NCBI GenBank assembly: GCA_035540895.1
Contig: DATLFR010000237.1
Span: 1-37,699, forward strand
Direction of reading: 5' to 3'
DNA: 37,699 bases
DNA from: Actinomycetota bacterium
GTDB lineage: Bacteria > Actinomycetota > JAICYB01
The translations under genes were made by a program, and so were the position numbers. Position 1 is the stretch's first letter. Each line of letters opens with the position of its first letter. Below, one piece after another: positions 1 to 37,699 of this stretch. The notes under the pieces are model-generated. The model was not told where the DNA came from. It saw only the letters and a list, made by a program, of their open reading frames with translations, and made no database searches.

Positions 1-846
1 GGGCTGGTCGGCCCGGACACGGTCGGGCTGATGATCACGAACCCCAACACCCTCGGCGTCTTCGAGTCGAGGATCTCGGAGATCACCTCGATCGTGCACG
101 AGGCGGGGGGTCTGGCCTACTGCGACGGCGCGAACCTCAACGCGATCGTCGGCCGCGCCCGTCCGGGCGATATGGGTTTCGACGTCGTCCACATCAACCT
201 GCACAAGACGTTCTCGACCCCCCACGGCGGGGGAGGTCCGGGGGCGGGTCCGCTCTGCGTCAAGGAGCACCTGGCTCCCCACCTCCCGGTCCCGCGCGTG
301 GTCCGCCTGCAGGACGGGACGTTCGACCTCGTCACCGACGACGCCTCGTCCATCGGACCGGTCCACTCGTTCGCCGGCAACTTCGCGGTCGTCGTTCGGG
401 CCTACGCCTACCTGCGCAGGCTGGGAGCCGAGGGGCTGCGGCGGGTGTCCGGGCACGCCGTCCTGAACGCCAACTACCTGAAGGCGCGGCTGATCGACCG
501 CTACCCCGTCCCGTACCCCTCGGGCACGATGCACGAGTTCGTGGCCTCCGGGGACCGCTTCCGCCGACATGGCGTCAGGACCTTCGATATCGCGAAGGCG
601 CTGCTCGACCACGGGTTCCACGCGCCCACCATCTACTTCCCGCTCACGGTGCGGGAGGCGCTCATGATCGAGCCCACCGAGACGGAGTCGAAGGAGACCC
701 TGGACCGGTTCGTGGAAGCGATGCTCGAGATCGCGGACCGAGCGGAGAGCGGGGAGGGCGAGCACCTGAGGACCGCCCCCCACGAGCTGCCGGTCCGGCG
801 TCTGGACGAGGCCCGCGCGGCCCGTCAGCTCACGCTGCGCGGCTGA
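1..846 (+). CDS. gcvPB: Glycine dehydrogenase (decarboxylating) subunit 2, C-terminal part
   Basis: The 5' end lies outside the window; the frame is open from base 1. GcvPB is one half of the split P-protein of the glycine cleavage system, which decarboxylates glycine on pyridoxal phosphate and passes the aminomethyl group to the lipoyl H-protein in the cytoplasm. The visible part holds the family hallmarks: NPNTLG near the start, then YCDGAN, then [16 protein letters not shown], where the Lys encoded at 205-207 is the expected PLP-binding lysine, followed by a glycine-rich loop. The C-terminal small domain ([29 protein letters not shown]) is complete, so the 3' end is intact. gcvPA would be expected directly upstream. 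The stop lies three bases from the stop of the convergent metallothionein-like gene. Confidence 0.95.
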
Positions 847-849
847 GCG

Positions 850-1029
850 TCACAGCACCTTCCGGCCCTGCGCCGTCCCGAACTCCTCGTCCTCCGCCTC
901 GCACCCTTCGTGGCCGCATCGGCACCCGTGGTTGCCCGCCTGCGCGTCGTGGCGGCAGTCGTCCGAGCAGTAGCCGCCTTCGCCGGCCGAGCATGTGCAC
1001 GGCACGTGCATGCAGTCCGTGTCCGCCAT
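850..1029 (-). CDS. Metallothionein-like Cys/His-rich protein (short form, internal start)
   Basis: The 59-residue product has eight cysteines (6, 11, 13, 21, 25, 36, 38, 43) and four histidines (8, 27, 34, 40). The spacing, CMHVPCTC, then YCSDDC, then CRCGHEGC, follows the plan of SmtA/BmtA bacterial metallothioneins, which bind Zn, Cd or Cu through clustered Cys and His around a small zinc-finger fold. Its ATG at 1029 is preceded by a strong Shine-Dalgarno AGGAGGG (1034-1040, minus strand), with five bases between the GGAGG core and the ATG. This is the best ribosome site in the region and argues that a soluble form is made. The acidic tail EAEDEEF is unusual. It shares frame and stop with the long form. 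Likely roles are metal buffering or detoxification. Confidence 0.65.
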   Translation of the reverse strand: MADTDCMHVPCTCSAGEGGYCSDDCRHDAQAGNHGCRCGHEGCEAEDEEFGTAQGRKVL

Positions 1030-1209
1030 CTCTCCCTCCTGTGTCGATGCGGGGTTCATGCCCGGTTCCGTGCTCTCCGACTCCTGGGCTCGCATCTCCC
1101 GTCCCCACTGGATGCGCCTCCAGATCAGGTAGACGGCGACCGGCAGCACGAAGGTGAGCAGCTCCGGGATGCCTCCCAGGTGCGCGTACGAGGCGACGGG
1201 GCCTTCCAT
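850..1209 (-). CDS. Membrane-anchored metallothionein-like protein (long form)
   Basis: The 119-residue reading frame joins two parts without a stop between them. Residues 1-60 carry one hydrophobic segment (about residues 13-30, PELLTFVLPVAVYLIW) followed by basic residues RRIQWGR and a polar linker. Residues 61-119 are a small Cys/His-rich domain resembling bacterial SmtA-type metallothioneins. The start ATG at 1209 lies 6 bases after a -10-like TACGGT (1216-1221 on the minus strand), as in the leaderless genes of this window, and has only a weak purine stretch as ribosome site. If translated through, the product would hold a metal-binding domain at the inner membrane face. Alternatively the N-terminal part is a separate small membrane protein that runs in frame into the next one. 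The membrane/metal fusion is inferred, not known to me from a described family. Confidence 0.55.
   Translation of the reverse strand: MEGPVASYAHLGGIPELLTFVLPVAVYLIWRRIQWGREMRAQESESTEPGMNPASTQEGEMADTDCMHVPCTCSAGEGGYCSDDCRHDAQAGNHGCRCGHEGCEAEDEEFGTAQGRKVL
1034..1040 (-). promoter_or_regulatory. Internal Shine-Dalgarno for the short metallothionein form
   Basis: AGGAGGG on the minus strand sits just before an in-frame ATG at 1029. The site lies inside the longer reading frame, where it encodes part of a Gln-Glu-Gly-Glu linker. It supports initiation at the metallothionein domain itself. Confidence 0.6.
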
Positions 1210-1215
1210 GTCCTC

Positions 1216-1221
1216 ACCGTA
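1216..1221 (-). promoter_or_regulatory. -10 box candidate for the long metallothionein form
   Basis: TACGGT on the minus strand ends 6 bases before the ATG at 1209, the same geometry as the leaderless starts of polA, uvrC, uvrB and the VOC gene. No convincing -35 is visible. It lies in the 66-base divergent spacer shared with the EthD-like gene. Confidence 0.35.
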
Positions 1222-1235
1222 TCGGGCGGTGACGG

Positions 1236-1241
1236 TAGTGT
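1236..1241 (+). promoter_or_regulatory. -10 box upstream of the EthD/paaFG operon
   Basis: TAGTGT fits the actinobacterial -10 consensus TANNNT and is the same hexamer as at 10908. It is flanked by GACG and CGTC, a 4-bp inverted repeat. A start near 1248 would give a leader of about 28 bases with a good ribosome site before the ATG at 1276. Confidence 0.45.
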
Positions 1242-1275
1242 CGTCTTCCTGGTGCGGCACGACCGAGGAGGGGAC

Positions 1276-1590
1276 ATGACAGCTCGACTGATCGCCGTGT
1301 ACCGCAAGCCCGACGACCCGGACACGTTCGACACCCACTACAACGACGTGCACCTCCCGTTGGCGCGCACGATGCCCGGGATCCGCAAGGTCGAGGTGCA
1401 CCGGGCGCGCAAGGCGCTCATCGGCGACGACGACAACTACATCGTCACCGTGATGCACTTCGACGACGCCGAGGCGTTGGAGCGGGCGACCTCGTCGGAA
1501 GAGGGGATGGCGGCCGGCAAGGACGCGTACAAGCTGTCCGGCGGCACCGTGAAGCTCTTCGTCGCCGAGTGCGAAGAGGTGCAGACGTGA
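1276..1590 (+). CDS. EthD-family protein
   Basis: The 104-residue protein matches the EthD/dimeric alpha-beta barrel family: it begins with ARLIAVYRKPDDPDTF, then HYNDVHLPLARTMPGI, an N-terminal strand and the conserved His region typical of EthD, and ends with a short C-terminal strand. Such proteins occur in catabolic gene clusters; their chemistry is usually unknown. The ATG at 1276 is preceded by GAGGAGGGG with short spacing; earlier in-frame ATGs lie in the metallothionein gene on the other strand and are rejected. The stop overlaps the GTG of the next gene (GTGA), so it is the first gene of a coupled operon with two crotonase-family enzymes. A role in the neighbouring aromatic acid degradation is inferred from position only. 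Confidence 0.85.
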   Translation: MTARLIAVYRKPDDPDTFDTHYNDVHLPLARTMPGIRKVEVHRARKALIGDDDNYIVTVMHFDDAEALERATSSEEGMAAGKDAYKLSGGTVKLFVAECEEVQT

Positions 1591-2369
1591 CGGAAGGGTA
1601 CGAGACGCTGATCGTCGAGAAGGTCGACGACGACGTCGGCCTGATCCGGCTCAACCGGCCCGACTCCCTCAACGCCCTCAACTCCACGCTGATGGAGGAG
1701 CTGCTGGAGGCGCTGCTCGACTTCGAGGGCGACGACGACATCCGCTGCATCGTCATCACCGGCAACGAGCGCGCCTTCGCGGCGGGAGCCGACATCTCCG
1801 AGATGGCCGACGCCACGCTGGTCGACGCCTACCGGGCCGACAACCTGGCCCTGTGGGACGGGATCGCAGAGATCAGGACACCGATCATCGCCGCGGTCGA
1901 CGGATGGTGCCTGGGGGGCGGCTGCGAGCTCGCGATGACGTGCGACATCGTTATCGCGTCCGAGCGGGCGAGGTTCGGTCAGCCCGAGATCAAGATCGGC
2001 GTCATCCCCGGAGCGGGGGGGACACAGAGGCTCACGAAGGCGATCGGGAAGTCCCGGGCGATGGAGATGGTGCTGACCGGGGAGCCGATGGATGCGGCGG
2101 AGGCCGTGGCCCGGGGCCTGGTTAGCCGGACCGTCCCTGCGGAGACGCTGATGGATGAGACGCTCCGGGTAGCGAAGCAGATCGCGTCGATGCCGCCGAT
2201 CGCCGTCCAGATCGGCAAGGACTCGGTCAACCGCTCGTACGAGACGACGTTGAGCGAGGGAGTGAAGGCGGAGCGGCGCAACTTCTACCTGCTCTTCGCG
2301 ACGGAGGACCGGCGGGAGGGGATGGAGGCCTTCGTGAACAAGCGCAAGCCGGAGTGGAAGGGGCGGTAG
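1587..2369 (+). CDS. paaF: Enoyl-CoA hydratase (PaaF-like)
   Basis: The 260-residue crotonase-family protein has the full set of hydratase features: the oxyanion-hole region AFAAGADISEM, and both catalytic glutamates, in GGGCELAMTCDIVIAS and in FGQPEIKIGVIPGAGG. It hydrates trans-2-enoyl-CoA esters. In the phenylacetate pathway PaaF hydrates 2,3-dehydroadipyl-CoA. Start GTG 1587 overlaps the stop of the EthD gene and has GAGGTG just upstream; the longer frame starting at 1569 adds six residues inside the previous gene and lacks a ribosome site. The assignment to PaaF rather than a general fatty-acid hydratase rests on the neighbouring paaG-like and paaABCD genes. Confidence 0.85.
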   Translation: MTEGYETLIVEKVDDDVGLIRLNRPDSLNALNSTLMEELLEALLDFEGDDDIRCIVITGNERAFAAGADISEMADATLVDAYRADNLALWDGIAEIRTPIIAAVDGWCLGGGCELAMTCDIVIASERARFGQPEIKIGVIPGAGGTQRLTKAIGKSRAMEMVLTGEPMDAAEAVARGLVSRTVPAETLMDETLRVAKQIASMPPIAVQIGKDSVNRSYETTLSEGVKAERRNFYLLFATEDRREGMEAFVNKRKPEWKGR

Positions 2370-2371
2370 GC

Positions 2372-3157
2372 ATGGCCTACGAGACCGTCCTCTACGAGGT
2401 CGCCGGTGGTGTGGCGACGATCACGATGAACCGTCCGGACGCGCGCAACGCGCTGAACGCCACGCTCGTCCGGGAGCTGCGCGATGCCCTCCGGACGGCC
2501 GGACGGGACCGGGGGGTGCGCGCCGTCGTCCTCACGGGAGCCGGTAGGGGCTTCTGCGCCGGACAGGATCTCAAGGACGTGACCGGCGACGCGACGCCCC
2601 CGACGCTGGGGGACCACCTGGAACGGACCCTGAACCCCCTGGCCCGCTCCATCTACGAGCTCCCGAAGCCCACCGTCGCGGCGTTGAACGGGGTGGCCGC
2701 CGGAGCGGGGGCCAGCCTCGCGCTCGCCTGCGACCTCCGCATCGCGTCCGAGGCCGCCTCCATGATCATCGTCTTCTCGAAGGTCGGGCTGATCCCCGAC
2801 TCCGGCGCGACCTGGCTCCTTCCCCGGATCGTCGGCCAGGGCCGCGCTCTGGAGATGGCCTACCTGGCCGAGCCGGTGGGGGCGGAAGAGGGGCTGCGGA
2901 CCGGTCTCTTCAACCGGGTCGTGCCCGCCGACGACCTCGCCTCGGCGGCGGGCGAGCTCGCGCAGAGGCTGGCCTCCGGGCCCACGACGGCGTTCTCGCT
3001 CACGAAGCGGGCGATCGACCGGGCGTGGGGGAGCACCTACGAGCAGGCCCTCCAGCACGAGGCGCACCTGCAGACGGCGGCGGGTCGCGGCTCCGACTAC
3101 ACCGAAGGCGTGAACGCGTTCGTCGAGAAGCGCGCACCCGACTTCACGGGAGCCTAG
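2372..3157 (+). CDS. paaG: 1,2-epoxyphenylacetyl-CoA isomerase (PaaG-like)
   Basis: The 261-residue crotonase-family protein has the oxyanion region GFCAGQDLKDV and the motif VGLIPDSGATWLLPRIVG. The Asp of IPDSG takes the place of the hydratase glutamate, as in PaaG and other isomerases, and the first glutamate is replaced too (GAGASLALACD). PaaG converts ring-1,2-epoxyphenylacetyl-CoA to the oxepin. The Gly-to-Ala in PDSGAT is a small departure from the usual PDSGGT/S. The start ATG lies two bases after the previous stop, and the stop is followed immediately by the ATG of a GNAT gene, so the genes are almost certainly cotranscribed. A related isomerase with other substrates remains possible. 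Confidence 0.85.
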   Translation: MAYETVLYEVAGGVATITMNRPDARNALNATLVRELRDALRTAGRDRGVRAVVLTGAGRGFCAGQDLKDVTGDATPPTLGDHLERTLNPLARSIYELPKPTVAALNGVAAGAGASLALACDLRIASEAASMIIVFSKVGLIPDSGATWLLPRIVGQGRALEMAYLAEPVGAEEGLRTGLFNRVVPADDLASAAGELAQRLASGPTTAFSLTKRAIDRAWGSTYEQALQHEAHLQTAAGRGSDYTEGVNAFVEKRAPDFTGA

Positions 3158-3793
3158 ATGGTCGCACCGCTGACGTCTGGAGACGTCGACGAGGCGGCCG
3201 GCCTCCTATCGCTTGCTCTCTACGAGGACCCGATCATCTCGTACATGCTCCCGGACGCGGACACACGCCTCGAGCTGGGCGCCCACAACTTCCGCGGACT
3301 CGTCAGGTTCGGCGTCATGTTCGGCTTGGCGCTCGGGACGGACCCGCCCCTGGGCGGTGTCCTCGTCGCGAACCCGCCCCGTGTGGACATCACCCCCGAG
3401 ACCGCTCGGGCGGCCGGGCTCACGGACCGGGTTCAGCACCTGGGTCGGGACGCGGTCATTCGTCAGGGCATGCTCATGGACCACCTGGAGGCCGTCCATC
3501 GCCGAGACTTGCCTCCGGACCACTGGTACGTCTCCATAGTCGGCGTACTTCCAAACCGGCAGCGGCGAGGCGTCGGGACGGCCCTGTTCGAGCCGGTCCT
3601 GGCGCGTGCGGACCAGGACGGACTCCCGTGCTACCTCGATACCGCGCAGGCCCGGAACGCTGCGTTCTTCCAGAGCCTCGGCTTCGAGGTGCTCACGGAG
3701 AGCGAGTACGAGCCCGCCTCGCTCATGCTCTGGACCTGCGTACGGGAGCCCCGACGTCCCGACGGAGACGGTGGCCGGCATGCCCCCCGCTAG
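3158..3793 (+). CDS. GNAT-family N-acetyltransferase
   Basis: This 211-residue protein carries the acetyl-CoA pyrophosphate-binding motif A, VGVLPNRQRRGVGTAL (residues 128-143), preceded by the expected beta strand WYVSIVGV, and motif B near YLDTAQARNAAFFQSLGFEV. It resembles GNATs of the type with an N-terminal arm that start APLTSGDVDEAA. The substrate cannot be told. The ATG directly follows the paaG stop with no spacer. Its stop codon TAG (3791-3793) is part of the -10 hexamer TAGACT proposed for paaA, so the gene end and the next promoter overlap. The C-terminal tail RRPDGDGGRHAPR is probably disordered. Confidence 0.88.
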   Translation: MVAPLTSGDVDEAAGLLSLALYEDPIISYMLPDADTRLELGAHNFRGLVRFGVMFGLALGTDPPLGGVLVANPPRVDITPETARAAGLTDRVQHLGRDAVIRQGMLMDHLEAVHRRDLPPDHWYVSIVGVLPNRQRRGVGTALFEPVLARADQDGLPCYLDTAQARNAAFFQSLGFEVLTESEYEPASLMLWTCVREPRRPDGDGGRHAPR

Positions 3794-3796
3794 ACT
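3791..3796 (+). promoter_or_regulatory. -10 box upstream of paaA
   Basis: TAGACT overlaps the stop of the GNAT gene and lies 32 bases before the paaA ATG. The same hexamer occurs upstream of paaC (5115). No clear -35 is seen. The leader carries CCGAGGGGG just before the start codon. Confidence 0.45.
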
Positions 3797-3828
3797 GGGT
3801 AGGTAGCCCACGCCCCGAGGGGGAACGC

Positions 3829-4770
3829 ATGCAGAGCCCACCCATCGAACGGACCGACACCGAGTACGTCGACCGCGTCCTCGCGTTCAAGGCCCGCATC
3901 GACGCGGGCGAGAAGGTCGAGGCGGCCGACTGGATGCCCGACGAGTACCGCGACGCGGTCCTTCGGTTCATCGAGATGCACGCCAACTCCGAGATCATGG
4001 GCGCGCTGCCGGAGCGGGAGTGGATCCCCAGGGCTCCCAGCCTGCGCCGCAAGCTCTCGCTCACCTCGAAGGTGCAGGACGAGGTCGGCCACGCCCAGAT
4101 CCTCTACCGGGTGGCCGAGGACCTGGGCAAGAGCCGGGAGAAGATGTTCGACGACCTGGTCAACGGGCGCACGAAGTTCCACAACGTCTTCCACTACCCG
4201 ACCCGGTCCTGGGGGGACGTGGCGGTGATCGGCTGGCTGATCGACGGCGCGGCGCTCGTCACCCAGAAGGCGCTGCTGAACTGCTCCTACGAGCCCTACG
4301 TGCGGGCCATGAAGCGGATCTGCGCCGAGGAGTCGCTGCATCTGCGCCACGGCGAGGATCTCACGCTCGAGCTCGTCAGCGGCACGCCCGAGCAGCGCGA
4401 GATGTTCCAGGACGCGGTGAACCGCTGGTGGCGGCCGATCATGCACTTCTTCGGCCCGCCGTCCAAGCCGGGGAAGGACGCGCTCCTCTACTGGGGCATC
4501 AAGTCGAAGTCGAACGAGGAGCTGCGCGACGAGTTCTTCTCCACCTACGTTCCCCGCCTGTGGGACCTGGGCATCTCGGTGCCGGACCCCGAGCTCCGCT
4601 ACGACGAGCAGGGGGGACGCTGGCACTGGGGCGACCCCGACTGGGACGAGTTCTGGCAGGTCGTGAAGGGTCAGGGCCCGAAGACGGCCGAGCGGCTGGG
4701 CCTGCGCAAGCACGCTTGGGACACCCACGCCTGGGTGCGCCAGGCGTTCAACGGCAGCGCGGTCGCCTGA
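3829..4770 (+). CDS. paaA: 1,2-phenylacetyl-CoA epoxidase, catalytic subunit A
   Basis: PaaA is the di-iron oxygenase subunit that epoxidises the ring of phenylacetyl-CoA with O2 and electrons from PaaE. The 313-residue protein shows the ferritin-like bundle with the iron-ligand pairs expected for PaaA: QDEVGHAQILYRVAEDLG in one helix and CAEESLHLRHGEDL in another. The segment HNVFHYPTRSWGDVAVIGWLIDGAA is also characteristic. Length matches the family (about 310). I chose ATG 3829 because the PaaA homology starts there and a purine-rich ribosome site precedes it; the frame is open much further upstream but overlaps the GNAT gene. It is followed four bases later by paaB. Confidence 0.96.
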   Translation: MQSPPIERTDTEYVDRVLAFKARIDAGEKVEAADWMPDEYRDAVLRFIEMHANSEIMGALPEREWIPRAPSLRRKLSLTSKVQDEVGHAQILYRVAEDLGKSREKMFDDLVNGRTKFHNVFHYPTRSWGDVAVIGWLIDGAALVTQKALLNCSYEPYVRAMKRICAEESLHLRHGEDLTLELVSGTPEQREMFQDAVNRWWRPIMHFFGPPSKPGKDALLYWGIKSKSNEELRDEFFSTYVPRLWDLGISVPDPELRYDEQGGRWHWGDPDWDEFWQVVKGQGPKTAERLGLRKHAWDTHAWVRQAFNGSAVA

Positions 4771-4774
4771 CGTC

Positions 4775-5089
4775 ATGAAGGTGTGGGAGGTCTTCGGCGA
4801 GCGGCGCCTCGCGGAGGACCCGCAGGTCGTCGGCACCATCCTGGCTCCCGATCTCGAGATGGCCCTCCTGCTCGCCCGCGAGTGCTACTTCCGCCGCGGC
4901 GAGGGACAGCGCTACGCGGTGCGGGAGCGAGGGACGGACGAGCTGCACTGGTGCCGCGAGGACGAGGTGGTCGGCGGTGTGACCGACAAGTCCTACCGCC
5001 GTCCGGACGGCTACGTCGGCGTGGGAGCCAAGTTCCAGCGCGTGAAGGAGGAGCTGGCGGCCAGGGGAGTGGCTCCCTTCCGTCCCTGA
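4775..5089 (+). CDS. paaB: 1,2-phenylacetyl-CoA epoxidase subunit B
   Basis: PaaB is a small subunit of the PaaABCE epoxidase that bridges complexes of the A and C subunits. The 104-residue product is of normal length and shows the family features MKVWEVFGE at the N-terminus, LLLARECYFRRGEG, and WCREDEVVGG. It starts four bases after the paaA stop and is probably translated from the same message. A GC-rich hairpin (5090-5113) follows its stop codon directly, suggesting that at least part of the paaAB transcript ends here and that paaC is served by its own promoter. Confidence 0.95.
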   Translation: MKVWEVFGERRLAEDPQVVGTILAPDLEMALLLARECYFRRGEGQRYAVRERGTDELHWCREDEVVGGVTDKSYRRPDGYVGVGAKFQRVKEELAARGVAPFRP

Positions 5090-5113
5090 CGGCGGGACCC
5101 CTCCGGGCCGCCG
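5090..5113 (+). terminator. Terminator-like hairpin between paaB and paaC
   Basis: CGGCGG (5090-5095) and CCGCCG (5108-5113) are exact reverse complements around a 12-base loop, beginning one base after the paaB stop. There is no T-run. The paaC -10 box TAGACT begins two bases after the right arm. Confidence 0.45.
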
Positions 5114-5114
5114 A

Positions 5115-5120
5115 TAGACT
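5115..5120 (+). promoter_or_regulatory. -10 box upstream of paaC
   Basis: TAGACT, identical to the hexamer before paaA, lies 28 bases before the paaC GTG. A GGAGGAGGA ribosome site follows. Having a separate promoter for paaC would split the epoxidase genes into two transcripts. Confidence 0.45.
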
Positions 5121-5142
5121 GGACCCGTGGGAGGAGGATCCT

Positions 5143-5895
5143 GTGTCCGAGAATGACCACGCCCGACTCAGCCTCCTGCTCGCGCTCGCCGACGACGAGC
5201 TGATCCTCGGCCACCGTCACTCCGAGTGGACGGGATGGGCTCCCATGATCGAGGTCGACCTCGCCTTCTCCTCCATAGCGCAGGACGAGATCGCCCACGC
5301 CCAGATCCTGTACGAGCTGGCCGAGCCGCTCGACGGACGGGAACCCGACGCGCTCGCCCTCGGGCGTCACCCGGGCGAGTACCGCAACGCGATCGTCTGC
5401 GAGCACGACAGCCGCGACTGGGGGTACACCCTCGCCCGCCACTACCTGTACGACGTGGCCGACGACGTGCGGCTCGGCTCGCTCGAGTCCTCCAGCTGGA
5501 GCGAGCTCGCCAAGGCGGTGTCCGTCATCCGCCTCGAGGAGCGCTACCACCTCGACCACGCCCGTTCCTGGCTGCGGAGGTTGACCGGGGCCGGTCATGG
5601 GGACCACCTGTCCGGTGCGCTGGCTACGGTCGCCGGAGAGGTCTCCGCCTTGTTCGAGCCGCTGTGGGAGGAGGATGTCCTGGTGAGGTCGGGGGAGCTC
5701 CCACGTCCGCACGACGAGCTGCGTCAGGAGTGGCAGGACCGGGTGACCTCCGAGCTGAGCTCGTACGGGCTCCCCGTCCCGGACTTCACGCCGGCGGCGA
5801 CCGGCGGCCGGTACGGACAGCGATCCCCCGACTTCGCCCCCCTGTGGGAGGACCTGACCGGGCTGTACCGGACGCACCAGGGGGCCACCTGGTGA
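5143..5895 (+). CDS. paaC: 1,2-phenylacetyl-CoA epoxidase subunit C
   Basis: PaaC is the structural partner of PaaA, with the same ferritin-like fold. The 250-residue protein shows ALADDELILGHRHSEWTG, then AQDEIAHAQILYELAE and RLEERYHLDHARSWLRRL, with the C-terminal GGRYGQRSPDFAPLWEDLT typical of PaaC. Start GTG 5143 has a strong GGAGGAGGA ribosome site eight or so bases upstream. In characterised epoxidases PaaC supports PaaA and does not itself carry out the oxygenation; the sequence alone does not tell whether iron binds here. Its stop overlaps the GTG of paaD (GTGA). Confidence 0.94.
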   Translation: MSENDHARLSLLLALADDELILGHRHSEWTGWAPMIEVDLAFSSIAQDEIAHAQILYELAEPLDGREPDALALGRHPGEYRNAIVCEHDSRDWGYTLARHYLYDVADDVRLGSLESSSWSELAKAVSVIRLEERYHLDHARSWLRRLTGAGHGDHLSGALATVAGEVSALFEPLWEEDVLVRSGELPRPHDELRQEWQDRVTSELSSYGLPVPDFTPAATGGRYGQRSPDFAPLWEDLTGLYRTHQGATW

Positions 5896-6359
5896 GCGTC
5901 ACCGAGGCCCTCACGGCCGTGACCGACCCTGAGATCCCGAGCGCGTCGATAGTCGACCTGGGGATGGTGCACGCGGTGACCGAGTCGGCGGACGCCGTCG
6001 AGGTCGAGCTGCTCCCCACCTTCGTCGGGTGCCCGGCGAAGTACGTGATCGGACAGGACGTGGAGAGGGCGGTGTCCGGGGCCGCGCCCGGGAAGCGGGT
6101 CTCCGTCCGGTTCGTGTACGACCCCCCCTGGACGGCCGACCGGGTGAACGAGCGCGGGCGCGCGGCGCTGCGCGGGTTCGGGATCTCGCCCGACGCCGGG
6201 ACCTGTCCGTACTGCGGCTCCCGCGAGACGGACCTGGAGTCCGCGTTCGGACCCACCCCGTGCCGGAGCACCCACTTCTGCCGGTCGTGTAGGAACGTGT
6301 ACGAGGGGTTCAAGGACAAGGGCCGCCGGGTCCTGCCGATAGTGGGGGAGGCGTCGTGA
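5892..6359 (+). CDS. paaD: Phenylacetate degradation protein PaaD (DUF59/MIP18 domain)
   Basis: The 155-residue protein has an N-terminal DUF59/MIP18-like domain (VTDPEIPSASIVDLGMV, LLPTFVGCPAKYVI) and a C-terminal zinc-ribbon-like part with CPYCGS and CRSCRNVYEG. That is the standard architecture of PaaD, which is thought to help mature an iron centre or Fe-S cluster of the epoxidase. Start GTG 5892 overlaps the paaC stop, and the stop again overlaps the GTG of the next gene, so translation is coupled. PaaE, the Fe-S flavoprotein reductase, would normally follow but does not; a 2-oxoacid dehydrogenase follows instead. Confidence 0.93.
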   Translation: MSVTEALTAVTDPEIPSASIVDLGMVHAVTESADAVEVELLPTFVGCPAKYVIGQDVERAVSGAAPGKRVSVRFVYDPPWTADRVNERGRAALRGFGISPDAGTCPYCGSRETDLESAFGPTPCRSTHFCRSCRNVYEGFKDKGRRVLPIVGEAS

Positions 6360-7411
6360 GGACCCTGGAGGCGGACCAGCCCTACCAGCTGATAGCCCCG
6401 GACGGCACCGCCGCGTCGGGGGTGCGGGACCTCCCGCTGGACGACGACGACCTCCGCGACCTGTACCGGCGGATGGCGCTCGTCCGGCGGGCGGACACCG
6501 AGGCCACCGCACTCCAGCGCCAGGGCGAGCTCGCCGTGTGGGCTCCCATGGCCGGACAGGAGGCCGCCCAGGTCGGCAGCGCGTCCGCGCTCGAGCCGCA
6601 GGACATGGCCTTCCCGTCCTACCGGGAGCTGGGGGCGGCGATGACCCGCGGCGTCGACGTCGTCGGGTACCTGCACTTCTACCGGGGGACCTGGCACGGG
6701 GGGATCTATGACCCCAGCGAGCACGGGTTCGGGATGATCTCCGTCCCCGTCGCCAGCCAGTGCCTGCACGCGGCGGGGTGGGCGATGGGAGCCAGGTTCG
6801 ACGGCAAGGACTCGGTCGCCCTCGCCTACTTCGGCGACGGCGCGACCTCGGAGGGGGACTTCCACGAGGCGTGCAACTTCGCCGGGGTCTTCCGGGCTCC
6901 CGCGATCTTCTTCTGCCAGAACAACCGGTGGGCCATCTCGGTGCCGCTGAGCAAGCAGACGGCCGCGCCCATCTTCGAGAAGGCGAAGGCGTACGGGTTC
7001 CCCGGCGTCTGCGTCGACGGCAACGACGTGCTCGCCGTCTGGCAGGTGACGCGCGAGGCCCGAGAGCGGGCGCTCGAGGGGGTGCCCACGCTGATCGAGG
7101 CGATGACCTACCGCCTCGCCCCCCACTCCACGGCCGACGACGCGTCGATCTACCAGTCCGCGGAAGAGGTCGAGATGTGGCGCCCACGGGAGCCGATCGG
7201 GCGCTACGAGAGCTTCCTGCGGCGCGAGGGCCTCGCCGACGAAGACTTCTTCTCCGAGGTGGGAGCGGCGGCGGACGCGATCGCCCACCGCATCCGCACC
7301 GGCCTCGTGGGGGCGGGTCCGGAGCCGATCACGGACAGCTTCGACCACGTGTACGACGATCTGCCGCAGCACCTCGCCCGGCAGCGCGAAGAGGCGCTGA
7401 GGGACGACTGA
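6356..7411 (+). CDS. 2-oxoacid dehydrogenase E1 component, alpha subunit
   Basis: The 351-residue protein is the thiamine diphosphate-binding subunit of a heterotetrameric E1 (branched-chain or pyruvate type). The TPP motif begins with GDG at 160-162 and ends with NN at 189-190. Other hallmarks are YRELGAAMTRG, the substrate-entry loop SQCLHAAGWAMGA, and the phosphorylation-loop-like YRLAPHSTADD. In this family it decarboxylates a 2-oxoacid and reductively acylates the E2 lipoyl group. The N-terminus YQLIAPDG is like branched-chain 2-oxoacid dehydrogenases, so that substrate class is my preference. Start GTG overlaps the paaD stop; E1beta starts one base after its stop. Confidence 0.92.
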   Translation: MRTLEADQPYQLIAPDGTAASGVRDLPLDDDDLRDLYRRMALVRRADTEATALQRQGELAVWAPMAGQEAAQVGSASALEPQDMAFPSYRELGAAMTRGVDVVGYLHFYRGTWHGGIYDPSEHGFGMISVPVASQCLHAAGWAMGARFDGKDSVALAYFGDGATSEGDFHEACNFAGVFRAPAIFFCQNNRWAISVPLSKQTAAPIFEKAKAYGFPGVCVDGNDVLAVWQVTREARERALEGVPTLIEAMTYRLAPHSTADDASIYQSAEEVEMWRPREPIGRYESFLRREGLADEDFFSEVGAAADAIAHRIRTGLVGAGPEPITDSFDHVYDDLPQHLARQREEALRDD

Positions 7412-7412
7412 C

Positions 7413-8387
7413 ATGCCCGAGGTCACGATGGCTCAGGCGCTCAACACGGCGCTGAAGGACAGCCTCGCCGAAGACGACCGGGTGCTCGTGCTCGGCGAGG
7501 ACGTCGGGAAGCTGGGCGGCGTCTTCCGGATCACGCAGGGTCTGCAGGCTGAGTTCGGCGAGGAGAGGGTGTTCGACACCCCGCTCGCCGAGTCGGGGAT
7601 CGCGGGGGTATCCGTCGGCTTGGCCCTCGCGGGGTGGAAGCCGGTGGCGGAGATGCAGTTCGACGCGTTCAGCTACCCCGCGCTCGACCAGGTGATCTCC
7701 CACGTCGCCCGGTACCGCCACCGGTCCCGCGGCAGCGCGACGATCCCGATGGTGATCCGTATCCCCAGCGCGGGCGGGATAGGGGCGGCCGAGAACCACT
7801 CCGATTCGCCGGACGTCCTCTACGCAGCCGTCCCCGGCCTCAAGGTCGTGATGCCCTCCAACCCCCTGGACGCCTACACGATGCTGCGCCAGGCCATCGC
7901 CGACCCCGACCCCGTCGTCTTCCTCGAGCCCAAGTCGCGGTACTGGATGAAGGCGGACGGCGACCTGAAGGAGACCGGCATGCCCCTCGGGCGCGCGCGC
8001 ATCGTGCGCGAGGGGGACGGGGCGACGTTGATCGCCTGGGGAGCGATGGTCACCCGTTGCCTCGAGGTGGCCGATATCGCCGCCGCGGACGGGGTCGAGC
8101 TCGAGGTGGTCGACCTGCGGTCCCTGGCCCCCCTCGACCTGGAGACGATCGCGGTCGCGGTCCGTCAGACGGGCCGCGCGGTGATCGTCCACGAGGCGCC
8201 CATGACGATGGGTCCCGGGGCCGAGGTCTCGGCGCGCATCATGGAGGACTGCTTCGAGTGGCTCGAGGCGCCCGTGACCCGGGTCACCGGGTACGACACC
8301 CCTTACCCCCCGGCGACGATCGAGCACCATTACGTGCCTTCCGTCGACCGGATCCTGCGCGCGGTCGAACGCGTCCTCACCTACTGA
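7413..8387 (+). CDS. 2-oxoacid dehydrogenase E1 component, beta subunit
   Basis: The 324-residue protein matches E1beta of branched-chain 2-oxoacid/pyruvate dehydrogenases from end to end: VTMAQALNTALKDSL, VLGEDVGKLGGVFRITQGL, FDTPLAESGIAGVSVGLA, then the cofactor and potassium-binding region and the C-terminal transketolase domain with VDLRSLAPLDLETI and HEAPMTMGPGAEVSARI. It pairs with the preceding alpha subunit to make the alpha2beta2 E1. Its ATG lies two bases after the alpha stop and its own stop overlaps the ATG of the E2 gene (TGATG). Confidence 0.94.
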   Translation: MPEVTMAQALNTALKDSLAEDDRVLVLGEDVGKLGGVFRITQGLQAEFGEERVFDTPLAESGIAGVSVGLALAGWKPVAEMQFDAFSYPALDQVISHVARYRHRSRGSATIPMVIRIPSAGGIGAAENHSDSPDVLYAAVPGLKVVMPSNPLDAYTMLRQAIADPDPVVFLEPKSRYWMKADGDLKETGMPLGRARIVREGDGATLIAWGAMVTRCLEVADIAAADGVELEVVDLRSLAPLDLETIAVAVRQTGRAVIVHEAPMTMGPGAEVSARIMEDCFEWLEAPVTRVTGYDTPYPPATIEHHYVPSVDRILRAVERVLTY

Positions 8388-9628
8388 TGGCGACCAGGGT
8401 CTTCAAGCTCCCGGACCTAGGCGAGGGGCTCGAGGGAGCCGAGGTCTCCCGGTGGCTGGTCGGGGTCGGTGACGAGGTGGCGCTGAACCAGCCGCTCGTG
8501 GAAGTGAACACGGAGAAGGCGCTCGTCGAGATCCCCTCTCCGTTCGCGGGCCGCGTCTCGGAGCTGCACGCAGGGGAGGGAGACGAGGTCGCGGTGGGGG
8601 CGCCGCTCGTCACGTTCGAGCTCGAGGGAGCGGAGGAGCCGCCGCCCGAGGGCGCCGGCAAGCGCAAGGCGGTCCTCGTCGGGTACGGCGTGTCGAGCGA
8701 CGACCCGCCCAAGCCCAAGGGACGACTCAACCTGCGCCTCCCGGGGCGCGGCCCGAAGGCGCCTCCGCGGACGGGTAAGCCGCTCGCGACGCCGGCCGTT
8801 CGCAAGCTCGCGAAGGACCTCGGCATCGACCTGGCGACCGTCGCGGGGACGGGTCCGGGCGGGCGGATCACCCGCGAGGACATCGAGCGGTCCACGGCCT
8901 CCGCCCAGGCCGCGGCCAAGGCGGTGCCCGTCCCGGAGCTCCCGGGTGACGAGCGGGTGCCGGTCAAGGGGACGCGGCGCCTGATCGCCGAGCGGATGCA
9001 CGTGGCGTGGACGCAGGTCCCCCACGTGACCACCTACCTGACGGTCGACTGCACCGAGCTCGAGTCGTACCGGGCCGAGCTCGCGGACGGCGGGAGGCTC
9101 ACGGTCATGCCGATAGTCGCCCGCGCTCTGGCCGAGGTGTGCCGCGATCACCGGGAACTCAACGCGGCGTGGGACGACCGCGGAGAGATCGTCCTGCGCG
9201 ACGTCGTGCACGTAGGCATGGCGACGGACACCGACCAGGGCCTGGTCGTCCCGGTCGTGCGGGACGTCCACCGCCGCGGCATCACGGACATCGCCGCCGA
9301 GATGGCCGAGCTCGCCGAAGCGGTCCGGACCGGCCGCGCCACCAGGCAGCAGCTGTCCGGGTCGACGATCACCATCTCCAACGTCGGCTGGTTCGGCGCC
9401 GAGTACGGGACGCCGATCATCAACGTCCCCGAGGTGGCGATCCTCGCCGTGGGGGTGATCGAGATGCGCCCGCGCGTCGTGGCCGGCCGGGTGGAGCCGC
9501 GCCTGTGCTGCACGATGTCGCTCTCGTTCGACCACCGGGCGGTGGACGGCGCCCAGGCGGGGTGGGCCCTCGTGGACCTGCGGGAGCACCTGGAGGACCC
9601 GCAGCTGCTGCGGGCCCTGCCCGTCTAG
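8387..9628 (+). CDS. 2-oxoacid dehydrogenase E2 (dihydrolipoamide acyltransferase)
   Basis: The 413-residue protein has the standard E2 order: one lipoyl domain (about 3-78) with the lipoylated Lys44 in VNTEKALVEI; a Pro/Lys-rich linker; a peripheral subunit-binding domain (ATPAVRKLAKDLGIDL, GPGGRITREDI); and a catalytic acyltransferase core from about 185, with the active-site His383 and Asp387 in DHRAVDGAQAG. It transfers the acyl group from lipoyl to CoA. No E3 gene is in the window, so a general lipoamide dehydrogenase from elsewhere is presumably used. The stop overlaps by four bases with the stop region of the convergent minus-strand gene. Confidence 0.94.
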   Translation: MATRVFKLPDLGEGLEGAEVSRWLVGVGDEVALNQPLVEVNTEKALVEIPSPFAGRVSELHAGEGDEVAVGAPLVTFELEGAEEPPPEGAGKRKAVLVGYGVSSDDPPKPKGRLNLRLPGRGPKAPPRTGKPLATPAVRKLAKDLGIDLATVAGTGPGGRITREDIERSTASAQAAAKAVPVPELPGDERVPVKGTRRLIAERMHVAWTQVPHVTTYLTVDCTELESYRAELADGGRLTVMPIVARALAEVCRDHRELNAAWDDRGEIVLRDVVHVGMATDTDQGLVVPVVRDVHRRGITDIAAEMAELAEAVRTGRATRQQLSGSTITISNVGWFGAEYGTPIINVPEVAILAVGVIEMRPRVVAGRVEPRLCCTMSLSFDHRAVDGAQAGWALVDLREHLEDPQLLRALPV

Positions 9629-10425
9629 TTCATCGTCGCCTGGAGGCGGCGGATCTCCCGCTCGACCTCCTCGACCTCGGGCGACTCCGCCTCGTCGAGG
9701 TAGTCGCGGAGGTCGGCGATCGCCTCCGGCCAACGTCCCATGGCAGCGAGGACGGCTGCGCGCTCCCGGTGCTCGTCCGGGGGCGTGTCCGGCAGGACGA
9801 GCAGGAAGTCCTCCACCCAGAGAGCGCGGGAGAGTTCGCCGGCGGCGCCGAAGACGCTCTTCAGGTTCACGAGCGCGCGGCGGACGATGTCCCGGGGCCG
9901 GGCCGGCTCGAGGTAGGAGTCGTGCCACTCGATGCGTCCCGCCGTGCGCCGCGCGAAGACGAGCATGGCCTGGTCCACGTCGAGGACCCGGCCCCCGTCG
10001 AAGGGGTCGGCGTAAGCCTCCTCACCCGAGACCCCCACGAGGAAGTGCATCGGCATCCCGATCCCGGCGAGGTCGATCCCCGCCCATCGCGCCGACTCGA
10101 TCCACAGCGTCGACAGCGTGATCGGGATCCCCCGCCCGCGGTCGATGACCTCGTTCAGGAACGAGTTGCGGGGGTCGTAGTACTCCTCCCTGTCGCCGCG
10201 GATGCCGGCCGCCGTCATGACGTCCCGGACCGCCTTCAACTGCTCGACCGGGTCCTGGGTGCCGGCGGCCAGCGCGCAGACCTGGGTGCCGAGCTCCCGG
10301 ATGGCCTCGAGGTACCGGTCTGTGTCCATCTCCGGGTACTCGGCGCGAGCGAAGGCGAGGAAGGCGTCCGCCAGCGGGAAGTCCTCCTCGGCGACGATCT
10401 CGGCGAATCGTTCGATCGCGTCCAT
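9625..10425 (-). CDS. SirB1/transglutaminase-like family protein
   Basis: The 266-residue protein matches the SirB1 (transglutaminase-like) family: N-terminal helical part (MDAIERFAEIV), the core DPRNSFLNEVIDRGRGIPITLSTLW, then GIGMPMHFLVG and DPFDGGRVLD, and a C-terminal TPR-like region (RAAVLAAMGRWPEAIADL). The core keeps a His (MPMHFLV) and an Asp but no obvious catalytic Cys, so enzyme activity is doubtful. The cellular role of the family is unclear. Its ATG overlaps the stop of the thioesterase-like gene (TGATG), so the two are translated together. Its 3' end overlaps the convergent E2 gene by four bases. Confidence 0.88.
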   Translation of the reverse strand: MDAIERFAEIVAEEDFPLADAFLAFARAEYPEMDTDRYLEAIRELGTQVCALAAGTQDPVEQLKAVRDVMTAAGIRGDREEYYDPRNSFLNEVIDRGRGIPITLSTLWIESARWAGIDLAGIGMPMHFLVGVSGEEAYADPFDGGRVLDVDQAMLVFARRTAGRIEWHDSYLEPARPRDIVRRALVNLKSVFGAAGELSRALWVEDFLLVLPDTPPDEHRERAAVLAAMGRWPEAIADLRDYLDEAESPEVEEVEREIRRLQATMN

Positions 10426-10874
10426 CAGGGGCGGGGTCCGTACGTCTTGACGAGCGCGGCCGAGACTGAGGTGCAGATGACCCTGCCGTCCATATCGGTC
10501 ACCGTCCCTTCCGTGTGCGCGGCCGTCTTCCCCATCCTGGTTACCCGTCCTTCGACCAGATACTCATCAGGGTAGGCCGGTTCGAGGTAGGTGAGTCGCA
10601 TGTCGAGCGTCACCGCCCCCGCCCACTCCGGGGCGAGCGTGACGATCGCGAACGACTGGGCCATGTCGAGAGGCACGCCGAGGATGCCGCCCTGCACCCA
10701 CCCGAGGGGAACCCGCGTCCAGGCGGGCGGCTTCCATCTCAGCCGGGCCACGCCCGGCTCCCAGCCCGCCGGCTCGATCCCGAGCTCCCTCACGAACCTG
10801 GGCGGCGGCATCTCCCTCTCGTCCGCCCGCCCCTCGAGGACGAGCTGCCACCAGGGGCGGTCCGGGGTCGTCAT
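10425..10874 (-). CDS. Hotdog-fold thioesterase (PaaI-like)
   Basis: The 149-residue protein has the single hotdog-domain plan of the PaaI family: VPLGWVQGGILGVPLDMAQSF with the central helix and catalytic-type Asp, then TLDMRLTYLEPAYPDEYLVEGRV, GKTAAHTEGTVTDMDGRVICTSVSA. PaaI enzymes hydrolyse aromatic acyl-CoA esters. Here the usual His of the HGG motif is Gln (VQGG), so activity or substrate may differ. ATG 10874 has AAGGA about eight bases upstream; earlier in-frame starts would run through the divergent VOC gene and are rejected. It is the first gene of a two-gene minus operon driven from the TAGTGTA site. Confidence 0.85.
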   Translation of the reverse strand: MTTPDRPWWQLVLEGRADEREMPPPRFVRELGIEPAGWEPGVARLRWKPPAWTRVPLGWVQGGILGVPLDMAQSFAIVTLAPEWAGAVTLDMRLTYLEPAYPDEYLVEGRVTRMGKTAAHTEGTVTDMDGRVICTSVSAALVKTYGPRP

Positions 10875-10884
10875 CGCATCTTCC

Positions 10885-10914
10885 TTGGGCCGGGGTCCAC
10901 GGGCCGGTAGTGTA
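10885..10914. promoter_or_regulatory. Bidirectional promoter with palindromic -10 (thioesterase/VOC)
   Basis: TAGTGTA at 10908-10914 reads TAGTGT on the plus strand and TACACT on the minus strand, so one heptamer gives a -10 box in both directions. On the plus strand a -35-like TTGGGC (10885-10890) lies 17 bases upstream and the ATG of the VOC gene is 7 bases downstream. On the minus strand the start would lie near 10902, leaving about 28 bases with a ribosome site before the thioesterase ATG. Confidence 0.55.
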
Positions 10915-10920
10915 GCGACC

Positions 10921-11298
10921 ATGGCCCACATGAGCGCCCGGCTCGGCGTGAAGGACCTCGACCGCGAGCTCCGCTTCTTCGAGGCCCTGGGGTTCACGGT
11001 GGAGCGGTCCGGGACGTCGGCTCGGGTCACGCTCGGGTACGCCGCCCTGACCGTTCAGACGTACGAGACGCTGCGGGTGGGGGACCGTCCGCTGCTCGAT
11101 TGGGAGCAGCGTCCGACCCAGTTCGGCACGGGCGTGCAGTTCTACCTGATGGTGGACGACGTCCAGGAGGTGGCCGACCGGATCCCGATCGGTGTGCCGC
11201 GTCCCTGGCCGGTCCAGGACAAGCCGTGGGGCCTGCGGGAGCTCACGCTGAAGTCGCCCTCCGGGTACCTGCTGACCTTCGCGCAGCCGGTGCGTTAG
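10921..11298 (+). CDS. VOC (glyoxalase/bleomycin-resistance) superfamily protein
   Basis: The 125-residue protein has two beta-alpha-beta-beta-beta halves typical of VOC proteins: ARLGVKDLDRELRFFEALGFTVER, and GVQFYLMVDDVQEVADRIP, ending with RELTLKSPSGYLLTF, where the Glu and the final strand match the usual metal-site region. It could be a dioxygenase-, resistance- or isomerase-type member; the substrate cannot be inferred. The ATG at 10921 lies 7 bases after the -10 box TAGTGT with no ribosome site, so a leaderless transcript is likely; a second in-frame ATG follows at 10930. Confidence 0.85.
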   Translation: MAHMSARLGVKDLDRELRFFEALGFTVERSGTSARVTLGYAALTVQTYETLRVGDRPLLDWEQRPTQFGTGVQFYLMVDDVQEVADRIPIGVPRPWPVQDKPWGLRELTLKSPSGYLLTFAQPVR

Positions 11299-11306
11299 CC
11301 GTCCGG

Positions 11307-11327
11307 GCCCGGCGGTAGTATCCGGGC
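11307..11327 (+). promoter_or_regulatory. polA promoter inside a perfect inverted repeat
   Basis: GCCCGG (11307-11312) and CCGGGC (11322-11327) flank a 9-base loop containing the -10 box TAGTAT (11316-11321). The ATG of polA is 7 bases after the -10 box, so the mRNA would be leaderless. The repeat begins nine bases after the stop of the VOC gene and could double as its terminator. Confidence 0.55.
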
Positions 11328-11328
11328 G

Positions 11329-13926
11329 ATGGCCCGCAAGCTCGTCTACATCGACGGACACTCCCTCGCCTATCGCGCGTTCTTCGCCCTCCCCACCTCC
11401 CTCGTCACCTCCACCGGGCAGATCACGAACGCCGTCTACGGCTTCACCGCGATGCTGATCAAGCTCCTGGGAGACGAGCGCCCGGACGGCGTCGTCGTCT
11501 GCTTCGACAAGGGCAAACCGGCCTACCGCTACGACCGCTACGCGGAGTACAAGGCGGGCCGAGCCGCGACCCCGGACGAGTTCCGCGACCAGCTCGGGCT
11601 ACTGCGCGAGGTGCTGGAGGTGCTCCGGCTCCCGGTGCTCGAGCTCGAGGGGTACGAAGCGGACGACCTCCTGGCCACCCTCGCCCGCCGGACGGTCGAG
11701 GCGGGGGACGAGGCGGTCATCCTGACCGGGGACCGCGACGTCCTGCAGCTCGTCCGGCCCGGCGTCACCGCGCTCATGACCGGACGCGGCGTCACCGACA
11801 TGAAGCGCTACGACCGCGACGCCGTCTTCGACCGGTACGGGATCTACCCCGAGCAATGGCAGGACTTCGCCGCCCTGAAGGGGGAGACGTCGGACAACCT
11901 CCCGGGCGTCCCAGGGGTGGGGGACAAGACGGCCGCGAAGCTGGTGAACCAGTTCGGAGACGTGGAGGGGGTCATCGCCAACGCCGACAGCCTCACGCCG
12001 AAGGTCAGGGCGGGCGTGGTGGAGATGGCCGACCAGATCCGCCTCAACAAGGAGCTGAACCGCCTCCTCGACGACGTCGAGATCGACATCGACCTCGGGT
12101 CGATCCGCCTCGAGCCGTTCGACGACGAGGGGGTGCGCAAGTGCTTCACCTCCCTCGAGTTCCCGACCCTCTACGCCCGGCTGCGCGAGATCGACGCGAC
12201 GGCCACCACGGAGGCGCCCTCGCTGGAGCTGGAGCGGGTCGAGCAGCTGATGGACGTGGAGCTCCCGGACGAGCTCGCCATAGCCTCGGACGCGTCCTGG
12301 CTGGCCGTGGCCATGGGGGAGCGGAGCGCCGGGGTGGTCCCGATGGAGGCCGCCCCGGGGATGCTCCGCGACGAGCTGGCGGATCCGTCCCGCCCGAAGG
12401 TCGCGCACGACGCGAAGGCGCTGATCCGGATGGTCCTCGAGGCGGGCGGCGACCTCCACGGGCTCGAGCTCGACACCCACGTCGCGGCCTACCTGCTGGA
12501 CCCCGGTGCGGCCGGGGGGTACCGGCTCCCGGACGTCGTCCGCCGCGTGCTCGGTGTCTCGATCGACGAGGAGCCCGAAGAGGGGAAGCCGAAGCAGGCG
12601 ACGCTTGAGCTGGTCTCGGACGACGGGGAGCGGGCGGCGCTCGAGGCGGTGGCGGTCCGGGCGCTCGCTCCCGTGCTGCGGGAGCAGCTGACCAACCGGG
12701 GCATGTGGGAGCTGGCGACGACGCTCGAGTTCCCGCTCGTCCGGGTGCTGGCCCGGATGGAGCGCGCGGGGATCGCCATCGACATCGACTATCTCAAGCA
12801 GCTGAACGGGGAGCTCGGGGCGCGGATGTCCGAGCTCGAAGCGAGGATCCACACCCACGCCGGATACGAGTTCAACGTCAACTCCAACCCCCAGCTTCAG
12901 AAGATCCTCTTCGAGGACCTCGGGCTCCCGAAGACGAAGCGGATCAAGACCGGGTACTCCACCGACCAGGCGGAGCTGGCGAAGCTGGCAGGTGCCCATC
13001 CGATGGTCGACGACCTGATCGCCTACCGGGAGGTGGCCAAGCTCAAGACAGGCTTCACCGACTCGCTGCTCCCGCTCGTGAACCCCAAGACCGGGCGCAT
13101 CCACACGACCTACGTGCAGACGGGGGCGGCGACCGGGAGGCTCAGCTCGACCGCGCCCAACGTGCAGAACATCCCGATCCGCGGCGACCTGGGGCGGCAG
13201 ATCCGCCGGGCGTTCACCGCCCCGCCCGGGAAGGTGCTGCTGTCGGCGGACTACTCGCAGATCGAGCTGCGCGTGCTCGCCCACCTGTCCCAGGACCCGG
13301 GGATACTCGAGGCTTTCCGCGGCCACCACGACTTCCACGCGGCGATCGCCGCGAAGGTGTACGGGGTGCCCGTCTCCGACGTCACGCCGCAGATGCGGTC
13401 GTACGCGAAGCAGTTCTCGTACGGGATCGCGTACGGGATGGGCGCGTTCGGAGTCTCCCAGCGCCTGCAGGTCGAGATGGAGGACGCCCGGGATTTCGTC
13501 GACGCCTACTACGCCCAGTTCCCCCAGATCAAGGACTTCCTCGACGCCCAGGTCGGCCGGGCCAAGGTGGACGGGTTCACCACCACGCTGTTCGGACGGC
13601 GCCGCTACCTGCCCGAGCTGAACAGCCCGAACCCGCGCATACGCGGGATGGGGGAGCGGATGGCGCTGAACGCCCCGATCCAGGGCACGGCCGCGGACAT
13701 CATCAAGCGCGCGATGATCGACGTGGACGCGGCGCTCGAGGCGTCACCCGAGGTGGCGACGATGCTGCTGTCGGTGCACGACGAGCTCGTCTTCGAGGTG
13801 CCGGAGGGGATGCAGGAGAGCGCGACCGAGCTCGTCCGGACCCACATGGAGGCCGCCGCCGACCTGATCTGCGGCCTTGAGGTGGACGTCCACGTGGGGG
13901 CCAACTGGGACGCCGCCCACGCGTAG
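11329..13926 (+). CDS. polA: DNA polymerase I
   Basis: The 865-residue enzyme fills gaps after nucleotide excision repair and removes RNA primers. Residues 1 to about 290 form the 5'-3' nuclease (DGHSLAYRAFFALP, VCFDKGKPAYRY, LPGVPGVGDKTAAKL). The middle domain is a degenerate 3'-5' exonuclease: the D-x-E of motif Exo I is missing (LAIASDASWLAV), so no proofreading is expected. The polymerase domain follows from about 470 with DYSQIELRVLAHLSQD, the O-helix R690...K694 and Y698, and SVHDELVFEV. Tyr698 stands where E. coli has Phe762. Length and domain order are normal. Transcription is probably leaderless. It heads the polA-rpsA-coaE-uvrB block. Confidence 0.97.
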   Translation: MARKLVYIDGHSLAYRAFFALPTSLVTSTGQITNAVYGFTAMLIKLLGDERPDGVVVCFDKGKPAYRYDRYAEYKAGRAATPDEFRDQLGLLREVLEVLRLPVLELEGYEADDLLATLARRTVEAGDEAVILTGDRDVLQLVRPGVTALMTGRGVTDMKRYDRDAVFDRYGIYPEQWQDFAALKGETSDNLPGVPGVGDKTAAKLVNQFGDVEGVIANADSLTPKVRAGVVEMADQIRLNKELNRLLDDVEIDIDLGSIRLEPFDDEGVRKCFTSLEFPTLYARLREIDATATTEAPSLELERVEQLMDVELPDELAIASDASWLAVAMGERSAGVVPMEAAPGMLRDELADPSRPKVAHDAKALIRMVLEAGGDLHGLELDTHVAAYLLDPGAAGGYRLPDVVRRVLGVSIDEEPEEGKPKQATLELVSDDGERAALEAVAVRALAPVLREQLTNRGMWELATTLEFPLVRVLARMERAGIAIDIDYLKQLNGELGARMSELEARIHTHAGYEFNVNSNPQLQKILFEDLGLPKTKRIKTGYSTDQAELAKLAGAHPMVDDLIAYREVAKLKTGFTDSLLPLVNPKTGRIHTTYVQTGAATGRLSSTAPNVQNIPIRGDLGRQIRRAFTAPPGKVLLSADYSQIELRVLAHLSQDPGILEAFRGHHDFHAAIAAKVYGVPVSDVTPQMRSYAKQFSYGIAYGMGAFGVSQRLQVEMEDARDFVDAYYAQFPQIKDFLDAQVGRAKVDGFTTTLFGRRRYLPELNSPNPRIRGMGERMALNAPIQGTAADIIKRAMIDVDAALEASPEVATMLLSVHDELVFEVPEGMQESATELVRTHMEAAADLICGLEVDVHVGANWDAAHA

Positions 13927-14021
13927 ATGCCGTCGAGCTCTGTCGCGCATCCTGAAGCGGCAGGTCCGTCGGTCACGTACGGGGCTCCCGCGCCGACTCA
14001 GCGGGTTATCCGTGCAGGTGA

Positions 14022-14027
14022 TAGGCT
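14022..14027 (+). promoter_or_regulatory. -10 box upstream of rpsA
   Basis: TAGGCT lies about 64 bases before the rpsA start codon, in the 164-base spacer after polA. A start near 14034 would place the alternative hairpins at 14031-14056 at the very 5' end of the message. Confidence 0.45.
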
Positions 14028-14030
14028 CTA

Positions 14031-14056
14031 CGGGCTCCCGCCCGCCTCCCGCGGGC
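14031..14056 (+). promoter_or_regulatory. Alternative hairpins in the rpsA leader
   Basis: GCCCGC (14040-14045) is complementary to GCGGGC (14051-14056), loop of five. Its first five bases also pair with CGGGC at 14031-14035, loop of four. The two hairpins exclude each other. The ribosome site GGAGGT (14074-14079) follows. This could be an attenuator or autoregulatory site for S1, or part of the polA terminator. Confidence 0.4.
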
Positions 14057-14090
14057 TTGGAGACACTTGCCTCGGAGGTACCCCACAGAC

Positions 14091-15461
14091 ATGGATCAGG
14101 AAGACGCTGCCCGCAACGACTCGTCCGGCCAGGACGGCCAGGACTTCGACCCCACCCCCATACCCCCGCGCACCCAGCTCGGCGAGATCACCACGCGCGA
14201 GGAGCTCCACGCCGCCTACGACGAGACCCTGAAGGACTTCAACGACGGTGACGTCGTGCGCGGCCACGTGCTGCGCATCGACAAGGACGAGGTGCTCGTC
14301 GACATCGGGTACAAGTCCGAGGGCGTGATCCCGGTGCGGGAGCTGTCCATACGCCACGACGTGAACCCCAACGACGAGGTGAAGGTCGGCGAGGAGATCG
14401 ACGCCCTGGTCCTGCAGAAGGAGGACAAGGACGGCCGGCTGATCCTGTCCAAGAAGCGCGCCCAGTACGAGAAGGCGTGGGGCGTGATCGAGGAGAGGAA
14501 GAACGCGGGCGAGGTAGTGCGGGGGCGGGTCATCGAGGTCGTCAAGGGCGGCCTCATCGTGGACATCGGCCTCCGCGGGTTCCTGCCCGCCTCCCTGGTG
14601 GACATCCGCCGCGTCGGCGACCTCAACCCGTTCGTCGGTCAGGAGCTCGAGGCGAAGATCATCGAGCTGGACCGCAACCGCAACAACGTCGTCCTGTCGC
14701 GTCGGGCCTGGCTCGAGGAGACGCAGCGTGAGACTCGCCACGAGCTCCTCGACTCCCTGAAGAAGGGTGAGCAGCGCACGGGGAAGGTGTCCTCGATCGT
14801 GAAGTTCGGCGCCTTCGTGGACCTCGGCGGGATCGACGGGCTCGTGCACGTGTCGGAGCTGTCCTGGAAGCACGTGGAGGACCCCGCTGAGGTCGTCCAC
14901 GTCGGACAGGAGGTCGAGGTCGAGGTCCTGGACGTCGACTACGAGCGCGAGCGCATCTCGCTCTCGCTGAAGTCCACCCAGGAGGACCCGTGGCAGGCCT
15001 TCGGCCGGCGCCACGAGCCGGGGGAGATCATCGAGGGCCGGGTGACCAAGCTCGTCTCGTTCGGGGCCTTCGTCCAGGTCGGCGACGGGCTCGAGGGCCT
15101 CGTCCACATCTCCGAGCTGAGCCAGAAGCACGTTCAGACGCCGGCCGAGGTGGTGGCCGTCGGCGACCCGGTGAAGGTGAAGATCCTCGACGTCGACCCG
15201 AAGCGTCGCCGCGTCTCCCTCTCGATAAAGCAGGCCGAGGAGGGTTACGTCCCCGGCCCGGAGGGCTCCGAACAGGGCCCGCTGCGTCAGGACTCGTTCC
15301 TCGACGCCGACTCGGAGCCGGAGATCGAGCCCGAGCCGGAGCCCGTCGAGGAGGCGCCGCCCGCGGACGAGACGCCGGACGACCCTGACGACGCGCCGGC
15401 CTCCGGCGTGCCGGACGACACCCTCGAGGCGTTCGTCCGGGACATGAACCAGGGCTCTTAG
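14091..15461 (+). CDS. rpsA: 30S ribosomal protein S1
   Basis: The 456-residue protein has four S1 RNA-binding repeats (starting at about GDVVRGHVLRI, GEVVRGRVIEV, GEQRTGKVSSI and GEIIEGRVTKL), the usual number for Gram-positive and actinobacterial S1, followed by a long acidic tail rich in Glu, Pro and Asp. S1 helps load mRNA on the 30S subunit. Repeats 3 and 4 are the best conserved (FGAFVDLGGIDGLVHVSELSW). ATG 14091 is chosen because GGAGGT lies 11 bases upstream; an in-frame TTG at 14067 lies before that ribosome site and is rejected. The leader contains competing hairpins. coaE follows eight bases after the stop. Confidence 0.96.
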   Translation: MDQEDAARNDSSGQDGQDFDPTPIPPRTQLGEITTREELHAAYDETLKDFNDGDVVRGHVLRIDKDEVLVDIGYKSEGVIPVRELSIRHDVNPNDEVKVGEEIDALVLQKEDKDGRLILSKKRAQYEKAWGVIEERKNAGEVVRGRVIEVVKGGLIVDIGLRGFLPASLVDIRRVGDLNPFVGQELEAKIIELDRNRNNVVLSRRAWLEETQRETRHELLDSLKKGEQRTGKVSSIVKFGAFVDLGGIDGLVHVSELSWKHVEDPAEVVHVGQEVEVEVLDVDYERERISLSLKSTQEDPWQAFGRRHEPGEIIEGRVTKLVSFGAFVQVGDGLEGLVHISELSQKHVQTPAEVVAVGDPVKVKILDVDPKRRRVSLSIKQAEEGYVPGPEGSEQGPLRQDSFLDADSEPEIEPEPEPVEEAPPADETPDDPDDAPASGVPDDTLEAFVRDMNQGS

Positions 15462-15469
15462 CTCACCGC

Positions 15470-16081
15470 GTGTACGTCGTCGGCCTCACCGGCGGGATCG
15501 GCACCGGCAAGACGACCGTGGCGAGGATGCTCGCCGACCGGGGAGCCGAGGTCATCGACGCCGACGTGCTGGCCCGCGAGGTCATCGCCCGCGGCACACC
15601 CGGGTTCGACGAGGTGGTCGAGGCGTTCGGAGCGTCGGTCGTGGGGGCGGACGGATCGCTCGACCGCCGCGCCATCGCCTCGCTCGTGTTTTCCGACGAC
15701 GAGGCCAGGGCACGGCTGAACGCGATCGTGCACCCGAAGGTCTACGAGCGGATCGCGGCCCGCCTGGCCGAGCTGTCGGCGACGGATGCGATCGTGGTGC
15801 TGGACGTGCCGCTGCTGCTCGAGTCGTCGTCCGGCTCCCGGGAGGCGGTCGCCGAGGTGATCGTGGTGGTCGCGTCGGAGGAGAACGCGCTCGACCGGGT
15901 CGTGCAGCGGGGGCTCGACCGCGACGACGCCCGGGCGCGGATGCGCGCGCAGCTCCCGATCGAGGAGAAGGTGAGGATGGCCGACCACGTGGTCAGCAAC
16001 GACGGAGGGCTCCCCGAGCTCGAGGAGCAGGTGGACGCGCTGTGGCAACAGCTGCTCGCCAAGGCGGGGGCGGCGGCGTGA
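15470..16081 (+). CDS. coaE: Dephospho-CoA kinase
   Basis: The 203-residue enzyme phosphorylates dephospho-CoA in the last step of coenzyme A synthesis. The P-loop GLTGGIGTGKTTV has Lys14; DADVLAREV, NAIVHPKV and VVLDVPLLLES are the substrate-site motifs, and the lid region is QRGLDRDDARARMRAQLP. Length is that of the single-domain enzyme; the extra C-terminal domain of mycobacterial CoaE is absent. Start GTG 15470 lies eight bases after the rpsA stop and lacks a clear ribosome site. The stop overlaps the GTG of the HAD gene (GTGA). Confidence 0.95.
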   Translation: MYVVGLTGGIGTGKTTVARMLADRGAEVIDADVLAREVIARGTPGFDEVVEAFGASVVGADGSLDRRAIASLVFSDDEARARLNAIVHPKVYERIAARLAELSATDAIVVLDVPLLLESSSGSREAVAEVIVVVASEENALDRVVQRGLDRDDARARMRAQLPIEEKVRMADHVVSNDGGLPELEEQVDALWQQLLAKAGAAA

Positions 16082-16776
16082 TCGAGGCCGTCTTCTTCGA
16101 CGCCGGACAGACGCTGCTGCGGGCCGAGCCGTCCTACCCGGAGCTGGCCGCGCAGGTGTACCGGTCCAGGGGCCACCACGTCGACTCAGACGACATCGTT
16201 CGGGTGAGCCGGGAGCTCGGCTCCCACTTCCGCGACGCCGCCGACCGCGGCTGGGTCTTCTCGGCCACCGCCGAGGACTCGCACCGCTTCTGGACCGCCT
16301 TCTACCGCGACCAGATGGAGCGCCTCGGCATCGACGATCCCGACTCGGTCGAGGTGCTGTACGAGACGTTCTCGGACGTGCGCAGCTACGGGCTGTACGA
16401 CGACGTGGTCGAGGTGCTCGTGCACCTCCGCGACGAGGGCTTCCGTCTGGGGATCATCTCGAACTTCGAGGCCTGGCTCGACCCGCTCCTCGACCACCTG
16501 GGGATCAAGCACATCTTCGAAGTGGTCGCCATCTCCGGGCCGCTGGCCGTCGAGAAGCCCGACCCGAAGATCTTCGCGTGGGCCGTCGAGCAGATGGGGC
16601 TCCCGGCCGAGGCGTCCGCGCACGTGGGGGACCAGCCGTTCTTCGACGCCGAGGCGGCCATAGCGTGCGGGCTGCACGGGATCCTGCTGGACCGCTACGG
16701 GCAGTGGGCGGACCTCGAGGTCACCTACCCGAAGATCACGACGCTGCGCGACCTGCCCTCCGTGCTCGACCGCTGA
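16078..16776 (+). CDS. HAD-family hydrolase
   Basis: The 232-residue protein is a haloacid-dehalogenase-type phosphatase with motif I FFDAGQTLL (nucleophile Asp8), motif II in LGIISNFEAW, motif III Lys in VEKPDPKIF and motif IV GDQPFFDAEAA. The usual second Asp of motif I is Gly, as in REG-2/HDHD3-like members, so the general acid may be different or weak. A helical cap domain lies between motifs I and II. The substrate is unknown. GTG 16078 overlaps the coaE stop and homology starts there, so an earlier in-frame start is rejected. Confidence 0.88.
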   Translation: MIEAVFFDAGQTLLRAEPSYPELAAQVYRSRGHHVDSDDIVRVSRELGSHFRDAADRGWVFSATAEDSHRFWTAFYRDQMERLGIDDPDSVEVLYETFSDVRSYGLYDDVVEVLVHLRDEGFRLGIISNFEAWLDPLLDHLGIKHIFEVVAISGPLAVEKPDPKIFAWAVEQMGLPAEASAHVGDQPFFDAEAAIACGLHGILLDRYGQWADLEVTYPKITTLRDLPSVLDR

Positions 16777-16795
16777 GGCGGTCGTCCGGGGCGGA

Positions 16796-16801
16796 TACGC
16801 T
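16796..16801 (+). promoter_or_regulatory. -10 box upstream of uvrB
   Basis: TACGCT lies 8 bases before ATG 16810, the same leaderless geometry as polA and uvrC. This favours ATG 16810 over the GTG at 16804. Confidence 0.4.
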
Positions 16802-16809
16802 GAGTGGCC

Positions 16810-18831
16810 ATGGCCCGCGCCTTCCACTTCCGTCCCGGATTCGAGCTCGCCGGTGACCAGCCGTCCGCAGTGGAGGAGCTGGCGCGAGCGCTAGCCGCGG
16901 GGGAGCCCCACGTCGTCCTCCTAGGTGCGACCGGGACCGGCAAGACGGCCACGATGGCGGCCGTGATCGAGAAGCTCCAACGTCCGGCTCTGGTGATCGC
17001 CCCCAACAAGACGCTGGCCGCGCAGCTCACGACGGAGTTCAAGGAGTTCTTCCCGGACAACGCGGTCGGGTACTTCGTGAGCTACTACGACTACTACCAG
17101 CCGGAGGCGTACGTCCCCCAGACGGACACCTACATAGAGAAGGACGCGACCATCAACGACGAGGTCGACCGGCTGCGCCACTCGGCGACGTCCGCGCTCC
17201 TCACCCGCCGCGACACGCTGATAGTCGCCTCCGTGTCGTGCATCTTCGGCCTCGGCTCCCCCCAGGAGTACGAGACCCAGATCGTGCCGCTCGTCGTGGG
17301 TGAGGACATCGCCCGCGACGATCTGGTCCGACGGCTCGTCGACCTCCAGTACGACCGCAACGACGCGAACGTGACCCGAGGCCGGTTCCGAGCCCGCGGA
17401 GACACCCTCGAGATCCACCCCGCCTACGAGGAGCTGCTCCTGCGGGTGGAGCTCTTCGGGGACACCGTGGAGCGGCTCGCCTGGATAGACCCGGTCACCG
17501 GTGAGCTGCGCAGCGAGGAGGGGCAGGTGGTGATCTTCCCCGCCTCCCACTACGTGACCTCGCCCGCGCGGATGCAGCGCGCCATGGCGACGATCGAGCA
17601 GGAACTCAACGCCCGGCTGAAGGAGCTGCAGGACCAGAACATGCTCCTGGAGGCGCAGCGCCTGCGCATGCGCACGCACTACGACCTCGAGATGATGCGT
17701 GAGATCGGTTACTGCAACGGGATCGAGAACTACTCGCGCCACATCGACGGGCGCTCCCCCGGCGAGGCCCCGTTCACGCTCCTCGACTACTTCCCGAAGG
17801 ACTACGTCGTCTTCCTCGACGAGTCGCACATGACGGTGCCGCAGCTGCACGGGATGTACGAGGGGGACCGCTCCCGCAAGGAGACGCTCGTCGAGCACGG
17901 CTTCCGGCTCCCGTCGGCGATGGACAACCGACCCCTGCGCTTCGAGGAGTTCGTCGAGCGTGTGAACCAGGTGTGCTACGTGTCGGCTACGCCGGGTCCG
18001 TACGAGATGCGGCTGGCCAGGACGGTCGCGGAGCAGATCGTCCGTCCGACCGGGCTGGTCGACCCCGAGGTCATCGTCCGTCCGACGAAGGGCCAGATCG
18101 ACGACCTGATCGCCGAGATCCGCACGCGCGTCGAGAAGGACCAACGGGTCCTCGTCACGACCCTGACCAAGAAGATGGCCGAGGACCTGACCGACTACCT
18201 GCTCGAGATGGGGATGCGGGTCCGGTACCTGCACTCCGAGATCGACACGGTCCAGCGGATCGAGATCCTGCGCGACCTGAGGCTGGGCGAGTTCGACGTG
18301 CTCGTCGGCATCAACCTGCTCCGGGAGGGGCTGGACCTCCCCGAGGTGACGCTCGTGGCCATCCTGGACGCCGACAAGGAGGGCTTCCTGCGCTCCGCCA
18401 CGTCGCTCATCCAGATCATCGGACGGACCGCGCGCAACGTCGAGGGTCAGGTGATCATGTACGCCGACCAGATGACCGACTCGATGAAGGAGGCGCTGAC
18501 GGAGACGGACCGCCGCCGCCAGATCCAGCTCGCCTACAACGCCGAGCACGGGATCAAGCCGGAGACCGTGCGCAAGCACGTGACGGACATCCTGCTCCAG
18601 ACCCGCCCCCAGGGAGCGCCCGTCCCGGGGGGCAAGAAGGACCGCGGCCGCCGCAAGCGCACCGAGACGACGGACATGCCGCTCGACGAGCTCAAGCGCC
18701 TGATCCTCGTGCTCGAGGAGGAGATGCGGGAGGCCGCCCGCGACCTGCGCTTCGAGTACGCCGCCCGGCTGCGCGACGAGGTGTCCGACCTGAAGCGGGA
18801 GCTCCGGGAGGTCCACGGCCAGCCGGCCTGA
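16810..18831 (+). CDS. uvrB: Excinuclease ABC subunit B
   Basis: UvrB receives damaged DNA from UvrA, opens it with its beta-hairpin and recruits UvrC. The 673-residue protein shows the Walker A motif GATGTGKT (residues 39-46), the beta-hairpin region [15 protein letters not shown], the DEAD-like [13 protein letters not shown], the C-terminal helicase motifs ([22 protein letters not shown]) and a C-terminal UVR domain ([20 protein letters not shown]) that binds UvrC. Full length. The first codons could also be read from GTG 16804, adding two residues; the -10 spacing favours ATG 16810. uvrA lies 6 kb downstream and uvrC 15 kb downstream on the same strand. Confidence 0.97.
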
Positions 18832-18837
18832 ACGGTG

Positions 18838-18843
18838 TAGCAT
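18838..18843 (+). promoter_or_regulatory. -10 box upstream of the DUF2269 gene
   Basis: TAGCAT lies seven bases after the uvrB stop and about 30 bases before the ATG at 18874. A leader with AAAGGGGTGGAG would follow. Confidence 0.4.
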
Positions 18844-18873
18844 CCTCCGGGTCCAGAACCGAAAGGGGTGGAG

Positions 18874-19344
18874 ATGTACATCAGGGTGCTCCTCTTCCTG
18901 CACGTGCTCAGCGCGATCGCCGGCTTCGGGCCGACGTTCGTCTTCGCGATCACCGGCGGGCTCATGCGCCAGGTGGGCCCCAACGGGGGGCCCGTCCTGC
19001 TCGACGTGAACAAGGGCATCGAGCGGAAGCTCCTGAAGCCGGCTTCGTACGTGGTGCAGCCGCTCACCGGGTTCCTGCTCATCGGAGCGCTCGGCATACA
19101 CCGCAACTGGGGCGACAACATGTGGCTGGTGATCTCTCTCGTCCTGTACGCGATCGCGCTCACGATCTCGTTGACGATCACGAGCCCGGCCCTGAAGAAG
19201 ATGATCCGCATCACGAAGGGGGAGGAGGGCGCGCCCGCGGACCTGCCCGCGCTCGGGAAGAAGAGCGCGATGTTCGGCGGCATCCAGCACCTGCTCCTGA
19301 TCTCGATCATCTTCCTGATGGTGGTGAAGCCCGGGAGGGGCTGA
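18874..19344 (+). CDS. DUF2269-like integral membrane protein
   Basis: The 156-residue protein has four hydrophobic segments: RVLLFLHVLSAIAGFG near the N-terminus, PLTGFLLIGALGI, WLVISLVLYAIALTIS, and a last one in HLLLISIIFLMVV. The pattern LHVLSAI.GFGPTFVF and the overall length fit DUF2269, a family of unknown function. ATG 18874 follows a purine-rich ribosome site; a GTG six bases earlier is possible. The next gene starts two bases after the stop, so the pair is likely an operon. Confidence 0.75.
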   Translation: MYIRVLLFLHVLSAIAGFGPTFVFAITGGLMRQVGPNGGPVLLDVNKGIERKLLKPASYVVQPLTGFLLIGALGIHRNWGDNMWLVISLVLYAIALTISLTITSPALKKMIRITKGEEGAPADLPALGKKSAMFGGIQHLLLISIIFLMVVKPGRG

Positions 19345-19346
19345 GG

Positions 19347-20075
19347 TTGCAGGACCTCTGGGCGGGGATCCGCGGTCTGATACGCCGGGATCCCGCCCTC
19401 TTCGCCTTCTCCGCCTTCGCGGTGGCCGCGATCGGTCTGGCCGTGGCCGTCTGGGGGCTCCCGCGCTGGCTGTTCGGGGGCGCCGCGATCCCGTACCTGA
19501 TCTCGCTTCTCAACCGCTTCGGGTGGGCGCGCCGCCCGCTGTTCGAGCCGTTCGCGACGATGAGGGACCGCGGCACCCTGATGCCGGACCTGTACGCGCT
19601 AGGCTCCCGCGGGTTCCGCGTCTTCCCGCGGATCAGGACCGAGGCCGGTTTCTTGGACGTGCTCGTCGTAGGGCCGACCGGCGTCTTCACGATCCGGACA
19701 TCCGCCCCCGGCCAGGAGGTCGTTCCGGGAGCCCGCGGCAAGGACGCCGTCGTCACCGAGTCCGGGTCGGCGGCGGCGGAGCGCGCGGAGGCGGAGCGGG
19801 CGGCGGTCGAGCGCGTCCTGCGCGACAGCGGGTTCGACGTGCCGGTCCGGGCGCTCGTGGTCAAGGCGGGGAAGGGGTCCGAACGCTGGCTGGGCGGCCT
19901 CGAGCACGTGGACTTCGTCCTGCCGGCTGTGGTCGTCCCACGGGTGACGTCGGGGGAGCAGGTCCTCGCCTCCCACGAGGTGGACCGGGCGCTCCGCGCC
20001 CTGCTGCACGTCGGATCAGATGCGGCTGGAGCCCCCGCGGACCCGCCCGCGGACGGTGAGCTTCCCGACCGTTGA
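19347..20075 (+). CDS. Membrane protein with NERD-like domain
   Basis: The 242-residue protein begins with TTG at 19347, placed after GGGAGGGG in the end of the previous gene. Residues 17-55 hold two hydrophobic segments. From about residue 75 it resembles the nuclease-related domain (NERD): FRVFPRIRTEAGFLDVLVVGPTGVFTIRT, where intact members usually have a catalytic Asp before the strand and a Lys after it. Here Thr replaces that Lys, so it may be inactive. An Ala/Glu-rich helix and another alpha/beta part follow. Function is unknown. The last 60 bases overlap the expected 3' end of the convergent acyltransferase. Confidence 0.6.
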   Translation: MQDLWAGIRGLIRRDPALFAFSAFAVAAIGLAVAVWGLPRWLFGGAAIPYLISLLNRFGWARRPLFEPFATMRDRGTLMPDLYALGSRGFRVFPRIRTEAGFLDVLVVGPTGVFTIRTSAPGQEVVPGARGKDAVVTESGSAAAERAEAERAAVERVLRDSGFDVPVRALVVKAGKGSERWLGGLEHVDFVLPAVVVPRVTSGEQVLASHEVDRALRALLHVGSDAAGAPADPPADGELPDR

Positions 20076-21126
20076 CGCCAGGATGAACGTCGGGACGATC
20101 GGGAGCACCAACCAGAGGGGCCGCCACGTCCACCAACCGGCAGTCGATGCGCGGGTCCTGACCAGGGAGCCCGGCCAGGCGCCACAGCCCGTACGCGACG
20201 GCGAAGCCGGGCGCGTGCCACAGGAAGATCGGCATCGCGTTGCGGGAGGCGAGACCGACCACGCGGGCTCCCCATCCCCGGCAGGCCCAGCCCTGAATCC
20301 GCTCCCGATTGAGCATGAGCACGCCGATCTGCAGCGCGGTGAGCGCGGCGATGGCCAGCGTCGGCGGCGCCATGTTCGATATCTCCTCGCCAGGGACGCC
20401 GACCATCGAACGGGGGTACAGCTTCATGTTCGTCAACCCGAAGAGCGCGAAACCCCCGCCGAGGGCGAGGCACCACGCGAACCGCTTGGGCGCTGCGGCC
20501 AGCCGTGGGTAGAAGAACCCCAGCTGGTGAGCCACGGCCCAGACGACCACGAGGTTGAGCAGCTCGACACCGGGCCAGCGGTACGTGAAGCGCATCACGT
20601 CGACGACCACCGCTAGCCCCACCATGATCACGACCGCCACCTCGAGCATCCGGTCGTGCAGCCACCGCCACAGCGGCATGTACACGACGAGCAGTGCGTA
20701 CACGGCGAGGAACCACAAGGGGGACAGCACGAGCACGATCCCGCGCGTCACCCACTGCGCCTCGGGCGCGACGGTCCGGGCGACCTGCCAGCCCGCGAGC
20801 CCGGCCACGATCAGGGCCGACGCGGGCGCGGCCAGGGACAGCAGCCGCTTGCGCACCCACGCCCAACCGCCGCCGCTCCGCTCCCAGCTCAGGCTGTGGG
20901 CGTACCCGCCCGCGAAGAAGAAGAGCGGCATCACCTGCAGGAGCCAGGTCAGCAGCCACAGGCCGCGCGTGACCCCGATCGGGTTGGAGGCGTGGGGGCC
21001 GTCCGGGCGCCAGGTGATCGTGGTGAACACCCAGTGCCACATGACGACGACGAGGAGGCTGAGAGCCCGGACCGCGTCGATCACCACGTCGCGCCGGGCC
21101 GCGTCGGGAGCCTGCGTGACGGCCAT
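20016..21126 (-). pseudogene. Acyltransferase family 3 membrane protein, frameshifted near the end
   Basis: Reading from ATG 21126, the frame gives an acyltransferase-3-type protein: RRDVVIDAVRALSLLVVVMWHW with the active-site-type His, LQVMPLFFFAGGYAH, about ten membrane helices and NAMPIFLWHAPGFAVAYGLW. After LPGQDPRID the annotated frame loses sense. Skipping one base at the AA of 20135-20136 (plus strand) restores WWTWRPLWLVLPIVP, a last membrane helix, and a stop at 20016. The restored protein would be about 369 residues, normal for the family. The shift is either a real one-base insertion or a sequence error. Such enzymes acylate envelope sugars or glycopeptides; the substrate here is unknown. 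Confidence 0.75.
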
Positions 21127-21270
21127 GGAGACAAGGTGCCACGGCGGTGGGAGCGGGCGTGGGAACGCTGGATCGGCCGGGAGCGTCCAGCGCCCGATCT
21201 GGCTCTCCACCCATCCGCCTGTGCCATCGGTGCGGATGCTGGGGTGACGGACGTCGACAGGAGGCAGTAG

Positions 21271-21936
21271 ATGAACAGACTGAAGGAAGTACCTCTGGCT
21301 CGCCTCGTAGGGACGGTCTTCGGAGCCATATACGTGGTCGTGGGGCTCGCCGGGTTCCTGGTCACATCCGGCATCGGTTTCGCCGAGCGGACGGGGGCCA
21401 CGCTCATCGCCTTCGATGTCAACCCCCTGCACAACCTGGTCCACCTCGGCATCGGCGTGGCCCTGATCGTGGCCGCCAAGGCGGGCACGTCCCCGGCCCG
21501 GGTGATGAACACGGTGGTCGGCGGCACCTACCTGCTCGTGGGCCTGGCGGGGTTGGTCATCATGGACGGCTCCCTCAACATCCTGGCGCTCAACCAGGCG
21601 GACAACGCGTTGCACCTGGCCAGCGCGGCGGTACTGCTCGCTGCCGGCCTGCACCGAGCGGGCGCGACCAGCCTCGGCAACTCCGCGACGGACGACTCGC
21701 AGGAGGACGACACCGCGGATGACCCGACGATCCGCCAGAACGCGCCCGCACCCTCCCGCAGGACGCTCACCACCGGGGACACGATCGAGCGCCGGGGCGT
21801 CTACCGCTGCTCGTGCGGACGCTTCGCTGTCCTGCTCGAGGAGGGCGGGACCCTGCCCCAGTGCACCGTCGGATCGGACCACCACTTCACCTTCAGCGGC
21901 GTCCCGAAGCGCAAGGCCACCGCGCGAGCCAGCTGA
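21271..21936 (+). CDS. DUF4383 membrane protein with C-terminal Cys/His tail
   Basis: Residues 1-130 form a DUF4383 domain with four predicted helices (ARLVGTVFGAIYVVVGLAGFL, FDVNPLHNLVHLGIGVALIV, VVGGTYLLVGLAGLVI, ADNALHLASAAVLLAAGL). A long polar linker rich in Asp and Ser follows. Residues 175-207 hold CSC (180-182), Cys198 and HH (204-205), resembling a small zinc-ribbon tail of the type that begins GVYRC. I do not know this fusion as a named family. The ATG has an excellent AGGAGG ribosome site six bases upstream. A strong hairpin (21945-21973) follows the stop. Confidence 0.85.
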   Translation: MNRLKEVPLARLVGTVFGAIYVVVGLAGFLVTSGIGFAERTGATLIAFDVNPLHNLVHLGIGVALIVAAKAGTSPARVMNTVVGGTYLLVGLAGLVIMDGSLNILALNQADNALHLASAAVLLAAGLHRAGATSLGNSATDDSQEDDTADDPTIRQNAPAPSRRTLTTGDTIERRGVYRCSCGRFAVLLEEGGTLPQCTVGSDHHFTFSGVPKRKATARAS

Positions 21937-21944
21937 GCAAGGTA

Positions 21945-21973
21945 GGGGCCCGCGTCATCAAGGCGCGGGCCCC
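21945..21973 (+). terminator. Strong terminator-like hairpin
   Basis: GGGGCCCGCG (21945-21954) and CGCGGGCCCC (21964-21973) are exact reverse complements around a 9-base loop, starting eight bases after the DUF4383 stop. No T-run follows, which is common for proposed actinobacterial terminators. Confidence 0.65.
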
Positions 21974-21981
21974 ACGGCGGC

Positions 21982-22130
21982 GCCAAGGGCCTCGAGCTCA
22001 CGTCGTCGTCGTGACCGGACCTGCCGAGATCGGCGAGGCGGGGCTTCGCGGCCTGTACGTCAGCCTGACCCGCGCGACGCGGCGGCTGGTCGTCGTGCAC
22101 GTCGACGACCTTCCGGATGTGCTGCTCTGA
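21982..22130 (+). pseudogene. Remnant of a UvrD-family helicase C-terminus
   Basis: The stretch encodes AKGLE (motif V of UvrD/HelD-type superfamily 1 helicases) in one frame, and after a two-base shift at 21997-21998 HVVVVTGPAEI, then GLRGLYVSLTRATRRLVVVH (motif VI) to a stop at 22128-22130. Intact helicases read AKGLEFD-VVVV without a break. Nothing upstream resembles the rest of a helicase; the terminator hairpin of the previous gene lies directly before it. About 50 codons of a gene normally above 600 codons are left, with no start codon, so this is a decayed fragment. Confidence 0.65.
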
Positions 22131-22137
22131 TCACCCG

Positions 22138-23359
22138 TCAGCTCGTGTCGCAGGGTTCGGGCTCGGGTTCGAACAGCCACTCGAAGCGCTCCCGCACCGC
22201 GGCTCCCACGCCGCGGGGGCCGGGTCGGTGGATGCGGCCGTCCGGCTTGATCACCACGATCCTCCCGCGCGGGTCGCCCCGCAGCCGCCACCCCGGGCGG
22301 TGGATCAGCCGATGGTGGAACCGGCAGATCAGGATCAGGTTGTCCTCGTCGGTCCGTCCGCCGTCGACCCAGTGCTCGACGTGGTGGGCGTGCAGCCCCC
22401 ATGTGCGCGTGCAGCCTTCGACCCGACAGCAGCGGTCCCGCCTGCGCAGGTGCCGCATCATGTGGGGGGGGACCTTCCGGGAGGCGCGGCCCACGCCGAG
22501 CACGCTACCGTCCTCGCCGTGGACCAGCCATTCGATGCGGGCGTCGCAGATGAGGAAGCGGAGCGTGCTGTTCGCTACGGGGCGGTCGCGGACGGTCGCC
22601 GTACCGGGCCCGCCGGTCAGCGCGGAGGCGTCGACGTGGACGACGACCGTCGCTCGGTCGGCGTCCGGGTCGCTCCCGAGCCGGACGCCGGCGAGCTCGA
22701 CGAGCGCGTCCGCGTGGCGCTGGTCGATCTCGTCGTACAGCCCCGTCTCCGGGTTCGGTCCCATCTGTTCGCCCACGCGCGACAGCGCGTCGTGGAGAAC
22801 GGCCCTCCGGCCCGTTGAGGCGTCCGGACAGCCGGAGGGCGGACGCGTAGTCGTCCCATCGCAGCCGCAGGAACCGTCTCCCGTGGCCCTCCGCCTCCTC
22901 CTCCTCGTTCACGCGCCGCGCTTCGCGGGCTCGCCGCCGCAGAGCGGCGACCGTCATGCCGCGGGCGGCCTCCGCCCAGTCCTGCTCGTCGGACGGGGTG
23001 ACGAATATCGTCAGCTCGACGACCTGCTCCCACGTGAGTAGCCCCTCGACGAGGAGCCGCCGGACCGTAGGGAGCTCCCGGAGGGCGCGCCCCACCCGCA
23101 CCAGGTCGCGCGCCATCGACAGCGACCGGCCGAACCGCGCCGCGACCCACTCCTCGAAGGTGGGGGCGAGGTCCTGCTTCCAGGCCTCCTTCTCCTCCAG
23201 GACCGGGAGCGCGTCGAGGACGGCGGCGAGGGCTGCGCCGCTGAGGCCGAACATCTCCTCGATGAACGACTCGAGGTCGTGCGGGGGTAGAAACCTCAGC
23301 TCTCTCACGGACTCTCCGGCACGAACATCTGTTCCCATGGTAGAAGAAGCCAGTGACAT
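22138..23359 (-). pseudogene. DUF222/HNH endonuclease gene with a frameshift
   Basis: The first frame from ATG 23359 gives a DUF222 domain (FEEWVAARFGRSLSMARDL, LLTWEQVVELTIF, ASALRLSGRLNGPE). The second frame continues exactly with AVLHDALSRVG, then PETGLYDEIDQRHADALVEL and a complete HNH domain (GLHAHHVEHWVDGGRTDEDN, CRFHHRLIH). Joining them needs one base fewer in the run CCC at 22803-22805 (plus strand). The restored protein would be about 406 residues, typical of the actinobacterial DUF222-HNH (13E12-type) family, whose role is unclear. ATG 23359 follows the stop of the upstream gene with no gap. A sequence error or real decay are both possible. Confidence 0.78.
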
Positions 23360-24154
23360 TCACAGCCACCGCAGCGACCCTCCGTCTCCCCCCGTCACCG
23401 AGCACCGGCGGATCGCCGCGAACAGGCCCCCGTCCGTCGGCTCCCACCGCACCGCCTGCCCCGTCCGGGCGCGCCGCGTCGTCGGCCGGTTCAGGCGCAC
23501 CATGAGGTGCCCGTCCACGACGGCGGCTCCCTCCTCGGCAACCTTGACCCAGGACGGCTGGACGTAGAGGGCGGCCGCGGTGCTGCCCTCGGACGACCAC
23601 CCGTAAGCGTGGGCTGTCTTCGTCTCCCGGACGACGTCCACGCGTAGCGCGACGTCCGGATCGGGAGCCGTCTCCCGGACCGCCACCGCCACCAGTCGTC
23701 TGATCTCGGCGTCGCGTCCCCGCGCCGGTAGCTGGGGAGCCCGGAACGCCCGGTCGAGCTGGATCAGCGTCCGGACCCCCACGGGAGCCTGCGCGGCCAC
23801 CGCCAGGCGGCGCAGGTGACCGGTCATCCAGTGCAGCCGACGGACGCTCTCGGGGTCGCGTGCGAGCCGGGAGATGTGTCGCTCGTTCAGCTCCGCCGCC
23901 CGCACGAGATCCTCGGCCGAGGCGTTACCGGTCAGGAGCGCGCGCGTCCCCGATCCCTCGAGCGGCGCCCGCGAGAGCGAGACGAGCGCCATGCAAGGGG
24001 GGGCAGCCGCGCCGAGGGCGGCCAGAACGCCTTCCGGCTCGTCGTCGTGGTCCAGCGCCCGGACCTCCCCTGCCTCCCAGACGAGCTCGTGGCGGCGGCC
24101 GAGACAGTCGAGCTCGAAGCGCAGCGGACCGAAACGGGCCAGACCGTCTGTCAT
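23360..24154 (-). CDS. Uncharacterised two-domain protein (fused copy)
   Basis: The 264-residue protein is not one I recognise. Residues 1-60 form a compact domain with GPLRFELDC, RHELVWEAG, LDHDDEPEG and AALG...PC. The middle is helical (ERHISRLARDPESVRRLHW), followed by LRRLAVAAQ..VRTLIQLDRAF and a beta-rich part ending SLRWL. It aligns end to end with the two smaller proteins encoded just upstream: N-terminal domain with the 105-residue protein, rest with the 154-residue protein. No signal peptide or membrane segment is seen. ATG 24154 overlaps the upstream stop (ATGA), and its own stop abuts the HNH gene. Confidence 0.8.
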   Translation of the reverse strand: MTDGLARFGPLRFELDCLGRRHELVWEAGEVRALDHDDEPEGVLAALGAAAPPCMALVSLSRAPLEGSGTRALLTGNASAEDLVRAAELNERHISRLARDPESVRRLHWMTGHLRRLAVAAQAPVGVRTLIQLDRAFRAPQLPARGRDAEIRRLVAVAVRETAPDPDVALRVDVVRETKTAHAYGWSSEGSTAAALYVQPSWVKVAEEGAAVVDGHLMVRLNRPTTRRARTGQAVRWEPTDGGLFAAIRRCSVTGGDGGSLRWL

Positions 24155-24615
24155 AGCCACTTCAGCGTCCACCGTCCCTCCCACTCCTCGATCTCGATGG
24201 GGAACGCTACCGCCTCCCACCCGTCCCCGGCCGACATCCAGCGGAGCGCCTCCGTCCCACGCACGTGATCGCCCGGCTCCCACCCCGGTTTGATGACGAA
24301 CGTCCGCTCCACCTCGCTCGCGCCGAGCGCATGCAGCCTCTGGCGCCAGGTCCGACGTAGCCACACGCCGACCACGCCTCGGTGGCCGTCGGTCCAGCCG
24401 ATGACCCCGGGCTGGTCGAACGAGACGAAGACCCGAACCTTGACCGGTCCCGGGGCGGTGCGGGTGACGATGGCGGTCGCTGCGTCCCGTATCGGCTTCT
24501 CGACGGGGGTCGGGTTGGGCGGCGTGCGCCGATAGGCGAGCTCGATCGCGAGCAGCGTCCGGAGACGGATCGGGAGCCGGCCGGCGAGCAGTCGCAGCCG
24601 TGCCGCGTCCCTCAT
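24151..24615 (-). CDS. Uncharacterised protein (C-terminal half of split copy)
   Basis: This 154-residue protein matches the C-terminal two thirds of the 264-residue neighbour: [23 protein letters not shown] against LRRLAVAA...VGVRTLIQLDRAFR, then [16 protein letters not shown] against IRRLVAVAVRETAPDP, GW and EALRW against GW and QAVRW, and the ends LKWL against LRWL. The family is unknown to me. The beta-rich second half has several Trp. ATG 24615 overlaps the stop of the preceding gene (ATGA) and its stop overlaps the next ATG in the same way, so three genes are translated as a chain. Confidence 0.8.
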
Positions 24616-24929
24616 ATGTGCCCCACGGACCTGCTGGCCAGGATCCGTCGTGCCCTATGCTCCTCGTCGGCGGCCCGCTCGGGTGGCCAGCCGCGCAGGG
24701 CCCCATCCACGCGCGACCAGCTATTCGGGTCGAGCCGCCAGAGCGTGTCGACCGTGAGGCAGGCCGCGGCCTCGCCTCCCAGCGCCGCGTACGCCCGCTC
24801 CGCCTCCACGTCGTGGTCGGGGAAGCTCAACCTCCCCGCCTCCCACGTGACCCGGTGCCGCGTCCCGGAGCAGTCGACCTGCACCGTCTCCGGGCCCAGC
24901 TCGGCCAGCCCGCCCCCTGTCGCACCCAC
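24612..24929 (-). CDS. Uncharacterised protein (N-terminal half of split copy)
   Basis: The 105-residue protein matches residues 1-100 of the 264-residue protein two genes downstream. Over 50 aligned positions, from [10 protein letters not shown] to AACLTV, 22 are identical by my count with no gap; the shared signature is DC-x-G-x-RH, WEAG, DHD, AALG and C. The rest is helical and charged. Start GTG 24929 is the first in-frame start that covers the domain; its ribosome site is weak, so the start is uncertain. It is the first gene of the minus-strand operon and is divergent from uvrA with 48 bases between. Confidence 0.72.
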
Positions 24930-24932
24930 GGA

Positions 24933-24938
24933 TACAAT
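24933..24938 (+). promoter_or_regulatory. -10 box upstream of uvrA
   Basis: TACAAT lies 39 bases before the uvrA GTG in a 48-base divergent spacer. It is the most consensus-like -10 box in the window. No SOS box (LexA) of the actinobacterial type GAAC-N4-GTTC is evident in this short spacer, although CGAAC and GTTCCGA occur close together at 24945-24959. Confidence 0.45.
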
Positions 24939-24977
24939 CGTCCCCGAACTGGCGTTCCGAGCGAAAGACCTTCCCCT

Positions 24978-27839
<2,862 letters not shown>

Positions 27840-27855
27840 CGCGGACGCCTCCGGA

Positions 27856-27877
27856 CCGCTGGAGTAGGGTGCAGCGG
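27856..27877 (+). promoter_or_regulatory. ABC exporter promoter inside a perfect inverted repeat
   Basis: CCGCTG (27856-27861) and CAGCGG (27872-27877) flank a 10-base loop containing the -10 box TAGGGT (27865-27870). The repeat starts 17 bases after the uvrA stop. A start near 27877 leaves about 28 bases with GGAGG before the gene. Confidence 0.5.
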
Positions 27878-27905
27878 GGGCGGCGAACCTCGGAGGTCTG
27901 TGGGC

Positions 27906-29762
27906 ATGGGCATGCGACTCCTCGACGAGAAGGTCCCGCTGGGCGACGAGGCCCGGGCGACCGTGCGCGGCCTGTGGATGGTCGCGGCAGCGGCGCCCGC
28001 CTACTTCCTGGCCATCCTCGCCTCGACCACGGTCTCGGGGATCCTGCCGGCCGTGGTGGTCGCCCAGACCGGGCGCTTCCTGTCCGTCATCCCGGAGGCG
28101 ATCGCCGGAGGTGCAGGGTCCCCCGCGGCCGGTACCGCCCGGGACGCGCTGATCCTGATCGGCGCCGCGATCGTGGGGACCCAGGTGCTCGGTCCGCTGC
28201 AGGGAGCGGCGCTCTTCGGGGTGCAGCGCCGGTTCCAGGCCCACCTGTCCCGCCGGATCATGAGGAGCCTCACCGAGCTGCCCGGGCTGGCCCACCACGA
28301 GGACCCGGCCTTCCGTGACAAGCTCGAGGTATCCCAGTGGGTGCAGTGGGCGCCGGTCAACAGCCTCAACTTCCTGACCCATACGCTGCAGATGACCGCG
28401 CAGCTCTTCGGCATGGCGGCCGTCGCCGCCACGTACGCCAGGTGGGTCCCCCCCGCGGTCTTCGCCCTCGCTCTGCCGGAGGCCGTCGCGGCCTGGAAGC
28501 TCGTCGCCACCGTCTCCTGGTGGCGGATGCGGAGATCCGACGAGGCCCGCCGCGCCAGCTACTTCCGCCGGCTGGCGCTCACCCTCGAGCCGGCGAAGGA
28601 GCTGCGCGTGTTCGGCATGCAGGGGTGGATCCAGGACCGACAGGCCACGCACTGGCTCGCCGGCATCCGCGAGGTATGGCGTGAGCGACGGCGCGGACTC
28701 CTGATCCGCATGGGTCTGCACGCGGTCGCGCTCGCCGGGCTCGCCTGGGTCTACCTCGACATGGTGGGTGCGGCCATCGCGGGACGCATAGACATCGGCG
28801 TGTTCGCGGCTGCCTCGATGGGGGTGATCGGGATGATGTCCGCGCTGCTCGCCGTCTCCCAGTCGGCCGCTCAGCTCAGACAGGCCAACTACTACCTGCC
28901 GACCGCCCTCCAGCTGATCGACCTGCCCCGGCGCGACCCCCGGATGGAGGCCTCGGGGGTCCGGTCCGCGCGCGAGCTGGACAGGACCGGGATCACGTTC
29001 GAAGACGTGTCCTTCGTCTACCCCGGCACGGAGCGCGTGATCCTGGACGGTCTGAACCTGCACATACCGGCTGGGTCGTCCGTGGCGCTCGTCGGCGAGA
29101 ACGGCGCCGGGAAGACGACGCTGATCAAGCTCCTGTCGCGCTTCTACGACCCGACCTCCGGCCGGATCCTGCTGGACGGGGTGGACATCCAGGAGCTCGA
29201 CATCGTCTCCCTCCGCTCCCGCCTCGCGGTCATATTCCAGGACTTCGCGCGCTACTTCCTGTCCGCCCGCGACAACGTGGGGTTCGGGGCGGTCTCCCGG
29301 TCCGACGACCTGGAGCTGGTCAGGGAGGCGGCGGGCCGGGTCGGCGTCGTGGAGCGGATCGAGTCGCTCGAGCAGGGATGGGAGACGCCGCTGTCCCGGG
29401 AGTTCGGGGGCACCGACCTGTCCGGGGGGGAGTGGCAGCGGATCGCCCTCGCCCGGGCCATGATGGCGCAGGTCGCGGGGGACGCGGACCTGCTGATCCT
29501 GGACGAGCCCACCGCCAGCCTCGACGTCCGGCTCGAGCACGAGCTGTACACGCACTTCGCCGAGATGACGAAGGGTCGGACCACGCTCCTCGTCTCCCAT
29601 CGGTTCTCGACCGTCCGGATGGCCGACCGGATCGTCTTCCTCGAGGACGGCCGGGTCGTCGAGGACGGCACCCACGAGCAGCTCATGGAGCGCGGGGGCC
29701 GCTACGCCGAGCTCTACGAGATGCAGGCCTCGCACTACCGCGCGACCGGGAGCCTGGACTGA
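27906..29762 (+). CDS. ABC exporter half-transporter, first subunit
   Basis: The 618-residue protein joins a six-helix exporter membrane domain to an ATPase. The ATPase has Walker A GENGAGKTT, Q-loop in IFQDFARY, signature LSGGEWQ, Walker B LLILDEPTASLD and switch His in SHRFST, all intact. The substrate is unknown; related pairs export peptides or lipids. GGAGG at 27892-27896 is nine bases before ATG 27906; a GTG at 27900 (two residues longer) is possible. The stop overlaps the ATG of the second half-transporter (TGATG), pointing to a heterodimer made in equal amounts. Confidence 0.92.
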   Translation: MGMRLLDEKVPLGDEARATVRGLWMVAAAAPAYFLAILASTTVSGILPAVVVAQTGRFLSVIPEAIAGGAGSPAAGTARDALILIGAAIVGTQVLGPLQGAALFGVQRRFQAHLSRRIMRSLTELPGLAHHEDPAFRDKLEVSQWVQWAPVNSLNFLTHTLQMTAQLFGMAAVAATYARWVPPAVFALALPEAVAAWKLVATVSWWRMRRSDEARRASYFRRLALTLEPAKELRVFGMQGWIQDRQATHWLAGIREVWRERRRGLLIRMGLHAVALAGLAWVYLDMVGAAIAGRIDIGVFAAASMGVIGMMSALLAVSQSAAQLRQANYYLPTALQLIDLPRRDPRMEASGVRSARELDRTGITFEDVSFVYPGTERVILDGLNLHIPAGSSVALVGENGAGKTTLIKLLSRFYDPTSGRILLDGVDIQELDIVSLRSRLAVIFQDFARYFLSARDNVGFGAVSRSDDLELVREAAGRVGVVERIESLEQGWETPLSREFGGTDLSGGEWQRIALARAMMAQVAGDADLLILDEPTASLDVRLEHELYTHFAEMTKGRTTLLVSHRFSTVRMADRIVFLEDGRVVEDGTHEQLMERGGRYAELYEMQASHYRATGSLD

Positions 29763-31597
29763 TGAGCCAGCTCGAGCAGGCACCGGCCCCGAGCCGCTTC
29801 GACCGCGACACGATCCGGCGCGTCCGGACCGTCTTCGGCAGCATCCTCGAGATGGCCTGGTCGGTCGCCCACGGACGGATGGTCGCCCTGGTCGCCTGCA
29901 TGGTCGTCCTCGGGCTCGCGGGCGCGGTCGGGGGCCTGGTCACGAAGCTCGTCGTCGATGCCCTCGCCGAGGGACGCGCGTCCTCGGCCTGGCTGTGGGG
30001 GACCGTCTTCATCCTGCAGTTCGCCGCATCCTCCGCCCTCCAGCACGTCCTCGGCTTCCTGCAGCACGAGATGGGGGAGCGGATCAGCCAGGAGGTCGAC
30101 CATCGGCTGATGAAGATCTCCACCGAGGCCCCCGGCCTCGACCATCTCGAGAGGCCCGAGTTCGCCGACAAGCTCAAGCTGGTCCGCAACCACCAGTACG
30201 TGCCGTTCGCCGCGCTCGCGAACCTGAACGCCCTCGCCTACATGGTGTTCGGGCTCGCCGCGGCCCTCGTCCTCCTCGGCACGATCCACCCGGTCCTGAT
30301 GCTGATGCCGCTCGTGGCCGCGCCCACCGGGTGGCTGCAGTTCCGGTCCCTGCGCAAGCACTACAAGCGCTGGGACGAGGTCGTGCCTGAGGACCGGCTC
30401 GCCCAGCACTACCTCGAGCTGGCCACGGAGCCGAAGGCGGCGAAGGAGGTGCGCATCTTCGGTCTGGGGCCGACGCTGATCGCGCGGCACGAGGTCGTGA
30501 CGACCGCGTACATCCGGAAGATGTTCCGCGACCGCCTGAAGCGGTCGGGTATCGGCGTCCTGACGGGCATCGCGTACGGCCTCACGCTGGCCGGCTCGAT
30601 CGGGTGGATCGGGTACCTCGCCATCAACGGGCGGGCCACCCCCGGACACGTCGCCATGGGCGTCCAGGTCACCAGGATGGTCATCGGGCACGTCGAGATG
30701 GCCGCCTCCCTGGTCGCCTGGCTGGCCGAGCTCTCTTTCATGGGGGAGCGCTACCTGTGGCTGCTCGACTACGAGCCGGATGTCCGCCTCAAGCCCGCCC
30801 ACGAGGTCATCGCCGCCCCCCGGTCCATCGAGCGCGGGATCGTCCTCGAAGGCGTCTCGTTCACCTATCCGGAGACCGAGAAGGAGGTCCTTCACGACGT
30901 CAACCTCTTCCTCCCGGCCCACTCCACGGTCGCCCTCGTCGGCGAGAACGGAGCCGGGAAGTCGACGCTCGTGAAGCTCCTCAGCCGGTTCTACGACCCC
31001 ACGGCGGGACGGATCGTCGTGGACGGCCACGACCTGCGCGACATCGACCTCGAGGGGTGGCGGTCCGGACTCGGTGCGGCCTACCAGGACTTCGTCCGCT
31101 TCCAGCTCCTCGCCAAGGAGGCCATCGGGGTCGGGAGCCTGGAGCACGCAGGCGACCTCGAGCGCGTGAAGGGGTCCGCCCATCTGGCCGGCGCCCACCG
31201 GTCGATCGACCGGCTCCCGAAGGGGTACGAGACCCAGCTGGGCCGGGAGTTCACCGAGGGGACCGACCTCTCGGAGGGGGAGTGGCAGAGGGTGGCCATC
31301 GCCCGCGGGGGCATGCGGGAGCGCCCCGTCCTGCTGATGATGGACGAGCCCACCGCCAGCCTCGACGCGCGCTCGGAGCACGAGGTGTTCGCCCGGTTCG
31401 CCGAGATGTCGCGCCGCGAGGAGGACACGCCGCTCACCGTCCTCGTCTCCCACCGCTTCTCCACGGTGAGGATGGCGGACCTCATCGTCGTGATGGACGG
31501 GGGCCGGGTCGCCGAGATCGGCACGCACGACGAGCTGATCGCGCGGGACGGACGGTACGCGGAGCTCTTCCGGCTCCAGGCCTCCCGGTACGACTGA
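29762..31597 (+). CDS. ABC exporter half-transporter, second subunit
   Basis: The 611-residue protein has the same plan as its partner: membrane domain with about six helices and a C-terminal ATPase with Walker A GENGAGKST, Walker B LLMMDEPTASLD and SHRFST. Its signature is LSEGEWQ, with Glu in place of the first Gly of LSGGE. In ABC dimers this signature faces the Walker A of the partner, so one of the two ATP sites would be altered, as in known asymmetric exporters. The partner residues before the signature are GTD in both. The pair is followed at once by an EamA permease gene. Confidence 0.92.
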   Translation: MSQLEQAPAPSRFDRDTIRRVRTVFGSILEMAWSVAHGRMVALVACMVVLGLAGAVGGLVTKLVVDALAEGRASSAWLWGTVFILQFAASSALQHVLGFLQHEMGERISQEVDHRLMKISTEAPGLDHLERPEFADKLKLVRNHQYVPFAALANLNALAYMVFGLAAALVLLGTIHPVLMLMPLVAAPTGWLQFRSLRKHYKRWDEVVPEDRLAQHYLELATEPKAAKEVRIFGLGPTLIARHEVVTTAYIRKMFRDRLKRSGIGVLTGIAYGLTLAGSIGWIGYLAINGRATPGHVAMGVQVTRMVIGHVEMAASLVAWLAELSFMGERYLWLLDYEPDVRLKPAHEVIAAPRSIERGIVLEGVSFTYPETEKEVLHDVNLFLPAHSTVALVGENGAGKSTLVKLLSRFYDPTAGRIVVDGHDLRDIDLEGWRSGLGAAYQDFVRFQLLAKEAIGVGSLEHAGDLERVKGSAHLAGAHRSIDRLPKGYETQLGREFTEGTDLSEGEWQRVAIARGGMRERPVLLMMDEPTASLDARSEHEVFARFAEMSRREEDTPLTVLVSHRFSTVRMADLIVVMDGGRVAEIGTHDELIARDGRYAELFRLQASRYD

Positions 31598-31598
31598 C

Positions 31599-32543
31599 GT
31601 GTCGCGCGACCCCGAACGGACATGGGCCGCCCACGAGACGCCCACCCCGCTGGAGCCGGCGGTCCCCGTCCGGACCGGGCCCCCCTGGACGGTCGTCGTC
31701 GTCATGTCCTCGGTGATCCTCGTCTGGGGGGCGGCGTTCAGCGGCATCAAGGTCCTGCTCGAGACGCTGTCCCCCGGCGGTCTCACGGCCGGCCGGCTCG
31801 TGATCTCGGCCATCGTGTTCACGGTGATGCTCCCGTTCCTGGGGAGCGGGAAGCCGCGACGGGAGCCGGGGGACCTGTGGCGGCTCGTGGTGATCGGGCT
31901 GACCGGCGCGGCCGGGTACCACCTGGCCATCAACTGGGGAGAGCAGTACATCTCGGCGGGCGTGGCGAGCCTCGTGGTGGCGACGATGCCGGTGATGGTG
32001 GCGGTCCTGGCCGCGACCGTGCTGAAGGAGAGGCTGGGCCGGACCGGCGTGCTGGGGGTGCTCGTCGCCCTCGCCGGGGTGACGCTGCTCGTGCTCGGTT
32101 CGGAGGGCGGCCTGCAGGCGCGGAGCGTCATCGGCGTGCTCGTCACCCTCCTCGCACCGGCCTGCTGGGCTGTGTACACGACCGTCTCCAAGCCCCTCTC
32201 GGCACGCTACGACGGCGTGCGGCTCAACCTGCTGGGAGCGTGGCTGGGCGCGGTGATCGTGCTGCCCCTGGGGTTCGGAGATGTCTCGAGGCTCGGCTCC
32301 CTCGACGGCCGCGGCTGGTTCTGGCTGCTGTACCTGGGCATCTTCTCGAGCGCCGTCTCCTACGTCGCCTACGTCTGGGCGCTCCAGAGGTGGACCGCCT
32401 CCGGCGTAGCCAGCTTCGTGTACCTCGTGCCGGTCTCGAGCCTGGTCTGGGCGTGGCTGCTGCTCGGGGAGGTGCCTGCGCCGCTCTCGCTCGTGGGAGG
32501 GGGAGCCGTGATAGCGGGTGTGATCCTGGTGCAACGGAGGTGA
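31599..32543 (+). CDS. EamA/DMT-family permease
   Basis: The 314-residue protein has ten predicted helices in two EamA repeats. Repeat 1 starts VVVVMSSVILVWGAAFSGIKVLL and contains GRLVISAIVF and LAINWGEQYISAGVASLVVATMPVMVA; repeat 2 starts GVLVTLLAPACWAVYTTVSKPL and ends VASFVYLVPVSSLVWAWLLLGE. Members of this drug/metabolite transporter family mostly export amino acids or other metabolites; this one cannot be assigned. A 30-residue polar N-terminus precedes the first helix. GTG 31599 lies one base after the stop of the ABC gene. Confidence 0.92.
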   Translation: MSRDPERTWAAHETPTPLEPAVPVRTGPPWTVVVVMSSVILVWGAAFSGIKVLLETLSPGGLTAGRLVISAIVFTVMLPFLGSGKPRREPGDLWRLVVIGLTGAAGYHLAINWGEQYISAGVASLVVATMPVMVAVLAATVLKERLGRTGVLGVLVALAGVTLLVLGSEGGLQARSVIGVLVTLLAPACWAVYTTVSKPLSARYDGVRLNLLGAWLGAVIVLPLGFGDVSRLGSLDGRGWFWLLYLGIFSSAVSYVAYVWALQRWTASGVASFVYLVPVSSLVWAWLLLGEVPAPLSLVGGGAVIAGVILVQRR

Positions 32544-32547
32544 TCGC

Positions 32548-33357
32548 GTGCGGGTGATCGTCATCTCGGACATGGAGGGCGTGTCCGGGATCGTGAACGC
32601 GGAGCAGGTGCTGGCCGGGAGGCCCCTGTACGAGGAGGGCCGGCGCCTGTACACGGAGGACATCAACGCGGCGGTGAGGGGCGCCCGCGCCGCGGGCGCC
32701 ACCGAGGTCATCGTCATGGACCATCACGGCGCGGGCGGCGCCTACAACTTCAACTCCCTCATCCCGGACGTGCTCGACAGCGGGTGCGAGTACGTCGTCC
32801 AGGCGAGCTGGACCGAGTACACGGCCGCGCTCGAGGAGGGGTGCGACGCGTGCCTCTTGATCGGGATGCACGCCATGGCCGGCACGCAGGACGGGGTGCT
32901 CGCCCACACGGTGTCCGGGACGTCGTGGACCGACCTCCGCTTCAACGGGACCCTGGTCGGGGAGACCGGCATCAACGCCGCGCTGTGCGGCACGTGGGAC
33001 TGCCCCGTGGTCATGGTGAGCGGGGACAGCGCCACCTGTGCCGAGGCGACGGCCCTCCTGGGGGACCGGCTGACGACCGTGGCCGTTAAGCAGGGTCTCG
33101 GACGCCAGAAGGCGCGGCTGGTCGCTCCCACCCGGGCCCGGGAGCTGATCGAGGAGGGGGCGAGACGGGCGCTCTCCAACTTCGGCGCGGTAGCTCCATA
33201 CGACCCCGGCTCCCCGTGCGAGATCGAGGTCGCCTTCTCGTCCACCGAGGCGCTGGACGCCTACCGGCGCAAGCCGGGGATCGAGGTGCTGCACAGCCGC
33301 AAGCTCGTCTCCCGCGGCGAGACCTGGTGGGAGGCGTGGCAGCGGCTCTACCACTGA
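32548..33357 (+). CDS. M55-family D-aminopeptidase (DppA-like)
   Basis: The 269-residue protein matches DppA-type zinc D-aminopeptidases: metal motif SDMEGVSGI (Asp8, Glu10), MDHHGAGG, LLIGMHAMAG with the catalytic-region His, and GETGINA. DppA cleaves peptides with an N-terminal D-amino acid, which come from cell wall turnover. Start GTG 32548 has an almost perfect ribosome site GGAGGTGAT (32536-32544) across the previous stop. It probably belongs to the exporter/EamA operon; a joint role in peptide or amino acid handling is only inferred from position. Confidence 0.9.
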   Translation: MRVIVISDMEGVSGIVNAEQVLAGRPLYEEGRRLYTEDINAAVRGARAAGATEVIVMDHHGAGGAYNFNSLIPDVLDSGCEYVVQASWTEYTAALEEGCDACLLIGMHAMAGTQDGVLAHTVSGTSWTDLRFNGTLVGETGINAALCGTWDCPVVMVSGDSATCAEATALLGDRLTTVAVKQGLGRQKARLVAPTRARELIEEGARRALSNFGAVAPYDPGSPCEIEVAFSSTEALDAYRRKPGIEVLHSRKLVSRGETWWEAWQRLYH

Positions 33358-33358
33358 T

Positions 33359-33376
33359 CCCCCGATAGCCTGGGGG
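33359..33376 (+). promoter_or_regulatory. uvrC promoter inside a perfect inverted repeat
   Basis: CCCCC (33359-33363) and GGGGG (33372-33376) flank an 8-base loop containing the -10 box TAGCCT (33366-33371). The left arm begins one base after the D-aminopeptidase stop; the uvrC ATG follows the right arm by one base. The mRNA would be leaderless. Confidence 0.5.
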
Positions 33377-33377
33377 C

Positions 33378-35297
33378 ATGACCTCCCGGGATCTGACCCT
33401 CTCCGACCTCGACCTGCACGCCCTCGACTTCGGACGCGGTGAGCGTCCGGACCTCCGCCGCGTTCCGGACGCGCCGGGCGTCTACCTCTTCCGCGACGGC
33501 GACGGACGTGTCCTGTACGTGGGGAAGGCCCGGTCCGTCCGCAAGCGGGTGTCCAACTACTTCGGCGCCCCGTCCGGGCTCGCGGCGCGCACCCAGGCGA
33601 TGGTCGCGTCGGCTCGCCGGGTCGAGTGGGTGGTCGTGTCGGGGGAGGTCCAGGCGCTGCTCGTGGAGTACTCGCTGATCCAGGAGCACCGGCCACGCTT
33701 CAACGTCAGATACCGCGATGACAAGTCCTACCCGTACCTCGCGATCACGATGAAGGACCGCTGGCCGAAGGCGACCGTGATGCGCGGGCGCAAGCGCCGG
33801 GGCGTCCGGTACTACGGTCCCTTCGCGCACGTCTACGCGATCCGGGAGACGGTGGACTCCCTGACCAGGGTCTTCCCGATGCGCACGTGCTCGGAGTCGC
33901 TCTTCCGGGAGTGCGAGCGGCTGGGACGGCCGTGCCTCTACTTCCACATCGGCCGCTGCCCGGGTCCCTGCGTGGGGGAGGTGACCGAGGAGGAGTACCG
34001 CGCCAACGTCGACGCTTTCAGCGCGTTCCTCGACGGGGACGTGAGAGGGACGCTCGACCGCCTGAGCAACGAGATGGACGAGGCTGCCGCCCGGCTCGAG
34101 TTCGAGCTCGCGGCGAAGCGACGGGACCAGCTGGCGGCGGCCAGGCGAGCCCTCGAGAAGCAGGAGGTGGTGGCGAAGCGGCCGTTGGACGCGGATGTGG
34201 TCGGGGTGGCCTCCAACGAGCTGGACGTCGCCGTGCAGCTCTTCTTCGTCCGCGGAGGCCGCATCGCGGGACGGAAGGGGTACGTGGCCGAGGTGACCGA
34301 GGAGCAGACCGATGCGGACAGGCTCACCCTGCTCATCCAGTCCGTCTACTCCGAGCGGGAGGACGTCCCGCCCGAGGTGCTCGTCCCCCACGAGCCGGCC
34401 GAGCGCGAGGCGCTGGAGGAGTGGCTCTCGACGGTCCGAGGCGCACGGGTGAGGATCCGGGTGCCGCGGACCGGCGAGAGGGCGGCCGTCCTGCAGACGG
34501 TGACGGAGAACGCGGAGCGCGCTCTGGAGGAGGTCAGCATGAAGAGGCGGAGCGACCTGGCGGCCCGCTCCCGCGCCCTGGCCGACCTCCGCGACGCCCT
34601 GGGGCTCCCGGAGGCGCCCCTGCGCATCGAGTGCTTCGACATCTCGACGCTGCACGGGACCGAGACGGTCGGGTCGATGGTCGTCTTCGAGGACGGGATG
34701 CCCAAGCGGAGCGACTACCGGAAGTTCCGTGTGAAGCAGGTCGAAGGGGTGGATGATCTGCGTGCCATGGAAGAGGTCGTCCGCCGCCGCTTCGCCCGCC
34801 ACGTCGCCGAGCGCGACAGGCCACTCGAGCCCGGGAAGCGGCCGGCCCGGTTCGCCTACCGGCCCCAGCTCGTCCTGATCGACGGAGGTCGCGGCCAGCT
34901 GGGAGCCGCGATGAAGGCCATGCACGACGTGGGCGTGACCGATATCCCCGTCGCGGCCCTGGCCAAGCGGCTGGAGGAGGTCTACGTGCCCGGGCAGCCC
35001 GAGCCGGTCCAGATCGAACGGGGCTCGGAGGCGTTGTACGTCCTGCAGCACGTTCGCGACGAGGCGCACCGGTCCGCGGTTGGGTTCCACCGTCAGCGGC
35101 GGGACGCGCGGATGCGGGCGTCGGCGCTGGACGAGATCCCCGGGGTCGGCCGGACCCGCAAGCAGGCGCTGATGAAGTGGTTCGGATCTGTGGAGAACCT
35201 CCAGCGCGCCACCGTGGACGAAATCCGCGCCGTACCCGGGATCCCCCGCCACCTGGCCGAGGACATCCACCGCCGGCTGGCCGGGAGCGCGTCTTGA
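33378..35297 (+). CDS. uvrC: Excinuclease ABC subunit C
   Basis: UvrC cuts DNA on both sides of the lesion in the UvrB complex. The 639-residue protein has a GIY-YIG nuclease (APGVYLFRDGDGRVLYVGKA), a Cys cluster (RTCSESLFRECERLGRPC then GRCPGPC) as in UvrCs reported to hold an Fe-S cluster, a UVR domain (LEFELAAKRRDQLAAARRAL), the RNase H-like second nuclease (IECFDISTLHGTETVGSMVVF, LVLIDGGRGQL) and C-terminal helix-hairpin-helix motifs (EIPGVGRTRKQAL, VPGIPRHLAEDI). Full length. ATG is 6 bases after the -10 box with no ribosome site. The stop overlaps the rapZ TTG. Confidence 0.97.
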   Translation: MTSRDLTLSDLDLHALDFGRGERPDLRRVPDAPGVYLFRDGDGRVLYVGKARSVRKRVSNYFGAPSGLAARTQAMVASARRVEWVVVSGEVQALLVEYSLIQEHRPRFNVRYRDDKSYPYLAITMKDRWPKATVMRGRKRRGVRYYGPFAHVYAIRETVDSLTRVFPMRTCSESLFRECERLGRPCLYFHIGRCPGPCVGEVTEEEYRANVDAFSAFLDGDVRGTLDRLSNEMDEAAARLEFELAAKRRDQLAAARRALEKQEVVAKRPLDADVVGVASNELDVAVQLFFVRGGRIAGRKGYVAEVTEEQTDADRLTLLIQSVYSEREDVPPEVLVPHEPAEREALEEWLSTVRGARVRIRVPRTGERAAVLQTVTENAERALEEVSMKRRSDLAARSRALADLRDALGLPEAPLRIECFDISTLHGTETVGSMVVFEDGMPKRSDYRKFRVKQVEGVDDLRAMEEVVRRRFARHVAERDRPLEPGKRPARFAYRPQLVLIDGGRGQLGAAMKAMHDVGVTDIPVAALAKRLEEVYVPGQPEPVQIERGSEALYVLQHVRDEAHRSAVGFHRQRRDARMRASALDEIPGVGRTRKQALMKWFGSVENLQRATVDEIRAVPGIPRHLAEDIHRRLAGSAS

Positions 35298-36193
35298 AGC
35301 CGGTGCCCACGGAGGACACCTCCCCGTTCGAACTCGTCGTCATCTCGGGGCTCTCCGGCGCCGGGCAGAGCGAGGCGACGAAGACGTTCGAGGACATGGG
35401 CTACTTCGTGATGGACAACCTGCCCCCCTCGGTGCTCGAGCAGGTGGCAGACCTGTGCCGGGTCTCCCGGATACGCCGGGCCGCGGTCGTGGTGAGGCCG
35501 TCCGGTCGGGAGTTCTTCCAGGAGTTCTTCGCCGAGCTCGGGAGCGCGTTCACCCGGCTGCGCAAGAGGGGGGTCCGGCTCCGGATCGTGTTCCTCGACG
35601 CATCCGACGAGGCCCTCCTGCGCCGGTACGAGGAGAAGAGGCGTCCGCACCCGCTGGCGGTCACGGACCGGGTGCGGGAGGGCATCGAGCGCGAGCGCGA
35701 GCTCCTTCGTGTGCTCCGCGACGACGCGGACATCGTGATCGACACGAGCAGCCTGACCCCCCACGAGCTCCGTCGGCGGATCCAGAGCCTCTTCGTCGCC
35801 GAGACCGAGGAGGACGTCGGCCTCCAGGTCACGGTCCAGAGCTTCGGCTTCAAGCACGGCATGCCGATCGACGCCGACATGCTCTTCGACACCCGCTTCC
35901 TGCCCAACCCGCACTGGGAGCCGGACCTCCGCCCCCTCCCCGGGACGGACGAGCGGGTGCGCGACTACGTGCTCGGACAGCCCGACGCGGGCGAGTACCT
36001 GGGCCGCATCGAGGACATGCTTGCCTTCCTGCTGCCGGGGTTCGTCCGAGAGGGCAAGCATTACCTGACCGTGGCGATCGGGTGCACCGGGGGACACCAC
36101 CGGTCGGTCGTCTTCGCGGAGGAGCTGGCCCGGTTCATCCGGGAGAACGGGTACAGCTGCGCCCTGCTGCATCGGGACCTCGACCGCGGCTAG
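35294..36193 (+). CDS. rapZ: RNase adapter/nucleotide-binding protein RapZ
   Basis: The 299-residue protein matches RapZ (YvcJ) across its length: VVISGLSGAGQSEATKTFEDMGYF, VMDNLPPSVLEQVADL, RLRIVFLDASDEALLRRYEEKRRPHPL, QSFGFKHGMPIDADMLFDTRFLPNP and the C-terminal GCTGGHHRSVVFAEELA. In E. coli it steers RNase E to a small RNA; in actinobacteria the role is less clear. The P-loop has Gln25 where GK(S/T) has Lys, so ATP/GTP binding may be lost. TTG 35294 overlaps the uvrC stop; a GTG at 35303 is the alternative. yvcK and whiA, which usually follow, are missing. Confidence 0.93.
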   Translation: MKPVPTEDTSPFELVVISGLSGAGQSEATKTFEDMGYFVMDNLPPSVLEQVADLCRVSRIRRAAVVVRPSGREFFQEFFAELGSAFTRLRKRGVRLRIVFLDASDEALLRRYEEKRRPHPLAVTDRVREGIERERELLRVLRDDADIVIDTSSLTPHELRRRIQSLFVAETEEDVGLQVTVQSFGFKHGMPIDADMLFDTRFLPNPHWEPDLRPLPGTDERVRDYVLGQPDAGEYLGRIEDMLAFLLPGFVREGKHYLTVAIGCTGGHHRSVVFAEELARFIRENGYSCALLHRDLDRG

Positions 36194-36202
36194 GGCGCCC
36201 CC

Positions 36203-36228
36203 GACCGACCGGTTAGGATTGGTCGGTC
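36203..36228 (+). promoter_or_regulatory. gap promoter inside a perfect inverted repeat
   Basis: GACCGACC (36203-36210) and GGTCGGTC (36221-36228) flank a 10-base loop containing the -10 box TAGGAT (36214-36219). This is the longest of the four such repeats, beginning ten bases after the rapZ stop. A start near 36226 leaves a leader of about 33 bases with AAGGAGG (36246-36252). Confidence 0.55.
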
Positions 36229-36258
36229 TCGACCCCCAGTGCTCTAAGGAGGACCTCC

Positions 36259-37290
36259 ATGGCCGTACGCGTAGGGATAAACGGGTTCGGACGCATCGGG
36301 CGCAACTTCGTGCGGGCGATCCTGGCCAACCCCGACGCCGGCGTCGAGCTGGTCGCGGTGAACGACCCCTTCGCGGACGCCCACACGATGTCGCACCTGC
36401 TCAGGTACGACTCCGTGCACGGGGTGCTGCCCCAGGAGGTGAAGGCGACCGACGACGGCATCGCGTTGGACGGGATGTCCTTCCGCAAGCTCGAGGAGCG
36501 GGAACCGGCCCAGATCCCGTGGGGGGACCTCGGGGTCCAGGTGGTGATCGAGTCGTCCGGGGTGTTCACGGCGCGCGAGAAGGCGGCCGGACACCTCGCG
36601 GGCGGCGCGCGCAAGGTGGTGATCTCGGCTCCCAGCCCGGACGCCGACGTCACCGTCTGCGTCGGGATCAACGACGACACCTACGACCCATCGCAGCACG
36701 ACGTGATCAGCAACGCCTCGTGCACGACGAACTGCCTGGCTCCCCTGGCCCGCGTCCTTCACGACTCGTTCGGGATCGAGCGGGGCCTCATCACGACCGT
36801 CCACGCGTACACCTCCGACCAGAACCTGCACGACCTCGCGACCCCCAGCCGGTCGGGCAAGCCCGACCTTCGGCGGATGCGCGCGGCCGCCATGTCGATC
36901 ATCCCGAACACGACGGGGGCGGCGAAGGCGATCGGGCTCGTCGTCCCGGAGCTGAAGGGGAAGCTGGACGGGATGGCCCTCCGGGTCCCGGTGCCGGACG
37001 GGTCGATCACCGACCTCGTCGCGGTCGTCGACGGGGAGCCGAGCGCCGAGGACGTGAACGCGGCCTTCCGCGACGCGGCCGGCGGCCGGTACTCGAGCGT
37101 CCTCCAGTACACGGACGACGCCCTGGTCTCCCAGGACATCGTCGGGAACCCGTCCTCCTGCATCTTCAGCGCGAAGGACACCATGACCAACGGCAACGTG
37201 GTCAAGGTCCTCGGGTGGTACGACAACGAGTGGGGGTTCTCGTGCCGGCTCGTCGACCTCTGCGCGGTCCTGGAGCGCGCCGGGCTCTGA
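36259..37290 (+). CDS. gap: Glyceraldehyde-3-phosphate dehydrogenase
   Basis: The 343-residue enzyme oxidises glyceraldehyde 3-phosphate to 1,3-bisphosphoglycerate in glycolysis. The NAD site is VGINGFGRIGRNFVRA with Asp36 in VNDPF, which favours NAD+ over NADP+. The catalytic Cys155 lies in SNASCTTNCLAPL and the base His182 in TTVHAYTSDQN. The C-terminal WYDNEWGFSCRLVDL is typical. ATG 36259 has a strong AAGGAGG ribosome site six bases upstream. pgk starts ten bases after the stop, the usual gap-pgk arrangement. Confidence 0.97.
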   Translation: MAVRVGINGFGRIGRNFVRAILANPDAGVELVAVNDPFADAHTMSHLLRYDSVHGVLPQEVKATDDGIALDGMSFRKLEEREPAQIPWGDLGVQVVIESSGVFTAREKAAGHLAGGARKVVISAPSPDADVTVCVGINDDTYDPSQHDVISNASCTTNCLAPLARVLHDSFGIERGLITTVHAYTSDQNLHDLATPSRSGKPDLRRMRAAAMSIIPNTTGAAKAIGLVVPELKGKLDGMALRVPVPDGSITDLVAVVDGEPSAEDVNAAFRDAAGGRYSSVLQYTDDALVSQDIVGNPSSCIFSAKDTMTNGNVVKVLGWYDNEWGFSCRLVDLCAVLERAGL

Positions 37291-37300
37291 CGCGAACCCC

Positions 37301-37699
37301 GTGGATCTCCCCCGACTCGAGAACGCTGACGTCGAAGGGCGCACGGTCGTCGTCCGCGCCGACCTGAACGTCCCCCTCCAGGACGGACAGGTGGGCGACG
37401 ACTTCCGTATCCGCGCCTTCCTCCCGACCCTCGAGCACCTGGTCTCGAAGGGGTGCCGGACCGTCGTCTGCTCGCACCTCGGCCGGCCGAAGGGGGAGCG
37501 GCGCCCGGAGCTGAGCCTGGCTCCCGTGGCCGAGAGGCTGTCCGAGCTCCTCGGCCGCCAGGTGGACATGACGACCGACTCCGTTGGCCCGGGCGTGGCC
37601 GAGGCCGCGCGTGACCTCCCTCCCGGCGGCGTCCTCGTCCTGGAGAACCTGCGGTTCAACCCCGGGTCGTTGGAGGTCTCCCCGGGGTTGAACCGCAGG
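37301..37699 (+). CDS. pgk: Phosphoglycerate kinase, N-terminal part
   Basis: The visible 133 codons start with GTG and match PGK: RTVVVRADLNVPLQDG, the substrate-binding CSHLGRPKG, LSLAPVAERLSELLG and LVLENLRFNPG. PGK transfers phosphate from 1,3-bisphosphoglycerate to ADP. The window ends inside the gene. After NPG, normally followed by EE, the sequence becomes SLEVSPGLNR, which is not PGK-like: this part belongs to a fold-back repeat at the end of the window, so only 37301 to about 37666 should be trusted. Confidence 0.93.
   Translation, partial: MDLPRLENADVEGRTVVVRADLNVPLQDGQVGDDFRIRAFLPTLEHLVSKGCRTVVCSHLGRPKGERRPELSLAPVAERLSELLGRQVDMTTDSVGPGVAEAARDLPPGGVLVLENLRFNPGSLEVSPGLNRR
37648..37699. 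repeat. Inverted repeat at the window end (probable fold-back artefact)
   Basis: Bases 37681-37699, the last 19 of the window, are the exact reverse complement of 37648-37666 in pgk, with a 14-base loop between. The right arm ends exactly at the last base and breaks PGK homology. Confidence 0.8.

Follow-up and report, generated by a model that had tools for sequence, protein, structure and literature searches.

Several described systems pair a MoxR ATPase with a VWA protein. Among them are NorQ/NorD, RavA/ViaA, and other MoxR-VWA pairs (PMC9976466, PMC3893208). MoxR proteins that act with a VWA partner are chaperones for remodelling or for metal insertion (PMC9976466). In the MoxR-vWA ternary systems, for which VMAP, iSTAND, FtsH, and beta-propeller classes are described (Kaur et al. 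2020, PMC7159879), a third linked component joins the pair. In Deinococcus deserti, a MoxR/VWA operon (Deide_18730-18690) lies under a radiation-response motif (PMC2669436).

I analysed a stretch of 37,699 nucleotides from an Actinomycetota bacterium (assembly GCA_035540895.1, contig DATLFR010000237.1), called the window below. Three small genes next to uvrA encode members of a protein family that has no name yet, whose relatives are linked to MoxR and DUF2201 genes. The likeness to the ternary systems consists of a MoxR AAA+ gene, a VWA gene, and a third linked, diversifying component. Here, however, the VWA partner is a DUF2201 protein (a zincin-like domain plus VWA), which is unnamed in PMC7159879, and the third component is a protein with a CHHC module, whose copies are spread beyond the core operon. 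This component was not recognised as VMAP, iSTAND, FtsH, or beta-propeller, and no Pfam, NCBIfam, or PADLOC family was found for it. An adjacent MoxR gene and a VWA partner were found at one operon elsewhere in the same genome (contig C126) and at Streptomyces loci, but not at the window locus. Compared with NorQ/NorD and RavA/ViaA, which share the MoxR ATPase and the VWA protein, a DUF2201_N domain and a third CHHC gene are added; no metalloenzyme client gene of a known kind was recognised beside the MoxR-DUF2201 locus. The D. deserti operon likewise has MoxR and VWA genes under a DNA-damage motif, but the phylum and the motif are different.

Three coupled genes and the CHHC module

24929-24612, minus: W105, 105-residue gene with a GTG start, CHHC module plus linker tail
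24732..24887, minus: CHHC module (N-domain) of W105, profile match of 92.8 bits, E 3e-26
24612..24615, minus: ATGA overlap of W105 and W154
24615-24151, minus: W154, 154-residue gene with an ATG start, a stand-alone C-domain, the sole unfused one found
24151..24154, minus: ATGA overlap of W154 and W264
24154-23360, minus: W264, 264-residue gene with an ATG start, fused CHHC module and C-domain
23966..24121, minus: CHHC module of W264, residues C17, H22, H36, C54
23363..23794, minus: C-domain of W264

The initial annotation had described three ATGA-coupled minus-strand genes of these lengths, and the ORFs and both overlaps were found again. All three show a strong coding signal: third codon positions in W105, W154, and W264 have a GC content of 0.90, 0.88, and 0.88, respectively, and in comparison with the sister-genus genes the first two codon positions are better conserved than the third. 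The similarity of W105 to the first part of W264, claimed as 22 of 50 positions, was measured at 42% identity over 53 ungapped columns (tblastn E 1.2e-10). The similarity of W154 to the rest of W264 also held (24% identity, E 3.6e-4), and none of 200 shuffles scored as well.

It had also been stated that neither domain could be assigned to a named family, and profile searches gave no convincing match. None of the three proteins matched a Pfam or NCBIfam family at E<10 or any PADLOC model, and the single PHROG match was weak, limited to W264 (E 0.0098), and to a family of unknown function. A known-family identity was dropped after Pfam, NCBIfam, PADLOC, PHROGs, and PDB sequence profiles yielded nothing convincing. 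A viral origin was not backed either; a scan of viral contigs with one short pattern found no relatives of the window proteins. The AlphaFold2 model of W264 is weak (pLDDT 61.9). That of a fused relative, L051, is good (pLDDT 84.5, pTM 0.74), with two domains folded confidently: the module consists of three strands and two helices and is followed by a helical linker and an alpha/beta C-domain. A Foldseek search of PDB and BFVD with this L051 model gave no match at E<=0.001, and no solved relative was found.

The N-part is a module of about 54 residues with an invariant C, H, H, and C. These residues (C7, H12, H26, and C44) are unchanged in all 25 sequences compared, a diverse set drawn from several families and classes with a mean column identity of 50%. 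This looks like a small metal site, probably one for zinc. The window's own genome has seven copies of the module, and a sister genus (G001) has 11. Three paralogues have neighbours conserved in both genera, namely uvrA, the DUF2201 operon by a DAHP-synthase-like gene, and an rfbC-like gene (the latter two gene names were assigned by eye). The C-terminal parts of the module proteins differ: some have the C-domain of the window type, L004p and L017 have DUF2087 (PF09860) at the C-end, and L007p has an unnamed part. The window proteins differ from DUF2087 proteins in bearing another, unnamed C-domain. The module-DUF2087 genes, L004 and L017, lie beside an rfbC-type epimerase gene in both genera. 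In module proteins of the Streptomyces type, the N-terminal region is long and either has or lacks ankyrin repeats. A short-pattern scan over all phyla returned four loci, all four in Actinomycetota.

Some of these loci show features of their own. At L101 (G707:C34), DUF2201 is preceded by a tandem array of three module-plus-ankyrin genes, another local expansion. At L068 (G001:C102), two fused paralogues lie on either side of the gene for a Clp N-domain-like product, as judged by eye. Also by eye, a leucine-rich-repeat-like ORF (start ...QPTPVRCPAIEHPDI) was seen just before the module gene at the ankyrin-type loci L073, L107, and L112.

Is the split of one copy into W105 and W154 an old trait? 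The initial annotation had read the operon as a duplicated unit with one copy split and the other fused. The paralogy was confirmed, and the split proved to be a one-off, derived state: the split form was seen only here among about 14 confident C-domains, and all the other confident C-domain sites in G000, G001, and G146 are in frame with an N-module. L010, the fused gene beside uvrA in the sister genus, is orthologous to W264 (46% identity), and the two pair in the tree with moderate support, while the concatenated W105 and W154 sequence groups with the fused sister-genus genes L011 and L012. Because of this placement and the census, the fused form is most likely ancestral, and the opposite order, an ancestral split that was fused later, was rejected on the same two grounds.

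The split may have arisen by fission, by decay, or by an assembly indel. Both frames are open for about 39 nt upstream of the W105/W154 overlap, so that a single indel there would fuse the genes, and the adjacent DUF222-HNH gene is frameshifted too; an indel artefact or decay may thus account for the split. In that case, W105 and W154 would not be a working bipartite copy but a fused gene broken by a 1-nt indel, through an assembly error or recent decay, and W264 alone would be functional. The singularity of the split and an internal stop in the C-domain match of one G001 family member point the same way. Nevertheless, the ATGA overlap is exact, both halves are complete with the break falling in the variable linker, and the coding signal is strong on either side of the break. 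I take the broken-gene reading as a serious one, leaning slightly against it.

Linkage with MoxR and DUF2201 genes

The distribution of the module was assessed in 395 Actinomycetes genomes. It was found in 43 of them, and DUF2201_N in 59; all 43 module genomes have both (hypergeometric 1.6e-44, a figure that ignores the relatedness of genomes). The linkage is near-obligate: for 52 of the 53 module sites, a DUF2201_N site is no more than 5.4 kb away, usually together with a MoxR ATPase gene. Since 38 of the 89 DUF2201 sites have no module nearby, the dependence is one-way. The window's class has a third genome, G002, which lacks both the module and DUF2201.

In the window's own genome, the operon on C126 consists of MoxR (identified by AAA_5 and bpMoxR matches), DUF2201, and then three fused N-C genes. 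The order MoxR, DUF2201, and fused gene recurs at L109, and in G001, L050, L051, and G146 a fused gene lies immediately 3′ of DUF2201. In Streptomyces, a module-bearing gene annotated as 'hypothetical protein' precedes the genes for a 'MoxR family ATPase' and a 'VWA-like domain-containing protein'. The VWA part of the DUF2201 protein was recognised by Pfam VWA_2/VWA_CoxE matches. The own genome has a single MoxR-DUF2201 pair. At the window locus itself, no MoxR gene and no VWA/DUF2201 gene is adjacent; the conserved pair lies on another contig and was therefore invisible to the initial annotation.

The DUF2201 partners fall into two kinds. The glutamate of the HExxH motif is lost in 10 of 10 partners of the fused N-C type (HHVGH, HHTGH, HLTSH, HLTGH, or HLTCH), whereas the motif is intact in 19 of 19 tree members of the 480-aa/ankyrin type. 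The DUF2201 tree divides cleanly into these two groups, and thus the loss counts as one evolutionary event. The substitution predicts a non-peptidase DUF2201 partner in the window's lineage.

The uvrA neighbourhood and LexA-type boxes

24978..27839, plus: uvrA, the divergent neighbour
24945..24958, strand unassigned: LexA/SOS-type palindrome, GGAACGCCAGTTCG in minus-strand letters, with the uvrA start (24978) on one side and the W105 start (24929) on the other
23322..23335, strand unassigned: second LexA-type box GGAACAGATGTTCG, at the 5′ end of the DUF222-HNH ORF

The three genes had been placed between a helicase remnant/HNH gene and uvrA. Indeed, uvrA lies upstream, and a DUF222-HNH gene and a UvrD C-terminal remnant lie downstream. 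The DUF222-HNH gene (22138-23359, minus) is read in two frames (22505-23359 and 22138-22776), being frameshifted or mis-assembled, and the short UvrD C-terminal helicase remnant (21813-22130, plus) has a weak Pfam match (E 0.00098). The link with DNA metabolism, suggested before as a possibility, gains evidence from the LexA-type box between uvrA and the operon, which is conserved in the sister genus: a palindrome of the same kind lies between uvrA and L010 (G001, C35:17253). The window palindrome fits the published Gram-positive LexA consensus with the core GAACN4GTTC (PMC2248561). The pattern SGAACNNNNGTTCG has 23 sites in the genome against one for the reversed pattern, among them sites that precede recA, dnaB, a DUF222 gene, a LysM gene, a DUF6504/dnaE2 cassette, uvrA/W105, and MoxR. 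The box of the own-genome MoxR gene is 39 nt before the start; the probability that a site falls within 250 nt by chance is about 0.002.

In L166 (G000:C63:22500-25000), a LexA-type box at 1255 accompanies another DUF222 gene, divergent from a gene with a ChlI domain (Mg-chelatase-like). In L173 (G000:C119), a double LexA-type box (1196 and 1214) precedes a small LysM protein, which presumably resembles SOS cell-division inhibitors.

No LexA box was found at the MoxR loci of G146, L050, and L051, and thus SOS control is lineage-specific at best; the sister-genus MoxR gene is truncated by a contig end and was left out of this comparison. The SOS box as a property of the whole system was dropped for the same absence, and MoxR-linked loci spanning 430 kb contain only five core palindromes. 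The DUF222-HNH gene was considered as a fourth member of the coupled operon, as it abuts W264. Since the second box lies inside its assumed 5′ end, a separate promoter is likelier; the true start is probably just downstream of the 23322-23335 box, and the gene is likely to have its own promoter.

The box at 24945 may act on uvrA alone. Judging from the promoter region with a predicted DNA-damage switch common to uvrA and the window genes, however, these genes are probably damage-induced helpers or clients of the MoxR-DUF2201 machine. Alternatively, the uvrA-linked copies might have left the machine and serve in the damage response on their own, as DNA binders or regulators for instance, with the module as an inherited zinc knuckle. 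Three observations would suit such a departure: the window copies are unlinked to the single DUF2201 gene, the promoter that they share with uvrA is conserved in two genera, and other paralogues carry DUF2087, which is associated with transcription regulators. On the other hand, the module is almost exclusive to DUF2201 genomes and places, and both are absent in G002. I consider independent action unlikely.

A possible MoxR-DUF2201 machine with CHHC-tagged clients

The best explanation, evenly balanced in my estimate when taken as a whole, is that the window genes are paralogues of the third gene in the MoxR/DUF2201 operon, expanded in this lineage, and encode damage-inducible adaptors or clients of the MoxR-DUF2201 machine, with the zinc-binding CHHC module as a tag. 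The module would bind zinc and be recognised by, or delivered to, the remodelling machine, and the variable part (C-domain, DUF2087, ankyrin, or 480-aa types) would be the cargo or effector. In the window's lineage, the uvrA-side copies would be made after DNA damage and would act with, or be remodelled by, the single MoxR-DUF2201 pair; W105 and W154, if real, would act as one bipartite copy. I infer the binding, the metal, and the direction of action in this model; all statements on function are computational, and the genomes were sampled within Actinomycetota. A fuller version is rather doubtful: a damage-inducible machine with a lost zincin glutamate would handle CHHC-tagged clients or adaptors, some from the uvrA promoter and one as two coupled genes.

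Small overlapping genes and a lineage-specific expansion could also suggest a toxin-antitoxin or anti-phage defence cassette, and a role in conflict has been proposed for the MoxR-VWA ternary systems (PMC7159879). However, the window proteins have no PADLOC match and the limited pattern scan found none in viral contigs. The synteny retained in two genera and the LexA box common to uvrA indicate a resident function, so that a defence cassette seems very improbable.

The CHHC protein family provides a defining partner for a MoxR-DUF2201 operon type that many Actinobacteria have; in Streptomyces, which is one of them, the third gene bears the annotation 'hypothetical'. It gives a testable link between a MoxR-VWA chaperone system and the SOS response, and the CHHC module offers a convenient marker by which clients or adaptors of the MoxR-DUF2201 machine can be sought elsewhere in a genome.
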